This document shows, piece after piece, positions 1 through 52,509 of a stretch of 52,509 nt of DNA; the stretch's first letter is position 1; every line of letters starts with the position of its first letter. Under the pieces are notes generated by a model. It was not told the origin of the DNA, did not search any database, and was given only the letters and a program-made list of their open reading frames with translations. A program made the position numbers and the translations under genes. Source of the stretch: Desulfovirgula sp. (GTDB taxonomy: Bacteria > Bacillota > Desulfotomaculia > Desulfotomaculales > Desulfocucumaceae); NCBI GenBank assembly GCA_020725625.1, contig DYET01000133.1, positions 1 to 52,509 of the forward strand, written 5' to 3'.

Positions 1-124
1 CCGAACTCTGGGCCTTTGGCGTGTAGGTAAATATATTTTAAACAATTGTGTTGCGTATCCGGTAAGACCAGAATTCTTAGCTTCAATAATACAAAAGGTC
101 GTTCTTATTGCTTAAGCCAATTAA

Positions 125-301
125 AAGTGGGGATACTTCAGCTTTTACACCGTGGAGGGATGTGGTTTACTTCATATAGGTGAAGATAGCGTTGAAATGA
201 AAACAGGAGTTTTAATAATGGTTCCCGCCGGGATTGAGCGCCAGATTGAAGCACTTAGCCGGCTATCAGTTCTAGCCATACAGGTACACAAAGCTAAGTA
301 A
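125..301 (+). pseudogene. Decayed cupin-domain protein, C-terminal remnant
   Basis: The frame opens after a TAA at 122-124, has no start codon, and ends at TAA 299-301. It reads GLLHIGEDSVEMKTGVLI, then MVPAGIERQIEA, and closes IQVHKAK. This is the last two strands of a small cupin barrel (the glycine turn and the PAG/hydrophobic strand before a short tail). The N-terminal half with the metal-binding histidines is missing, so I read it as a gene remnant and not a working gene. It lies directly before another gene remnant. Family assignment rests on pattern only. Confidence 0.45.
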
Positions 302-308
302 TCCACTT

Positions 309-526
309 TCCAAGGTACTGGAACAGGATTTTAAATGAACGGTGCTTCAGCCCTTGAAGGCAAAAAAATTGTCTTTCGCTTACCGCCCTACGCCATTGTC
401 AAAAAAATGCTTTTCTCTCAAAAATATTTACATGCGAATTCTGGGTAACACCTATTCTTTTGGAAGCATGGCCATTTTAACTTAAGCGCTTACGTGGGTG
501 CCATCACAAATCTGGCGCCGGACTGG
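309..526 (+). pseudogene. Decayed TauE/SafE-type permease fragment
   Basis: Three short stretches in different frames match, in order, the middle of the intact permease encoded at 3073-4041. KVLEQDFK (312-335) matches ALEQKFKE. LPPYAIVKK followed by NTYSFGSMAILT (380-480) matches LPADAIVKT and ETYSFGTMAIFT. GAITNLAPDW (497-526) matches GATTNVAPDW. Frameshifts, stop codons (336-338, 445-447, 479-481) and an internal deletion of about 50 codons separate them. The strand is opposite to the intact copy. This is direct sequence evidence of a degraded paralogue of the neighbouring gene. Confidence 0.7.
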
Positions 527-536
527 TGGTTCTTAC

Positions 537-782
537 CTATATACTCTTAATTTTTTCAATAATTTCATCCATTTCTTCTTTTGATATTTCCCCCGAAGCA
601 TACCTTCTTTTTATAATCTCCAAAGCGGCTTGATCTTCCAATTCGGCAATACCAGGCAATTTTTTTAACATACCAATTATGTAAGCCAATAACGCGATTA
701 CCGGTATTTCAGCAATGAGTATCCATAAAATAAAGCTCAAAGCTGATGGAAAAGCTGAAAAATAAGACGACATATGGGACAA
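537..782 (-). CDS. Small membrane protein with SHOCT domain
   Basis: The protein has one hydrophobic segment (FILWILIAEIPVIALLAYII) followed by a charged tail containing RRYASGEISKEEMDEIIEKI. That tail is the short SHOCT motif found at the C-terminus of many small bacterial membrane proteins of unknown role. The frame can be extended to a GTG at 791, and an ATG lies at 773. I chose the TTG at 782 because AAGAGGTGAT sits about six bases before it, while the same sequence overlaps the GTG. It is a single gene with no clear operon partner. About 240 bases upstream (792-1035) show no gene. Confidence 0.65.
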   Translation of the reverse strand: MSHMSSYFSAFPSALSFILWILIAEIPVIALLAYIIGMLKKLPGIAELEDQAALEIIKRRYASGEISKEEMDEIIEKIKSI

Positions 783-1035
783 GTTGATCACCTCTTAATA
801 ACAGGATAATTGAATTGTAATATTAAATTGTTACTAATTTGTGATGGAAGTGTTACAAAATAAGCAAAGATTTTAATATGTTTTCCCCTGGTTTACCTCG
901 GAGCTTTTGATTATTATTAATTTGAGTAATATAAACAAAAATGTAATCTATTTTTTATGGAGTGGCGTATACGGCCAATTTCTCGTTAAGTGAATCGCAA
1001 AGTTTTTCTGTTTCACCATTTTTTAATCACCCGGA

Positions 1036-1726
1036 TTACGAAATAAATAGTGAACCAGTAAAAGAAATCGTGTCATAGGGGTACTGAAATAGAAGAAGTA
1101 AAAACAGTTTGCTTAACCGGACAACATTTGGAAGGTTTTCACCGAAATAAGAGTACATTATTAATACCGGAATCTGGCCAACGGCCGTCGCCCACAGAAA
1201 AGTACCGAACTTCATGCCGGTCAGCCCGGCCATATAACTTACCGGATCCATCGGGACGAAAGGGAGCAGCCGGCAGATTAATATCGTGTGAGTTCCGTAT
1301 CGCTTAAAAAACTTAAAGCTTTTATTCAGGTTCTTATGACCCACGAATTTTTCCACTACTGGCCTGCCGTACATTCTTGCCAGGCCAAAACAGATAGAGG
1401 CGCCGATTAACGTGCCGGCCCAGCTGATTGCCGCACCGTATAGCCAGCCAAACACATAGGCATTTGCCAGGGTTATTACCAGCGACGGCAGCGGTGAAAA
1501 GATGGCTTGAGCCGACATAAGAAAAATCGATATTAATGGTCCCTTAACCCCCAGTTCCCTAAAAATTTCCCGCATGCCGTGGGAATCCATATGAATGAAA
1601 GGTAAACAACACCATGACGACCAGAATTAAACCGGGAATGACAAACATTTTAATCAGTTTCTTTAGTCGCTCTGAATAACTCCTCCCGGCATCCCGTTGC
1701 GTAGTGGGAGTGGGTGACTGGTACAT
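1036..1726 (-). pseudogene. TVP38/TMEM64-type (VTT domain) membrane protein, frameshifted
   Basis: The main frame (1036-1590) carries the VTT/SNARE-associated signature: several membrane segments, FSPLPSLVITLANAYVFG, a GASICFGLARMYGR stretch and RLLPFVPMDPVSYMAG. This family moves or scrambles lipids or acts as a DedA-like transporter in the inner membrane. The N-terminal helix is missing from that frame. It is found in the next frame: from ATG 1726 (after GGTGGTGAAA) one reads MYQSPTPTTQ through SERLKKLIKMFVIPG and a hydrophobic run, ending in a stop near 1566. One base near 1570-1600 therefore separates the halves. The C-terminal tail after KLFLLLLF also looks atypical. It lies just downstream of the tungstate-binding protein gene. 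A sequencing or assembly error is possible. Confidence 0.7.
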
Positions 1727-1753
1727 TTTCACCACCCGCTATCGTCCAAATTG

Positions 1754-2575
1754 TCAACAGGATATAAGTCCACAGTCTTCAAGAATTCTTTCTCCCTCCG
1801 GGCTTGTAAGTATCTTTACGAAGTGGTTTGCAAGCTCTTTTTGGCTGCTTTTTTTAGGTATGGCAACGGCAAATTCTATAGGAGCACCTCTGACCAGTGA
1901 AACCCCTCCACCTTTGCCGGTAACCGTAACGGTGACCTGTGAATAGTAATCTGCGTAAGCAGGGTTGGAGAGGTTTATTCTCTCAGGAAACCCGATATAT
2001 TTAAAGCCCAACTGTTTCGTAACAGAAAGGTATTCAAATATATAATCAACCTTGCCCTCCAGTAAAGCACCGCCCAAATCTATTGACTTGGGATAAATGT
2101 ATTCCTGTCCGCATTTCTGGTTAAGTGTCTCAAAAAGGCCGGGCTTATTGTAGAATTTTTCAGCCAGCTGCCAAACCATCAACGTCCTGTATCCGCACGG
2201 GTCGAGATTATGGTCCGATCTGGCAAAAGAGGCCCGGCTTTCAAGCAATACATCCATCCAGTTATCTTTACTAATGGTGCTGCTGTTCTGGGAGAACTCA
2301 TCGTAGGCCAAAACCATCTGGTCGGTGGCGAATACAAAAAAAACATCAACATGTTCCGGTACCAACATATCCTCAAAAACATGAGGGTCAGCCAGCGCCA
2401 CCACGTCAACGTCCTGACCCTCCAATATAGCGTAGGCGCAAGCCCTTGATCCGGCATAGTCAAGTGCCACCTCCACATGAGGGTAATCATCCCAAAATAA
2501 ATGCACACACTCTTTCATTGGTTTTCTCAAAGCACCGGCGTGCAGTATTTTCAGTACATCTTTTTTGTTATTCAT
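1754..2575 (-). CDS. Tungstate/molybdate ABC transporter substrate-binding protein (WtpA/ModA type)
   Basis: The protein matches the WtpA class of oxyanion-binding proteins: an N-terminal ILHAGALRKP strand, AGSRACAYAI, the central FATDQMVLAYDE, and DPCGYRTLMVWQLAEKFY. It would bind tungstate or molybdate for uptake and molybdenum/tungsten cofactor synthesis. There is no signal peptide or lipobox, which is odd for a binding protein in a Gram-positive organism, so it may be a cytoplasmic oxyanion sensor. The frame extends to 2647, but I chose ATG 2575 because GGAGGTCAGGGT precedes it with ideal spacing. No permease or ATPase genes for the transporter are adjacent. It follows the PadR regulator gene and is probably cotranscribed with it. 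Confidence 0.8.
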   Translation of the reverse strand: MNNKKDVLKILHAGALRKPMKECVHLFWDDYPHVEVALDYAGSRACAYAILEGQDVDVVALADPHVFEDMLVPEHVDVFFVFATDQMVLAYDEFSQNSSTISKDNWMDVLLESRASFARSDHNLDPCGYRTLMVWQLAEKFYNKPGLFETLNQKCGQEYIYPKSIDLGGALLEGKVDYIFEYLSVTKQLGFKYIGFPERINLSNPAYADYYSQVTVTVTGKGGGVSLVRGAPIEFAVAIPKKSSQKELANHFVKILTSPEGERILEDCGLISC

Positions 2576-2639
2576 ACCCTGACCTCCAGCTAAAACGTTA
2601 ATTTCAACCTGTTTGATAAGGTTCCTGTTATTTGTATGG

Positions 2640-3017
2640 TCATCCATTTTCTATGCTGTTGTAATTTGATAGAAAGGATTCTATTTGTTTCACCCGGGCT
2701 TTAAGTGCCTTGGCCCAGTCGTCAAGGGATTTCCGGCCTTGGGCGGTCAGCTCATACTGTCTCCGGGCCGGTCCAAACTCGCCGTGTTCCCACCTGGAAA
2801 CAATCAAGCCTTCCTGCTCCATCCGCCTAAGCATTCTGTATACCGTCGCCGCCTCCAGTTCTCCGTCAATGCAGTCCATCTGGTTGAGCTTTTGTATAAG
2901 TTCGTACCCATGGGTCTTATTTGTTGCCAGCAAAAGCAGAATTGTAGGATGTGTAAGTTTTTCTAATGGAACAGACACACTATTATTGGTATTTTTTTCA
3001 TTATTATCGGCACACAT
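2640..3017 (-). CDS. PadR-family transcriptional regulator
   Basis: This winged-helix protein of about 125 residues shows the PadR pattern: PTILLLLATNKTHGYELIQKL, then EAATVYRMLRRMEQEGLIVS, then a wing with GPARRQYELTAQGRKSLDDW and a short dimerisation helix. PadR proteins usually repress nearby membrane or transport genes in response to small molecules. ATG 3017 is preceded by GGAG at eight bases; a TTG three bases upstream is the alternative. It sits between the TauE/SafE permease and the tungstate-binding protein, so it is a plausible local regulator of both (inference). Confidence 0.9.
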   Translation of the reverse strand: MCADNNEKNTNNSVSVPLEKLTHPTILLLLATNKTHGYELIQKLNQMDCIDGELEAATVYRMLRRMEQEGLIVSRWEHGEFGPARRQYELTAQGRKSLDDWAKALKARVKQIESFLSNYNSIENG

Positions 3018-3072
3018 CAAACCATCTCCATGATAAAAGTCTCGTATTTATTTATGACCCAACTGTGAGGGG

Positions 3073-4041
3073 TTAAATAAAGAACTGGATAATGTAACGT
3101 AAAGCCAGGAAGAGTATAAGCGCGGCCATTATTGCCTTTACAATTTTTTCCTTCAGGTACTTTTGTATATATGCTCCACAATACGTTCCTAAAAGCCCCC
3201 CTACTCCGAATAAGGCTCCTAAAGCCCAATCCGGCGCCACGTTAGTGGTCGCTCCCACCGCGGTCATTGCCAGTATGGAGTAAAATGCAACTCCTGCGAT
3301 GGAGGTAAGGAATGTCCCGGCCAGGGCAGCTCCGGCCACCGTGTATACCGGCAGGCCCAGAATGGACACGCAGAATGGAGCAATAATTGCGCCTCCGCCT
3401 ATTCCGTATATTCCTCCGATCAACCCCACCGCCAAGGCTAGAGTGAAAATGGCCATGGTGCCGAAGGAGTATGTCTCACCCCAGAATTCATATTCGATTT
3501 TCCTGAGGGTGAAGCTTTTAGTTTTAACGATGGCGTCGGCTGGCAGGCCGGCGGCGATCTTTTTATTGCTTTCAGCCCTCATCTGATCTACCCGTTCTTT
3601 AAATTTCTGCTCCAGTGCTTTGTTCTGAGATTTTTTATTTTTAGATCCACTGGTAAATTCAAGAACTATTCTTATTCCAAGGTATAACAGCACTGAACCT
3701 ACGAATAATTTGAAGGCCCTTGGATCCGGCAGATATACTATCCTAACCCAGGAACCCAGGAAAACCCCGGGCAGGGTTCCTACAATCACCACCCAGGTCA
3801 GAGGCCAAGCCATGCGCCCCTCTTTAATAAACCTGTACAGTCCTCCCGGAATAGCAACTATGTTATAGATTAAATTTGTGGGGCTGACCGAAGGACTGGT
3901 ATATTGAAGCACACTGACCTGAAAAGGCAAAAGTAAAAATGCTCCGGAAATACCTGCCGTTGAAGTTATTGCAGATACTAAAAAGGCAACCAGAGGTGGG
4001 ATGAAAGGATTCACCTCGACACCTGAAACCGGGAAATACAT
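3073..4041 (-). CDS. TauE/SafE-family (TSUP) anion permease
   Basis: This is a membrane protein of 322 residues with two halves, each beginning with a glycine-rich, hydrophobic repeat: FLVSAITSTAGISGAFLL near the N-terminus and LAVGLIGGIYGIGGGAII near residue 205. That is the hallmark of the TauE/SafE sulfite, sulfoacetate or other organo-sulfur anion exporters. A soluble loop of about 80 residues separates the halves. AAAAGGGGCTGATGC precedes the ATG. The substrate cannot be read from the sequence. A decayed second copy lies at 309-526. PadR and the tungstate-binding protein follow in the same direction. Confidence 0.88.
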   Translation of the reverse strand: MYFPVSGVEVNPFIPPLVAFLVSAITSTAGISGAFLLLPFQVSVLQYTSPSVSPTNLIYNIVAIPGGLYRFIKEGRMAWPLTWVVIVGTLPGVFLGSWVRIVYLPDPRAFKLFVGSVLLYLGIRIVLEFTSGSKNKKSQNKALEQKFKERVDQMRAESNKKIAAGLPADAIVKTKSFTLRKIEYEFWGETYSFGTMAIFTLALAVGLIGGIYGIGGGAIIAPFCVSILGLPVYTVAGAALAGTFLTSIAGVAFYSILAMTAVGATTNVAPDWALGALFGVGGLLGTYCGAYIQKYLKEKIVKAIMAALILFLALRYIIQFFI

Positions 4042-4115
4042 TGCATCAGCCCCTTTTATATTTATTAAACATGTTTTAAACTAAATAAAACTTAATAATG
4101 TGGATAGCAAAACTG

Positions 4116-4286
4116 TCATGGACCTTTACCATCCAATTTAATAGCCTTTATAGCTTCATAAATAAGTATTGGCTGCCCGTTCTCCACACGGATTCTCACT
4201 TCGCCCCACCCCATTTCCCTGATGAATTTTATTAAAAATAACTCCTTACTGGTAATAACCTATTGCATGGCATTATCCGCAGACAT
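4116..4286 (-). pseudogene. DUF2292 (YezD-like) small protein with in-frame amber codon
   Basis: From ATG 4286 (after AAAGGGTG) the frame reads MSADNAMQ, then TAG at 4262-4260, then continues without a break as VITSKELFLIKFIREMGWGE and VRIRVENGQPILIYEAIKAI to a TGA at 4118-4116. The second part is a clear DUF2292 protein, a family of about 50-60 residues with unknown function that often sits near sulfur or metal metabolism genes. No ATG, GTG or TTG lies between the TAG and the conserved part. It is therefore probably a nonsense-mutated gene; readthrough cannot be excluded. Confidence 0.6.
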
Positions 4287-4428
4287 TTTTTAACACCCTT
4301 TCCAATCATGACTTAAACACTTTACACATAGAGACAATATAGCCCTATGTACATATTGTACTTAGATTAAGTCTACTATATTGTGCCGTTTTACACAAGT
4401 ACCTTTGTCGCAAAATTTTTAAACTTTC

Positions 4429-4456
4429 CAGGGGAAGGTTTTGCCCCCTTCCCCTG
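4429..4456. other. 10-bp inverted repeat (hairpin)
   Basis: CAGGGGAAGG (4429-4438) pairs perfectly with CCTTCCCCTG (4447-4456) around an eight-base loop. On the minus strand it lies downstream of the broken 4Fe-4S gene and is followed by GAAAGTTTAAAAATTTT, so it may be that transcript's terminator. The T-run is imperfect. The surrounding 4287-4458 contains no other feature I can support. Confidence 0.5.
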
Positions 4457-4458
4457 CT

Positions 4459-4596
4459 TTAGCGATTGGCTGAAGGATATCTATCAGGGTCCCCCAGAAT
4501 CAGCATATGCCGCACCGGTACCCAAATCCCATTCTGCCACATCGGCCGAAACCAATTTGCCCTAATTTGGCCAACTGCCCCTGGGTTGCAATTCAT
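4459..4596 (-). CDS. Possible 45-residue protein, unrecognised
   Basis: ATG 4596 follows the stop of the broken 4Fe-4S gene by three bases and has AAAAGG at about seven bases. The reading frame gives a short W/R/P-rich protein with NGIWVPVRHMLILGDPDRYP near its end. I do not recognise it. Position and ribosome site favour a real short gene, but the length is small and the neighbourhood is full of gene debris, so it may be chance. Confidence 0.22.
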   Translation of the reverse strand: MNCNPGAVGQIRANWFRPMWQNGIWVPVRHMLILGDPDRYPSANR

Positions 4597-4599
4597 TAT

Positions 4600-5236
4600 T
4601 TATACCTTTTTTCGCTGTTCCAAGATTTTCGTTACCGCTTCTCTTTCAGTTTCAACACTTTCAAGTCCCTGAATATTCTTAAGCTCTTTAAGCTTGGTGC
4701 TTTCGGGGACTGAATCGGGGATTTTTACCGCCTTATATAATTCGGCTTTAGAATCTGATAGGCCTTTGAAACCTCTTCAAGACTATTAAAGACCTTGATC
4801 TCCTCTACTGGCTGGTAATTGACCTCAACCTGATTAACCTTTTTAACAAGGTCAAGGTCCCTTACAATCAACCCCCCGCTGGAGGACTGCCAAATATCGG
4901 CTGCACGCGCAAGTCCGTAGGAACCTAGGAAAATAAACAAGGCCGCGCCGGCAAGGACCAGAGGCGACATGCTGCGTTTCAGTCCAGGGCTGCCAGCAGC
5001 TTCCGACCACAAGGGCCCCCTGCGTAGGACAATTTGCCTAACAATCCATGCAATTAATGCACTCTGGATCACTAACAACACTGGTGTTATCTACTCTGAC
5101 ATTCATTGGGCAGACATTACTACAAACATGACAATTAATACATATATCAATGTTTGTATTGTCAAACGGACACTGTTGGTCGCATATATTTTATATAGGG
5201 CACAAACTCTGGAAAGGGTTTATAGAAAATCGCCCC
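4600..5236 (-). pseudogene. Broken membrane-anchored double 4Fe-4S (NapH-like) protein
   Basis: Read across frames from high to low coordinates: a ferredoxin cluster motif CINCHVCSNVCP, a second motif CINCMDC-stop-ANCPTQGAL (TAG near 5047), a frameshift, a membrane helix (SPLVLAGAALFIFLGSYGLA), and then a soluble tail. The tail shifts frame again near 4745 and continues as AELYKAVKIPDSVPES to ...KILEQRKKV and a TAA at 4600. The longest open piece (4725-5081) is only the middle and begins out of frame. Two intact-looking four-cysteine motifs with a membrane helix indicate an electron-transfer protein like NapH/polyferredoxins. At least two frameshifts and one stop make it non-functional as read. 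Confidence 0.65.
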
Positions 5237-5277
5237 TGAAAATCATTGCGTCTCGTAGATTCAGGGGCAGTTTTCTT
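5232..5277. terminator. Bidirectional hairpin terminator
   Basis: GCCCCTGAA (5232-5240) pairs perfectly with TTCAGGGGC (5260-5268). The plus strand continues with AGTTTTCTTTTTT. On the minus strand the stem is followed by GATTTTCT. It lies just after the stop of the coiled-coil protein gene at 5292, which it probably ends. Confidence 0.7.
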
Positions 5278-5291
5278 TTTTATTCTGACTG

Positions 5292-6146
5292 CTAATGGCC
5301 AGCCCGGGCAATCTGCACCTCCATGGCTGCTTTTTCCTCCCTGGCCTGGGCCAGTGCTTCCCTCAACCTGCCAATTTCCGCCATTGCCTCACTCCTTACG
5401 GCCATAACTGCTCTTTCCTTCTCCAATTCTGCACGCTCTGCGGCCCTCTGTAAGTCCTCTTCCATTCTGGCAATCTGGGCGTCCAGGGCGATTTTTGCTT
5501 CATCCTGCGCCTTCCGCAAGGCCTCCTCGGCCTTTTCCAGGAACCTTGACAATTCAGCGGTTTTTTTCCTTTCATCTTCGGCTTCCTGCCGGTATGTATT
5601 TGCCTGATTAGCAAGAGCCTCCATCTCTGCGGCTTTTGTTTTGGCTGCGGCCGCCGCCTCTTCAGCCAGGGCCGCCAGCTTCGCCGCCTGTTCCCTGGAT
5701 TCCAGCGCCCTGTCCAGGGCCTCCCGCATTTCCCTCACTTCTTTTTCCGACTGCTCTCGAATCAGTGCTGCTTCCGCCCTGACAGCTTCAAGCTGTTCCC
5801 CGGACTCTCTGACGGCTTTATCAGCCTGTTCTTTTGTGTCCAGTGCGACTGCTTTTACCCTTTGCATTTCTTCTTCAGCCCGGGAAACCCTGTCGGCATC
5901 GGCTTCCTTCTGATCCCTGGCGGCCATGACCAGACTGAGATAAATTTCTTCCACCCTGGCCAGGTGATAGCGCAGTTGTTCCATCTCTTTCACGTTGTCC
6001 GTAGACTCCCGCACCTGGGCGGCCTCGTACGCTGCAACAAGCCTGCTGAAAAAATCCTTCTGAGTGGTCCCCGCCGCCTGGGCCATCACTTCAAATTTGG
6101 CCTTGACAGTCTCATCCACCTTGGCTGAGAAAACGGTGTCTGCCAT
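5292..6146 (-). CDS. Ribbon-helix-helix N-terminus plus long coiled coil; plasmid-type DNA-binding protein
   Basis: About 284 residues. Residues 1-45 (VFSAKVDETVKAKFEVMAQA and following) look like a ribbon-helix-helix or arc-like DNA-binding domain. The rest, from about residue 50 to the end, is an almost unbroken heptad-rich coiled coil of A, E, K and R. This architecture resembles KfrA-like or accessory segregation proteins of plasmids, but I cannot name the family. The frame extends to 6185, but ATG 6146 is preceded by GGGAGGG at nine bases. Two copies of a palindrome (6178-6191 and 6282-6295) lie upstream, which suggests autoregulation. It is the last gene of the plasmid-like segment. Confidence 0.75.
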   Translation of the reverse strand: MADTVFSAKVDETVKAKFEVMAQAAGTTQKDFFSRLVAAYEAAQVRESTDNVKEMEQLRYHLARVEEIYLSLVMAARDQKEADADRVSRAEEEMQRVKAVALDTKEQADKAVRESGEQLEAVRAEAALIREQSEKEVREMREALDRALESREQAAKLAALAEEAAAAAKTKAAEMEALANQANTYRQEAEDERKKTAELSRFLEKAEEALRKAQDEAKIALDAQIARMEEDLQRAAERAELEKERAVMAVRSEAMAEIGRLREALAQAREEKAAMEVQIARAGH

Positions 6147-6177
6147 AGTATGTTTCCCTCCCTTGTTTAAGCTAGGA

Positions 6178-6191
6178 CTTACCATGGTATG
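6178..6191. promoter_or_regulatory. Palindromic operator, proximal copy
   Basis: CTTACCATGGTATG is a near-perfect palindrome 32 bases upstream of the start codon of the RHH coiled-coil gene. It matches the perfect palindrome at 6282-6295 in 13 of 14 bases. The two centres are 104 bases apart, about ten helical turns, so a protein bound to both could loop the DNA. Role is inference. Confidence 0.55.
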
Positions 6192-6281
6192 CTGTCTTAC
6201 TCATATCATACCATAATTATTGTGTGGTTCCGTGGAAAGCCAAGATCGCCGGTAAGTTTTTGCGATTGAATTTCGCCCGAT

Positions 6282-6295
6282 CTTACCATGGTAAG
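6282..6295. promoter_or_regulatory. Palindromic operator, distal copy
   Basis: CTTACCATGGTAAG is a perfect 14-bp palindrome, the second copy of the site at 6178-6191. Half-sites (GGTAAG at 6251-6256, CTTAC near 6196) lie between them. The bases 6300-6390 hold no gene. Confidence 0.55.
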
Positions 6296-6394
6296 TTCCT
6301 ATACTTTTAACTAACCGATAAATTAAAACGGGAGAACCGGCCAGGGAAAATATAAGGTCCCCGATTTACATAAAAATAGGCCGGCTGGAATACG

Positions 6395-6432
6395 TGCAGG
6401 GGTCTTGCGCAACAATGCACAAGACCCCTGCA
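6395..6432. other. 13-bp perfect inverted repeat
   Basis: TGCAGGGGTCTTG (6395-6407) pairs with CAAGACCCCTGCA (6420-6432) around a 12-base loop. It lies 27 bases after the stop of the small gene at 6459-6686. Neither side has a clear T-run, so it may be a transcript-end stabilising hairpin or a protein site and not a classical terminator. Confidence 0.6.
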
Positions 6433-6458
6433 AAAATGCATAACTATTGTTCGTAGTT

Positions 6459-6686
6459 TTACTTTTTCTCCGCAGAGGGCTCCACCCTCCGCATTTTACT
6501 AATACCCGAAACTACGTCATCCAGGCTCATTTGATCGAGCCAATTGCTTCTATCTTTGGTATAATCTCCTGTTCCCATATCATACTGCTGGATAAATCGA
6601 GCCATTCCCGTAGGGCCAAGGGATTTTATCAAGGCCTCCAATCCGGCGTTTCTGATTTGGTTAGGACTCATCGATTGCGCTTGCAT
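6459..6686 (-). CDS. Small protein paired with PIN toxin (possible antitoxin)
   Basis: Seventy-five residues, beginning MQAQSMSPNQIRNAGLEALI, with later motifs GMARFIQQYDMGTGDYTKDR and a charged end. GGAGGTGATACAAA gives a strong ribosome site. The gene overlaps the end of the PIN-domain gene by 26 bases, so the two are translationally coupled. The conserved-looking FIQQYDMGTGDYT stretch occurs in small proteins that neighbour PIN toxins. It is encoded after the toxin, the less common order. Antitoxin role is inferred from position. Confidence 0.65.
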   Translation of the reverse strand: MQAQSMSPNQIRNAGLEALIKSLGPTGMARFIQQYDMGTGDYTKDRSNWLDQMSLDDVVSGISKMRRVEPSAEKK

Positions 6687-7125
6687 TTTGTATCACCTCC
6701 ATAAACCATGAGACTGGATTCTCCACTCTCACTCTCAGTTTATTTTTATTCTTTTTTGCCATTTTTAGAAACTTGTCATCAGTGGTAAGGAGTACCTCGG
6801 CAACCACACTCTCGGCACAGGCAAGATGCAAAGCGTCGTATGCCTTAAATCCTGATTTAATCAGAATACTGGCCCGTTTTTTAATACTCTCATCAACTTC
6901 TATTCTCTCATGAGCCAGGTTAGTAAAAGCAAAAACCTTTCCTTTTCTTTCATGGTCGGGAGTGACTGAGATTTCAAAATCGATTGCTTCACTGCTGACT
7001 AAACACCATCTTCCTGCCTCGCATCCGGAAAGGATTGCCAAAACGGCTTCTGATTCAAGGCGAATTCTATCCTGTGTTTGGTCATCAAACGGTCTGTTAA
7101 GACAACAAACATCAAGGTAAATCAT
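6661..7125 (-). CDS. PIN-domain ribonuclease (VapC-like toxin)
   Basis: The protein starts with YLDVCCLNRPFDDQTQDRI, the first acidic strand of a PIN domain. It has a central S-E-A-I-D-F-E segment, the AYDALHLACAE motif with the second catalytic aspartate, and TTDDKFLKMA with the final acid. PIN toxins cleave RNA, typically tRNA or rRNA. ATG 7125 follows AGGG weakly; a TTG at 7131 is possible. It is coupled to the small protein downstream. The upstream interval 7126-7549 separates it from the next gene. Confidence 0.82.
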   Translation of the reverse strand: MIYLDVCCLNRPFDDQTQDRIRLESEAVLAILSGCEAGRWCLVSSEAIDFEISVTPDHERKGKVFAFTNLAHERIEVDESIKKRASILIKSGFKAYDALHLACAESVVAEVLLTTDDKFLKMAKKNKNKLRVRVENPVSWFMEVIQNASAIDES

Positions 7126-7131
7126 TATCAA

Positions 7132-7549
7132 TATTCCCTACCCTTCCGCCCGTGTTCGGGCGTTGTATATCGGAAAGTAGGAATCAAACCATCTCCACTA
7201 AGATCCGTTTCTTTTGGATCGAAAATACTTCAGCCCTGGTAATTAATCAATTCTTTATATAACCGCTTTTAATTGTTAAGCGTCTCTTCTTTCTTATCTC
7301 CATTGGCCGTGGCCCGTAATTCGTCACAGGTGTTCATCATCAGCTTTTTCAACAACACAAAACACTTTTATCTTCTCCAGCATCTTCACTCTCACTAATA
7401 TTATACCCCGATTCCTTGCTTCATTTCCAGAACAATAGACTACCCGCTATTAAAGATCGCGGGCGAGAGCCATATATACCACCTCAAGGTTATTGCCACC
7501 CTTCTCTATTTTTTATACTACCACTTCCTTGGTCATCATGATTTGTTAA
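7132..7549. other. Intergenic interval without a convincing gene
   Basis: The 418 bases are AT-richer than the flanks. A short minus-strand frame ending near 7284 (MLKKLMMNTCDELRATANGD...) is the only peptide-like stretch and has no good ribosome site. No terminator or repeat stands out. Confidence 0.4.
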
Positions 7550-8107
7550 CTATGGCCTTATGATTGCCCTTTGCATCCGGGCGTCCATTCCGTTATATAT
7601 TTGCTCCAACTCGGCATATACGCTTTCAGGGTCCCCCGGACTGTCAAACGGCAGGTGCCACGCTTTCCAGGATTCATTGAGGACTGCGACCGGTACCGGT
7701 ATCATATCGCACCCGTGCCTGTTCTCAGCAATAACAATGATACTGGTGGTATCATCATAAGATGGGTCGATGTATACTGAAAACTGTAATCGGGGGTATT
7801 TTGCCTCAATCAGATTTACGATTGGCCTGTAAAAATGGTAGAACTTGGACCATACACCCCTTTTGATGTCTTCATCGTCAAAGAAAGCACCGTTTATACT
7901 GGTGCAGCCGCCGGGTTCGGAAAGGAATTCCATGTGGTAGGCATAGAAAGCCTCTACCAATTCCTTTGGAACAGTAAAGGCGTGCACAGCCGGCTTGAGA
8001 TTATCCACCTCGCTGTCTTCAAGAAATTCCACCTTTTTACCGCACTCTTTCATCAGTTCCAGCTGGGCCAGGAAGATCTCCCTCCCCGGATTTCGTTTTC
8101 CATTCAC
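7550..8107 (-). CDS. Unknown protein, about 185 residues
   Basis: I do not recognise it. It is a soluble, acidic/aromatic protein with no membrane segment, containing HAFTVPKELVEAFYAYHMEF in the first third and AVLNESWKAWHLPFDSPGDP near the end. GTG 8107 has GCGGTGAT at five bases; an ATG at 8053 is an alternative that would shorten the 71-base overlap with the gene upstream. It is the last of four unknown genes with similar lengths and spacing, probably one transcript. Confidence 0.6.
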   Translation of the reverse strand: MNGKRNPGREIFLAQLELMKECGKKVEFLEDSEVDNLKPAVHAFTVPKELVEAFYAYHMEFLSEPGGCTSINGAFFDDEDIKRGVWSKFYHFYRPIVNLIEAKYPRLQFSVYIDPSYDDTTSIIVIAENRHGCDMIPVPVAVLNESWKAWHLPFDSPGDPESVYAELEQIYNGMDARMQRAIIRP

Positions 8108-8678
8108 TATCAATCACCGCCAGCCCCGTCAAATCAGGGGACGGGCCGGCGATTTCACCTCCTTGCGGACAAACCATCTCCCTGAACACCCTGCGTTTTT
8201 TAACCACCGTATAACTCTCTTCCGCTATTTCCAGCCCGCAGTAATATTTCAGGACACCGACCATATCGTCGAACAGCCGGTCAAATCTCCTGAGAGTGAG
8301 AAAAATCTCTTTGACCTCTGCGTGGGACATTTCCAACAGATCCTCTTCACTCCTGACAGGAAAGCCGTCCTTTATGTGACTGTTCCGGCGGCTCTCCATG
8401 ACTATGTATCCGCCACTTCGGCCGTTTGTGTACACACCTATTCCGGTCTCGCCTTTGAATTCATTAATAAGTAGTCGCAGGTCCTCCCAGAGATCCTGGC
8501 TGAGGTTTTCATCACATATAATCTCGAAGGCCCTGTCCAGTTCCCCACTTGTCAGGGGCAGCCTGTGAATTTTTATGCACCGGCTGTAACCGATCAGGCC
8601 GTTCCAGCTGTTCATGGTCCAGTACGTTTCATGTCCGGTAATGTAGGCGATCATTTCCCTCTTTGTTTTTCTCGGCAT
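8037..8678 (-). CDS. Unknown protein, 213 residues, with hairpin-separated ribosome site
   Basis: I do not recognise the family. It contains MIAYITGHETYWTMNSWNGL near the start, GYIVMESRRNSHIKDGFPVR in the middle, and a cluster of charged helices (HAEVKEIFLTLRRFDRLFDD). The last 25 residues look less constrained and overlap the next gene. The ATG at 8678 has no Shine-Dalgarno in the usual position; GAAAGGAGG lies at 8715-8723, and a 7-bp-stem hairpin (8685-8707) fills the gap. The same arrangement is seen at three other genes here. Confidence 0.65.
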   Translation of the reverse strand: MPRKTKREMIAYITGHETYWTMNSWNGLIGYSRCIKIHRLPLTSGELDRAFEIICDENLSQDLWEDLRLLINEFKGETGIGVYTNGRSGGYIVMESRRNSHIKDGFPVRSEEDLLEMSHAEVKEIFLTLRRFDRLFDDMVGVLKYYCGLEIAEESYTVVKKRRVFREMVCPQGGEIAGPSPDLTGLAVIDSEWKTKSGEGDLPGPAGTDERVR

Positions 8679-8723
8679 AAATAAGGGGCGGTTGCCGGCG
8701 CCGCCCCACTTTTCCCTCCTTTC
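8679..8723 (-). promoter_or_regulatory. Shine-Dalgarno / hairpin / start module
   Basis: On the minus strand: GAAAGGAGG (8723-8715), seven bases, a hairpin with stem GGGGCGG and CCGCCCC (8707-8685), six bases, then ATG. Linear distance from the Shine-Dalgarno to ATG is 36 bases. With the hairpin folded, 13 unpaired bases remain. Confidence 0.65.
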
Positions 8724-8759
8724 GGATTTAAGGGCGGGCCGGACCGTCCGGTTAACATC

Positions 8760-9287
8760 TCAACCTTTAACAATCCGTCCATTTTCCTGCCACGGAGATA
8801 TTTTAAACTCACTCCCGGCGGCCAGAAGTGCAGAGATCTTGAAGGCCTCATCCGATACGCTCTGTAATACATCAATGACCTGGTTCAACGTTCTGACCTG
8901 CGGGAGTTTAACGGAGTATTTCCTGAAGGTCAAATTGGCCTGCCGGTAATCAAAAACATCGACGTAAACATTTAACCCTATAAACATGGTGTTTTCATCG
9001 TCGTAGTCAATCTCCGCATCCATGGGCGTCGGTAATAAATCATCACAGGGAAAGTGAATCAATAAAGAACCAAAGAGGTTTTTTAGAGAGGCCTCGCCGA
9101 AATGATCGAAGTTAAACTCAGCCTTAAGGTAAGACCCAAGGGATTTCACATCTTCGACTCCAATGGCGCGCATCTCTTCAATGTCCCTGGTTATTTCACG
9201 TCCGTTATCCGACTCAAAAATATTCAGGACGGCAAGCAGAACAGAGTGTTTAACTGATATACCGGCCTCTATCGCTTTCTTTGCCAT
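8760..9287 (-). CDS. Unknown protein, about 175 residues, with hairpin-separated ribosome site
   Basis: I do not recognise it. It begins MAKKAIEAGISVKHSVLLAV, has helical segments, an acidic strand-rich middle (MDAEIDYDDENTMFIGLNVY) and a C-terminal helix EAFKISALLAAG. No membrane segment or catalytic motif stands out. The frame runs on to 9314, but ATG 9287 is placed directly after the hairpin, with GAAAGGAGG at 9323-9331 beyond it. That fits the module seen at three sibling genes. The gene lies in the same run as 8037-8678 and 9372-10012. Confidence 0.65.
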   Translation of the reverse strand: MAKKAIEAGISVKHSVLLAVLNIFESDNGREITRDIEEMRAIGVEDVKSLGSYLKAEFNFDHFGEASLKNLFGSLLIHFPCDDLLPTPMDAEIDYDDENTMFIGLNVYVDVFDYRQANLTFRKYSVKLPQVRTLNQVIDVLQSVSDEAFKISALLAAGSEFKISPWQENGRIVKG

Positions 9288-9331
9288 TGATTGGGGGCGG
9301 GCCGGTGGGCCCACCCCCTTTACCTCCTTTC
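9288..9331 (-). promoter_or_regulatory. Shine-Dalgarno / hairpin / start module
   Basis: GAAAGGAGG (9331-9323), four bases TAAA, a 26-base hairpin with 10-bp stem (9318-9293; GGGGGTGGGC with GCCCGCCCCC, one U-G pair), five bases, then ATG 9287. With the hairpin folded, nine bases separate the Shine-Dalgarno from ATG. Confidence 0.75.
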
Positions 9332-9371
9332 ATCGGTAAGTAGGTGGGCAGTCCGCCCCGGCCATATTTTC

Positions 9372-10012
9372 TTAAGAAGCTGGTTTCTTATTCTTATCTT
9401 TAACCGGAGAAATCACTTTTTCACTGCCAAATACCGACTCCAGCTTCCGGATCATGTCTCCAATCATGGAGTTCCACTCCGCCACTTCCCGGACGAGGGC
9501 TTCGTAGTCCCAGTTATCCCAGAAGTGACCCTCATCGCTTACCCGTTTCAGTATGCCGATCTTGTCCGCCTCTTTCAGAAGGGTGCAGACCGACACGTGG
9601 CACCTGAGGAAATGTTCCGCTGATATGTTGCTGGCGTACTGGGTCTTGCAGAAAGAACCCCATCTCCACCCGCCTCCAATCCCCGTCTGGATCTTCCGGC
9701 CCATCTGGCCAGGCCGAAGTTTGCTTCCTCGCAATTTTCACCCGGCCACACCGAAAAGAAGTAGACTTCCTTCGGCGGCACTCCAATGTACACGTTTTCC
9801 ACCTGAACGTGGGTGTTCGCCTGGATAAGGGCCCAGGTGTGCTCATCTTTGCATTTTCTTGACAGGTAATTGGCCATCTGACCTTTAAAGTGAAACACCT
9901 GTGATGAAACTTCCTCAACGGGCATGTCGAGGGCCTTCTGCCGCAGTTTCTCAAGAACTTCTTCCGGCGAATTCCCGCCGTAACCCAATTCATAATGTAT
10001 GGTCAATCCCAT
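9372..10012 (-). pseudogene. Unknown conserved protein, split by one frameshift
   Basis: The N-terminal part (9700-10012) begins MGLTIHYELGYGG and runs to FSVWPGENCEEANFGLARW. The C-terminal part (9372 to about 9715) is in another frame and reads GGGWRWGSFCKTQYASN, then FLRCHVSVCTLLKEADKIGI and WDNWDYEALVREVAEWN. The two join naturally near 9700-9720 if one base is restored, giving about 213 residues. I believe homologues in related bacteria carry both halves in one frame, but I cannot check this. No slippery heptamer is visible, so a true mutation or sequencing error is likelier than programmed shifting. ATG 10012 is preceded by the hairpin-type ribosome site. Confidence 0.65.
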
Positions 10013-10058
10013 GTATTCCGGGGCAAACCCAGCCGGTCCGCCCCATTTCCCCCCTTCT
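10013..10058 (-). promoter_or_regulatory. Shine-Dalgarno / hairpin / start module
   Basis: AGAAGGGGGG (10058-10049), four bases, a 25-base hairpin with 10-bp stem (10044-10020; GGGGCGGACC with GGTTTGCCCC, two G-U pairs), seven bases, then ATG 10012. The stem differs in sequence from the other modules but still pairs. Confidence 0.7.
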
Positions 10059-10241
10059 GGTTAAAATGGTTTGGACAGCTGAGAGCCCAGGATGTATCAT
10101 ATTTCAGGCTTACCGCGGCAACCGCTCTTTTTTCTTCTTCCGAGTCCCGGAGCGGGCCAACCTGCCTTTTCCAGGTTCTTACTCAACCTGATACATTTAC
10201 TTTATAGGCCGGAAAATGATGGGTCGAAAGGACCTGAAATT

Positions 10242-11516
10242 CTATCCGGCCATTTTCGCCGGCATGGCGTCGCCACGCCGGCGGCGCCCGAAGACAGCAA
10301 TATTCTCATATTCAACATCCTCACTACCGCTGGTCATGCCCCGGCGTTTCCGCCCGTCAACTGCCGGCTGATGGTCAACATCCAAATTCACACCGCCGCG
10401 TCCAGTCCTGGGCCTGTGTCCCAGGGACAGGAGAACCTGCCTGTTTTCCTCGGCGATCTTCTGCAGCACCCCCACAATCTCTTCCTCATCGCGGTCACCG
10501 GATCCCCTGTCCAGTATTTCCGAGAGTTCTCCCAGCTGCCTGATGACCTCACGGTCCTCCATGAAATTGAGCTGCTGCACCTTATGAGTGAGCTGGCGCA
10601 GCGACATCACGCTGGGCCCGGGCAGGTGCCCGTGCTTTTGGACATTGTCCCTGGCCGCCGACACGGCCTCGTAGATCATTGAGCGAAGCTGGGCGGCCAG
10701 GTCGGAAATGAAGCCCTGCACCTGACGGTGGTAAGTCTGCCTGATCTCGTCCGCCACGGCTTTTTCGGCGCTGGCCGCAACCTTCGAGGCCATGCGTGCC
10801 TCCATCTCGGCCATGGTGGAGGTAACCGGCACGAAGCTGAGGTCGATTTCAAACCTGCAGGATTCCCCGATCTCCTCCCTGCCTGGAAACCTGGACATGA
10901 CCCTGAAAATGAAGTTCTCCACAAAGTCCTCCGGCACACTGGCGCCGGGGTCTTTCTGAAGGGTGCGGTAAACCTCCCGGGCGGCTTCACGGTACTTGGT
11001 CTCAGTGGAAAAGCGGATGCTGTCGTAATTATCCAGGATCCGTTCGTTAAGCCTCCGGTATTCTTCGCCCATTTCCTCCAGCCTGCGGCGCAGTTCGCTG
11101 TATACCTGGTAGGGCACAAACCGCCCCCATACCGTCTGAAAGCTGGATTCCCGCAACAGTCTCCTGGCGTTGGTCTCAACGGCGTCAAGGTTTCTCAGGT
11201 ATCTGACCGGTATCAGCCGGCGGCGCCCCAGCCTGACGTATTCATCCAGGAATTCACGGTAGCCTGGATCACTGGCCTTGATGCCCAGGTCCTCGGCGTC
11301 AAGCCGCAACTCGAAGCGCTCCCGGGCAATTTTCAGTTCCACCAGCACTCCCTTTCTGGCCAGTCCGGTGGCGGTGGCGTCCAGGCGAACGCGGATGTCC
11401 TCCGGGCCACAGCCCAGCCTGGCAGCAATCTCGTTTTTCTGCTCGATAATGTTCCTGTCATTTTCCTCCCGGGTAATGTTATCAAGCAATTCTTTCAATG
11501 TATCCTTTATTTCCAT
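10242..11516 (-). CDS. DUF3150-like protein partnered with AAA ATPase
   Basis: A soluble protein of 424 residues, mostly helical and charged. The stretch RRLIPVRYLRNLDAVETNAR followed by VWGRFVPYQVYSELRRRLEE and a helix ending NYDSI resembles the core of DUF3150, a family found beside AAA ATPases in plasmids, phages and islands. The C-terminal 60 residues are basic and low-complexity. ATG 11516 has GGAGG at nine bases. It lies 57 bases after the AAA gene, separated by a 10-bp hairpin. Likely role: substrate or adaptor of the ATPase (inference). The 230 bases downstream of it hold no gene. Confidence 0.6.
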   Translation of the reverse strand: MEIKDTLKELLDNITREENDRNIIEQKNEIAARLGCGPEDIRVRLDATATGLARKGVLVELKIARERFELRLDAEDLGIKASDPGYREFLDEYVRLGRRRLIPVRYLRNLDAVETNARRLLRESSFQTVWGRFVPYQVYSELRRRLEEMGEEYRRLNERILDNYDSIRFSTETKYREAAREVYRTLQKDPGASVPEDFVENFIFRVMSRFPGREEIGESCRFEIDLSFVPVTSTMAEMEARMASKVAASAEKAVADEIRQTYHRQVQGFISDLAAQLRSMIYEAVSAARDNVQKHGHLPGPSVMSLRQLTHKVQQLNFMEDREVIRQLGELSEILDRGSGDRDEEEIVGVLQKIAEENRQVLLSLGHRPRTGRGGVNLDVDHQPAVDGRKRRGMTSGSEDVEYENIAVFGRRRRGDAMPAKMAG

Positions 11517-11536
11517 ATGTTAAAACCTCCATTTTG

Positions 11537-11562
11537 GGCCGGGAGGAGATCACCTCCCGGCC
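11537..11562. other. 10-bp inverted repeat before a ribosome site
   Basis: GGCCGGGAGG (11537-11546) pairs perfectly with CCTCCCGGCC (11553-11562), loop of six. On the minus strand the hairpin precedes the Shine-Dalgarno GGAGG (11530-11526) of the DUF3150-like gene. Unlike the modules at 8679, 9288, 10013 and 14570, it is upstream of the ribosome site, so it may attenuate or process the transcript. Confidence 0.65.
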
Positions 11563-11572
11563 AGTATAACTT

Positions 11573-13303
11573 TTAATTTCTTCTTTTCCTGCCCTCGTTA
11601 GTGCCGCCGGTAACCACTTGCAGCTTGCGGTCGCGTTTTTCCATCACCTTCTGGCGGTAAGCCGGCGGCAGGAGATCGAGGTCGTTAGCCTCCTTCAGCG
11701 CCAGCTGGGTCATCATCTCGATGTCCCCGGTGGTCGGCCGAAAAACTTCGAGGGCGTACTGAATGTGTTCCGCCAAAACCACACCGGACCCGGCGTCCTC
11801 CGCAACATCGGCGGCTTTCAGCACCAGGGCTTCTAGCTCCGCGCCGGTGTAACCGTCGGTGGCAGTAGCGGCACGATTCAGATCTTCAGCGGACAGATCG
11901 TGGCTAATAGCATATTTCCTGAACATGACGCTGAAAATCTCGGCCCTTTCCTCCTCACCGGGCGGCAAGATGGGAATGGCCCTGTCGAACCTGCCGGGTC
12001 TTTTTAATGCCGCGTCGATCAGGTCGGGCCGGTTGGTCAGTCCGAGAAAAACCACCCTGCCCCGGTGCCTGCCGTCTGACATGAACTCCAGCAATCTCTT
12101 CAAGAGCCTGTTGGAAACCCCGGAATCACCCGAGTTATTGCGGGATAAACCGGTCTGGTCCAGTTCATCCAGCACCACCACCGTGGGAGCCAGTGCTTCA
12201 ATGCACTGGAGTGCCTTCTCCAGGTTGGCCTCCGAGGACCCTACCCACTTATTCATGATCCTGGCCAGATTCAGGGAGCAACAATTAACAGCGCTTTCCC
12301 TGGCCACCGCCTCGGCCAGTATGGTCTTGCCGATGCCGGCCGGGCCGGGCATGAGCACCCCTGTCGGACAGCGCCTCAGATTTCCCTCCCGGAGGGGCTG
12401 GATGACGTTTTTGCGGAAAAATTCCTTGACGTTTTCCATCCCCCCGACATTGCTGAAATCCAGCTCAGGGTCGATTATTTGAAGCACATCTCCGTATTCC
12501 GACGAAATGATATCCTTTTTCCGCTCCTTAACCAGTTCCGGTGTAACCGGGACATCGGCGCCGGATCGCAAAAAAATGTCCTCAACATGTAACTTCTTCA
12601 ACCCGGCGGTCAGCCTGGCCATTTGCGTAACAGTGATATCCCGCATGTTTGATCTGCCGTCTATGGCGTATTTCCCGGCCAGGGCCTCGATGTACTTCTG
12701 ACGGTCCTCAAGATCCGGCAGCGGCACCTGAACCGCCTCAATCCGGCTGCTGGCTGAACGCAGCGCCCGGTTGACGTCGGAAAGGTTTTCGGCCACCAGG
12801 AAAACCGGGGAACCCAGATCAGCAATCTGCCTGTCCCTGGCCCACCGCAAAAGGGTGGTGAGGACGGTCCTGTCCCCCGGGGGCATCTGGGCCAGCTCGG
12901 CTGCCGGGACCAGCGTCTCCGCGTAGTCCATGATCACCGCCGTCTTGGCCCTGAATCCCCCGTTTCCGTCCGGCATGGACAGGCGCAGCGCCCCTTCCAT
13001 CAGCATCAGGGCGGCCACCGGATCCCTCGGGATGATATCGTCAACCCCCATCGATCCGGTGTCTGCAGCCGTAAACCCCAGGTCCTCCAGGAGAACCTTT
13101 TTATGCGAGGGGATCGGGAACGTTATCCCGGCCGAACGGTTGTAGCACATGATTATTTCCCGCTCCGACACCAGCGGCGACTGCATCAGGAACTCAAGCA
13201 CCGATGAATTGCCGTCAACGGTATCCCAGACGTTAAAGTGCAAAAGGAACATGTGGGCGATTGAAGCGCTCCACTTCCTGTGAATTTCCTCGATCCAGTG
13301 CAA
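11573..13303 (-). CDS. AAA+ ATPase, Ycf46/FtsH-like, with degenerate N-terminal AAA-like domain
   Basis: About 576 residues. Residues 1-255 resemble an inactive AAA-like module (a conserved ALMLMEGALRL...VIMDYAETLVP core without a P-loop). Residues 285-560 form a complete AAA module: VGGMENVKEF, Walker A GPAGIGKT (320-327), Walker B VVVLDELDQ (375-383) and the arginine-finger stretch LKRPGRFDRA. This two-part layout is that of Ycf46-type ATPases, and the DUF1257 (Ycf35-like) and DUF2997 genes immediately upstream support that. I chose TTG 13303, which follows GGAGGGTTTGCA; the frame extends to 13378. The function of this cluster is not known to me. Confidence 0.8.
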   Translation of the reverse strand: MHWIEEIHRKWSASIAHMFLLHFNVWDTVDGNSSVLEFLMQSPLVSEREIIMCYNRSAGITFPIPSHKKVLLEDLGFTAADTGSMGVDDIIPRDPVAALMLMEGALRLSMPDGNGGFRAKTAVIMDYAETLVPAAELAQMPPGDRTVLTTLLRWARDRQIADLGSPVFLVAENLSDVNRALRSASSRIEAVQVPLPDLEDRQKYIEALAGKYAIDGRSNMRDITVTQMARLTAGLKKLHVEDIFLRSGADVPVTPELVKERKKDIISSEYGDVLQIIDPELDFSNVGGMENVKEFFRKNVIQPLREGNLRRCPTGVLMPGPAGIGKTILAEAVARESAVNCCSLNLARIMNKWVGSSEANLEKALQCIEALAPTVVVLDELDQTGLSRNNSGDSGVSNRLLKRLLEFMSDGRHRGRVVFLGLTNRPDLIDAALKRPGRFDRAIPILPPGEEERAEIFSVMFRKYAISHDLSAEDLNRAATATDGYTGAELEALVLKAADVAEDAGSGVVLAEHIQYALEVFRPTTGDIEMMTQLALKEANDLDLLPPAYRQKVMEKRDRKLQVVTGGTNEGRKRRN

Positions 13304-13328
13304 TGCAAACCCTCCAGATATATAATTT

Positions 13329-13508
13329 TTACCCGCACCACCTGTTGGTGTTGAGGCAGGATGCGCACTGCGGCGCACCCTGCTTTCCGCACAACAGGCA
13401 GAGCATTTCTGCCAGTTCCGGTGTCCACCAGTAGGCCTCGACGGTTCCGTCGGGGCGGATAATTATATCCACCTCACGGTTAGCAGCGATTTCTTTCAAA
13501 AGTTTCAC
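13329..13508 (-). CDS. Small protein with RPDG strand and zinc knuckle
   Basis: Sixty residues from GTG 13508 (GAGGTG at seven bases). After EIAANREVDIIIRPDGTVEA comes a C-terminal zinc-knuckle-like pattern CLLCGKQGAPQCASC. The IIIRPDGTVEA strand echoes the ITVRPDGSVQIEA strand of the DUF2997 protein encoded just upstream, so it may be a shortened relative. The frame extends to 13538 without a ribosome site. It sits between DUF2997 and the AAA ATPase, on one transcript. Confidence 0.6.
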   Translation of the reverse strand: MKLLKEIAANREVDIIIRPDGTVEAYWWTPELAEMLCLLCGKQGAPQCASCLNTNRWCG

Positions 13509-13698
13509 CGCTGCCCACCTCACCCGCGTCAGCCTCATGTACGATAACCGGCTTATATTTCCTCCCGGTTACAGCACCGAGGGATTGTTCGAAGTCTTGC
13601 GTCGCCCTGAGGCATTCCCTGCCCGCAAAGCCCGCCGCCTCAATCTGAACCGATCCGTCGGGCCTTACAGTAATCACGATCTCTCTGGTCATTGTCAC
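13480..13698 (-). CDS. DUF2997 protein
   Basis: Seventy-two residues beginning MTMTREIVITVRPDGSVQIE, then GFAGRECLRATQDFEQSLGA and a basic KYKP stretch. This is the DUF2997 pattern, a small family seen with DUF1257 and AAA ATPase genes in cyanobacteria, phages and mobile elements. The GTG start overlaps the TGA of the DUF1257 gene (GTGA), with AAAGGAG upstream, so the genes are translationally coupled. ATG 13692 is an alternative start. The last 15 residues overlap the following gene. Confidence 0.75.
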   Translation of the reverse strand: MTMTREIVITVRPDGSVQIEAAGFAGRECLRATQDFEQSLGAVTGRKYKPVIVHEADAGEVGSGETFERNRC

Positions 13699-14093
13699 GC
13701 CGCTCCTTTCACCCGAAGCCTGATGGATCCATCCTCCAGGGTCTCTTCGGTAATGGTGGCCTTGAGCGCACGTGCCTGGCGCCTGGCCATGGCAACCGCG
13801 TATCTCTGCTTCAGGAGGCCAAATTCTGGTCCGACCACCTTCTCCACGTAGCCCATGTACCAGTCGGTGGTGAGGCTGATACAGCCGTCCTCCCCCTCAT
13901 TTGCCGCTATGTCGTAGGGGGACTCCGGCGGTATGATCACCATCAGCGCGTGAAGGCTCTGGTAGTGACCCCTGGCTTCGGCATTGCGGGCCACCCCGCA
14001 GCCCAGCGACCGGGCGGCCTCCTCAAGCACCGATATATCCCGTATATTCGTTTGTACAGATGTCCAGTGGGACATGTATTTCTCCTCCTTCAC
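13695..14093 (-). CDS. DUF1257 (Ycf35-like) protein
   Basis: A protein of 132 residues beginning MSHWTSVQTNIRDISVLEEA, then a variable strand region with DWYMGYVEKVVGPEFGLLKQ and RYAVAMARRQARALKA, and a C-terminal strand GSIRLRVKG. This is the DUF1257 layout, known as Ycf35 in plastids and cyanobacteria and of unknown function. AAGGAGGAG gives a standard ribosome site at six bases. It overlaps the DUF2997 start by four bases. Together with the AAA ATPase it forms a recurrent, uncharacterised gene set. Confidence 0.85.
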   Translation of the reverse strand: MKEEKYMSHWTSVQTNIRDISVLEEAARSLGCGVARNAEARGHYQSLHALMVIIPPESPYDIAANEGEDGCISLTTDWYMGYVEKVVGPEFGLLKQRYAVAMARRQARALKATITEETLEDGSIRLRVKGAA

Positions 14094-14098
14094 AAGAC

Positions 14099-14126
14099 AG
14101 AATCAGCTGATGTAAAGGCTGATTCT
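14099..14126. other. 9-bp inverted repeat between radC and DUF1257 genes
   Basis: AGAATCAGC (14099-14107) pairs perfectly with GCTGATTCT (14118-14126), loop of ten. On the transcript it lies between the radC stop and the Shine-Dalgarno of the DUF1257 gene. Confidence 0.5.
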
Positions 14127-14569
14127 TATAGTATTCCGGCGTTTTTCATGCTCCTGAACCTGCCGCTGCCGACGACGATATGATCGAGGACCTGGACGCC
14201 CAGGATATTACCCGCGTCCACCAGCTTCCTGGTAATTTCAATGTCCTCCCTGCTCGGCTGGACATCATTTGAGGGGTGGTTATGCGCCAGTATAAGGCTT
14301 GCGGCGTTTACCAGCACGGCAGCCTTGAACACCTCGCGGGGATGTACCAGGCTTGAATTCAAGGTCCCCACGCTTACCGTGTGGATGGCCGTGGGTTCGT
14401 TCTTCGTGTTCAGGTAAATAACCGTGAACATTTCCCGGTCGGCATCCTCCAGGAAGCTCCTGATCAGTTCGAAGGCATCCTCCGGAACCTGGATTTTCCT
14501 TGGCTTGTAGAGCAGTGAGGACTCCCTCACCACTTTTAAGGTGATGATGTCAACTTTTTTAGCCCTCAT
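14126..14569 (-). CDS. radC: RadC-type JAB/MPN-domain protein
   Basis: The 147-residue protein covers only the C-terminal JAB domain of RadC, without the helix-hairpin-helix N-terminus, as is usual for plasmid and phage versions. Residues of the metal site are present: an early glutamate in FELIRSFLED, the HNHPSND motif (normally HNHPSG), and the closing LDHIVVG. RadC-like proteins are found in mobile elements and defence islands; their activity is not settled. ATG 14569 has no adjacent Shine-Dalgarno; GAAAGGAGG lies at 14603-14611 behind a perfect 10-bp hairpin. Confidence 0.88.
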   Translation of the reverse strand: MRAKKVDIITLKVVRESSLLYKPRKIQVPEDAFELIRSFLEDADREMFTVIYLNTKNEPTAIHTVSVGTLNSSLVHPREVFKAAVLVNAASLILAHNHPSNDVQPSREDIEITRKLVDAGNILGVQVLDHIVVGSGRFRSMKNAGIL

Positions 14570-14611
14570 AAGTACGGGGCGGGCCCTCCCGGCCCGCCCC
14601 TTCCTCCTTTC
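14570..14611 (-). promoter_or_regulatory. Shine-Dalgarno / hairpin / start module (clearest copy)
   Basis: GAAAGGAGG (14611-14603), two bases AA, a 25-base hairpin whose 10-bp stem is perfect (GGGGCGGGCC with GGCCCGCCCC, loop GGGAG; 14600-14576), six bases GTACTT, then ATG 14569. With the stem folded the Shine-Dalgarno would be eight bases from ATG, the optimal spacing. Bases 14612-14740 beyond it contain no gene. Confidence 0.78.
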
Positions 14612-14740
14612 ATAGAGTACTCGGGCAGGCCGGTAAGGCCTTTTCTGTTATCCCATACAGCGGTCATCTTCCGGTTCTGGGAAAAATAAAAGACGGTCCT
14701 CCATTATGGAAACCGCCTTTAATATCTCCCGGGTAGGGCT

Positions 14741-15079
14741 TTAGAACCTTCCCCTTTTTAAAAGTGAAATCACTTTGGCCAGGATTTCCTCGTACTCCCC
14801 GGCGTCGATGCTGCCCAACTTCCCCAGCACCAGCGCCCGGTCAATGGTGAAAATCCTGTGCAGCCTGGCGGTGGTTGGTTTCAACAACCCCGCCGCCTGC
14901 CAACCCGTTACAGTATGGTTCAGACTGCCCTTGCCGGGCAGGGAAGTAAGCATCAGGCACACCATTTCCTGCAGCCTTTCCGCCACGGCCAGCACCAGGG
15001 CCGGCCGTTTTTTCACTCCGCTCAGGTCGCTGAAGGGAAAGGGCACCAGAATTACATTACCTGGCTCAAACCCGGTCAT
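14741..15079 (-). CDS. PemK/MazF-family endoribonuclease toxin
   Basis: About 112 residues beginning MTGFEPGNVILVPFPFSDLS, then GVKKRPALVLAVA, which is the N-terminal strand pair of the PemK/MazF fold. Near the centre are LNHTVTGWQAAGLLKPTTA and RLHRIFTIDR. Such toxins cut mRNA at short motifs. ATG 15079 overlaps the end of the preceding small gene, the typical antitoxin-toxin coupling. The frame extends upstream to 15151 inside that gene. Confidence 0.85.
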   Translation of the reverse strand: MTGFEPGNVILVPFPFSDLSGVKKRPALVLAVAERLQEMVCLMLTSLPGKGSLNHTVTGWQAAGLLKPTTARLHRIFTIDRALVLGKLGSIDAGEYEEILAKVISLLKRGRF

Positions 15080-15251
15080 AAACGGAGTCCTCCGGGTTAT
15101 CCCACTCGGAGAATGAAGTTTCAGCCGATTTGAGCCATCCCAGCAGTTCAATCCTGTCGGCCATTTTCATCAGCAGTAACCGGATCTCCTCGTCAGTGAA
15201 ACTTTCAATCTCCTGAAAGATCCTGTCAACTCTGTTTTCCGGTTGTGACAT
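15066..15251 (-). CDS. Antitoxin of the PemK/MazF pair
   Basis: About 61 acidic residues beginning MSQPENRVDRIFQEIESFTD, with a central helix EEIRLLLMKMADRIELLGWL and an extended, acidic tail containing FSEWDNPEDSVYD. The tail is the type that wraps the toxin. ATG 15251 has AGGTG at six bases; a GTG at 15260 is possible. It overlaps the toxin start by 14 bases. Family not identified further. Confidence 0.75.
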   Translation of the reverse strand: MSQPENRVDRIFQEIESFTDEEIRLLLMKMADRIELLGWLKSAETSFSEWDNPEDSVYDRV

Positions 15252-15293
15252 GGCAAACACCTGCCTTCACCTCCCAGAATATCACGCCAGGGA

Positions 15294-16040
15294 TTACCTG
15301 ACAAGTTTGACGCTGGTCGCGATCAGGCCCTTATCACCTTTCCGGTAGGATATCTGCACAAACTCTCCCACCGCCCCGGCCAGGGTCTGGCCATGGCTGT
15401 TTTTGGCGTAGACGGCCACCTTGTTGCCGTCCGCGGACTGGCAGTATCCCCTGACCGTGCCCGGCTTTGACTCCCGGGCTTCGAGGACCATAAAGGCGCC
15501 GGTTTCGAGTTCGTCACCATCCGGCCCGGCTGCGGCAGTCTGACCGGAGGCCCTGTTGGGACCCGCCGGAATACTGTCGCCAGCCTGCCCGCTTTTCCGG
15601 GCTGGATACTTATCGCTCAGGTTATCGCTGCCCAGAATATCATGGACAAACCTCTCCACGCCGTCAATTTTACCTGTATTGACCATCGCTGTGATTAACC
15701 CCGTCATGGCAACCAATCCTGCGTGGTCAGCCTTTGCCCTCTCCAGTTCAGCCTCGGCGAAGGCCAGATTGACCCGGGCGTCCTGGAGTTTCACTTTTAT
15801 TTTCTGATATTCCGGATCGGACTCAAGGCGCCTCACAACCTCGGCCTTTCTGGTATCTTCGTTGGGAAAGGCCGGCTGGCTGTTTTTTCTTTCCGCAGCC
15901 ACCTGTCCGGAAATGAGCACCTCATGTCTTTTGAGCGCTTCAAAGGTGTCGTGCAGCGCCTGCCGCGCGTCCGCCAGGCCTATGACCAGGTTCTCGATCC
16001 GCTCGCCACTTCGGGCAAGATTCTGAACAAGTCTGAACAT
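15294..16040 (-). CDS. Unknown protein with coiled coil and C-terminal strand domain
   Basis: I do not recognise it. Residues 1-110 are helical with a coiled-coil run (KIKVKLQDARVNLAFAEAEL), a helix around HAGLVAMTGLITAMVNTGKI follows, then a G/P/S-rich linker, and residues 175-248 form a strand-rich domain (EARESKPGTVRGYCQSADGN to KGLIATSVKLV). AAAGGGGGGATAGC precedes ATG 16040. It is followed by the toxin-antitoxin pair in the same direction. Confidence 0.7.
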   Translation of the reverse strand: MFRLVQNLARSGERIENLVIGLADARQALHDTFEALKRHEVLISGQVAAERKNSQPAFPNEDTRKAEVVRRLESDPEYQKIKVKLQDARVNLAFAEAELERAKADHAGLVAMTGLITAMVNTGKIDGVERFVHDILGSDNLSDKYPARKSGQAGDSIPAGPNRASGQTAAAGPDGDELETGAFMVLEARESKPGTVRGYCQSADGNKVAVYAKNSHGQTLAGAVGEFVQISYRKGDKGLIATSVKLVR

Positions 16041-16098
16041 GCTATCCCCCCTTTACACCCGGTATCAGGGCAGAACTTTATTCTGGACCGCGGTTTGA

Positions 16099-16461
16099 TT
16101 AAAGACCCGCGGCCGCTCTCTTGCGCCTTACTGCCCACCGGCTGATATGGCTGTTCCCGGATACCCTCAGGTTTCCGCCGGCCTCCTCCAGGAGAAAGCC
16201 CAGCAGGTTGATGCTTTCCAGGGGAACCGTGAGAAGAGCCACGATCAGCCCGACGATGGCTGACAGGAGTCCCGTCCAGGGGCTTTTCCACCTCCACTTT
16301 CCGGTCCGGTAGAGAACCGGCTGGAAAATGCCCACCCCTGTTTCCCTGGCCGTTATAAGTGAACGGCCAACCGTTTTCAGAACCGCTGCCGTAAAAAAGC
16401 AAACCACGCTTTTCCGGAAGTCCGGTTCCCTCACAAAGGTCTTTACAATCAACAATACCAA
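16099..16461 (-). CDS. Small membrane protein, unrecognised
   Basis: About 120 residues with a basic N-terminal region, two hydrophobic stretches (SVVCFFTAAVLKTVG and TGLLSAIVGLIVALLTVPLE) and a basic end. The frame is open to 16512 but without a good start there. I favour TTG 16461, which lies after a GC-rich hairpin (16472-16494) and the Shine-Dalgarno GGGAGGTGA (16509-16501). This is a looser version of the arrangement at four other genes. Function unknown. Confidence 0.45.
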   Translation of the reverse strand: MVLLIVKTFVREPDFRKSVVCFFTAAVLKTVGRSLITARETGVGIFQPVLYRTGKWRWKSPWTGLLSAIVGLIVALLTVPLESINLLGFLLEEAGGNLRVSGNSHISRWAVRRKRAAAGL

Positions 16462-16471
16462 TGTATGAAGC

Positions 16472-16510
16472 GCGGGGCCCCGGCCGGCCCCCGCTCCAGT
16501 CACCTCCCGC
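16472..16510 (-). promoter_or_regulatory. Possible fifth Shine-Dalgarno / hairpin / start module
   Basis: GGGAGGTGA, five bases, a 23-base GC hairpin (GCGGGG(G)CC with GGCCCCGC, one bulge), ten bases, then TTG 16461. It is weaker than the other four because the start codon is TTG and the folded spacing is about 15. Confidence 0.35.
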
Positions 16511-16760
16511 AACTGGATTCTGGTGGGCCCGCCGGCGGCCTTTTCCCCATTTCAAACGCGAATCCCCCGATACCGGGGGATTCATTCTATCTCAACGGCG
16601 TCCGGACTTGCCCGGAGCCGGTTTTTTAAACACAAAGGCGACCTTCCACCTGTTATTGACAGGGTGACAAAGCCGCCCGGATCTCAGTGTTAAAGGGGCA
16701 GGGATTGACTCCGCCCATGGAATTTTTGTTGCCGAGTACGCTAAAAACGTACCGCAAACC

Positions 16761-16955
16761 CTGCCCCCTGAAAGGGACAGCATGGGCCTCCCGGTGGGGA
16801 GGGAGTGTGTTGCCACGCCAGAAATGGCTGCAACGCTACCTGCAGAACAGGCAGTATGTACCGCCCGGACGGGCGGTAGAACGCTGCCGCACAGTTTTTA
16901 ACAGACCGCGCAGCCCTGCTCGTTGCCGAGCAGCATGTGCCTCCCGGATGGGAGG
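16761..16955. repeat. Three tandem double-hairpin units (candidate structured RNA or origin element)
   Basis: Three units share the plan hairpin 1, linker YATGNN, hairpin 2 (CCNCCC-GGNN-GGGNGG), then GARYGT. Hairpin 2 lies at 16787-16802 (CCTCCC/GGGAGG), 16859-16878 (TACCGCCC/GGGCGGTA) and 16940-16955 (CCTCCC/GGGAGG). Hairpin 1 lies at 16761-16780, 16839-16851 and 16916-16933 (CTGCTC/GAGCAG). Linkers are CATGGG, TATGTA and CATGTG. Unit spacing is about 74-79 bases. A paired change (T-A to G-C) in the second unit keeps the stem. No plausible protein spans the region. The strand cannot be decided. Confidence 0.6.
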
Positions 16956-17025
16956 GAGCGTTAAACCTTAAGGAAATAATAACCGGGTAAAAAAGAAAAT
17001 GTCAATATTTTTCTAAAAAATTGTT

Positions 17026-17073
17026 TGACCAAAAATTGTGTGACCTTTGTTACGTGACCCTGTTCACTTGACA
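17026..17073. repeat. TGACC repeats with 14-15 base period
   Basis: TGACC occurs at 17026, 17041 and 17055, and TGACA at 17069, spaced 15, 14 and 14 bases in an AT-rich stretch. The GTGACC core is also the core of the iterons inside the initiator gene at 17911-18017. Possible binding sites for the same protein (inference). Confidence 0.4.
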
Positions 17074-17111
17074 TCATCCGGAGCTGGATCTATCATTGGG
17101 TTAAGGTATAC

Positions 17112-17132
17112 TACTACCTTTTTCAGGTGGTA
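17112..17132. other. 7-bp hairpin
   Basis: TACTACC (17112-17118) pairs with GGTGGTA (17126-17132) with one G-U pair. It is one of several hairpins in the noncoding interval 16,512-17,234. Confidence 0.35.
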
Positions 17133-17183
17133 ATACCGGGGACTGGAAATGGCGTGGGTCCTCACTGCAACCCGGGCTTCAAG

Positions 17184-17216
17184 GTTCCCCGGGTTGCTAG
17201 CTGCAACCTGGGGAAC
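17184..17216. other. 14-bp hairpin
   Basis: GTTCCCCGGGTTGC (17184-17197) pairs with GCAACCTGGGGAAC (17203-17216), one G-U pair, loop of five. It stands downstream of the initiator gene on the minus strand, but no T-run follows. It may be a transcript-end structure or part of an origin. Confidence 0.55.
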
Positions 17217-17234
17217 GCTATTTTAGCGCCAGAT

Positions 17235-17453
17235 TTACAATGGACACCATGACATGGTTGGGCGATGATAACCTGCAGCGTATCTGAAATTTTCACCTTC
17301 CCCACCTCCCTTCGGAAAAAATCTCCCCCCGGTCGGTGAGGCCCGTTCCCCAGCCCTGCATTCCCGACAATATTTTATCATTTTTGCGCCGCTGCACAAG
17401 AAAATTTTTCCTCCCGGCGCCGGTAATCCGATCATTTCGAGCCGACAGGTCAC
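17235..17453 (-). CDS. Possible small protein after the initiator gene
   Basis: The GTG at 17453 overlaps the initiator's TGA (GTGA). The 72-residue frame has scattered cysteines (IKYCRECRAGE) but no family resemblance. Inside it, a GTG preceded by GGGAGGTGGGGAAG would give only a 20-residue peptide ending SWCPL. Either could be real; evidence is weak. Confidence 0.22.
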   Translation of the reverse strand: MTCRLEMIGLPAPGGKIFLCSGAKMIKYCRECRAGERASPTGGRFFPKGGGEGENFRYAAGYHRPTMSWCPL

Positions 17454-18385
17454 CCAGGTGTTCTCAAAAGCCTGACGTAGTCGTCGTAACGGGTCTCCCT
17501 CCTCGCTTCCTCCACTGTCCCTACCCCTTTTTCACGCCAGCTGTCCATAATGCCCTCGACGTAGTACAGGTTCTTTTTCCCGCTGAGAACCGACTTGTTA
17601 AGTGCGTATTCAATCATTTCAGCCGGGAAAAAGTCGAGCCACCGGCCCATGAATTCCACTTCCACCCGCGATCCCTCAAATCCCGCCGACTTCAAAAGGG
17701 ACTCAATAACACTGCAGTTTGCTTGATTGGAATCGGCGTTTTCCCGCAGGCGTATTGAATTGTCCACATCATCCACAGGATCCGCCGGCTGCTCCTGGTC
17801 GTCTCGCGCGCGCGCGTTATTATCTTTATCATGATGGCTGGATGGATGAATGGTTGCTGGATCAATGTCTTGTTCTTTTAGTATTGTTATATTAGTATTG
17901 TTTATGGCTCTCTCTGACCCTACCCCGGTTCTGTGTGACCCTATCCCGGTTCCCTCTGACCCTACCCCCCCTGTCAAATCGTGACAGGGTAGGGTCTGTG
18001 TGACCCCACCCCCATGTTGGTCAGTTTTCCTTTCCCTTTCATCCTGATCCGGCGGATCGCACAGTTCAAAGACGTTCGAGATATACTCCCCGCTTTCTTT
18101 CTGCCTGATCATCTTTTTCAGCCAGCCTTCCTCCACCAGTTCGTTGACCGCCCTCTTGGCCGTGGCCCTGCTTATTCCGCACGCATCAGCTATTGTCTTC
18201 ATCGACGGCCAGGCCATCCTGTCCCTGTTCGCGCACTGGGCCAGGTAAAGCCTGACCAGCTTGGCGTGGGCGGTCAGGTTAGATCTGAACACGGAGTTAT
18301 AATCCCAGAACCAGTTCTTCCGGCGTTCGTCCCTCAGAATAACCTCTTTTCCACTCTCCTGGTTATATGGGTTTTCGTAAACCAT
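17450..18385 (-). CDS. Replication initiator-like protein with winged helix and DnaD-type C-terminus
   Basis: 311 residues. Residues 35-105 form a winged helix (recognition part SMKTIADACGISRATAKRAV). Residues 110-220 are a low-complexity linker. Residues 225-300 end with the DnaD signature YxxxIxxxW at Y275, I279 and W283. This N-HTH/C-DnaD layout is that of primosome and phage or plasmid replication initiators that load the helicase. The linker includes three heptapeptides (GVGSEGT, GIGSHRT, GVGSERA at 140-160) encoded by 21-bp DNA repeats, so the gene appears to contain its own origin iterons, as phage lambda O does. ATG 18385 has AAAGG at 12 bases. Confidence 0.72.
   Translation of the reverse strand: MVYENPYNQESGKEVILRDERRKNWFWDYNSVFRSNLTAHAKLVRLYLAQCANRDRMAWPSMKTIADACGISRATAKRAVNELVEEGWLKKMIRQKESGEYISNVFELCDPPDQDERERKTDQHGGGVTQTLPCHDLTGGVGSEGTGIGSHRTGVGSERAINNTNITILKEQDIDPATIHPSSHHDKDNNARARDDQEQPADPVDDVDNSIRLRENADSNQANCSVIESLLKSAGFEGSRVEVEFMGRWLDFFPAEMIEYALNKSVLSGKKNLYYVEGIMDSWREKGVGTVEEARRETRYDDYVRLLRTPG
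17911..18017. repeat. Iteron-like 21-bp repeats inside the initiator gene
   Basis: TGACCCTACCCCGGTT at 17915, TGACCCTATCCCGGTT at 17936 and TGACCCTACCCCCC at 17957 are spaced exactly 21 bases. A fourth, TGACCCCACCCCC, starts at 18001, and an inverted copy (ACAGGGTAGGGTC) lies at 17984-17996. The repeats vary little at the DNA level even at third codon positions, as expected for protein-binding sites. Probable replication origin (inference). Confidence 0.65.
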
Positions 18386-18476
18386 GAGATCAGCGACCTT
18401 TCTTCCGGGATGACTTTAAAAATACAATAAACCCCTGCCTTAAAAAAGGTTTACCGGAACCACCCTGACCGTATGT

Positions 18477-18983
18477 TTAAACTGATTTTAAACACTCCCG
18501 GATGCTCTTATCCCGCAGGTCCTCCCATAAAAGCCACACTGAGCCCTTCTGCAAAAACACCTTTTCGGGTTTCATGACCACCGCCAGGCAGGGTCCCGGT
18601 GGCGCCGGCGGAACCAGTTCCACCGGGAAAACTGCGCCATTGGGGAAAACGGCGTTTCCCTTTTCGTACCGCCCGCCGGATTCCTTCAGCCGCGCGGCCA
18701 GCCAGCCCACGGCGGCCCTGCGCAGGAAAAGCTCCACGTTTGAAGGGGGAGGTATATGTGCAGGCAACCACAGGGCCATTTTCCCGGCCCTCACCCGGTA
18801 TATCATTCCCGCCCCCCTGAGTTTTCCGGTCAGCAGCCGGCTCTGGCGGAACAGAAGTGCCAGCGCCCCTTCCGGGGCGCCGCCGCACGACTCGATAAAC
18901 TCCAGCAGGGCCAGGGCGTGTCTGGAAGTAACCATTCCCGGACCGGCACGGGTGTAATCCACAATTACGCGACCTATAACCAT
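18477..18983 (-). CDS. Winged-helix protein, replication-relaxation-like
   Basis: 168 residues. TSRHALALLEFIESCGGAPE, then ALALLFRQSRLLTGKLRGAG, is a winged-helix core. It is followed by a strand (MIYRVRAGKMALWLPAH) and a helix-strand region with GRYEKGNAVFPNGAVFPVEL. This is similar in plan to replication-relaxation or mobilisation accessory proteins of Gram-positive plasmids. AAGGGGACGCC precedes ATG 18983. It lies between the S1-domain gene and the initiator gene on one transcript. Family call is tentative. Confidence 0.55.
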   Translation of the reverse strand: MVIGRVIVDYTRAGPGMVTSRHALALLEFIESCGGAPEGALALLFRQSRLLTGKLRGAGMIYRVRAGKMALWLPAHIPPPSNVELFLRRAAVGWLAARLKESGGRYEKGNAVFPNGAVFPVELVPPAPPGPCLAVVMKPEKVFLQKGSVWLLWEDLRDKSIRECLKSV

Positions 18984-18995
18984 AACGGCGTCCCC

Positions 18996-19781
18996 TTAGG
19001 CCATGGTGCCGCGCAGCCTCAGGCTCAGCTTTTTCTTTTCCCTGCTGAAGCTGGCCACCATGCAGGTAACCCGGTCGCCCCTGTCCAGGCTCCCCCTTAA
19101 AGGGGGCGGCGCCAGGCCCACCAGTCCGGGAACAGCCAGCATTTCAATCATTACAAATCTTGCGTTGGCATGGGTAACCACCCCGGCCACGCAGTCCCCC
19201 CGCCGGAACTCGGGCGCCCTTTCCCACGGGTCGGCACCGTCAACCATGGATACGGAAATAATGTCATTCTCCTGGTCCAGGGCGTTTACCTTAACGCTCA
19301 CCTGGCGGCCCGGCTCGAAAAGATCGTTCAGCCTGAAGGCCTTTCTCCTGGTGGCGGCTGCCCGCGGCACCTCCACCAGGACCCCGCCCCCTATATCCAC
19401 CATGATCTGTTTGGGAGTCACCACCCTGACAACCGCGTCCACATCCTGGCCCACCTTCAGGTACCTGAACAGCTTCTCCCTGGAGTCGGCCACCGCCTCC
19501 AGCCGGCTGCAGGCCGCAATGCCGGCGTTTTTGTCAATACCCCGGATCTTGACGAGGACCTTCTGCCCCGTGAATTTCTTCATCAGGGTCAAATTATCCA
19601 GTCCGGTTTGGTCCATCGGCACCTGCCCCCTGGCCACCTCCAGGTCCAGCTCCCAGACGGGTGAGTCATTCTCCCAGGTTACCCGCGTAATCCTGGCCTC
19701 AATGGGATACCCCTTCTGCATGGCGTCGTACAGCCTGTCCCACGATCCACCCCGGTACTCCAGTCCCTCCGGTCTGAGCAT
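18996..19781 (-). CDS. Protein with repeated S1/OB-fold RNA-binding domains
   Basis: 261 residues with about three S1-like units. Typical S1 strands are PIEARITRVTWENDSPVWEL, VGQDVDAVVRVVTPKQIMVD followed by IGGGVLVEVPRAA, and PGRQVSVKVNALDQENDIIS; a final unit ends REKKKLSLRLRG. It probably binds single-stranded RNA or DNA. GGAGGGTTGTAAAG precedes ATG 19781. The neighbours (initiator side, coupling protein side) suggest a role in element replication or regulation. No catalytic domain is present. Confidence 0.75.
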   Translation of the reverse strand: MLRPEGLEYRGGSWDRLYDAMQKGYPIEARITRVTWENDSPVWELDLEVARGQVPMDQTGLDNLTLMKKFTGQKVLVKIRGIDKNAGIAACSRLEAVADSREKLFRYLKVGQDVDAVVRVVTPKQIMVDIGGGVLVEVPRAAATRRKAFRLNDLFEPGRQVSVKVNALDQENDIISVSMVDGADPWERAPEFRRGDCVAGVVTHANARFVMIEMLAVPGLVGLAPPPLRGSLDRGDRVTCMVASFSREKKKLSLRLRGTMA

Positions 19782-19810
19782 CTTTACAACCCTCCAGTCC
19801 GAATTTTATT

Positions 19811-20326
19811 TCAGCTCAAATTTAAAATCACAAAGATCAGGGTGGCCACTAGAAAACCGGCGGTCAGAACCCATTCAAGGGGTGAGTTGCCGGTTTCCAG
19901 TCTCCACCCGTACTTCTTTTCCCGCCACCTCCGGGGGAAAAAATACAGGTAGCGCCACGGCCTCACGCCACTTCTGGTAAGGGCGTCCAGGATGATGTGC
20001 GAGGCTCCACCCGTCAGAGCCGCCGCAAACAGCGCTGCCGAAAGGCCATAAAGGATCCAGGCCGCGGCAAAAGGCAGGGATGACAGCAGGACAAACATGG
20101 CCGTGTGGGTGGGGCTGTCCCTGTGGCCCCAGCGTTCCTCCAGGTACACCCCGACAGGCCTGATCAGCCTCCCCACCATACTGCCAGGGTGGTCCATGTC
20201 CGGGAGCAGCGCCGCTATTCCGCCGAGGGCCATCCCCCAGATTATTCCGGCAGATTCCCCTCCGCCGGCGGACCCGGCCAGGGCGCCCAGAAATACCCCG
20301 GCCGCAGCATGAGTTGTACCGCGCAA
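19811..20326 (-). CDS. YdjM/DUF457-type membrane-bound metal-dependent hydrolase
   Basis: 171 residues beginning MRGTTHAAAGVFLGALAGSA, with LLPDMDHPGS and HRDSPTHTAMF followed by membrane segments, and GGASHIILDALTRSGVRPWR. These histidine/aspartate motifs define the YdjM (LexA-regulated, inner membrane) metal hydrolase family; the substrate is unknown. The start is TTG 20326, preceded by GGGGGTGG. It lies just downstream of the coupling protein gene. Confidence 0.82.
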   Translation of the reverse strand: MRGTTHAAAGVFLGALAGSAGGGESAGIIWGMALGGIAALLPDMDHPGSMVGRLIRPVGVYLEERWGHRDSPTHTAMFVLLSSLPFAAAWILYGLSAALFAAALTGGASHIILDALTRSGVRPWRYLYFFPRRWREKKYGWRLETGNSPLEWVLTAGFLVATLIFVILNLS

Positions 20327-20437
20327 ACCAATCCACCCCCATAATCCTGCCCATGGTGCAGGATCCTACCTTCCCGATGTTCCGGAGGGCCTTCCGGTTC
20401 ATCCCGCAGTGACCCGGCACCAGCCGCGGAATCTATA

Positions 20438-22423
20438 TTACGACTGATTGAATAGTTCCAGCACGTCCACATCTCCGGCCGGTTCACTGTGTCTTGGTCT
20501 TGGCTGCCTTCGTTTCGGCTCGGCCTGGTCACGGTCCATTTCCGGAATGGGGGGGGTGGGTACCCCGGTGGAAACCTGCGGCGCAAAGTCGGCCACCGTT
20601 CTGGGCTCCCGGCTCAGTTCCTGAAACTCCTTCATTTCCGAAAATGCCAGGGTGTGCAGGTACAGGGGCCGGCACGTGGGTATCCTGGCCACCGCCTGGA
20701 AAAAGGGCATCTCCAGGAACTGCCAGTCATCCATCAGGGGCATGTCCTTAACCGACTCGGACCTTTTTGTCATTTCAAAGGCCGATTTGAGGGGCATTGT
20801 AATGTCCCTGCGCTCGGATATGTCCCTCACCCTGGCCCTGCCCAGCATGCCGGCGAAGTACCGGGCCGTCCTCATGTCGTTGACCCTTAAGGCAATCCTG
20901 ACGTCCATGTTGCCCAGTATGGTCTCGGCGTCGGCGGCGCCGTAAAGGCTGCCCAGCTGTGTGAGGGACTGCAGTATGCAGACGTAGTTGATCCCCAGAC
21001 CCCGGTCGAAGGACACGCGCTGATTGAAGTCCGGAATCCGGCCGATATTGGCGACTTCGTCGAGCAAAAAACGGCACGGGATGGGCAGCCGGTTGTGGTT
21101 GACCTCGGCGAAGTCCACCAGGCGCTTGAACAGAAGGAAATAGAACGCCGTCAGCAGTGGCCTGAGGTCGCCCTGGGTGGGCAGGATGACGAACAGGGCG
21201 GTTTTCTCCCGGGCGATACTGACCAGGTCGATGTCATGCCCTGCCGTAACCGCGGCCAGGGGACCGTCGGTCATCACCGCCACCTTGTTGGCCACACCGG
21301 TGGCGAAGTTGTTGAACATCCCTCTGCTGGACTGCCATTTCTCGTAAAAAAAGGTGGGCAGCCGCCCCTCCCGGAACTCCCTGTCAAATTCAGCTTCCAG
21401 TGCCTCCACCGGCCAGGCCAGGAGGGACAGCACCGTTCGCATGTGCCTCCAGTTGTCAAGAAAATCCGAATTGTACCTGGTCAGGCCCACCAGGGAGGTG
21501 AAAAGATTGGACTCCCCACCGGCAAAAAAGGGATTCTCCTTCCCGGCGCAGTTGATCATGGCCTCGCAGACCCGCCGGAATTCGGCATCGTCCCGGGCCT
21601 CGCACAGCGGATTCCAGAGGTGCGATCCCTGGGCGGGGTTTTTGAAGTTCAGCACAAGCACCCTGTATCCCTGCTCTATGAGCCACTCCGCGATCCCTGG
21701 CTCGTACTCCCCCCGGGCGTTCCACTTGCCGGCCACCAGCTCGCCCTTCGGGTCGGAAATAACCATGGACCAGCCCTCGTGGGCGGCGCTGATGATGTTG
21801 GGCAGCACAAAGCCGAAGGTCTTGCCGCTGCCCGAGGTGCCGAAGGCCGCTGTGTGCGCCGCCATGCCCTTCTTGCCCACCGGTATGCGGACAATCCGGC
21901 CCTCAAGCCTGCCCAGAACGATGCCCCCGCCATACCTTCCGGGCCTGGGAGGCCCGAACTCGCACACCGGGGCGACATTCCGGTCGTCCGCCCAGCCCCC
22001 CTTTACCACCGGCCGGCCCTGAACCACCTTCACCCCGTGCTGCCGGAGCCCGGGGTCAGCGTATCTTCCGGCCGCAAGACTCATGGCCAGGCCCGCCAGC
22101 GCCCCCAGGACCAGGCCGAACCGGGCAGCCCGGTCGGCCGGGATGGCCTCCCCGGCCTTCACCCACATGACGATATTTGGCCGGACATCCCGGCCCCTGT
22201 TCCGGTCCCTGACGGTGAACGCCGCCCAGGCCCCCCAGGCCAGCGCCGCCGCCATGAGGACAACAGCCACGGCAGCGGGAGCGCCCCGCCCCGACCGGGC
22301 GCCCAGCCACCCGGCCAACAGGCTGACGGCTATTATCGGTAGCAGCATCGGAAAAAAGAATCCTGCCGCCAGCCCGGTAACAGCAAGGGCAGAAACTAGC
22401 AACAGAGTGTATCTACTGTTCAT
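20438..22423 (-). CDS. VirD4/TraG-type conjugative coupling protein (T4CP)
   Basis: About 661 residues. Three to four hydrophobic segments fill residues 1-125. The ATPase domain has Walker A GTSGSGKT (195-202), VISDPKGELVAGKW, Walker B RFLLDEVANIG (about 451-461) and a late LTQLGSLYG segment, all standard for VirD4/TraG. It would sit in the membrane as a hexamer and pass relaxase-bound DNA to a type IV secretion channel. ATG 22423 has GGGGG at eight bases; the frame extends to 22441. The C-terminal 60 residues are basic and disordered. No relaxase or VirB4 gene is visible in this window. Confidence 0.9.
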   Translation of the reverse strand: MNSRYTLLLVSALAVTGLAAGFFFPMLLPIIAVSLLAGWLGARSGRGAPAAVAVVLMAAALAWGAWAAFTVRDRNRGRDVRPNIVMWVKAGEAIPADRAARFGLVLGALAGLAMSLAAGRYADPGLRQHGVKVVQGRPVVKGGWADDRNVAPVCEFGPPRPGRYGGGIVLGRLEGRIVRIPVGKKGMAAHTAAFGTSGSGKTFGFVLPNIISAAHEGWSMVISDPKGELVAGKWNARGEYEPGIAEWLIEQGYRVLVLNFKNPAQGSHLWNPLCEARDDAEFRRVCEAMINCAGKENPFFAGGESNLFTSLVGLTRYNSDFLDNWRHMRTVLSLLAWPVEALEAEFDREFREGRLPTFFYEKWQSSRGMFNNFATGVANKVAVMTDGPLAAVTAGHDIDLVSIAREKTALFVILPTQGDLRPLLTAFYFLLFKRLVDFAEVNHNRLPIPCRFLLDEVANIGRIPDFNQRVSFDRGLGINYVCILQSLTQLGSLYGAADAETILGNMDVRIALRVNDMRTARYFAGMLGRARVRDISERRDITMPLKSAFEMTKRSESVKDMPLMDDWQFLEMPFFQAVARIPTCRPLYLHTLAFSEMKEFQELSREPRTVADFAPQVSTGVPTPPIPEMDRDQAEPKRRQPRPRHSEPAGDVDVLELFNQS

Positions 22424-22504
22424 ACAGCAGCCCCCCGTCATAAATAAAAATAACCAGATTATCCGGCCTCACCCCTCCCCCTCAAGGCAGGCAACAATAC
22501 ATTT

Positions 22505-22933
22505 CTACCTCAAACGCCGGCAAAGTGATTTTCTTCCCGGCGCCAGCGCCCTGAGCGCCGCCAGGTCGTCCCGGTCCAGCCTGAGCTCCCGGTTTCTGCC
22601 GGTCCTTGAATCGGAGGCCAGGGTTTTGACAATGAGCCACACCGCATTGCGCCTGTCCTTCCCGGCCCAGTCCAGGACCAGGCCCCTGCGCGCCTCCAGG
22701 AGACCGGCCGCCCGGCGGCCCAGGAATACCCCGTCCCGGCCGGGCGGCGGTAGAAACACCAGAACCAGGGCCTTGGCCCTGGCCGGGTGGGAAAAATACG
22801 ATCCGGACCGCCAGAACCTGCCGGGCGGCAGGTCACAGAGCCGGGCGTCAAACAGGACTCCCAGTTTCCTGACGAGCCGGGCAACGCGGCGCGGGCTCTT
22901 CACCAGCCACGCCCTGACGTACAGTAGGGCCAC
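22505..22933 (-). CDS. Unknown basic protein, about 140 residues
   Basis: I do not recognise it. It is rich in arginine and leucine, with VRKLGVLFDARLCDLPPGRF, YFSHPARAKALVLVFLP and a C-terminal LDRDDLAALRALAPGRK. GGAGGAGG lies immediately at the GTG start, so the true start may be the CTG at 22924. It overlaps the preceding gene by 86 bases. It is probably cotranscribed with the coupling protein gene. Confidence 0.5.
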   Translation of the reverse strand: MALLYVRAWLVKSPRRVARLVRKLGVLFDARLCDLPPGRFWRSGSYFSHPARAKALVLVFLPPPGRDGVFLGRRAAGLLEARRGLVLDWAGKDRRNAVWLIVKTLASDSRTGRNRELRLDRDDLAALRALAPGRKSLCRRLR

Positions 22934-23144
22934 CTCCTCCGGTCAAGCCGGAATCTCCCCCCTTATTCCGGGCCACCTGAAGGCAGGCGGTAAAGATGGC
23001 CCTTTTGAGGGTTTCACCGTCAAGGTTGCGGTACTTTTCCCCCCGCGCCAGGCGGCATATGGCTATGAGCCTACTGTTGCAGTCAGCTATCGAGGCGGTG
23101 CCTGCAAGCAGTTCGTTCCGGATCGAAACAATGTTATCCTCCAC
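22848..23144 (-). CDS. Small unknown protein, about 98 residues
   Basis: It begins MEDNIVSIRNELLAGTASIA and continues with a helix-rich region (DCNSRLIAICRLARGEKYRN) and LKRAIFTACLQVARNKGG. The last 30 residues look unstructured and overlap the next gene. The start is GTG 23144, after GGAGGTGATTTCT; the frame extends to 23207 without a ribosome site. Function unknown. Confidence 0.55.
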   Translation of the reverse strand: MEDNIVSIRNELLAGTASIADCNSRLIAICRLARGEKYRNLDGETLKRAIFTACLQVARNKGGDSGLTGGGGPTVRQGVAGEEPAPRCPARQETGSPV

Positions 23145-23212
23145 AGAAATCACCTCCCATACCGGAAAAAGAAACCTTTCCTGGGCGATCGCACTTAACC
23201 CCGGCAAGCCGG

Positions 23213-23503
23213 TCAGGAACCATCTTCCCTTTCCCTGCGGGAGGCACGGGCCAGAATGGACCGGCGTACTGTCTCCACGTCCTCCCGTTTGGCCAGGGAC
23301 AGAAGTTCCGACACGGCGAGAAAGGTAGCCTTGCTGTACACCACTACGGACCTGGCGGTTTCCCGGCCCTCATCCGACTCAATCTGACGTTCACACAGCT
23401 TTATGACCACGCTGGTAAAATCGGTGTGCTCCGCCTTCGCCCGGCGGCTGATAGCCAGGGCCAGGGACAGCGGAAACCGTATGGTTCTCCTGTCAACAGT
23501 CAT
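23213..23503 (-). CDS. Small helical DNA-binding-like protein
   Basis: Ninety-six residues, MTVDRRTIRFPLSLALAISR, then AEHTDFTSVVIKLCERQI and RSVVVYSKATFLAVSELLSL. The N-terminal strand followed by two helices resembles a ribbon-helix-helix fold of mobilisation or partition accessory proteins. GGAGCGGGATC precedes ATG 23503. It is the first gene after the GC-rich palindromic gap, consistent with binding there (inference). Confidence 0.6.
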   Translation of the reverse strand: MTVDRRTIRFPLSLALAISRRAKAEHTDFTSVVIKLCERQIESDEGRETARSVVVYSKATFLAVSELLSLAKREDVETVRRSILARASRREREDGS

Positions 23504-24149
23504 GATCCCGCTCCTGTTCTTTTGGTCTGGGAATTGCCCTAAAACCGGGAAGACGACCCGGCAGTGTGCCTGGCTACCTGGTAACCCCGGCGCTACCCGG
23601 GCCTGGCGGTCCGGGCGCTACTCCGGCCTGTAGCGCCCCGACCGTCCCCCATGGGCAGAATTGCCACACGTAAAATATTGCCTGCCGCTGCCTCCACCCC
23701 GGCTCCCATCCAGGCGCCCCGGCCCCCTGGATACCGGGGTGCCGGGTTTCCCGGACGGCCTGGTATCCCAGGGCACCTGGAACCGGGACCCCGGGCCCGA
23801 GACCGGGGGCAGGGGCCCGGGGCTCATGGTCCAGGGGCGGCCAGGGAGCCCGGCCGGGATGTCCGGGCCGGGCAAGGGCCGCCTGACAGCCCAGCCCTTG
23901 AGGCTGTTGCTGCTGATGAGGAAAAAAAGAAAATCGTCAGACGGCTGTCTGACACCCGGAGCCAGACGGCGCCAGGGTACCAGGTTACCTTGATGACGGG
24001 CGCAGTTGGCGTCTGACGCCCGGGGCCGGGCGGGCCGGGGCGTCCGGGGACCGGTAAGCACGTATTATATTTAGGAGCATGGATGGCGACAGCCTGAGGA
24101 CGCAAGGACGGGGCAGCCCGGCGGGTTAAAAACACCCGGCTGACAAAAA
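23504..24149. other. GC-rich, palindrome-rich gap without a supported gene (candidate oriT)
   Basis: 646 bases of low-complexity, GC-rich sequence (runs such as GGGCCCGAGACCGGGGG), with long frames open on both strands that look like composition artefacts. An inverted repeat GTCAGAC-GGCT-GTCTGAC lies at 23936-23953 next to an A-rich stretch (23920-23933), and further CTGAC/GTCTGA copies follow to 24015. Position beside a small DNA-binding protein gene and upstream of a coupling protein gene is typical for an origin of transfer, but no nick consensus could be recognised. Confidence 0.4.
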
Positions 24150-24347
24150 TCACTTCTCAAAGGCCCTCACAAAGTCACTGAAGCTGTCACCCCGTTCAAC
24201 TCCTTCACTGCCTGCCCCGGAACCACCGTTTTTCCTCAACGCTTGCAATTCCAACCGGATGCCTTCGAGGATATCCGCCAGGCCCAGGGCGATGTCCACC
24301 CACTCCCTGACCCTGGCGGACTGCTGCCCTTTGGGGTAATTCCACAC
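24150..24347 (-). CDS. Small unknown protein, possibly longer with CTG start
   Basis: Sixty-five residues, WNYPKGQQSARVREWVDIAL, then GLADILEGIRLELQAL and an acidic end. The GTG at 24347 has no ribosome site. Upstream codons in the same frame continue as LTVTFPAGHPV, and AGGTGAG lies six bases before a CTG at 24377. The protein may therefore begin there as MTVTFPAGHPVWNYPKGQ. I do not recognise the family; a DNA-binding strand-helix-helix protein is possible. Confidence 0.5.
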   Translation of the reverse strand: MWNYPKGQQSARVREWVDIALGLADILEGIRLELQALRKNGGSGAGSEGVERGDSFSDFVRAFEK

Positions 24348-24582
24348 CGGATGGCCGGCCGGAAATGTTACCGTCAGTCTTTTCTCACCTACCGCACATC
24401 ACCCCCCGTTCCCCGGGTGCATCTGGCCCTGGGTCCCGCTGGACACTGATCTTGGGGTTTTTTCGAATAAAAGTGCATCACCCTGAATTAATTTGCCATG
24501 TCCAGTACGGGTACGATCATCACCTGTAACCAAAAAACAGTTTCCATCCCTTGCCGCCCAGGAGCTGGAGCCATGCATCAGA

Positions 24583-25596
24583 TCAGTTTCCTGAACTGCT
24601 GACCGCCATCAGGTAACCTACGGCGTTGGCGTATATCGGGTCTTCCACCACCCTTACGCTAGGCAGTATCCCGGCCAGGACTTTCTCAAATATGAGCGCC
24701 CCGCCGCCGGCCAGCAGTACGTTTTCCAGAAAGCCCACCTTTCTCCCCCACGTGTTGGCTATACCGCGCGAGATCAGTACCCCGGCCTCCCGCACCGCCA
24801 TGCTGGCGGCGTCGCCAAGGTTGTACCCCCTGCCGTTGTACACTATCACCTGTCCAGTAAGCGCCTTCCAGGTCACCGCCGCCGACTCCGCCAGTTCAAG
24901 GGGGACGCCTGTCTGGCGCCTGAATTCCGACATGATGGATCTGGTCACCAGGTACACCCCGGAAGTCAGGCTGGTGCGGTACTCCTCGCTCAACAGAATT
25001 GGTCTCCCGCCCCTGACGTCGATCAACAGGATGTCGGTGGTGTACTCGCCTATATCCACCACCCCTGTAAGACCATCCGGAAGGCTGCCTGCGGCCATGG
25101 AGGCCAGTACCACCCCGGCTCCCTGGGGATAGACCTCGGCGCGGGTGAACGCTATAGGGCGGTCCTCCTGATCATCCACCCCGATTATTGCGGAAAGTCC
25201 CAGTAGCCTCCTCTTCAGGGCGTCCTTATCCTTCAGGTAGATCGCCAGGGGTACACCCGCGGCAAGGGTTACCTCCCCGAACCCACTGCAGTCGACAAGC
25301 AGACGGGCAGCGGTCAGGAGAAGAACGTCGTGAATATCCTGCGGCTTACGGTACGAAAGCGACATTGTGGCCAGGGGTGACTGCAAAGCCCGCTCACCCA
25401 CCAGCCAGTTCCTCCTTTCCCCGTCCGGGAACCTGATGGCAACACGGTATCCCGGACCCTCACCGGAAAAAACACCATCGAACCCCTCCTCCCGGGTTGG
25501 GGCCAGAACAGACCGGAACTGCACCCTGCGGCCATCCCCGGAAAGACCCTTGACCATACCGGAACCCACATCCACGGAGAGTATTGCCTGCAGCAT
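24583..25596 (-). CDS. ParM/StbA-like actin ATPase for DNA segregation
   Basis: About 337 residues with the three actin-fold nucleotide motifs: ILSVDVGSGMVKG (phosphate 1, residues 4-16), TGVVDIGEYTTDILLID (phosphate 2) and NVLLAGGGALIFEKVL (adenosine). Such proteins polymerise and push plasmid copies apart, together with a DNA-binding adaptor; the small proteins at 24150 and 23213 are candidates. GGAGGTGAGGAA gives a strong site for ATG 25596; the frame extends to 25644. The gene marks a plasmid-like origin for the segment. Confidence 0.82.
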   Translation of the reverse strand: MLQAILSVDVGSGMVKGLSGDGRRVQFRSVLAPTREEGFDGVFSGEGPGYRVAIRFPDGERRNWLVGERALQSPLATMSLSYRKPQDIHDVLLLTAARLLVDCSGFGEVTLAAGVPLAIYLKDKDALKRRLLGLSAIIGVDDQEDRPIAFTRAEVYPQGAGVVLASMAAGSLPDGLTGVVDIGEYTTDILLIDVRGGRPILLSEEYRTSLTSGVYLVTRSIMSEFRRQTGVPLELAESAAVTWKALTGQVIVYNGRGYNLGDAASMAVREAGVLISRGIANTWGRKVGFLENVLLAGGGALIFEKVLAGILPSVRVVEDPIYANAVGYLMAVSSSGN

Positions 25597-25953
25597 TTCC
25601 TCACCTCCAGAAAATTTGGTATCCATAAAAAAGAAGGGGGGCAAAAGTCCACCTTCCAGGGCCTGAGAAAGTTACTGACAGCAGTCTTCGATTATTCAGT
25701 CGACTAAATCGTTACGTTATCCTTTGGAATGTGCTATTAATAAAATACATTATTGATGCTTCCAATTAGATTAGTTACGGCTGCCAACGGCATGGAACCT
25801 GAATCGCTGTATTGCCCGGAGAATCTTGTGGTCTTTCCCTCGGACAGCAGGTTTAACTACTCCAAAATACATAAAAATCCTGGCAATATAATCCTGGGTT
25901 AATGTATAGCAGGGAATTAATGCTGATTGTAGTACAAAAATCTTACAGGGTGA
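25597..25953. other. AT-richer boundary interval
   Basis: No gene is seen here. The base composition and gene direction change after this point (plus-strand toxin-antitoxin pair, then surface proteins), so it is a likely edge of the plasmid-like segment. No tRNA, direct repeat or attachment site could be recognised. Confidence 0.35.
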
Positions 25954-25980
25954 TATAATACTTAAAAGAGGTGAGGTGGA
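25954..25980 (+). promoter_or_regulatory. -10 element and ribosome site of the UPF0175/PIN pair
   Basis: TATAAT at 25954-25959 is followed by GAGGTGAGGTGGA directly before ATG 25981. A matching -35 is not clear. Confidence 0.4.
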
Positions 25981-26251
25981 ATGCTAGAAATGAATATACC
26001 CATACCGGAGGGGTTACCCCAGTCTTTGAAAATGTCAGAGGCTGAATTTGCAAAAGAAGCCCGAATGTTACTGGCAACTAAGCTTTATGAGTTGGGCAAG
26101 ATAACCGCTGGGGTAGCCAGCCAAATAGCAGGCGTAGACCGGCTTGTCTTTCTTGCCTCCCTATCTAAATATGGTGTGCCAGCGATAAATATATAAGGAT
26201 GAAGAAGTAGGGTTAGAAATAGAATCTGCCAGGAGATTAGCGAAATTATGA
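25981..26251 (+). pseudogene. UPF0175-family antitoxin, C-terminus frameshifted
   Basis: The frame from ATG 25981 gives a UPF0175 protein (EFAKEARMLLATKLYELGKI, TAGVASQIAGVDRLVFLASL) that stops at 26196 after GVPAINI. If one T is restored in ATATA-AAGGATGAA, reading continues as YKDEEVGLEIESARRLAKL, a normal acidic UPF0175 ending, to a TGA at 26249-26251 that overlaps the toxin ATG as ATGA. The last 20 or so residues are therefore lost in the sequence as given. This could impair neutralisation of the PIN partner or be a sequencing error. Confidence 0.75.
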
Positions 26252-26787
26252 CCATGCGCATTGTAGACGCTGGGCCGCTACTTTTTCTGGCCCGTCTGAA
26301 CCGTCTGGATATATTAAAAATAGGAGTCAGCCGGGTACTTGTCCCTTCGGCGGTATTAATAGAAATACAAAGAAAGAATGATCTGGCACTGGAAGTTATT
26401 CGCGCATCTTATGGCAACTGGCTTGGAGAATGCTTGATTACCAGTCCGGAAATATTGAAGATGCTACCCGATCTGGGCAAGGGCGAACGTGAAGTTATTG
26501 CTCAAGCCATCGAACAAAAAATAGATTCTATCGTTTTGGATGATCTGGATGCCAGGCGTATTGCCTGGCGTTTTGGTTTGATACCTACAGGAACAGTAGG
26601 CCTTTTACTGGCAGCCAAGAAAAAAGGACTTCTTCCTTCACTTAAAGCTGAACTTGAACGTCTCAAGGAGATGGGGTTTTGGATATCAAAATCCCTGTGG
26701 AAAGAAGCGCTAAAGGAGGCCTTTCCCAGATCACCACGCTTTCTGCTACCGATGCACCATTTCTTCCGGTTTAAAGCTTTCTTATAG
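26248..26787 (+). CDS. DUF3368 PIN-like toxin partner
   Basis: 179 residues: MTMRIVDAGPLLFLARLNRL with the first aspartate, VLVPSAVLIEIQ, LGKGEREVIAQAIE, then IVLDDLDARRIAWRFGLIPT, and TVGLLLAAKKKGLLPSLKAE. This is the DUF3368 PIN-like family that pairs with UPF0175. The start overlaps the corrected antitoxin stop. The final 20 residues (after KEALKEAF) are atypical and run into the convergent gene at 26771, so the 3' end may be altered. Confidence 0.85.
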   Translation: MTMRIVDAGPLLFLARLNRLDILKIGVSRVLVPSAVLIEIQRKNDLALEVIRASYGNWLGECLITSPEILKMLPDLGKGEREVIAQAIEQKIDSIVLDDLDARRIAWRFGLIPTGTVGLLLAAKKKGLLPSLKAELERLKEMGFWISKSLWKEALKEAFPRSPRFLLPMHHFFRFKAFL

Positions 26788-27724
26788 TTATGGAGGCGGC
26801 ACCCGTATTACCGGCTTCATCTTTTACAGATACCTGTATAATGTTGGGCCCGGGGGCAGCAACAGGCAAAAAGATTACCCTGCTGGCCGGCAGGGGAGTA
26901 TAAGTGACGCTATCCAGGCTGTAGGTAAACAAGGAACTGGCATTGTCCGAAATATCAAGCACTGCCTTAATGGAGCTCCCGCTGGTGGCTGTGGCCCCTG
27001 TGGCCGTCCTGACCCTGACTAGGGGAGGGGTGACATCACCGCCCATATTTTTCTCGATGCTGGTTATGGAAGCATAAATGAGGTCCAGCTTGTTATTCGC
27101 TGCCTGCCCCTGGTCCCGGGCCTCCCTGGAAAGGGTCGCCGCCGACTTGGAAGTATACGCATCCCACGTATAGGTTGAAGCTGAACTTGCAGCCTGGTAT
27201 GCGTTTGATGCATTGATCGCAGCCAAGTCAGCAGAACTCCTGGCCGCGTTCGCCGCATTATAGGCATTGCCTGCACTGGTGGCGGCTGTATTTGCCGAAA
27301 CCGTTGCTGTTCTGGGTGAGTAACCGGAAAAGGATCCCGGCGTGCTGTTTGCTGTGTCAACTTTATATATTAAATAGCTGTAACTGACACCACCCTCAGG
27401 TGAACTGCCGTTTGAGCTCATGATCACAACATTGCCCTGCACCCTCCAGTATGATCCGTCATCCGGCAGGGTATAATTCAGGTAGGCATTAAGCCACTGA
27501 CCGCTGCCGGATATGGAAACATCCGCCGGCAAAATTTTTGAAAAACCCTGTGTGTCGTTAAAGCCAACAATATTAATGTTTTGCGGGGAATAACCAATCA
27601 TACCGTAATGTGTGTACAGTTGACCCAGGTAGTATGAATAGCTTCCTGCATATGCGATATGGCTGTAACTCAGGATAGAGCAGATGAAAAGCAAAAAACC
27701 AAACAATGCCCGCCTCAGCCTCAT
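26771..27724 (-). CDS. Exported surface protein with helical stalk and shared C-terminal domain
   Basis: 317 residues with a signal peptide (FGFLLFICSILSYSHIAYA). A unique strand-rich head covers residues 27-140. An alanine/serine-rich helical stalk covers about 145-225 (NAYNAANAARSSADLAAINA), and a C-terminal immunoglobulin-like domain covers about 236-317 with SDN-type loops and the ending DEAGNTGAASITIRKL. The same C-terminal domain ends the proteins at 29777 and 33173. There is no sortase motif or membrane anchor. It is likely a cell-surface or pilus-associated protein. The gene converges on the DUF3368 gene with a 17-base overlap. Confidence 0.75.
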   Translation of the reverse strand: MRLRRALFGFLLFICSILSYSHIAYAGSYSYYLGQLYTHYGMIGYSPQNINIVGFNDTQGFSKILPADVSISGSGQWLNAYLNYTLPDDGSYWRVQGNVVIMSSNGSSPEGGVSYSYLIYKVDTANSTPGSFSGYSPRTATVSANTAATSAGNAYNAANAARSSADLAAINASNAYQAASSASTYTWDAYTSKSAATLSREARDQGQAANNKLDLIYASITSIEKNMGGDVTPPLVRVRTATGATATSGSSIKAVLDISDNASSLFTYSLDSVTYTPLPASRVIFLPVAAPGPNIIQVSVKDEAGNTGAASITIRKL

Positions 27725-27843
27725 TAATTATCAACTCCTTACAAAGTTATTTGATTTGCTGGATTAATAAAAAGTTGTAGTTGCCCACTGGGTATATACC
27801 CGTCTGACTAATACATCCACCAGCTGTGTAACAGATAAATAAT

Positions 27844-27864
27844 GGAGGGGTGCTTAACCCCTCC
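27844..27864. terminator. Hairpin terminator
   Basis: GGAGGGGT (27844-27851) pairs perfectly with ACCCCTCC (27857-27864), loop of five. On the minus strand ATTATTTAT follows. It would end transcripts coming from the surface-protein genes above 27,900. Confidence 0.5.
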
Positions 27865-27898
27865 GGCCTTGATGCAACCTTCTATGGTCATCCTTTGC

Positions 27899-27979
27899 CT
27901 ATATTTTTCTTATCCTGATGTATTTGGATGCCACGTTTCCTGCCTCATCCCTGACCCATACCGGCAAAAGATACGGCTT
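27899..27979 (-). pseudogene. Orphan copy of the shared C-terminal tail
   Basis: The minus strand reads KPYLLPVW, then VRDEAGNVASKYIRIRKI and TAG. This is the same ending as in the proteins at 26771, 29777 and 33173. No start codon precedes it, and it lies 48 bases after the stop of the gene at 28027. It is either the severed tail of that gene or debris from a deleted paralogue. Confidence 0.65.
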
Positions 27980-28026
27980 CATTTATGTGTGTTCATGAAT
28001 GAATTCTTTCAGACTTTAAAAGCCCC

Positions 28027-29697
28027 CTACCAGCTCAGGGTCCTGATAACCAGCCTCCGCAAAATGTGGCCGTTAATCTCCAGGTTGAGAATAAGATCTT
28101 TTTGCGTGGTTCCCTTAATACCTGTAATGCGAATACGGTACACCCCATTGTCCGGCCAGCGGCCGTCCACGTTTTTCTCAGGCACTGTGAAGGTGTACTC
28201 CCAATAACCCGGCTCTGGGTTGTAGACCATGGCCGCCTCTGTGGGCAACTGCCCCCCGGCGAGGGCCGGACCGCCGTCGGCCTTTGTTTCCAGCGGATAG
28301 GTAACCGAGCAGGAATCGAGGGTGACCCGAGCGCCGGCTGAGAGACTTACCGCCCTGGCGGAAATAGTAACGTTTCTACCCCGCTCAGCCGGGTAAGGTG
28401 TTATCTGTCCCTCCAGGACGAGGTCCTCTTCGGCTTCCAGAATCACGCGATGGATTTTCGGTGTGAGCTGGGGGTCAGTGGTATCTAGAATTGCCCTCAG
28501 CACAAACCGGCTGCCCCGGGGAACTGCAGTCCAGGTCCCGGGGCTGATTTCAGTAAAGGCTGAACCCCCGTCAGTGGAAACAGAGTAACTGATCGATGTC
28601 CCGGCCGGCCTGTCGTCGGTCACTGTCAGGCGTACCGCGTCATAGGTGACTGCAGTGGTAAAAACCCTTGAAAAATAGCTCCCTGGATGGGCGTACCCCC
28701 TGTTTATATTAAGTCCCGATACTCCCAGGCCGGGATCGGTAACCATATGTCCGGCCGCGTCGTCGTATGTCCACCACTGGACGTTACCGTTCTCATCCAG
28801 CAATACCTGCTCGTAGGTGCCCGGCTTTAATGACACGGCCACCGGGCCGGTCACCGGTCCCGGGCTGAAAACTTCCACCCTGGCCGCTCCCCCGGAGTCG
28901 TCGTTCATGTAGTAACCCAGATCTGTTCCAGTGAGTATGGAACTACCCACATCATCACTGCCGGCCGAGATTACGTCCGCCAGACCGGTAATCCTCCTGG
29001 CCGGGTCCTCAACATAGGTTCCGCCGGCCTCATCGTAGGAAAAGTAGTACGCCGCCGTTTTGCTGAACAGCACGAAATCCGGGGAGTAATTTACCATGGA
29101 CACCCTGACGGGGTCCGCGATATTCGGCTCAAAAACCAGTGCTGGATTAAGGCCGGACCCGGCCTCATACCTGGTTACCCTGGCCCTGTTTCCCTCTCTC
29201 TGCAACAGCAGGGCCGAGTCCGAGTTTTTAAACGCCGCCACCGACAGGACTCCGGTGAGACCATTCACCTTTAGCGCCGGGTCGTCGGTCATCCCGGATC
29301 CGTTAAATCTGTAATAGGCGATGCTGTCACCGGTGATGGCCCAGACGTTGAGGTTGTCCTGGCGGATGGACACCCCCGTGGCCTCAGCGGCCCAGGGGCA
29401 GGAATAGACGGGGTTGATTTCCAGCTTTCCCGTGGCGTCGTTTAATTCGTACAGCCGGATCCCTTCCCTGGACGCGGTGGCATAGCCGAACCCGTTTTCC
29501 AGTACGTCCAAGGCTCCGGCCAGGGACTGCCAGGGTAGGAGCACCTGGTGGTTTACGGTATCAACCCGGGCCGTGGTTCTGGTCAGGTCCACCAGGCTAG
29601 TATCGGTAAACCCATCGTCCAGCACCACCCCGGCGAAGGCCGGTGTGCAGAATATAAAGAACACAATGATGGTGGTGATAATCAATGGCCTTTTCAA
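28027..29697 (-). CDS. Exported propeller-like protein, possibly C-terminally truncated
   Basis: 556 residues with a signal peptide (IITTIIVFFIFCTPAFA). Residues 25-330 contain repeated strands with the rhythm of a beta-propeller (ENGFGYATASREGIRLYELN, KNSDSALLLQREGNRARVTR, PDFVLFSKTAAYYFSYDEAG). Residues 340-430 have a discoidin-like strand region. The last 100 residues form an extension domain (PEKNVDGRWPDNGVYRIRI). It ends LRRLVIRTLSW without the DEAGN-RKL tail of its neighbours; that tail exists downstream, out of frame. Function is probably adhesion or surface display. Confidence 0.72.
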   Translation of the reverse strand: MKRPLIITTIIVFFIFCTPAFAGVVLDDGFTDTSLVDLTRTTARVDTVNHQVLLPWQSLAGALDVLENGFGYATASREGIRLYELNDATGKLEINPVYSCPWAAEATGVSIRQDNLNVWAITGDSIAYYRFNGSGMTDDPALKVNGLTGVLSVAAFKNSDSALLLQREGNRARVTRYEAGSGLNPALVFEPNIADPVRVSMVNYSPDFVLFSKTAAYYFSYDEAGGTYVEDPARRITGLADVISAGSDDVGSSILTGTDLGYYMNDDSGGAARVEVFSPGPVTGPVAVSLKPGTYEQVLLDENGNVQWWTYDDAAGHMVTDPGLGVSGLNINRGYAHPGSYFSRVFTTAVTYDAVRLTVTDDRPAGTSISYSVSTDGGSAFTEISPGTWTAVPRGSRFVLRAILDTTDPQLTPKIHRVILEAEEDLVLEGQITPYPAERGRNVTISARAVSLSAGARVTLDSCSVTYPLETKADGGPALAGGQLPTEAAMVYNPEPGYWEYTFTVPEKNVDGRWPDNGVYRIRITGIKGTTQKDLILNLEINGHILRRLVIRTLSW

Positions 29698-29776
29698 GGC
29701 AGGCCCGACACCCCCTCTCTGTATCCTTCCGACGGGAAATTAAACAAAGAACCATACCGGGATATACCAAGCACGG

Positions 29777-32317
29777 CTACAGTTTTCTGATCACGATATT
29801 CGCCACCCCAACATTGCCGGCCTCATCCTTTACCCTGACGGTAATCACGTTTGTACCGGGGGTGCTTATGGGAACGGTTATTATCCCGTCTCCCGGTAAC
29901 GCCTGATAGGGGCCGCCGTTGACGCTGCAGGTCAGTGAAGAACTCCTGTTGTCAGAGGCCGACACGATCATGTACATTGAGTTTCCGCTGGTTGCCAGCG
30001 CCCCGGAGAGGGTTCTGACGCTTACCACAGGTGACGTGGTATCGGCTGAAACCGAGTTGTTTATCGAGGTAACCATATTATTAATGGAATTAACCGCGGA
30101 AGAAACGGAGTCAACCTTCGAGTCGATGGCCGGAAGCTGCGTGTTCCTCATGTAACCGGCTATATCGCCCACGCTCTCCGTGATTCCCCCGTATTTCCCG
30201 GTGTAATAGGAGCGCTCGGCCGCCTCCCGGGCGCTGCCGGCGGCCAGGATGGAATTCGTCGCCGCGGACTGGGCGGCCGCCTTTGCCTCATCGGAGCTTG
30301 TTCTGGCGCCTATAGCCTCCTGCCTGGCAGCCTCGGCCTTCTGGTGCGAGGCCTGGGATTCATTGTAGATCTGGGTCAGGGTGGCGCCGAGCCAGAAGCT
30401 GACCGAAAATGTTGTGCTATTGCCCACGCCGTCCACTACCTGGGCGTAGACGGTTTTCTCACCCTCACCCGGGCTGGTGGTCCACGTCCTGGATACTGCG
30501 AAGCTCTCCCAATTGGACCAGGACGCGTTGTCATTGGAAAACCGCATCAGGTGCAGGCCGGACCCGGTGTCGGTAACAGCCGACAGATTGAGTGAAACAG
30601 CCGCTGGCGCCGTTGCGCCCTCGGGAACCGATACCGAAATGGTCCCCGTGGGCGCAGCGGAATCCGTGGCGCCGGGAAGAACCAGATACACCGGGGTTTC
30701 CGTTGTCTCCATCCACGGGTTGTACGCTGAGATTTTGAAATAAAAACCCGTCACGCTGTCATGGCCGGTGCCCACTGTGCTCCTGTACAGCCGCACGGCC
30801 GTGTCCTCAAAGTCCAGGCCCGTCCCGTCCCAGCGGAAGGGGTCCGAACTGAGCGAGTTGTTTTCCGGCAGGTTGGCCGGGAATGGAAACACCAGTCCGG
30901 TGCGGCTGTCCCAGGAGGTTACATTTCCGATATCCCTGAGCCGGTATGCATTTCCGTCGAAAATCTGCAGCCTGTACCCGCCCGCGCCGGCCAGTCCCGG
31001 CCACGACAGCACGAACCAGGAACGGCCCCTGGAAGAGTCCCAGGCCCTTATACCTGTTGAATTGCTCACAGCCGGCGCCGAGGTAATGGCCGGGACCGGA
31101 CCATACGTGTTTAAATAATTGGTTGTCCAGGGATTCAAAGGGTGGCACCTGAAATCCCACCTTATTCTGAACCAGTAATTATTAACCTCCGGTGATATAC
31201 TGCTGGCGTCTCCGTTGATCATGCTGCAGAGATCCGAAAAGTTGTAACCATCTTTGCTGTACTGGAGCCCGGCATACCCCACCGGCCTGCCGTCGAAGGT
31301 TCCGTTCAGTTTTAGCCGGCCGGTCGCTCCTCCCGGATTCGGGGTCATGGCAAATGAAGAAAGGCTGTAACTGTACCTGGAGGGTACTGGCCAGGTCCAG
31401 CAGCCTTCGGCACAGTCGTAGCCGCTGTTCATCGCGTAAATGCTGCCGTCACCCAGTAATACGGAATCATACATCTGATAGCCGTACCTGTTGTTTTGAT
31501 CGAATATCTTTCCGTCAACCGTAAGGCATGCTGTCCCCGGGCCGTTAACGCCGCTCAGATATACCCAGTTGCTGCCGTCGTACTGGTACAGGCCGCCCGA
31601 AGTAATGGCGCACATTTTCCTGGTGGCGGGATTGACCAGCAGTTTATAAATGGTAGGGCCCCCTGATATCGTCCCCCTGCCTGTCCAGGATGAACCATTC
31701 CAGACGGCGGTTTGTCCCCCGGTCCCGCCCGCCCAGTAGTTGTTGTCGTAATCGGCGCCAAAGGCGCTTATTTCCCAGCCCGGCGCAGCTTTATACTCAA
31801 ACCAGGATCCGTTCCACCTGTATACTCCGTTGTAACTTCCCGTACCGGCCATCCACATGGACCCGTCGGCCGGGGAGATACCCAGCGCCCTTAACACACC
31901 CTGGTTATCCAACACCCTTGAAAGGGTTGAACCGTCATATTTATATAGCGCACTCCAGTAGTAACCGTTTTGACTGGCGTTCACGGCAATCCAGTGGATG
32001 TTGTTGGCGTCGATCGCATAGCCGCCGACAGTGGTATATGCTCCGTGACCGCCTATTGAATCTGTGCCTGCTATCCACGTAAGCCCTGAACTTCCACTGC
32101 TATAATGCAAGTTCAGCCTGGTACTCTCCGGATTGCAGTAATGTAAATAGGAGGCCCAGTAGATCTTCCCGGACCTGTCCACAGCGAATTTTCCCCACTC
32201 GGTGCCGCCCCCGGAATAGGTTGCAACTGAGTATGCCTCGCTCCGCCCGGTATGCGTGAACACCGCGAGGCATATCACCACCAGAGTCACATAAAACCTG
32301 ATCCACTTCAGGAACAT
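29777..32317 (-). CDS. Large exported protein: propeller head, helical stalk, shared C-terminal domain
   Basis: About 846 residues with a signal peptide (YVTLVVICLAVFTHTGRSEA). Residues 30-330 hold WNGS-type propeller repeats (GVYRWNGSWFEYK, GQTAVWNGSSWTG, GLYQYDGSNWVYL). Ig-like domains follow. An alanine/serine-rich coiled stalk covers about 650-750 (SHQKAEAARQEAIGARTSSD), and the C-terminal domain ends VRVKDEAGNVGVANIVIRKL. The head-stalk-tail layout resembles fibre or adhesin proteins. GGGGG precedes ATG 32317; the frame extends to a GTG at 32326. It follows the lipoprotein gene in the same transcript. Confidence 0.75.
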   Translation of the reverse strand: MFLKWIRFYVTLVVICLAVFTHTGRSEAYSVATYSGGGTEWGKFAVDRSGKIYWASYLHYCNPESTRLNLHYSSGSSGLTWIAGTDSIGGHGAYTTVGGYAIDANNIHWIAVNASQNGYYWSALYKYDGSTLSRVLDNQGVLRALGISPADGSMWMAGTGSYNGVYRWNGSWFEYKAAPGWEISAFGADYDNNYWAGGTGGQTAVWNGSSWTGRGTISGGPTIYKLLVNPATRKMCAITSGGLYQYDGSNWVYLSGVNGPGTACLTVDGKIFDQNNRYGYQMYDSVLLGDGSIYAMNSGYDCAEGCWTWPVPSRYSYSLSSFAMTPNPGGATGRLKLNGTFDGRPVGYAGLQYSKDGYNFSDLCSMINGDASSISPEVNNYWFRIRWDFRCHPLNPWTTNYLNTYGPVPAITSAPAVSNSTGIRAWDSSRGRSWFVLSWPGLAGAGGYRLQIFDGNAYRLRDIGNVTSWDSRTGLVFPFPANLPENNSLSSDPFRWDGTGLDFEDTAVRLYRSTVGTGHDSVTGFYFKISAYNPWMETTETPVYLVLPGATDSAAPTGTISVSVPEGATAPAAVSLNLSAVTDTGSGLHLMRFSNDNASWSNWESFAVSRTWTTSPGEGEKTVYAQVVDGVGNSTTFSVSFWLGATLTQIYNESQASHQKAEAARQEAIGARTSSDEAKAAAQSAATNSILAAGSAREAAERSYYTGKYGGITESVGDIAGYMRNTQLPAIDSKVDSVSSAVNSINNMVTSINNSVSADTTSPVVSVRTLSGALATSGNSMYMIVSASDNRSSSLTCSVNGGPYQALPGDGIITVPISTPGTNVITVRVKDEAGNVGVANIVIRKL

Positions 32318-32332
32318 ATATATCACATCCCC

Positions 32333-33094
32333 CTAAATCCCGGTTATGTCCAGCCGGCAAATCTTCCAGGTCCCGTTAACGCCAAGCACTTCAACCAGCG
32401 CCTCCATGGGATACGCCCTGCCATCCCTGACCGATTCATAGTTCACCAGGGCCACGGCATACCCGTCGGAGATTCCCATGCACTGCACGGCCATGACCCT
32501 GGCTGAAATCTTCTCCTGTTCTTTTACCGGTCCGGGATCAACCGGCAAAAGTTTTGCCCTGTGTGATTCCCGCAGCAGCCTGCCGGCAAGGTATTCATGG
32601 TCCAGGTTCCGTTTCTGGCTGAGAGGCAGCTCAAGGTAGGTTGTGATGGTTTCCGCCGCCTTCAGTGGCAGTTCTCCCGGCTTCAGATCCCCGTGATGGT
32701 ACTCACCCGGGGTGGTCTTATATATCTTCCAGTGGTGGCCGGTTTTTTTCAGCCGGAAGCCATACGCCAGACGGTCAAACCCGTTGTCTGTCTTTCTGGT
32801 GAAGTCCACGGAAACCTCCACGATGTCCTTGCAGACCGGGATTGCTTTCATGTTTCTGGCTATTATTTTTTCTCCCGGCCCAACTCTTGTGGAGTTGGCC
32901 CTGGCCTCGGCCAGGGCCTCCCCGGACAGGGTTGCAAAGACCTCACTCCAGTTCCCGGCCGCAGCGTTTTCCAGGTATTTTTCCACCACCGGGAAGACCT
33001 CCTGTTCTGACCCTGTCAATACATCACCGGGCTTATTTGAACCGCACCCGGCGAGAATCAGGCAGATGGTCAAAACCACCGCAACTTTCCTCAC
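32333..33094 (-). CDS. Lipoprotein of unknown function
   Basis: About 253 residues. From GTG 33094 (GGGGGTG upstream) it reads MRKVAVVLTICLILAGCGSN, a clean lipoprotein signal with lipobox LAGC. Two NTF2-like or DUF4829-like segments follow (EQEVFPVVEKYLENAAAGNW, SVDFTRKTDNGFDRLAYGFR). The frame extends to 33109. It sits between two surface-protein genes. It is probably anchored in the outer leaflet of the cytoplasmic membrane and supports surface assembly (inference). Confidence 0.75.
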   Translation of the reverse strand: MRKVAVVLTICLILAGCGSNKPGDVLTGSEQEVFPVVEKYLENAAAGNWSEVFATLSGEALAEARANSTRVGPGEKIIARNMKAIPVCKDIVEVSVDFTRKTDNGFDRLAYGFRLKKTGHHWKIYKTTPGEYHHGDLKPGELPLKAAETITTYLELPLSQKRNLDHEYLAGRLLRESHRAKLLPVDPGPVKEQEKISARVMAVQCMGISDGYAVALVNYESVRDGRAYPMEALVEVLGVNGTWKICRLDITGI

Positions 33095-33172
33095 CCAGAA
33101 CACCCCCATAAAAATGAAGGCCGGCTTTTCAACGTACCATTCACCGCCATGGCTGGCGCATGTATACCCAAC

Positions 33173-36049
33173 TCACATTTTCCTGACTACTAAAGATGCA
33201 GATGATATATTTCCTGCTTCATCCCTTACTTTTACGGTTATGGTGTTGGCTCCCTGAATACTTAAAGGAAGGCTTATTTTCCTGTCCGAAGGTAGGGAAT
33301 CATAGGCCCCGCCATTAATGCTGTAAGTAAAAGATGTGCTTATGTTATCATCAACATCCATTACGGCATCGATCAAATCACCTGAGGTGGCCATAGCCCC
33401 TGAGACAGTTTTTAAAGATCTTATCCGCGGGGGTTCATCATCCAATACAATCAGAAGCTCCTTTTCCTCACTGAGCTTTCCACTCCCGTCAATAGCCTGT
33501 ATAGTAACAGAGGTAACCCCTCCCGATTTCGGCAGGGTGATTTTAGGGCTGGGGCTATAGCTCTTCCAGGGACCATAATTGCCGCTGTCAAATGCATAGC
33601 GTATTTTTACAGCACCCGGGAAGTCCAGGTTTAAAGAGGCCCGGGTGCCGGACAGAAAAACGCAAGGCTCCCCCCTGTACTTACCGGCCGGGGCATCGGG
33701 AAGGCTTGCCGTTCCCGGAGTAAGACTCCCGGCAACGGCAAGCCTTGCAAACATCGTCCTGGATGCTACGTTCCCGGCTTCATCCCGGACGTATAGAACA
33801 ACTGTTTTATTCCCGTTCTCAGCCCCCAGGTCCAGGCCGGCCATTTCCTCCGTATAATCTCCCCAGCCACTGGCGGAAAAGAATTGGCCGGAAGCGGCAT
33901 CCCAGATATACGGCGTATCATTGACCTCAATTCTGGTCTTCAAGTCCATCATGGCAGTCCGGTTGTCAGTGGCCCGGATTCTGACGCCAACAAGACGGGT
34001 AACGGCTGTTAAGGTATCAGAAAGCCCGTCCCCTATGAAAAACCCCTCAATTACGGGAAGTTGCTCATCCAGGCCGCCTCCTTCCGACATGGCCGATGAA
34101 ACAATATTGTCAATAAAGATATACCCCAGGGAGGAATCCGGATTCTTGAACCCCACGCGGTAGCTGATGCTTTTACCCACCACCGTTTTGAAGTCCTGCC
34201 AGTTTACCGTCCCCGACAGGTTGCGGTCAAAGGGGTTTGAAGGCGTCCAGGCCAGTTCCCCTTCAGGCCGGCGCTCCACCACAAATCGCATCACCGGCAG
34301 AATACCGCCGGGGTTGTACTTGGACACCCAGTCGGTCAGCCCGACCTCAATAATACCGGTACTGTTCGGCGCAGAGGACTGGGTGGCCCCCCTGATTCTG
34401 ATCCCGTTTACAGTAACAGTCCTGTTCAGCCACCAGTTATCGGTCTTGTAGTTGTTGTTTTCCTTAAACCTTACGGGTCCGGAACTGTAAATGGTCGTTA
34501 CGCCTGAATTGCCCCTTATATCCGCGGTGCTGCAAGGCGCATCCGCTGTTCCGATGTTGCCTGTCAGGGTAGCGTCGGCGTAGACATACAGGTCCCCGGT
34601 GACATTACTGCTGGTAATGGTGACATTGCTGTTGCCGGTTAAACTGAGATTCCCGGAAGTAGACAAACTTGTTATAGCTGAAGTTGACCCGTCGAGGGTT
34701 AGATTACTGGTTACATGCAGTCTGTGTATGTCTTTATTGAAAGAAGACAGTGTTACCGGCTGATTATACACAAAAATCTCCCACTGGTACGCTGCCTGAT
34801 GAGTAAAGGCGTTCTGGGTGATATTTTCATTGAAGGTGTTGGTGTGTACCGTGATATATTCGGTGTCCCTGGACCCCCAGTAGATACTGTGACCTCCTGA
34901 TGTGTACCCTGATATTAACCTGCCCCACCTGACTGTATTATTGGCGCTGATTACGAGCCTTCCGTTATGCTGGGATCCATGCCCCCAGTAACCGGCATAC
35001 CCGCCAAAACCGGAGGTGGAACAGCTGTAGTTGCCCGTGGAGGGTGCGCCTGCACTGCCTCCGGTGGCATAACCACTGTTATCTCCACCCGAACCGTATC
35101 CTCCCGCGGCATAGATTTCCGAACTGTTGTAATAAGCCCTTCCGGGGCCGCCGTTGCCCCCTCCGTAGGAACCTGCTATTACACCATGGTTTTCCAGTGT
35201 ATTCGCATATATGTATAAATTGCCTCCCTGACCTCCGCTGCCCAGTCCTTCTCCCCAGGTGTCATAGCAGGCGGCGCTGCCGCCCCCGCCGTTGCCCGGC
35301 CTTATTTCCCCCCTGTTGACCAGGCTTCGGGCGTATAATGTAACACCGGCGCCGTTGCCCCCGTGGGCGGGGTCACCCCACCTGGGCCCGGCCCCACCCC
35401 CGCCCCATCCCCCCAGTATTGCCCCGTGCTCTCCGGTTGTGCCGTTGGGGGCGACATTTATTGTGCCTGCAAGGATAATGACATTTCCCGGAGCAGACTC
35501 GCCGTCCTGTCCCCCGCTGGTACCTGCTGCGCCGTGCCTGGTTAAAATTGCGCCTTCGACGATAAGGTTCTGCTGGACCTTAAAATGCACTGGCTGACTA
35601 TTATTTGTTTTTAACATTACCCCGGGCCCAACAACCAGGCTCCTGAAGTTTGGCATTACCCCGCTGCCGGGAACCGAGTTTGACGGTGAGTATGTTTTAT
35701 TGAAAGGAAGGTGGGTGGTTATACTTTCCATACAGAAGACTCTGTATACTTTATCGCTTCTCTGGTCCAGCGGCCTTCCGTCCAGTTCCATAATATTTTT
35801 ACGAATTATTTCTGTTGCTGTGGTTGTTGACTTGACAACCCCGTTCACAATCATCTCAGCTACATTGGGATCTCCAGGTCTCAATCTGAATTCCACATCT
35901 CCGTCGGCACCATTACCCGTATCAAAGGAATGAGTTGACTGGCCAACTGTAAAACTAACCATTTCGGCAGACGCCACTGTAGTGGTTCCGAACCAAAAAA
36001 ACCCAGCCAGTAACAGATTAATCAATATATTAGCGGCTTTGCTCTTCAT
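33173..36049 (-). CDS. Large exported glycine-rich / beta-helix surface protein with shared C-terminal domain
   Basis: About 958 residues with a signal peptide (LINLLLAGFFWFGTTTVASA). Residues 150-390 are glycine-rich with strand repeats (GGWGGGGAGPRWGDPAHGGN, GGQGGNLYIYANTLENHGVI). Residues 425-520 form a right-handed beta-helix-like region (LTLDGSTSAITSLSTSGNLS). Two or three Ig-like domains follow, including YVRDEAGNVASRTMFARL, and the final domain ends VKVRDEAGNISSASLVVRKM. GAGGAGGTTATTT precedes ATG 36049. Probably a filamentous or layer-forming surface protein. Confidence 0.78.
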   Translation of the reverse strand: MKSKAANILINLLLAGFFWFGTTTVASAEMVSFTVGQSTHSFDTGNGADGDVEFRLRPGDPNVAEMIVNGVVKSTTTATEIIRKNIMELDGRPLDQRSDKVYRVFCMESITTHLPFNKTYSPSNSVPGSGVMPNFRSLVVGPGVMLKTNNSQPVHFKVQQNLIVEGAILTRHGAAGTSGGQDGESAPGNVIILAGTINVAPNGTTGEHGAILGGWGGGGAGPRWGDPAHGGNGAGVTLYARSLVNRGEIRPGNGGGGSAACYDTWGEGLGSGGQGGNLYIYANTLENHGVIAGSYGGGNGGPGRAYYNSSEIYAAGGYGSGGDNSGYATGGSAGAPSTGNYSCSTSGFGGYAGYWGHGSQHNGRLVISANNTVRWGRLISGYTSGGHSIYWGSRDTEYITVHTNTFNENITQNAFTHQAAYQWEIFVYNQPVTLSSFNKDIHRLHVTSNLTLDGSTSAITSLSTSGNLSLTGNSNVTITSSNVTGDLYVYADATLTGNIGTADAPCSTADIRGNSGVTTIYSSGPVRFKENNNYKTDNWWLNRTVTVNGIRIRGATQSSAPNSTGIIEVGLTDWVSKYNPGGILPVMRFVVERRPEGELAWTPSNPFDRNLSGTVNWQDFKTVVGKSISYRVGFKNPDSSLGYIFIDNIVSSAMSEGGGLDEQLPVIEGFFIGDGLSDTLTAVTRLVGVRIRATDNRTAMMDLKTRIEVNDTPYIWDAASGQFFSASGWGDYTEEMAGLDLGAENGNKTVVLYVRDEAGNVASRTMFARLAVAGSLTPGTASLPDAPAGKYRGEPCVFLSGTRASLNLDFPGAVKIRYAFDSGNYGPWKSYSPSPKITLPKSGGVTSVTIQAIDGSGKLSEEKELLIVLDDEPPRIRSLKTVSGAMATSGDLIDAVMDVDDNISTSFTYSINGGAYDSLPSDRKISLPLSIQGANTITVKVRDEAGNISSASLVVRKM

Positions 36050-36094
36050 AAATAACCTCCTCGAAAACAACCGCGGATACCTGGCTTAAATTAC

Positions 36095-36631
36095 TCATAT
36101 CCGGTCAATGGGCCTACCGATCAATTCCGGACCGGCGGTGACATGACAGTACATGGTGGTCTCTTCTGGACCCCCGGCCATCCGGGTAAACACTCTACTC
36201 TTAACCGGAAAGCTGATTATGGCCACCACGGCCGTCCTGTCCAGCGTTTCAGTATAGCCCCCGTAGGTATATGTAAAGGGTACATCTCCCGGGTTGACCA
36301 CTTTAAAACAGATAACCTGAACTGCCCCCGAGCTCAGAATAGAACCGGACTGTGGAACGAGGGTGTCGTCCAGCACCAGATTGACCTTCAAAACTTCATA
36401 AAATGCCTGGGCAGCCCTGGCCTCATCAATGACCAGGTTGGAATCTTTAAGTTCATCCCAGTTCAATTGGCCCGCAGCGCTCCTGCAGGCAAGGTTGAGC
36501 TTGTGTTTTACGGCCACCTTCAGGCAGTAATGCATAGCAACGTCGGTCACCAGTGCTCCAACAGCAAAAAAACAAATAATCATAAAGAGAGCCAGTACGG
36601 AAACAGACCCCCGCTGATCTTTATAAACCAT
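36095..36631 (-). CDS. TadG/TadE-like pseudopilin
   Basis: 178 residues. QRGSVSVLALFMIICFFAVG, then ALVTDVAMHYCLKV, is the usual N-terminal helix of TadE/TadG-type proteins (GS followed by a long hydrophobic helix). The rest is a strand-rich extracellular part. GAGG lies about 12 bases before ATG 36631. It is separated from the Tad genes above 37,550 only by the plus-strand HEPN/MNT pair, so it was probably part of the same operon. Confidence 0.7.
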   Translation of the reverse strand: MVYKDQRGSVSVLALFMIICFFAVGALVTDVAMHYCLKVAVKHKLNLACRSAAGQLNWDELKDSNLVIDEARAAQAFYEVLKVNLVLDDTLVPQSGSILSSGAVQVICFKVVNPGDVPFTYTYGGYTETLDRTAVVAIISFPVKSRVFTRMAGGPEETTMYCHVTAGPELIGRPIDRI

Positions 36632-36701
36632 TTGATTGAAGACCTCATAAAAAAATTAATTATGGTAGTGCCAGCAAAGCTCAAGATTTAGGTGCTAAGG
36701 T

Positions 36702-37090
36702 ATGAAGCAAAAAACTCAAAACTGGCTTGACCTTGCTGGCGGCGATTTCAGAGTAGCCCGGTATCTGTTTAATAAGAAAGAATATTTACACTGCCTTTTC
36801 TTCTGTCAGCAGGCTATTGAAAAAGCTCTAAAGGCCGTCTATCATGAAAAGTACAATAAGACGCCCCCCAGAAAACATGATCTTGAGATCCTGGCTGATG
36901 CGGCGGGTGTATTATCTCAGCTAGATGAAGGTCAGCTTGACTTTTTAGATACCCTTTCCCTTTATTACATAGAGTCAAGGTATGCCGAGGACAGGGAAGC
37001 ACTGGCAAAGAACTGTACCGGGCGGTTACTAAGGCCGCACTCGAACAAACGGAGGAGATTTTCAAATGGCTAAAAAGCATTTTGAAGTGA
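36702..37090 (+). pseudogene. HEPN-domain toxin, C-terminus frameshifted
   Basis: The frame from ATG 36702 is a HEPN protein: WLDLAGGDFRVARYLFNKKE, CLFFCQQAIEKALKAVYHEK, then RKHDLEILADAAG and ESRYAEDREALAKNCT. After that it shifts into RLLRPHSNKRRRFSNG and stops at 37073. One missing base near 37018 would restore RAVTKAALEQTEEIFKWLKS and a stop at 37088-37090. HEPN proteins are RNases or AMP acceptors paired with MNT enzymes, as here. The corrected gene overlaps the MNT start by 25 bases. Confidence 0.78.
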
Positions 37091-37392
37091 GTATAAAGAA
37101 ATACCTGGAGGCCATAAAGGGAAAAAACATCCGGGTTAAAAAGGCCATCCTATACGGTTCCCTAGCCGCCGGCACCAGCAACGAGGACAGTGACATTGAC
37201 CTGGCGATCGTCTCTCCGGATTTTGGACGTGACCGGTTTAAAGAATCCCTGATGCTTAAAAAACTTACCCGGGGGATTGATCTGGATATATCCCCGAGGC
37301 CGTATTCTGTTGAACAGTACCAGAAGGCCCGGCAGGGTGACTTTTTATTTGATGAAATTATCCAGAAGGGAAAAACTGTTTACGAAGAATAG
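37066..37392 (+). CDS. MNT-type nucleotidyltransferase antitoxin
   Basis: 108 residues with the nucleotidyltransferase signature AILYGSLAAGTSNEDSDIDL (GS, then DxD at residues 42-44) and a third acid in GIDLDISPRP. In HEPN/MNT systems the MNT enzyme adenylylates and silences the HEPN toxin. GGAGGAGATTTTCAA precedes ATG 37066. The pair is on the plus strand and interrupts a minus-strand Tad operon, which suggests insertion. Confidence 0.88.
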   Translation: MAKKHFEVSIKKYLEAIKGKNIRVKKAILYGSLAAGTSNEDSDIDLAIVSPDFGRDRFKESLMLKKLTRGIDLDISPRPYSVEQYQKARQGDFLFDEIIQKGKTVYEE

Positions 37393-37417
37393 ATAATTGT
37401 AATACGACGAACTTCGG

Positions 37418-37449
37418 AAAGACTTCGGAAAACCTTTTCCGAAGTCTTT
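37418..37449. terminator. 15-bp bidirectional terminator
   Basis: AAAGACTTCGGAAAA (37418-37432) pairs perfectly with TTTTCCGAAGTCTTT (37435-37449). It lies between the convergent MNT and TadE genes and has T-rich arms on both strands. Confidence 0.75.
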
Positions 37450-37552
37450 AAAGGATCTATGGTAGTAGGTGATAACCTGCTTTGCATGGACCGTAATCCG
37501 AAGATTCGTTCAACTTAGGTTTCCTCCGTCCTTCCTTTTCCAGGACACCCCT

Positions 37553-38038
37553 TCATTCCAAAAACACCTCGCTGGGAACAGATGCGTTGACCTTAATCCG
37601 TAGACGGTCTTCACTCACAACGAATCTGGATAGGCTGTCAATGACAAAAAATTTGAAGTGCCAGGGGTAATTGATGTTGACGTTGATGTACGATCCCCTC
37701 TGCACCGGCGTGTTCCTGTCGGTGCCGTAAATATACACGGTACCATCGGCCGGTGTGGCCGGCGGATCGGCGCCCGTGACGTCATAGGCATACCCCTGGC
37801 TGTTCACTGTCCAGTCATCGATATTTTGGGCCAGCCTGAGCCTGATCTCGTCGGTGAACTGACCCTTTGTGGCGGCCACCGCCGCCGTGCTGCAGGTGTA
37901 GAAATTCAGCACGGTCCAGTTATACATCAGAAAACCCATTTCAACGATAAAGATAAAAAGCATGAATAGAAGGGGGATGACGAAGAGCGACTCGACAAAG
38001 GCCTGCCCCCTTCTATTCCGGTGAAGCCTGATCAGCAT
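37553..38038 (-). CDS. TadE-like pseudopilin
   Basis: 161 residues: RRGQAFVESLFVIPLLFMLF, followed by a long hydrophobic helix, with the GQ-x-x-x-E pattern of TadE. The remainder is a strand-rich exported part. TadE proteins are minor pseudopilins of the Flp/Tad pilus. It is the last gene of the Tad run before the HEPN/MNT island. Confidence 0.82.
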   Translation of the reverse strand: MLIRLHRNRRGQAFVESLFVIPLLFMLFIFIVEMGFLMYNWTVLNFYTCSTAAVAATKGQFTDEIRLRLAQNIDDWTVNSQGYAYDVTGADPPATPADGTVYIYGTDRNTPVQRGSYINVNINYPWHFKFFVIDSLSRFVVSEDRLRIKVNASVPSEVFLE

Positions 38039-38215
38039 TTATACTCCCACCTGTTCAACCTCTGTCTTTATGTCCTGGACCTTACCGCCCAGGGTGGATC
38101 CCAGGGACAACATGTAGGGCGCCACCGCCATGGCCACCCCGATGATCAGCAGGGCCATTTCGACGTACACGCTTCCCCCCTGGTTGGAGTGCAGCTTCCG
38201 AATAAATTTCCGCAC
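38039..38215 (-). CDS. Flp-like small pilin
   Basis: About 58 residues. NQGG/SVYVEMALLIIGVAMA shows a prepilin-like site with glutamate at +5, followed by a hydrophobic helix and a short tail with GGKVQDIKTEV, close to the Flp tail GSKVQDV. GTG 38215 has GGGGGTG at about five bases; the frame extends to 38233. It is paired with a similar gene just upstream. Confidence 0.72.
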   Translation of the reverse strand: MRKFIRKLHSNQGGSVYVEMALLIIGVAMAVAPYMLSLGSTLGGKVQDIKTEVEQVGV

Positions 38216-38233
38216 TACGAACACCCCCGCCAC

Positions 38234-38440
38234 TCAAGGTGTGAGATCGGGAACGGTGACGGCCTGGATCTCCTGGGAGATGGAGTTGTACTTGGGCACT
38301 ATGGCATTGTTTGAAAGCCCGCTGGCCGCCCCGTACACCGTCAGGGCCACCCCGATCAGTACCAGGGCCATTTCCACCATGTAGCTCCCGCTCTGGTTCC
38401 CGTGAATCCCCTCCAGAATCCTCTTAACCTTTTTGAACAT
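38234..38440 (-). CDS. Flp-like small pilin
   Basis: Sixty-eight residues. NQSG/SYMVEMALVLIGVALT has the glutamate at +5 after a cleavable glycine, then a hydrophobic helix and a short polar tail. AGGAGGGGCAAACAA precedes ATG 38440. It is a paralogue of the gene at 38039; the two may form a mixed filament. Confidence 0.75.
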   Translation of the reverse strand: MFKKVKRILEGIHGNQSGSYMVEMALVLIGVALTVYGAASGLSNNAIVPKYNSISQEIQAVTVPDLTP

Positions 38441-38455
38441 TTGTTTGCCCCTCCT

Positions 38456-39253
38456 TTATTTAATGGTATTGATCTGCTGAATGATGCTGGTAACCATGGG
38501 TATGATGAACATCAGGATGAAGATGATCAGCAGCACCCCCGGCAGTATGCTCATCAGCACCGGCTGGATCTTGATCTTTCTTTTAATTCTGGAGACCTGC
38601 CTTTGCCGGGCCATGGCCGAGTAGTTGACCAGTATACTGCTGATATCCGCACCGGTGGTTTCCGCCACCACCATTATCCTGGCAAAGTCCCTGATTTCCG
38701 GTATCCCGCACCTGGCGGCAAAGTTGTTGACGGCCTCAATAAGTCCCACCAACTCCATCTCCGCCGACAGTACGGCCAGTTCCCCGCCCATCGCCCCTTT
38801 GAATGACCTGGACACTATTTTAAGAGCGTGGTAGTAGCCGGCCGCCCCGGCGTAAATCTTCACCTGGTCCACCAGCAGCGGAAAATCTCTCAGCAATTCC
38901 TCCTTTCTCTTTTTTTCCACGAAGTTAAGGAAAAGGTCCGGCAGCTTCCGGACCATGGGGGTGGTTAGCAGGAAAAAGACACCCTCTATCTGCCTGTCTA
39001 AAACCAGAAACAGTCCGAAAACAGCCGTGAGGATTGTAATTACCATCCTCCCGGCCGAGAACAGCTCCGGGGTGACCGGAATCTTCAAAGCCTTAAGGCG
39101 CTTGCCCAGGGCCTTCAGTTCATCCCCGGCGACAGCCAGTCTTCCCAGTTTCTCCAATGCTTTGAGGGGCTCCGGCATCCTGACCTTCCTCACGCACCAG
39201 GCGAACACAGCCACTGCCGCCAGCAGCGCGGACAGCCCCGCATGCGAGATCAC
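38456..39253 (-). CDS. tadC: TadC-like inner-membrane platform protein
   Basis: 265 residues of the GspF/TadC class: a central FPLLVDQVKIYAGAAGYYHA motif, then MVVAETTGADISSILVNYSA, and C-terminal membrane helices (LMSILPGVLLIIFILMFIIP). It forms the membrane platform with TadB. It overlaps the TadB stop by four bases. A second, diverged set lies at 50,435-52,134. Confidence 0.88.
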   Translation of the reverse strand: MISHAGLSALLAAVAVFAWCVRKVRMPEPLKALEKLGRLAVAGDELKALGKRLKALKIPVTPELFSAGRMVITILTAVFGLFLVLDRQIEGVFFLLTTPMVRKLPDLFLNFVEKKRKEELLRDFPLLVDQVKIYAGAAGYYHALKIVSRSFKGAMGGELAVLSAEMELVGLIEAVNNFAARCGIPEIRDFARIMVVAETTGADISSILVNYSAMARQRQVSRIKRKIKIQPVLMSILPGVLLIIFILMFIIPMVTSIIQQINTIK

Positions 39254-40188
39254 AGTTCTTCAGTCACCTCCCTCCTGCTGTCCAGGTACCAGCAGAGGTA
39301 TTCCACCAACACCAGGAAGGTAACCAGGTACTGACCCTTCACCGTGCCGGTGAATATCTCCCGCGCTTCATCATTGCCGATAAAAAGCCAGAGGAACACC
39401 ACCGGCAGGAGGACCATGAAAATCCCCGTGACTGCTTTTTTGCCCCTGGTCTCGTTAATCAACTCCTCCCTCAACGCCAGTCTTTCCCGGATTACTTCGG
39501 CATTTTTGGTGATCACCTCGTGGGCGTCACTGCCGAACTGGTCGGACAGTATAATCCCGTGGACGAAGGTCTCCATGTCCCTGTTGTCAATGTTCACCGC
39601 AAAATCCACCAGGCTCTGGCTGAGGTCCTGGTTGGTCCTGAACTGCAGGACCAGCTTTTCCAATTCCCCCTGCAGGGGCTGGGGAGTTGAGGGGATAATT
39701 CTCTCGATGGCCTGGGGCAGGTTGTCCGACACGCTGTACACCTCGGCCAGCAGCTGGAGCACCAGCTGGGCCTGGGAGTCTATTCTGGCCCTGACCCGGG
39801 TCCGGTAGAGCCTGTCCACCATCTGATGCGCAATGAGTAGCCACAGGACCGGGGATATCACACCCAGGTAAGGGTTTGACAGCGCCTTGAAGCTCACCAG
39901 GGACAGTATCAGGGCAATGGCCACACCGGCGGCCAGAAAGGTGTTGTAATTAAAGGGGGCCCCCAGCCTCTTCAGCTTGTAGGCCGTATCCCGGGAAACC
40001 CTGTACCTGTCGAAAACCGAATTCCACTGCGTTGCCTCATACTCCAGGATCTCCTTGAGCCTGGTGGCCGACCTCCTGAACCTGTCGATATTACGGTGGA
40101 TGGACACCGACATTATGGCCGCCGTGACCAGCCCGGCGGGGACCACCGCCTCGGGTATTCTCAGCATGGACTTGATTTCGTTCATCAT
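39250..40188 (-). CDS. tadB: TadB-like inner-membrane platform protein
   Basis: 312 residues of the GspF/TadB class: membrane helices near residues 85-115, LVLQLLAEVYSVSDNLPQAI, then IILSDQFGSDAHEVITKNAE and ALREELINETRGKKAVTGIF, and C-terminal helices. It starts by overlapping the CpaF stop by four bases. It works with TadC and CpaF in pilus extrusion. Confidence 0.88.
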   Translation of the reverse strand: MMNEIKSMLRIPEAVVPAGLVTAAIMSVSIHRNIDRFRRSATRLKEILEYEATQWNSVFDRYRVSRDTAYKLKRLGAPFNYNTFLAAGVAIALILSLVSFKALSNPYLGVISPVLWLLIAHQMVDRLYRTRVRARIDSQAQLVLQLLAEVYSVSDNLPQAIERIIPSTPQPLQGELEKLVLQFRTNQDLSQSLVDFAVNIDNRDMETFVHGIILSDQFGSDAHEVITKNAEVIRERLALREELINETRGKKAVTGIFMVLLPVVFLWLFIGNDEAREIFTGTVKGQYLVTFLVLVEYLCWYLDSRREVTEEL

Positions 40189-41435
40189 AATTTCACCACG
40201 CCCCTGGCACTATTTAGGCCGGAGAACGGCCTGATGTCCGGCAATTTCTCATCTCCCAGCTCGTCCTGCAGCCTTTCCAGAAGGGCCGGGCTGAGGCTGT
40301 TGACCACCTCGTGCCTGTTGCTGATCCGGTTGAACCTGTAAATCTCCACGAATTCCGGCCTGCCCTGGTTGTCGGTGACCTCGTTGACCTCGGTGACGCA
40401 CCAGGTACCGTCCCTGTACTTTTTGATAAACACTGTCAGGTCGATGGCGCTGACGATGTGGCGCATCAATTCCTCGTCGGACATACCGGACCTGATCATG
40501 GCCCGGATCAGTCTCTGTACCAGGTCATGCCTGGCGTTGTTGGCGTGGCCGGTGGTCATGGACCCCATGTGCCCGGTGCCCATGGCCTGTAGCAGTTCAA
40601 AGGTCTCGGGCCCCCTGAACTCCCCCAGTATGATCCGCCGGGGATACATGCGGAGAGCATTCACCATCAGGCTGCCAACGTCAATCTGCCTGGAACTCTG
40701 CAGGGGAACGACGTGACCGGTAAGGTTCAGTTCGAAGGTATCCTCAATGGTTACTATCCTCTCATCCCCGGGTATGAATGAGCAGAGAAACCTTAAGAAG
40801 GTGGTCTTGCCGCACCCGGTGGCGCCGGAGATGACCATGTTGCACCCGGCCCTGACAGCACACCTGAAAAAAGTCAGCATTTCCCCGTTCAAAAAACCCT
40901 GGGCCACCAGATCTTCCCCGGAAAAGCTCTTGCGGACGAATTTTCTTATGGATATGGCCGGGAACGGGCAGTTGGGGACGATGACCGCGTTCAGCCTGGA
41001 CCCGTCCGGGAGCCTGACGTCCACCAGGGGACTGTTGTAGTCTATCTTTCTGTTCGCCTTTTGCACCGCCATCTGGAGGACCTTCATCACCTCCTCGCTG
41101 CTTCCGAATTTGATGTCAGTCCTGATGGGCCGGTTGTTCTTCTCGATGTAAACCTGGTCCGGGCCGTTAATCAGTATATCGGTAACCTCCGGGTCCCTGA
41201 AAAAGGGCCCCAGGTCCTTGTAGCCGATGAGCTGGTCAATTACATAATTTTCGGTTTCCGGATCCTCCCGGCCCAGCAGTGACCTTACCTCCTGCCTGAT
41301 AACCTCCTCCTGCCGGTCCAGGTATTTTTGGCTGTCAGGATCCAGGAACAGGCTTCTGTGCTTTTGGATCACTCCTTCCTGAACCGTTTTGATTAAAAGC
41401 TTCTTTTCTGATTCGTTCGAGTTCTGACTGTTCAT
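40185..41435 (-). CDS. cpaF: CpaF/TadA secretion ATPase
   Basis: About 416 residues. VTDILINGPDQVYIEKNNRP and PDGSRLNAV are typical N-domain motifs. Walker A is GATGCGKT (204-211), followed by the Asp box IEDTFELN, GEFRGPETFELLQAMGTGH and the His box TTGHANNARHDL. This hexameric ATPase drives assembly of the Tad pilus. ATG 41435 has GGAGGAAATATCT; the frame extends to 41507. Its first 101 bases overlap the end of cpaB in another frame. Confidence 0.93.
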   Translation of the reverse strand: MNSQNSNESEKKLLIKTVQEGVIQKHRSLFLDPDSQKYLDRQEEVIRQEVRSLLGREDPETENYVIDQLIGYKDLGPFFRDPEVTDILINGPDQVYIEKNNRPIRTDIKFGSSEEVMKVLQMAVQKANRKIDYNSPLVDVRLPDGSRLNAVIVPNCPFPAISIRKFVRKSFSGEDLVAQGFLNGEMLTFFRCAVRAGCNMVISGATGCGKTTFLRFLCSFIPGDERIVTIEDTFELNLTGHVVPLQSSRQIDVGSLMVNALRMYPRRIILGEFRGPETFELLQAMGTGHMGSMTTGHANNARHDLVQRLIRAMIRSGMSDEELMRHIVSAIDLTVFIKKYRDGTWCVTEVNEVTDNQGRPEFVEIYRFNRISNRHEVVNSLSPALLERLQDELGDEKLPDIRPFSGLNSARGVVKL

Positions 41436-42105
41436 AGATATTTCCTCCAGGCTCTCTGGCCGGATGCTCCGGCATGATCCAGATTTCCCTGGCCAGGGTC
41501 TTGCCATAAAAAAGCGGGCCCACCTGTGACCACTTCATGGCCAGGGTTATACTGCTCTCGCTCCCGGTCACAACATTTTTCAACTGGTCAATCTGGCCCG
41601 CGGCCACCCTCGGGCCGGTCACGCTTAGAACCTTGATTCCCTCGCCGATTACCTGGGGCTTCCCGCCTTCGATAGATCCCACCACTGTGACGCTGTCCCC
41701 GGCCTTCAGTCCGTTTGGCCACCTGGCCTCGTTGGGCCTGAGGGATATGTACGTCTCGTCCGGGGCCAGGCTGCCGGATATGCCCGTTATCTCTTTCTGA
41801 TCGGAAGAAAGCTTTTGAGAGAGTATGGGCTCCCCTGCGTACAGTTTTTCCCCGGCGTACTTCCCGACGACCTGCCGGGGATCGGACAGGGCCATTGAGT
41901 GACGGTCCCTGCGGGTAACCGTTATATAGCCTATATCGCTCTGTCCTATTACCGAGCCGGCTTTGATGTCTTCCCTGGGCGCAAGCACCTTTACCGGCAT
42001 GTACAGCTGGTAAAAGGCAATCATTACCGAAAGGCCGGCGGCGAGACTCAATAAAACCGCCACCCACAGGCTCATGTCCCTTGCCGGCAGCTTTATCCCG
42101 CGCAT
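41335..42105 (-). CDS. cpaB: CpaB/RcpC-like SAF-domain pilus protein
   Basis: 256 residues. One N-terminal membrane helix (VAVLLSLAAGLSVMIAFYQL) is followed by a SAF domain (VLAPREDIKAGSVIGQSDIG, YAGEKLYAGEPILSQKL) and a RcpC-type domain with SLRPNEARWPNGLKAGDSVT. CpaB is an exported, peptidoglycan-facing component of the Tad machine. The final 34 residues are polar and run 101 bases into cpaF, an unusually long overlap. The start overlaps the diguanylate cyclase gene by 13 bases. Confidence 0.85.
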   Translation of the reverse strand: MRGIKLPARDMSLWVAVLLSLAAGLSVMIAFYQLYMPVKVLAPREDIKAGSVIGQSDIGYITVTRRDRHSMALSDPRQVVGKYAGEKLYAGEPILSQKLSSDQKEITGISGSLAPDETYISLRPNEARWPNGLKAGDSVTVVGSIEGGKPQVIGEGIKVLSVTGPRVAAGQIDQLKNVVTGSESSITLAMKWSQVGPLFYGKTLAREIWIMPEHPAREPGGNIYEQSELERIRKEAFNQNGSGRSDPKAQKPVPGS

Positions 42106-42932
42106 AACTCTTCAATCCCCCTTTCCACCCTGTTTCTGCTTTTCTGCTTGGCGGCATACAGGGCGCTGTCGGCCCTTTTGACCAGTGATGTAACGTCTTC
42201 CCCGGGGATATACTCCGCCACGCCGAAGCTCGCGGTGATGGAAATACTGCGGCCGCCGGACACCTTCACCTGTACCGCTGACACCGCCCGGCGGGCCCGC
42301 TCGGCAATCTCAGCGGCCTCCTCCAGGCCGGCGCCACACAGGACCATGAACTCCTCCCCCCCGTACCGCCCGAAAAAGTCCGCCGGGCGCACCGTGCCCC
42401 TGACGATGGAGGCAAACTGTTGCAGCACCAGGTCGCCGGCATCGTGGCCGCAGGTGTCGTTCACCCTCTTGAAATGGTCTATGTCCGCCATGATTACCGA
42501 CAGCGGGATCATCTTGCCCACAACCCTTTCCAGCTGCCGGTCCAGCTCTCTCCGGTTCGGCACACCGGTCAGGGGGTCGGTGGTGCTGGACAGCATGAGG
42601 TTGAAATTCTCACCCGCCTGGCGGGCCTTCTGGTTCAGGAGAGTGAACTCAGCAAGCTGAAGTCTCCGGTGCAGCCTGGCAAGGTTTCTGTCAACCCTGG
42701 ACAGTCCGGGGGCTTTAACGGGAAAGGCCCTTTCGGCCAGCGCCGGGTCGGGGGTCTCCAGGAGCAGGTTTTCCATTTGGGCGTTCAGATGCTTTAACCA
42801 CAGGGAAAATATGACCAGCAGCCCGGCTGTGTAGATAAGCCATGCCAAATGAATCACTGTATAATATTTCCCCGCGGTTAATCCGAGAAGGAACAGTGAT
42901 ATCCCTCCAGCCATCGCCAATAAAAATATCAA
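42093..42932 (-). CDS. Membrane-anchored diguanylate cyclase (GGDEF)
   Basis: 279 residues: two hydrophobic segments (1-45), a helical linker, and a GGDEF domain from about 115. Catalytic motif GGEEF is at 191-195, metal site IMADIDHFKRVND at 147-159, and the inhibitory site RPAD at 182-185 is intact, so product inhibition is expected. It makes cyclic di-GMP, which often controls pili and attachment. The TTG start overlaps the preceding stop (TTGA), placing it firmly within the Tad operon. Confidence 0.92.
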   Translation of the reverse strand: MIFLLAMAGGISLFLLGLTAGKYYTVIHLAWLIYTAGLLVIFSLWLKHLNAQMENLLLETPDPALAERAFPVKAPGLSRVDRNLARLHRRLQLAEFTLLNQKARQAGENFNLMLSSTTDPLTGVPNRRELDRQLERVVGKMIPLSVIMADIDHFKRVNDTCGHDAGDLVLQQFASIVRGTVRPADFFGRYGGEEFMVLCGAGLEEAAEIAERARRAVSAVQVKVSGGRSISITASFGVAEYIPGEDVTSLVKRADSALYAAKQKSRNRVERGIEELCAG

Positions 42933-43840
42933 CCGTCATCACCCCCGACTACTCTCAGCATTTCCTCCGGGATACCGGTCTTGTATATCCCTTTCTTTCC
43001 CGATGAGAGCAACGTGGGTACCGGGCCGTGCCACCGGCCCAGGAAGATTGATCCCCGGTATCCCTTTTCAGCCAGGTATGCCTTGCCCCTTGAAATCTCT
43101 CCCCCGGTTTGAACCGGAACCCATCGCCTACCTTCCGGGTCGAGACTCACCAGGGTCTCCACGGCCCTCAGGCAGGCGCCGCAGGAAGGTGAGAAGAACA
43201 GTACCGGCCTCGCACCCGCGTCCAAGATCACACTGCTGCCTTCTTCAGTCACAGCCGAAACGTATCTCTCCTGATTCGGCGGCGGAATAGGGCTGTTGTC
43301 CGGGACTGCAGCCCGGGCCGGAGCTGTATCTAGCTGCTCAATTAAAGGTCCTTCTGGCTTAACCTCAGTAACACTTTTCCTTTCCGGAACTGCCGGCGGG
43401 GACTCATCAGCCGGAGTAGCATGCACTTCTTTTGCCGGCAAGGCACTGTTCACAATGACCGGGGGATCGTAACGGAGAACAATGACTGCCGCAAGTATAA
43501 CCGCCAGGATTGAGGCCAGTACCCTCAAGACCAATTTGTATCTCCCCTCATCCACGACGGACAGCGCAATCACCCCGGCCAGGATCATGAGGTCGGCCCT
43601 GATGCAGTCCAGGCACCAGTATGACCAAATGGATTGTAAAAGCAGCGACCCGGCTATAAGCATCCCTCCTCCCACCACTGACCAGTCGGAATACCTGGTG
43701 AGCGCCAGCCCGGCCAGCACCCCGCAGGCCGTCACCGCGAAAAGCGTTATCAGGTCCAGGGGTTTCGTTGCCACCAGGTATGACGCCGCCGCTGCGAAAA
43801 AAATCCCCCCGGGGAGTTTTTTCAGGTAAAGGCCCTCCAT
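42929..43840 (-). CDS. VKOR/thioredoxin-like thiol-disulfide protein
   Basis: 303 residues. Four or five membrane helices (1-125) contain the pair WCLDC (C76, C79). A proline-rich linker (140-190) leads to an exported thioredoxin-like domain with LFFSPSCGACLRAVE (C220, C223). This resembles a fused vitamin-K-epoxide-reductase/thioredoxin oxidase that forms disulfides outside the membrane, although the VKOR loop cysteines are not seen, so the class is tentative. It lies directly after a cysteine-rich TadG-like gene, a plausible substrate. Confidence 0.7.
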   Translation of the reverse strand: MEGLYLKKLPGGIFFAAAASYLVATKPLDLITLFAVTACGVLAGLALTRYSDWSVVGGGMLIAGSLLLQSIWSYWCLDCIRADLMILAGVIALSVVDEGRYKLVLRVLASILAVILAAVIVLRYDPPVIVNSALPAKEVHATPADESPPAVPERKSVTEVKPEGPLIEQLDTAPARAAVPDNSPIPPPNQERYVSAVTEEGSSVILDAGARPVLFFSPSCGACLRAVETLVSLDPEGRRWVPVQTGGEISRGKAYLAEKGYRGSIFLGRWHGPVPTLLSSGKKGIYKTGIPEEMLRVVGGDDG

Positions 43841-43843
43841 TTC

Positions 43844-44554
43844 TCAATCACATCCTTCCATGGCCGCACGGTGCCATTTTCCATCGAGGTCGTAATAGAA
43901 CGACCCGCCCTGGGCGCACCTGAAGGCGTCCAGGGTGGACAGTCCGCCTGAAGGGTAAAACCTGTCCATAAATCCCAGCATCAGTGTCCTAAGTCTCCCG
44001 TGGGTTTTTACTATGACTGAGGGATAGAGGGGATCCCCCTCCTCACCCCTGACGTTTATGGAGCTTATGTAGGAGTCCCCGCCGACGCCGGCATCCATCT
44101 CACCGGGCTTGTTGATGTCGAAAAACACTTCGGCCGCCATTCTTGCCCCGGCCCCGTTGTTTTCGTACTCCACCCACCTGCGCACTATATTTACCCCCTC
44201 ACAGCCACAGGAACAGCAGTATCTTTTGTAGCCCCCCTTTTCATACAAGGTGTCTTCCCTGCCGGAAACGTAGACGGGGTCGTCCCCGTCACAGCTCACA
44301 CAGCACGGGCTGCAGCCGGTAGGGCTGCAGCAGATGGACTCCCGGTTCCCCCGATAGATTTCCAGTAAAACATATCTTTTGGCGCTCATGGCCGCCGCTG
44401 TAGCCGCGGCGTCTGCGGCGGTCTGGAGTTTTTCACCAGCCAGCACGTATCTGGCGAAATCCACGGCCACTGCGGCCACCATCATGGAAAGCACCAGGAC
44501 CCCGGCAAACATGGGCAGGATGCTTCCCCTCTGGTCTGAAAGTTTCGGTTTCAG
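43844..44554 (-). CDS. Cysteine-rich TadG-like protein, probable CTG start
   Basis: About 237 residues if read from CTG 44554, which has GGGGGTGA at six bases. The N-terminus is then LKPKLSDQRGSILPMFAGVL plus a hydrophobic helix, as in TadG/TadE proteins. The ATG at 44512 would remove the QRGS motif. DFARYVLAGEKLQTAADAAA is classic for TadG. Residues 75-118 hold ten cysteines in two clusters (ICCSPTGCSPCCVSC and YCCSCGC), unusual for the family. The next gene encodes a thiol-disulfide protein. Confidence 0.72.
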   Translation of the reverse strand: MKPKLSDQRGSILPMFAGVLVLSMMVAAVAVDFARYVLAGEKLQTAADAAATAAAMSAKRYVLLEIYRGNRESICCSPTGCSPCCVSCDGDDPVYVSGREDTLYEKGGYKRYCCSCGCEGVNIVRRWVEYENNGAGARMAAEVFFDINKPGEMDAGVGGDSYISSINVRGEEGDPLYPSVIVKTHGRLRTLMLGFMDRFYPSGGLSTLDAFRCAQGGSFYYDLDGKWHRAAMEGCD

Positions 44555-44567
44555 CGCCTGTCACCCC

Positions 44568-44957
44568 CTATCTTTCCAGCCAGACGAACGTGGCGCCGGC
44601 GTTCATGGTTACATCGGTTAAAGGACTGCCACCGATAAGCTTTGGAAACGTTTTGTGGAACGGGGAAACTGTATAAGTAACCTGACAGGTAACCGCAGTC
44701 CCGTCCCGGAAGAAATCCACCGAAAACCTGTCCGGGTCCAGCCCCCAGAGCCAGGCCGACTGCTCAGCCTTTACCCTCGCCCAGTCCACGTTCCCGGTTA
44801 TGCTGGCCTCCCTCGCCCCTTCCCTGGCCACTTTTTGAACACCGTAGTAGTCGGCGAAGAGAAAGGAGAAGGTTACGGTGAATATGAAAATGACCAGGAG
44901 GACAGAGATGGAAAAGATGAATTCCAGGAGAACGGATCCCTTTTGGTTTCCGGCCAT
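44568..44957 (-). CDS. TadE-like pseudopilin
   Basis: About 129 residues. NQKGSVLLEFIFSISVLLVI is the TadE-type start, followed by EGAREASITGN (the conserved AREGAR stretch) and a strand-rich remainder. ATG 44957 is chosen because it begins two bases from the previous stop; the frame extends to 45002. It is one of three TadE/G genes in a row. Confidence 0.78.
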   Translation of the reverse strand: MAGNQKGSVLLEFIFSISVLLVIFIFTVTFSFLFADYYGVQKVAREGAREASITGNVDWARVKAEQSAWLWGLDPDRFSVDFFRDGTAVTCQVTYTVSPFHKTFPKLIGGSPLTDVTMNAGATFVWLER

Positions 44958-44958
44958 T

Positions 44959-45399
44959 TCAGTTGTATAAAGGTCTGTTCTCCGGCCTGAGCTTGTGAGC
45001 ACGGGCTGTCAGCGCCTCCTTCCGGATTAAGATTCTTCCGTTTACCGTTGAGGCGCCCTTCGGGTCGATCAGCCTTTGAAACCCTGGGAACAGGGGATTC
45101 ATCTGGGCTTCAGCCACGCCATACCCGGTGTCGCCGGTACTGTAGGCAACGGCGTTTTTCACGGGGCAGGCCACCAGGGTGTTGTTAAGGTGTTTCAGTG
45201 CCCTGTCACTGGCTTCAGCCGGGTTATCCGTCACGGCAACGTTCAGGGCGGCAATCCGGGCTGCCTGCTTGACCTGGGACGTGTTGTATATCCACAATCC
45301 CATTGCCACCATACCCAAAACGAAACCGACAAACAGGATCCCGCAGATGGCAAACTCAAGCATGATAGATCCCCTCTGGTTTTTAACGAGATCTTTCAA
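44959..45399 (-). CDS. TadE/TadF-like pseudopilin
   Basis: 146 residues. NQRGSIMLEFAICGILFVGF, then a long helix and QVKQAARIAALNVAV, the standard TadE pattern. The rest is a small exported domain with two cysteines at most. It lies upstream of two more TadE/G genes in the same direction. Confidence 0.78.
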   Translation of the reverse strand: MKDLVKNQRGSIMLEFAICGILFVGFVLGMVAMGLWIYNTSQVKQAARIAALNVAVTDNPAEASDRALKHLNNTLVACPVKNAVAYSTGDTGYGVAEAQMNPLFPGFQRLIDPKGASTVNGRILIRKEALTARAHKLRPENRPLYN

Positions 45400-45464
45400 T
45401 TGTAATTCACCTCTAAAAAATTAGGGCCCACCTGTGTCAAGGTGAGCCATGAGGAGAATTCCGT

Positions 45465-47003
45465 TTAATTATCCAGGAGGTCCGAACGGATTTTGCTGTC
45501 AAACTTTAAAGTTTTGTTTTCAACGGTGACGGTGACCGCGTCCCGGTTGTCACCAGGGAACTGGTCCGTTACCCCGTCCGGCCAGGCCTCGGCTTCCACC
45601 GTGTAGCTGCCGGGAGTTCCTGAAAAACCATAGTCCCATTCTTCATATCCCCCCGGTCCCAGTTTAAGGCTAAAGGGGTGTGTTCCGGTGAAGCCCTGAA
45701 CAAATCCTGTTATATCTATTTCACCCGGGAGGCTGTCCTTCCTGGTAACCCTGATTTTAAAACTAACTGACGTCTTTCCACCGTCTATGGCCGTGAATAC
45801 CGGTTTAACAGGGATTATCTCCACTGTTACGTCATGGAGGCCTTCCAGGGAAACGTCCACGACCCTGACGTTGTCATTGTTTGTTATCTCCGACCAGTCC
45901 ATATATCCCCATACGTCTTTCGGAAGAACCCTGACGCTTTCGTTGACTCCCGCGGCCAGGGTTATCTTGTTGCTATCAAGGTTGGCCGGAACGGTCCAAT
46001 CGAAGGTGAATTCCAGCCTGTCCTCCGTACTCCCGGCCGGGACCCTGTATTGGAATATGTTGTCCAGGCCGGCCACGGGCTGGACATTTTTCACCGGCGC
46101 CAGCCGGCCGTTCACCGCAATACCGAAAGGCACCACATAGTCCTGGGTCAGCTCCGTCTTCAGGCCCATGGCCTCGAACAGCTGGCCGGTCACCGGGTCG
46201 GACATGAAGGATGCGTCCGGCTTGGCTTTTAAAACCACCTTGCCGGTGTACGTTTCCCCCGGCCGGGCTGTATCCGTACCCGGATCTATGCTCTCAACAA
46301 TGAAGTTCGGAAGGATGTCCCAGCGTATAAAGATGACGTCATACCAGATCCCGCCCAGGTCGTGGCGGTTGTGCCAGTGCCTGACCGCCCCGGCCAGCCC
46401 GGGCCTGGGTTCTGCAAGAACCTTGAAATATTCCCTGACTGTTTCTTTGCTAAAATCGCTCCAGAAGACAGGGTTGTTGACAAAACTATTTTGATAGTCC
46501 TGGAATCCAATTCTATTGTGGTAAGTCGAAAGGGCCTTGATTATGAGGCCCCAGGAGTAGTCGGAAACATCCCCGTTTTCACCTGAAGTCAAATATTTAT
46601 CCCATGGCTTTTTAATCATATCCCTCTGGGCCGGGGCAGTATGGTTAGGGGCATCGTCAGGAAAATAATCGCTGGCAAACAGGTCCCCGTCAAATGTATA
46701 GCCGAGGTAGCGAGGCTCCTGTTTCCCAGGGTGACCCAAATCTATTCCGTTATCATCCTGCCACGATGTTATTACACCTTCGGATTCGGTTTTCCACTGG
46801 TTATTTGGCACATCACTCGGCAGGCCGTAGACCAACAAGTCACGATCGAGACGGGCTTTTAAGCTACCTTTCTCAAAATCCATACCCGTTATTTGCAAAA
46901 CATGCTGCAGGTTACTATAATTACTCATTGCCTGCTCAGGAAAAAAGTATAACCCTGTAAACAGGGTTAAAATCAAAAAAATAGTCAATATTTTTTTATA
47001 CAC
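45465..47003 (-). CDS. Exported protein with Ig-like/CARDB domains
   Basis: 512 residues with a signal peptide (ILTIFLILTLFTGLYFFPEQ). Residues 60-230 are unique and aromatic (QENDxxIDLGHPG-like start, HRIGFQDYQNSF). Residues 235-512 contain two or three Ig-like strands domains, the last with GSYTVEAEAWPDGVTDQFPG and DNRDAVTVTV, typical of CARDB. No anchor is seen. It probably belongs to the pilus or surface assembly as it is in the same run as the Tad genes. Confidence 0.7.
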   Translation of the reverse strand: MYKKILTIFLILTLFTGLYFFPEQAMSNYSNLQHVLQITGMDFEKGSLKARLDRDLLVYGLPSDVPNNQWKTESEGVITSWQDDNGIDLGHPGKQEPRYLGYTFDGDLFASDYFPDDAPNHTAPAQRDMIKKPWDKYLTSGENGDVSDYSWGLIIKALSTYHNRIGFQDYQNSFVNNPVFWSDFSKETVREYFKVLAEPRPGLAGAVRHWHNRHDLGGIWYDVIFIRWDILPNFIVESIDPGTDTARPGETYTGKVVLKAKPDASFMSDPVTGQLFEAMGLKTELTQDYVVPFGIAVNGRLAPVKNVQPVAGLDNIFQYRVPAGSTEDRLEFTFDWTVPANLDSNKITLAAGVNESVRVLPKDVWGYMDWSEITNNDNVRVVDVSLEGLHDVTVEIIPVKPVFTAIDGGKTSVSFKIRVTRKDSLPGEIDITGFVQGFTGTHPFSLKLGPGGYEEWDYGFSGTPGSYTVEAEAWPDGVTDQFPGDNRDAVTVTVENKTLKFDSKIRSDLLDN

Positions 47004-47018
47004 AGTAAAACTCCCTCC

Positions 47019-48152
47019 TTAATCCTTCGAGATTATTGCCTGAACAAAAGCTACCCCTATTGAATTAATTGAAATCTTCTGTCCATCAATGTAGTAAAAA
47101 TGCGGCTCTATGTCCCGGGGAGGTAAATTGCTGCCTACCGGCGGAACTACAAAACCTCCGCTTGCTCTGGCCTTTTTGGCAATATCCCAAGCCTTAGTCA
47201 TGACCTCTTGGACTTTTTCGGGATGGTTTGGAAACTTCCAATTGAGCACTTTTTCCATGGGGCCCAGGTCTAGTTCTACACGCCGGATGTCGGACAGGTT
47301 CCTTATCCATTTAATTTCAACAGCAACAAGACTATTTTCTGTATCATATCTAAAAGCAAAGTAACTCCGGCTATTGTTCTGGTTTGCCAGCTTCCACATG
47401 GCTTCATCCCAGGTGCTTTTATCCCAGACAGGTCGATACAACCAATAGGGACTGTACCACCCAGTTGTTACCCCCAGCAGTCCTTCCAATTGTTTGACGT
47501 CTTCTGGCTTGTCCCCGTTTTTATTCGTGGTGATAAGATTTGGCGGAGTAGCAGGATTTGGGGTTGTCACCGGTTTATTTATGGTCTCTATATACTTCAT
47601 AACCGCGTTCACGTCAGGCCTGGCTTCACCTTTTGGCCAACACAGGACGGTCTGGGAGGCCTCATCCCATTCCACCTCAAAACCCAGCCCCTCGGCTATG
47701 TAACGGGCCGGCAGGTAGGTTCTTCCCTCGCTTTCACTTAAGAAGGGGGCCACATCAATGTCCCTGTCCTGGTTGTTTACGGTAATCCTGGCCACTCCGA
47801 TGATCATTTCAACGGAATTGCCGCCAAGTCTTAATCCGGCTTTATTCCGGTCTCCATTCCAGGTAATGTTATCGTTGGTTACCCCCAGGGCGTTGCCCAT
47901 GTAGCGCACTGGCACGAAGGTCCTTCCATCTTTTATAAAGGGACGGGCATCCATGGTTACCCCTTCGGTCTTGCCATCAACGAAATATTTATTAACCCCG
48001 ATGGCAAACACAACGCTCCTGACCGGCTTTTTCTCCTGGTATACGTCAACCCTGGTTTCCTGCGCGGAGTGGGCCGGGGTTATGTGTTTAAGGTTTATGG
48101 TAAAAAGGGCCAGGACAAGCACAAAAGCAATAAACAAAAGAAACCTTCTCAA
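47019..48152 (-). CDS. Exported protein with copper-amine-oxidase-N-like domains
   Basis: 377 residues with a signal peptide (LFIAFVLVLALFTINLKHIT). Residues 50-175 contain the repeated stalk-type motif: ARPFIKDGRTFVPVRYMGNA, then SEGRTYLPARYIAEGLGFEV and EWDEASQTVLCWP. This domain is common in surface proteins of Clostridia and is not itself an oxidase. Residues 230-377 are unrecognised. TTG 48152 has AAGGAGATGATCTC. It heads the Tad run. Confidence 0.8.
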   Translation of the reverse strand: MRRFLLFIAFVLVLALFTINLKHITPAHSAQETRVDVYQEKKPVRSVVFAIGVNKYFVDGKTEGVTMDARPFIKDGRTFVPVRYMGNALGVTNDNITWNGDRNKAGLRLGGNSVEMIIGVARITVNNQDRDIDVAPFLSESEGRTYLPARYIAEGLGFEVEWDEASQTVLCWPKGEARPDVNAVMKYIETINKPVTTPNPATPPNLITTNKNGDKPEDVKQLEGLLGVTTGWYSPYWLYRPVWDKSTWDEAMWKLANQNNSRSYFAFRYDTENSLVAVEIKWIRNLSDIRRVELDLGPMEKVLNWKFPNHPEKVQEVMTKAWDIAKKARASGGFVVPPVGSNLPPRDIEPHFYYIDGQKISINSIGVAFVQAIISKD

Positions 48153-48200
48153 GAGATCATCTCCTTTTTGGTTACCATATTTATACTATTATATTGTAAT
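48153..48200 (-). promoter_or_regulatory. Candidate promoter of the Tad run
   Basis: TATAAT (minus strand, 48193-48188) lies about 35 bases before TTG 48152 in an AT-rich patch, with AAGGAG near the start. The -35 is not convincing. The remaining 48,201-48,290 shows nothing further. Confidence 0.35.
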
Positions 48201-48289
48201 AGATGGGCGAACGGGTGTTTTTGTTCCATGGATTTCCTTTTTTCCACCACTCCCGAATAAAGAGATATGATTTATTCCCGATATAACAA

Positions 48290-48313
48290 TAAAAAACCGG
48301 AGTTACCCGGTTT
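48290..48313 (-). terminator. Terminator of the Rpn-type gene
   Basis: On the minus strand AAACCGG (48313-48307) pairs with CCGGTTT (48300-48294), followed by TTTATTG. It follows the stop at 48335. Confidence 0.7.
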
Positions 48314-48334
48314 AAAAAAGTTTTTCCCTACTCT

Positions 48335-49213
48335 TCAGTTAGGTATCAGTTCCTTCACGCCCGCCTCAAAATCCTCCAAGCTCTTTGCCTTAATGGCCCG
48401 GCGGTGAAGATTTTTTAGTATGTCAACATCATCGATTGTTTTCAATTTTTCTGCAAGACTTCCGGGACAGTGGCCCGTGTTTTCTTTCAGGGCATCCATA
48501 ATGGCATCTACTATTCCCTGCTGTATCCCTTTTTGCATTCCCTGGTCAATCCACTTTTCCCTGACGCCATCAAAAAGAGGGAAAGTATCCAACTTGTTCA
48601 CCTCCATCAATTTCAGTATTAGATCCTTAGACAATTTAAGCGATGCGAAAGCTCCCAGGGCGAGGTACAGGATGGATCTGTCTTCGTCCCCGGGAATTTC
48701 TTCTTTCAGCCGGCTTACACACTTCCCCAGAACTGCCTCCAGGGGTTCATCCTGCCGCATCAGGGGTACAAGCGGCAGCAGGCCCACCGGACCCCGGTAG
48801 AGGAAGTCCCTTCCGGCAACATCCTGCAGGTTAATCTGGCGGTAATTAAAGTTTACCACGGTCAGGTCCAGGCACTCAAGTGAGTACCGGCCTTCCTGCC
48901 GGCCGCCGCCGGTAAGATTGATTACGACGGGGTAGACCGGCACCTCGTGCCTGCGGTGGTGCATGGCCGTGTATTCCAGCAGCCTCATGGCCATCTTCCG
49001 GTCCGGCCTGGACTGGAATTCAACCAGCATGAGGTACTGGTAACCATTCTCCCGCACCTTCAAAAGCACGTCCGATGTCCTCTGTACAGCCACAGCCTCT
49101 TTGTCCCTATCCTCAACCTGCTCCACCGATACAGCCACACCGCGCACGAAAGAGGCAATCTGGTCCTTATACCTTTCCACCAGGGCCTTGATAATAAGAT
49201 CATATTCGGCCAC
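48335..49213 (-). CDS. Rpn-family PD-(D/E)XK nuclease / transposase-like protein
   Basis: 292 residues. VQRTSDVLLKVRENGYQYLM, then LVEFQSRPDRKMAMRLLEYT, is the PD-(D/E)XK core (D, E-x-Q) of the Rpn or DUF4351-type proteins. A C-terminal helical region contains QGMQKGIQQGIVDAIMDAL, the usual short repeat. Rpn proteins promote RecA-independent recombination in Escherichia coli; here the role is unknown. GTG 49213 has GGGGGTGCGCCG. It has its own terminator and separates the two Tad loci. Confidence 0.85.
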   Translation of the reverse strand: MAEYDLIIKALVERYKDQIASFVRGVAVSVEQVEDRDKEAVAVQRTSDVLLKVRENGYQYLMLVEFQSRPDRKMAMRLLEYTAMHHRRHEVPVYPVVINLTGGGRQEGRYSLECLDLTVVNFNYRQINLQDVAGRDFLYRGPVGLLPLVPLMRQDEPLEAVLGKCVSRLKEEIPGDEDRSILYLALGAFASLKLSKDLILKLMEVNKLDTFPLFDGVREKWIDQGMQKGIQQGIVDAIMDALKENTGHCPGSLAEKLKTIDDVDILKNLHRRAIKAKSLEDFEAGVKELIPN

Positions 49214-49284
49214 CGGCGCACCCCCTTATCTCATATTATAGCAGAAACTACATTGACCGGACAGATCAGGAAGAGAGTCACGGC

Positions 49285-49749
49285 TCAGACAAAAACAAGC
49301 AATACTGCCGACATCAGCATTGTGGCCGGCCCCAGAACGGCGCCGTAAGGAACCTCTCCCCCGGGCAGCCTGCCCGCGGCTACCAGTACACCCTGTTTTA
49401 GCTGTCCGGTCCTATACCAGGTATGGGCGAAACCCCAGGCCATCAGGACCATCCCGGCCAGAATGGAGCCGCAGAGGACCGGCTCATGGCCCAGGAAAAG
49501 CGACAGCGCCACGGCCAGTTTCAAATCCCCCCCACCCATTTTCCCGGATAAAAAGAAAAAGAGGTAAATGGATAAAATAACCAGGCTCCCATAGAGGTGG
49601 GACCATTGCGCTGTCGCAATGCTGTAAACAAGCCCGGTAATTGCTGCCGGGTAGGTATGGCGGTTGTAAATGGTCATTGATTTTATGTCTGTATAAGTGC
49701 AAATGGCGGTCAGGACCCCGGCAAGAATAAGATTTACGTGAGGAATCAA
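49285..49749 (-). CDS. CpaA/TadV prepilin peptidase
   Basis: 154 residues, an A24-type aspartic peptidase with membrane helices throughout. Catalytic aspartates are in YTDIKSMTIYN (first) and GKMGGGDLKLAVAL (second). It cleaves the Flp prepilin after the conserved glycine. It follows the DUF192 gene and serves the Flp-like pilins in both Tad loci, since only one peptidase gene is visible. Confidence 0.88.
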   Translation of the reverse strand: MIPHVNLILAGVLTAICTYTDIKSMTIYNRHTYPAAITGLVYSIATAQWSHLYGSLVILSIYLFFFLSGKMGGGDLKLAVALSLFLGHEPVLCGSILAGMVLMAWGFAHTWYRTGQLKQGVLVAAGRLPGGEVPYGAVLGPATMLMSAVLLVFV

Positions 49750-49766
49750 TCTGCCTTACCCCTCCT

Positions 49767-50108
49767 TCACTCTACCATTTTTAAAATATCCCCCGGCCAA
49801 AGCCTGTTACGTACCGTACCCCCGGGGAGTTCCACCACCAGACTGGCCATCCTCACCAAAGGGCTTATTCTGAAGGGTGGCATATCCCTTATCAGGTGTA
49901 CCACCATACCCCGCCGGTCAAGAAAAACCAGGTCAATATAGAACCGCATAAAAAAGGTGTGAATGCACCTGCAGGGCCTCAGGACAAGGGCCGATCCATC
50001 ATCCATGGTCTTTCTCCCCATCAACCCGATCAGCCGGCTTAAAAAATCCTCCGCAACCTTTACCTGTTCAGCCAATACGTCCCCGGTCGTACAATTTATC
50101 AGCTTCAT
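49767..50108 (-). CDS. DUF192 protein
   Basis: 113 residues with the family pattern: AEQVKVAEDFLSRLIGLMGR, then CRCIHTFFMRFYIDLVFLDR and a final VVELPGGTVRNRLWPGDIL. DUF192 proteins are small beta proteins of unknown role, sometimes exported; this one lacks a signal peptide. It lies between the flp pilin gene and the peptidase gene. AAGGATGGTTT precedes the ATG. Confidence 0.88.
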   Translation of the reverse strand: MKLINCTTGDVLAEQVKVAEDFLSRLIGLMGRKTMDDGSALVLRPCRCIHTFFMRFYIDLVFLDRRGMVVHLIRDMPPFRISPLVRMASLVVELPGGTVRNRLWPGDILKMVE

Positions 50109-50121
50109 AAACCATCCTTAT

Positions 50122-50154
50122 AAAAAAGAAAAACCCCACCCGGAATGGCAGGGT
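50122..50154 (-). terminator. Terminator after the flp gene
   Basis: On the minus strand ACCCTGCC pairs with GGTGGGGT (two G-U pairs), followed by TTTTTCTTTTTT. It would terminate most transcripts after the abundant pilin gene. Confidence 0.65.
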
Positions 50155-50170
50155 CTATCAGGGTTATCTC

Positions 50171-50356
50171 TCAATTGGGATTTTGAATGGTGTCGGCCAC
50201 ATCCTGAACCTTGCTGCCAAGGTTTCTACCCAGCAACCGGAAGCCGGCAATGGCCAGCACCGCCACCAGGGCTATGATCAGTCCGTACTCGGCCATGCCC
50301 TGTCCCCGCTGGTCCCTGTGGATTTTTCCTGCCTGGTCAGCCATATGTTTGAGCAT
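50171..50356 (-). CDS. flp: Flp-type major pilin
   Basis: About 61 residues. RDQRG/QGMAEYGLIIALVA is the canonical Flp prepilin site: cleavage after glycine, glutamate at +5 and tyrosine at +6. A hydrophobic helix and a short tail GSKVQDVADTIQNPN follow. ATG 50356 has GAGGGGGTGAAAAGA; the frame extends to 50410. The next downstream feature is a strong terminator, as expected for a highly expressed pilin. Confidence 0.88.
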   Translation of the reverse strand: MLKHMADQAGKIHRDQRGQGMAEYGLIIALVAVLAIAGFRLLGRNLGSKVQDVADTIQNPN

Positions 50357-50434
50357 TCTTTTCACCCCCTCAACAAACTTTAAAATTATCGCCTGCCTTC
50401 CGACCACCATAATTCAGGGCCTGGAAACAGTCGG

Positions 50435-51286
50435 TTAATCTCCGAACACCATGAGTATGTTCCACACAATCGGAAACCCTATGAGAACCAGGAAAGGCAG
50501 CAGAACAAAGGCCACAATGGGGAATAACAGCTTTATGGTGAGCTCCCCGGCCACCTTCTGGGTTTCCTGCTTCCTTCTGGCCAGTATCTTTTCAGCGTGG
50601 TGCTTTACCACCGGCTCCAGGGGGCTGCCGTACCTCATGGCCTGCTGGATTTTGCCCACCAGTCCCGTAAGTTCGGGTATCCCGCAGCGCAGGGCCATCT
50701 TGTTCAGGGCCGCCGCCCGGCTGTCCCCGGTGGCCATGTCCATCAGTGCCCGGCTGATTTCCCCGGCCAGCTCGCCCTTCATGGTCCCGGCCACCTCCTC
50801 CAGGGCCGTAAGTAAGTCCGCTCCCTTAAGGGCGTTGCCGAGAAGCAGGCAGAAGTCCGGGATGTCCCTTTTGATGGAATCCACCCGGGCCCTGACCTTC
50901 CTGTTCAGCCAAACCCCGGGAGCCAGATAGAGAATAATGGCCATCAGAACACCCCAGTATATATCAACCCACCCCAGCAGGGCCGGGGGGATGAATGCTG
51001 CCAAACTCATTACAGGTAGGGCGAACTGGAGGCCGGCAAAATACTCCGGACCGATGTCCAGGTCGGCCTGGCCAATCTTTTTCTGGAGCACCGTCCGGGA
51101 GACCTCGTTGCTCATCCTTCTGCCGGTATTCTCCAGGATCCGGTCGGCCCCGTCCCTCAGCTCCACCCCGCCGGGCAGCTTCAACCTGTTGCCGCCAGCC
51201 AGAACCAGAACCGATGAGGCCGCCAGCGCCCCGGCCAGAACGGAAACGTCCACTCCTTTAATAAGGGTATTCAGGTTCTCAAGCAC
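50435..51286 (-). CDS. tadC: TadC-like platform protein (second locus)
   Basis: 283 residues of the GspF/TadC class: IKRDIPDFCLLLGNALKGAD, EISRALMDMATGDSRAAALN, then VKHHAEKILARRKQETQKVA and a C-terminal helix pair (KLLFPIVAFVLLPFLVLIGF). It is two bases from the TadB stop. It is clearly different in sequence from the copy at 38456. Confidence 0.88.
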   Translation of the reverse strand: MLENLNTLIKGVDVSVLAGALAASSVLVLAGGNRLKLPGGVELRDGADRILENTGRRMSNEVSRTVLQKKIGQADLDIGPEYFAGLQFALPVMSLAAFIPPALLGWVDIYWGVLMAIILYLAPGVWLNRKVRARVDSIKRDIPDFCLLLGNALKGADLLTALEEVAGTMKGELAGEISRALMDMATGDSRAAALNKMALRCGIPELTGLVGKIQQAMRYGSPLEPVVKHHAEKILARRKQETQKVAGELTIKLLFPIVAFVLLPFLVLIGFPIVWNILMVFGD

Positions 51287-51288
51287 TC

Positions 51289-52134
51289 CTACACCCCCTG
51301 CCCCAGGGTGTTTTTGATCATCCTGCGGGTAATTACGTTACCTGCCATGATCCAGGCCGTGGCCACAATGAATATGAAGGCGCCCTCCAGGGTTTGAAAA
51401 AGAGGAGCGGTGAACCCCGGGGCCATTACCCTGGCCAGGCCCACGAACACGAAGGGCAGGGCGGTCAGCACCTTGAGGGTCATCATGTTCTGGGCCACGG
51501 CCGCCGAAACTATGCCGCGGAAGCTCTCCCTGTCCTCATAGGACTCCATGGCGTGCCTGCAGATTTCCGCCAGGTCGCAGCCGACCCGGCTGTAAAGGCT
51601 CATACCCATGGAGAGTACTTTCAGTTCCTCCCAGCCGGTTTCTTTCCTGACCGCCTCCAGGGCCTGAACCAGGGTGTCGCCGGTCCTGACCCGGCGCAGC
51701 ACCTCGTAGAAAACGTCCCGGGCCGGGCGGGGCATGTCGGGCACGGCGTCCTCCAGGGACTGGTACGGGTTGAGCCCCCCGTACATGGCGCTCTCCAGCT
51801 GCCCCAGCACGTCTATGAACTGGCTCTTTAAAAGCTCCATCCTGTCCTCTTCCTGCTTTTTCTTCCACCATCTCAGAACAAGAGTCCCGGAAAGCGATCC
51901 CGCCACGGCGAAATACCAGGCGCCGGTGACGGCCAGGGTAATTCCGCCAATGACGGCTCCGCCGACGATGACGATCAGCCTGTCCCGGGGCGACTTCCCC
52001 GGCCCCTTCCGGGTCTCGATGACCTCATCCTTAAGCCTGACCGACCTGGCCCGGAGTTTTATCCCATTCCCCGTGAGAAGCCAGAAGACCGCCACGGCCG
52101 CCAAAAAAGACGCCAGTAATAAAATATCCGTCAA
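51289..52134 (-). CDS. tadB: TadB-like platform protein (second locus)
   Basis: 281 residues: N-terminal helix, a membrane pair near residues 55-85, LKSQFIDVLGQLESAMYGGL, VFYEVLRRVRTGDTLVQALE, and VLSMGMSLYSRVGCDLAEIC, then C-terminal helices. It overlaps the CpaF stop by four bases, the same order as in the first Tad locus. Confidence 0.88.
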   Translation of the reverse strand: MTDILLLASFLAAVAVFWLLTGNGIKLRARSVRLKDEVIETRKGPGKSPRDRLIVIVGGAVIGGITLAVTGAWYFAVAGSLSGTLVLRWWKKKQEEDRMELLKSQFIDVLGQLESAMYGGLNPYQSLEDAVPDMPRPARDVFYEVLRRVRTGDTLVQALEAVRKETGWEELKVLSMGMSLYSRVGCDLAEICRHAMESYEDRESFRGIVSAAVAQNMMTLKVLTALPFVFVGLARVMAPGFTAPLFQTLEGAFIFIVATAWIMAGNVITRRMIKNTLGQGV

Positions 52135-52509
52135 TTCACCCAGCCTCCCTCGTCCATAAAGATTTCCCGGCGCTGAAACTCTTCGGCCACCCAGTCAAAG
52201 GAGTCAGTCTTGTTATTGTACCGCCACAGGGTATGCAGTTTTACATTCAAAACGCCTTCACTGCGCTGGGTGCCCACAACCTCGCAGATGTGATCAAGCC
52301 GGCGCCGGCCGGATCGGTCCTTGAGCACGTGGATGAAGATGTCCACGGCGTCGGCAATCTGCTCCACTATCCCGTCGTAGGGTATGTCCATCCTGGCCAT
52401 CTGCACCATGTTTAAAAGCCTCCGGGTGCAGTGCCTGGCCGAGTTGGCGTGGGCGGTTGTCAGGGAGCCCCTGTGGCCGGTGTTCATGGCCTGGAGCATG
52501 TCGAAGGTC
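52131..52509 (-). CDS. cpaF: CpaF/TadA secretion ATPase, C-terminal part (runs off the window)
   Basis: The reading frame is open to the window edge and begins there with TFDMLQAMNTGHRGSLTTAH, the Walker-B/His-box part of CpaF. ANSARHCTRRLLNMVQMARM and the C-domain with IADAVDIFIHVLKDRSGRRR follow. The Walker A half lies beyond 52,509. It is the ATPase of the second Tad locus. Confidence 0.9.
   Translation of the reverse strand, partial: TFDMLQAMNTGHRGSLTTAHANSARHCTRRLLNMVQMARMDIPYDGIVEQIADAVDIFIHVLKDRSGRRRLDHICEVVGTQRSEGVLNVKLHTLWRYNNKTDSFDWVAEEFQRREIFMDEGGWVN

Follow-up and report, generated by a model that had tools for sequence, protein, structure and literature searches.

A recurrent leader with a folded Shine–Dalgarno spacer and a competing upstream fold, a probable translational control RNA of Firmicute conjugative elements

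Four genes in a 52,509-nt stretch of Desulfovirgula sp. DNA (the window; contig DYET01000133.1) are preceded by copies of a leader of approximately 80 nt, in which a hairpin fills the gap between a distant Shine–Dalgarno sequence (SD) and the AUG and upstream segments compete for one arm of that hairpin. From its sequence and distribution, this unit is probably a portable RNA acting in cis to control translation initiation at accessory genes in a family of Firmicute conjugative elements. The genes placed under it are likely to be of the establishment or anti-defence type, and the fold seems to represent a control of protein production that has not been described before.

Results

The four leaders in the window

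We describe the unit as the ordered segments A, B, an SD-flanking arm S, the SD, a partner arm S', C, D and the AUG. By sequence, all four sites lie on the minus strand. At the genes starting at 8678, 9287, 10012 and 14569, a strong SD stands 33–36 nt from the AUG, counted from the end of the SD core, and the gap holds a GC-rich hairpin of 7–11 bp that leaves 8–13 nt unpaired, confirming the distant SD and gap-filling hairpin reported for these genes in a preliminary description. Unit 1 (8676–8756; 31.3 bits with model R1, outside the training set) comprises the B arm CCGGCCCGCCC (8732–8742), the SD GAAAGGAGG (8715–8723), the C arm (8701–8707), the loop (8692–8700), the D arm (8685–8691) and the AUG (8676–8678), its 36-nt gap containing a 7-bp stem with 13 nt unpaired. 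Unit 2 (9285–9366; 35.1 bits, outside the training set) has the SD at 9323–9331, the C arm at 9308–9318, the loop at 9304–9307 and the D arm at 9293–9303, giving an 11-bp stem with one U–G pair and 9 unpaired nt in a gap of 35 nt; upstream, TGCCCACC (approximately 9343–9350) is the partner of the C arm and TTACC (9335–9339) that of the SD-flanking GGTAA. In unit 3 (10010–10095; 55 bits, outside the training set), the SD AGAAGGGGGG (10049–10058) is followed by the C arm (10035–10045), the loop (10030–10034) and the D arm (10019–10029), an 11-bp stem including two G–U pairs and an A–U pair, with 9 nt of the 36-nt gap unpaired; its upstream segments are CTCAGCTGTCC (10073–10083), partner of the C arm and loop, and CCATTTT (10063–10069), partner of AAATGG. 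Unit 4, the leader of radC (14567–14647; 57.2 bits, in the training set), combines the B arm CCGGCCTGCCC (14623–14633) and the SD GAAAGGAGG (14603–14611) with a C arm (14591–14600), loop (14586–14590) and D arm (14576–14585) that form 10 perfect G–C pairs, leaving 8 nt of a 33-nt gap unpaired.

In each of the four leaders, segments upstream of the SD pair with the 5' arm of the hairpin, producing an alternative fold that competes with the spacer hairpin and encloses the SD. The hairpin of the folded spacer proposed earlier is real, but the description was incomplete and captured only half of the structure.

A plain scan for an SD, a GC-rich hairpin, an ATG and an ORF of at least 50 aa returned exactly these four sites in the window and at most one, usually none, per block shuffle of the window (n = 20); its density was approximately 76 per Mb in the window, whereas flanking DNA of other genomes (1.32 Mb) gave 2.3 per Mb. 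The covariance model recovered all four sites, three of them outside its training set, and with filters off they were the only strong matches in the window besides an opposite-strand shadow of one palindrome. No further gene of the window has the SD–hairpin–AUG layout, in agreement with the earlier remark that other genes in the same run are ordinarily spaced.

Target genes and their start codons

The genes behind the units, all on the minus strand, encode a protein of 213 aa without a family match (8037–8678), whose G002 and G037 homologues are also unit-bearing; a protein of 175 aa, counted from the ATG, again without a family match (8760–9287) and with unit-bearing G002 homologues; a product frameshifted in comparison with an intact, itself unit-bearing homologue of 218 aa (9372–10012); and a RadC-family protein of 147 aa (14126–14569; PF04002, E = 8e-43). 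Three of the four had no family match in Pfam, NCBIfam or PHROGs. The first Met of the intact 218-aa homologue is exactly the Met after the hairpin, and RadC homologues are alignable from residue 3–5, both of which support the post-hairpin start. Start codons do occur within the hairpins, among them an in-frame GTG at 9314 with normal SD spacing in the leader of the 9287 gene and an out-of-frame ATG in that of the 10012 gene. We looked for use of such internal starts, which had been named as counting against the folded-spacer proposal, and found 65 in-arm start codons across 89 units; their frames split 21/22/22, so they are not in systematic use, and together with the scattered stop positions this led us to reject them as true starts or as starts of a leader peptide. 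Homologues that lack the hairpin but keep a distant SD were likewise looked for; the radC homologues without the hairpin (L003, L004 and L014) have their SD at an ordinary distance.

Spread and constant placement

The covariance model gave approximately 120 matches, spread over 34 of the order's 113 genomes, and units were also present in 16 genomes of other orders, with up to 18 copies per genome. Several units occur in a cultured carrier, a Desulfofundulus type strain; a reversed-pattern control was approximately fivefold rarer than the unit pattern. The units precede more than 40 unrelated protein families without common sequence, including ArdC, RadC, PD-(D/E)XK and methyltransferase, and hence are not simply inherited with one gene. 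In 89 nonredundant units, the distance from the SD start to the start codon is 35–46 nt, mostly reduced to 6–12 nt when the hairpin is folded, and the start codon is ATG in 122 and GTG in 6 of 133 matches. The earlier proposal of a selected folded spacer common to a set of genes on one element, and hence of a regulatory scheme, is supported by these comparisons: the unit covaries, recurs in some 50 further genomes and holds its position between SD and AUG.

Placement bears directly on the inserted palindromic repeat that the preliminary description gave as its main alternative. The several similar GC-rich inverted repeats per genome are what a mobile, REP/MITE-like palindrome landing by chance between SD and AUG would produce, but the position of the units with respect to SD, AUG and reading direction never varies, the SD belongs to the unit, and the stems diverge with compensation; moreover, the window has no further full unit, and elsewhere its own genome has only a half unit. 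Instead of the context-independent insertion of a REP/MITE-type repeat, we find a position fixed between SD and AUG, and with covariation and the divergence between units also clashing with insertion, we give this origin almost no credence. The hairpin is not an intrinsic terminator either: the columns after D hold no U run, and the AUG comes next.

Among known RNAs, no unit scored above the gathering cut-off of an Rfam family (4227 families, including radC RF01754). At blastn sensitivity, plasmid and phage records contained no match to the unit; a strict pattern search gave one match, to a viral contig.

Covariation of the spacer hairpin

Compensatory double changes were observed at all 11 pairs of C:D, in 72 cells compared with 12.7 in shuffles, a statistic inflated by the relatedness of the sequences. 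Pairing of C with D reaches 95% and falls below 58% when the arms are slid, and the compensation is illustrated by the combinations GGGGCGGG/CCCGCCCC, GGATACGGG/CCCGTATCC and GGAACGGG/CCCGTTCC. G–U pairs are common, with 24, 32 and 35 cells at three pairs, and these are much weaker in DNA. They count against an element that works at the DNA level on the single strands being transferred, for example a promoter of establishment genes of the Frpo/ssi single-strand type. Targets of the establishment type (ArdC, RadC) would suit such an element, and palindromes fold in single-stranded DNA too, but the unit includes the SD and AUG as constant components and the hairpins of 7–13 bp are GC-rich without an AT-rich, −10-like part; we consider it very improbable.

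Evidence for the competing fold

The competing fold is supported by a unit's own pairing outperforming swapped pairing (z = −13.4; reversed control, 0.2). The SD-flanking helix S:S' alone gives z = 9.5 (control, −1.1), with variants CCATT:AATGG, CCAAT:ATTGG, CCGTT:AACGG, CCACT:AGTGG and CTCAC:GTGAG. The A:B pairing is also supported (z = −8.0), the margin is narrower for B:C taken by itself (z = −6.4 vs. −2.5 for the reversed control), and A:D pairing is weak (z = −2.2). Either structure mostly outscores a sequence-only model in divergent units outside the training set.

These numbers weigh on a simpler reading, that C:D makes a strong site that is always on while the upstream hairpin does no more than shield it from the gene before, the upstream complementarity being a by-product of two similar GC-rich hairpins. 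The strongest covariation is indeed at C:D, the related loci L242, L244, L245 and L246 have an SD, hairpin and start without visible upstream arms, and some B:C complementarity comes free because B resembles D and A resembles C. Against this, S:S' lies largely outside both hairpins yet covaries, and the upstream pairing extends into the C:D loop (loop-only z = −4.8). A constitutive leader of this kind, or the by-product origin of its upstream arms, appears rather unlikely.

A predicted two-state leader

Both folds covary and their computed energies are close, the difference averaging −1.4 ± 8.9 kcal/mol, although the individual balances vary so widely that many units may sit in one fold. From the sequences and computed folds, we infer that the two alternate in the cell, which of them is on and what might trigger the change. 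In the first, A would pair with B and C with D, leaving the SD free between two hairpins; C:D would cut the SD–AUG distance from approximately 35–45 to approximately 8–10 nt, and the 30S subunit would start translation in the way it does on genes 25 and 38 of phage T4. In the second, B–S would pair with S'–C to form one long hairpin, with the 3' end of the SD paired and the rest in the loop, and the AUG would be left too far away, turning initiation off. Anything that prevents the pairing of B–S would then switch the unit genes together, candidates being an RNA-binding protein (the bS1-like protein below, for example) or a ribosome that reaches the end of the upstream gene at segment A. Ribosome coupling cannot be general, as an upstream stop lies 25–65 nt before the SD in only 45 of 89 units. 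Temperature, previously suggested as a trigger, is unlikely: both folds are GC-rich, and the balance computed between them shifts very little from 37 to 55 °C, on which ground an RNA thermometer was rejected.

A bS1-like protein as candidate factor

The element encodes a candidate trans-acting factor, a protein with S1 domains that is similar to a portion of ribosomal protein bS1 (18996–19781, minus strand), as well as the VirD4/TraG-type coupling protein of a conjugative element (20438–22441, minus strand). The former matches bS1 models and structures, and its homologues have an ordinary SD without a unit of their own. A homologue is present in 27 of the 34 unit genomes and in 8 of the 79 others (odds ratio 34), most of these 8 apparent exceptions carrying divergent units near the gene, and in 27 of 27 loci compared, the gene lies on the same strand, 2.3–14 kb upstream. 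Escherichia coli bS1 is reported to unfold structured mRNAs on the 30S subunit (PMC3858243), which we counted in favour of a bS1-dependent regulon, in which the element's protein would unfold or hold the leader and so give or deny the 30S subunit access. On the other side, no homologue of the gene was detected in seven unit-bearing genomes, and the neighbouring coupling-protein gene has a nearly identical distribution, so the linkage may reflect only a shared element backbone. We therefore downgraded the linkage and treat a role of the bS1-like protein in unit control as a hypothesis. Such a regulon, a specific form of portable control whose probability overlaps with that of the general explanation, can be entertained tentatively. 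It is a speculative further step that the factor, alone or on the ribosome, flips many four-armed SD switches and thereby makes the translation of establishment and anti-defence genes coincide, and equally speculative that this is confined, for instance, to times when the factor is lacking or has just been made in the recipient.

Discussion

Folded-spacer ribosome sites have hitherto been known as single phage genes. Here, the design is joined to a competing fold and appears as a reusable module ahead of numerous unrelated genes on conjugative elements, including several of the anti-defence type. The unit would offer a ready test case for an element coordinating its establishment genes at the level of translation, with its bS1 homologue as the predicted partner protein, together with natural variants, numbering well over a hundred, in which to study the handling of structure between SD and AUG by the 30S subunit. 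It would also constitute a new RNA family of Rfam grade, helping to find establishment genes of unknown function.

The closest parallel is the "split" ribosome binding site of T4 genes 25 and 38, in which a hairpin shortens the spacing from 27 to 11 nt and from 22 to 5 nt, respectively, and mutations weakening it lower initiation (PMC3014915). The unit likewise has an SD linearly too far from the start and a hairpin that leaves a functional spacing. However, in T4 the design concerns individual genes within one group of phages, whereas the unit occurs in many copies before more than 40 families on conjugative elements, and it has a competing upstream fold of a kind not described in PMC3014915. 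As no phage record matches the unit, the likeness is one of working and does not establish membership by common descent.

EGeRS1, the structured leaders of 400–600 bp located upstream of the RBS of establishment genes in the pLS20 family (PMC8708921), resembles the unit as a common GC-rich leader with inverted repeats shared by several establishment operons, including ardC, on Gram-positive conjugative plasmids. The unit differs in being only approximately 80 nt long and in including the SD and AUG. The radC RNA motif, also a candidate cis-regulatory RNA before radC genes, precedes other DNA-related and anti-restriction genes as well. It has 149 positions and is listed for Proteobacteria (Rfam RF01754; PMC2864571), and neither the 113 genomes nor the scanned loci with units contained a match above its cut-off.

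Translational attenuators (ermC, cat-86) and the trp leader consist of four segments with mutually exclusive pairings, a layout also predicted for the unit. In the unit, however, the SD falls between the second and third segments, the hairpin on the 3' side serves as a spacer and not as a sequestrator or terminator, and there is no conserved leader peptide; with in-arm starts in random frame and scattered stops in place of a conserved short ORF, a leader-peptide attenuator was rejected. S1-dependent structured leaders and standby sites, where unfolding on the 30S subunit is reported to limit translation (PMC3858243, PMC3936740), share structured initiation regions with the unit. The structure of the unit, however, also sets the distance between SD and AUG, and the gene for a bS1-like protein is carried on the mobile element.

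Four Leaders Carry a Hairpin between the Shine–Dalgarno and the Start Codon

The preliminary description had singled out four genes with a hairpin between the Shine–Dalgarno (SD) and the ATG, and a mechanical scan of the window returned exactly those four. The same scan gave 0 or 1 site per shuffle in the block-shuffled window (n = 20), and in unrelated flanking DNA (1.32 Mb) the density was 2.3 sites per Mb. All on the minus strand, the leaders read, 5′ to 3′, GAAAGGAGG-GAAAAGT-[GGGGCGG cgccggcaa CCGCCCC]-TTATTT-ATG for the gene starting at 8678, GAAAGGAGG-TAAA-[GGGGGTGGGCC cacc GGCCCGCCCCC]-AATCA-ATG at 9287, AGAAGGGGGG-AAA-[TGGGGCGGACC ggctg GGTTTGCCCCG]-GAATAC-ATG at 10012, and GAAAGGAGG-AA-[GGGGCGGGCC gggag GGCCCGCCCC]-GTACTT-ATG at 14569 (radC).

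The conjugative element carrying them encodes a TraG/VirD4 coupling protein, a secretion ATPase, an actin-like protein, an AAA+ ATPase, and RadC. The actin-like protein (ALP_N / MreB-like C; 24583–25644, minus strand) may provide partitioning for a plasmid-like element, and a PemK/MazF-like toxin gene (PF02452; 14741–15151, minus strand) lies directly upstream of the radC leader. The 10012 gene (9372–10012, minus strand) changes frame near 9.70 kb: an intact 218-aa homologue (L096:528–1181, genome G002) matches one frame with its residues 1 to ~105 and another with residues 112–214. The frameshift may mark a pseudogene or an assembly error.

An Upstream Segment Competes for the Hairpin

In minimum-energy folds of 140 nt around each start, the spacer hairpin was not formed in three of the four window leaders, its 5′ arm pairing instead with a stretch that precedes the SD. 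These upstream segments had been missed in the earlier description of the folded spacer. Each leader has a segment complementary to its own C arm (CCGGCCCGCCC for the 8678 gene, CCGGCCTGCCC for 14569, TGCCCACC for 9287, and CTCAGCTGTCC for 10012), and the leader therefore consists of A and B upstream, the SD, and then C and D, the arms of the original hairpin. The C:D and B:C pairings are mutually exclusive. With C:D folded, the 35–46 nt from SD to start shrink to ~8–10 unpaired nucleotides; the competing fold instead pairs the SD at its 3′ end, leaves the remainder in the apical loop, and places the AUG beyond two arms. The unit may thus act as an on/off switch of initiation. On average, just −1.4 kcal/mol separates the two folds in computed energy, individual values scattering widely (8.9), and their computed balance is nearly the same at 37 and 55 °C.

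The Units Are Widespread and Keep Their Pairing

The radC leaders of Desulfofundulus thermosubterraneus (L005) and a Desulfovirgula MAG (L006) have the anatomy of the window leaders. A loose pattern matched 45 times, in 21 of 100 related genomes (its reversed version ~9 times), and a structural scan of those loci yielded ~70 nonredundant SD–hairpin–ATG units with the consensus ggGGCCnnCCGGCCC-aaACCATTycc-aGAAAGGAGG-gaa-TGGGGCGGGCC-ggaag-GGTCCGCCCCG-gaaac-ATG. A covariance model (R1), trained on 35 units with C:D pairs only and with the 8678, 9287, and 10012 leaders left out, recovered all four window sites. It also had hits in 34 of 113 genomes from the order (up to 18 copies in one genome) and, beyond the order, in 16 genomes when 398 from the phylum were sampled. 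The window's own genome holds a half unit, the SD-to-ATG part only, on another contig (L223:1648–1688, G000:C2). Simple folded spacers, near-perfect 11–13 bp hairpins between SD and start, occur at L242:16396, L244:13395, L245:3320, and L246:10370, where upstream arms were not visible; the genes behind them encode proteins of ~230–250 aa and lie on elements of the same kind. At L211:15062–17071 (minus strand), close to a unit cluster, there are matches to group II introns (RF02001, RF00029).

Covariation, proposed earlier as a check, was found at all 11 C:D pairs, each changed on both sides among 150 R1 hits, with 72 double-change cells against 12.7 in shuffles. Pairing held in 95.4% of C:D cells and fell below 58% after sliding by 1–3 columns, in an alignment that leans toward C:D because it was fitted to it. 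As the first seed pattern demanded GGGGCGG, the constancy of the C arm in A1 is to some extent a selection effect; the variation comes from model hits. Compensation is plain in the raw sequences (GGGGCGGG/CCCGCCCC, GGATACGGG/CCCGTATCC, GGGTACGGG/CCCGTACCC, GGAACGGG/CCCGTTCC).

No structure for the upstream fold entered the search for units or their alignment. Among 89 nonredundant units, the upstream part paired better with the stretch from SD end to loop in its own unit than with those in other units (z = −13.4; 0.2 with the upstream part reversed), the short helix flanking the SD gave z = 9.5 (control −1.1), and the A:B hairpin gave z = −8.0; the pairing tests carry no tree correction, the reversed and slid controls correcting for relatedness in part. 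Compensations in the SD-flanking helix include CCATT:AATGG, CCAAT:ATTGG, CCGTT:AACGG, CCACT:AGTGG, CCCAATCG:CGATTGGG, and CTCAC:GTGAG. Divergent units outside the training set mostly scored higher with C:D or upstream-fold models than with a sequence-only model (L229:5949: 43.9, 42.9, and 18.1 bits, respectively), a comparison that is supportive only, as effective sequence number and mode vary between the models. The structure had been said to look selected; the units are real and selected.

Genes behind the Units

Units stand in front of >40 protein clusters that have no sequence in common. ArdC-type antirestriction proteins (32 of the sampled hits) and RadC (21) are joined by a PD-(D/E)XK nuclease family, a DUF6094 methyltransferase, RNase H, DUF6927, and numerous uncharacterized proteins. 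ArdC is a typical establishment gene, and we infer that the uncharacterized genes may be establishment genes too. Units are frequently consecutive (seven in ~3.2 kb at locus L128), and in 45 of 89 the preceding gene's stop codon falls at segment A, 25–65 nt ahead of the SD.

A bS1-Like Protein Is a Possible Partner

The protein at 18996–19781 resembles ribosomal protein bS1: it matches NCBIfam S1 models at E = 1.7e-17, short of their full-length cutoffs, and PDB bS1 chains at E = 1.5e-8. Of the 113 genomes, 35 encode it, and 27 of these also bear units (odds ratio 34, P = 8e-13, uncorrected for relatedness). All 27 loci compared have the gene on the same strand, 2.3–14 kb upstream of the nearest unit. 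The genes of its homologues have an ordinary SD. Where R1 had no hit, most vicinities of the gene hold divergent units (L243, L245, L246, L248, L249) with altered arms and retained complementarity. The bS1-like protein is a possible partner of the units. A nearby TraG/VirD4 coupling-protein gene has, however, an almost identical distribution, and the linkage therefore reflects a common element backbone rather than a proven function of the bS1-like protein. The window's own genome carries the bS1-like and TraG genes a second time (L251, G000:C28:3967–7323; 82% identical), a sign of a second related element; a search of its short contig found no units.

Comparison with Known Systems

No counterpart of the units was found in Rfam or in the literature searchable here. 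The structural evidence is strong; the switching and its trigger are inferred. In T4 genes 25 and 38, an intervening hairpin brings the spacing from 27 to 11 nt and from 22 to 5 nt, respectively, and mutations destabilizing it reduce initiation (PMC3014915); the hairpin of the units likewise shortens the SD–start spacing, with T4 as the precedent. Establishment genes of pLS20-family plasmids also share structured leaders, which belong to a different, longer element (EGeRS1; PMC8708921). The units combine two known principles, folded-spacer initiation and alternative pairing, in a new form used as a portable module.
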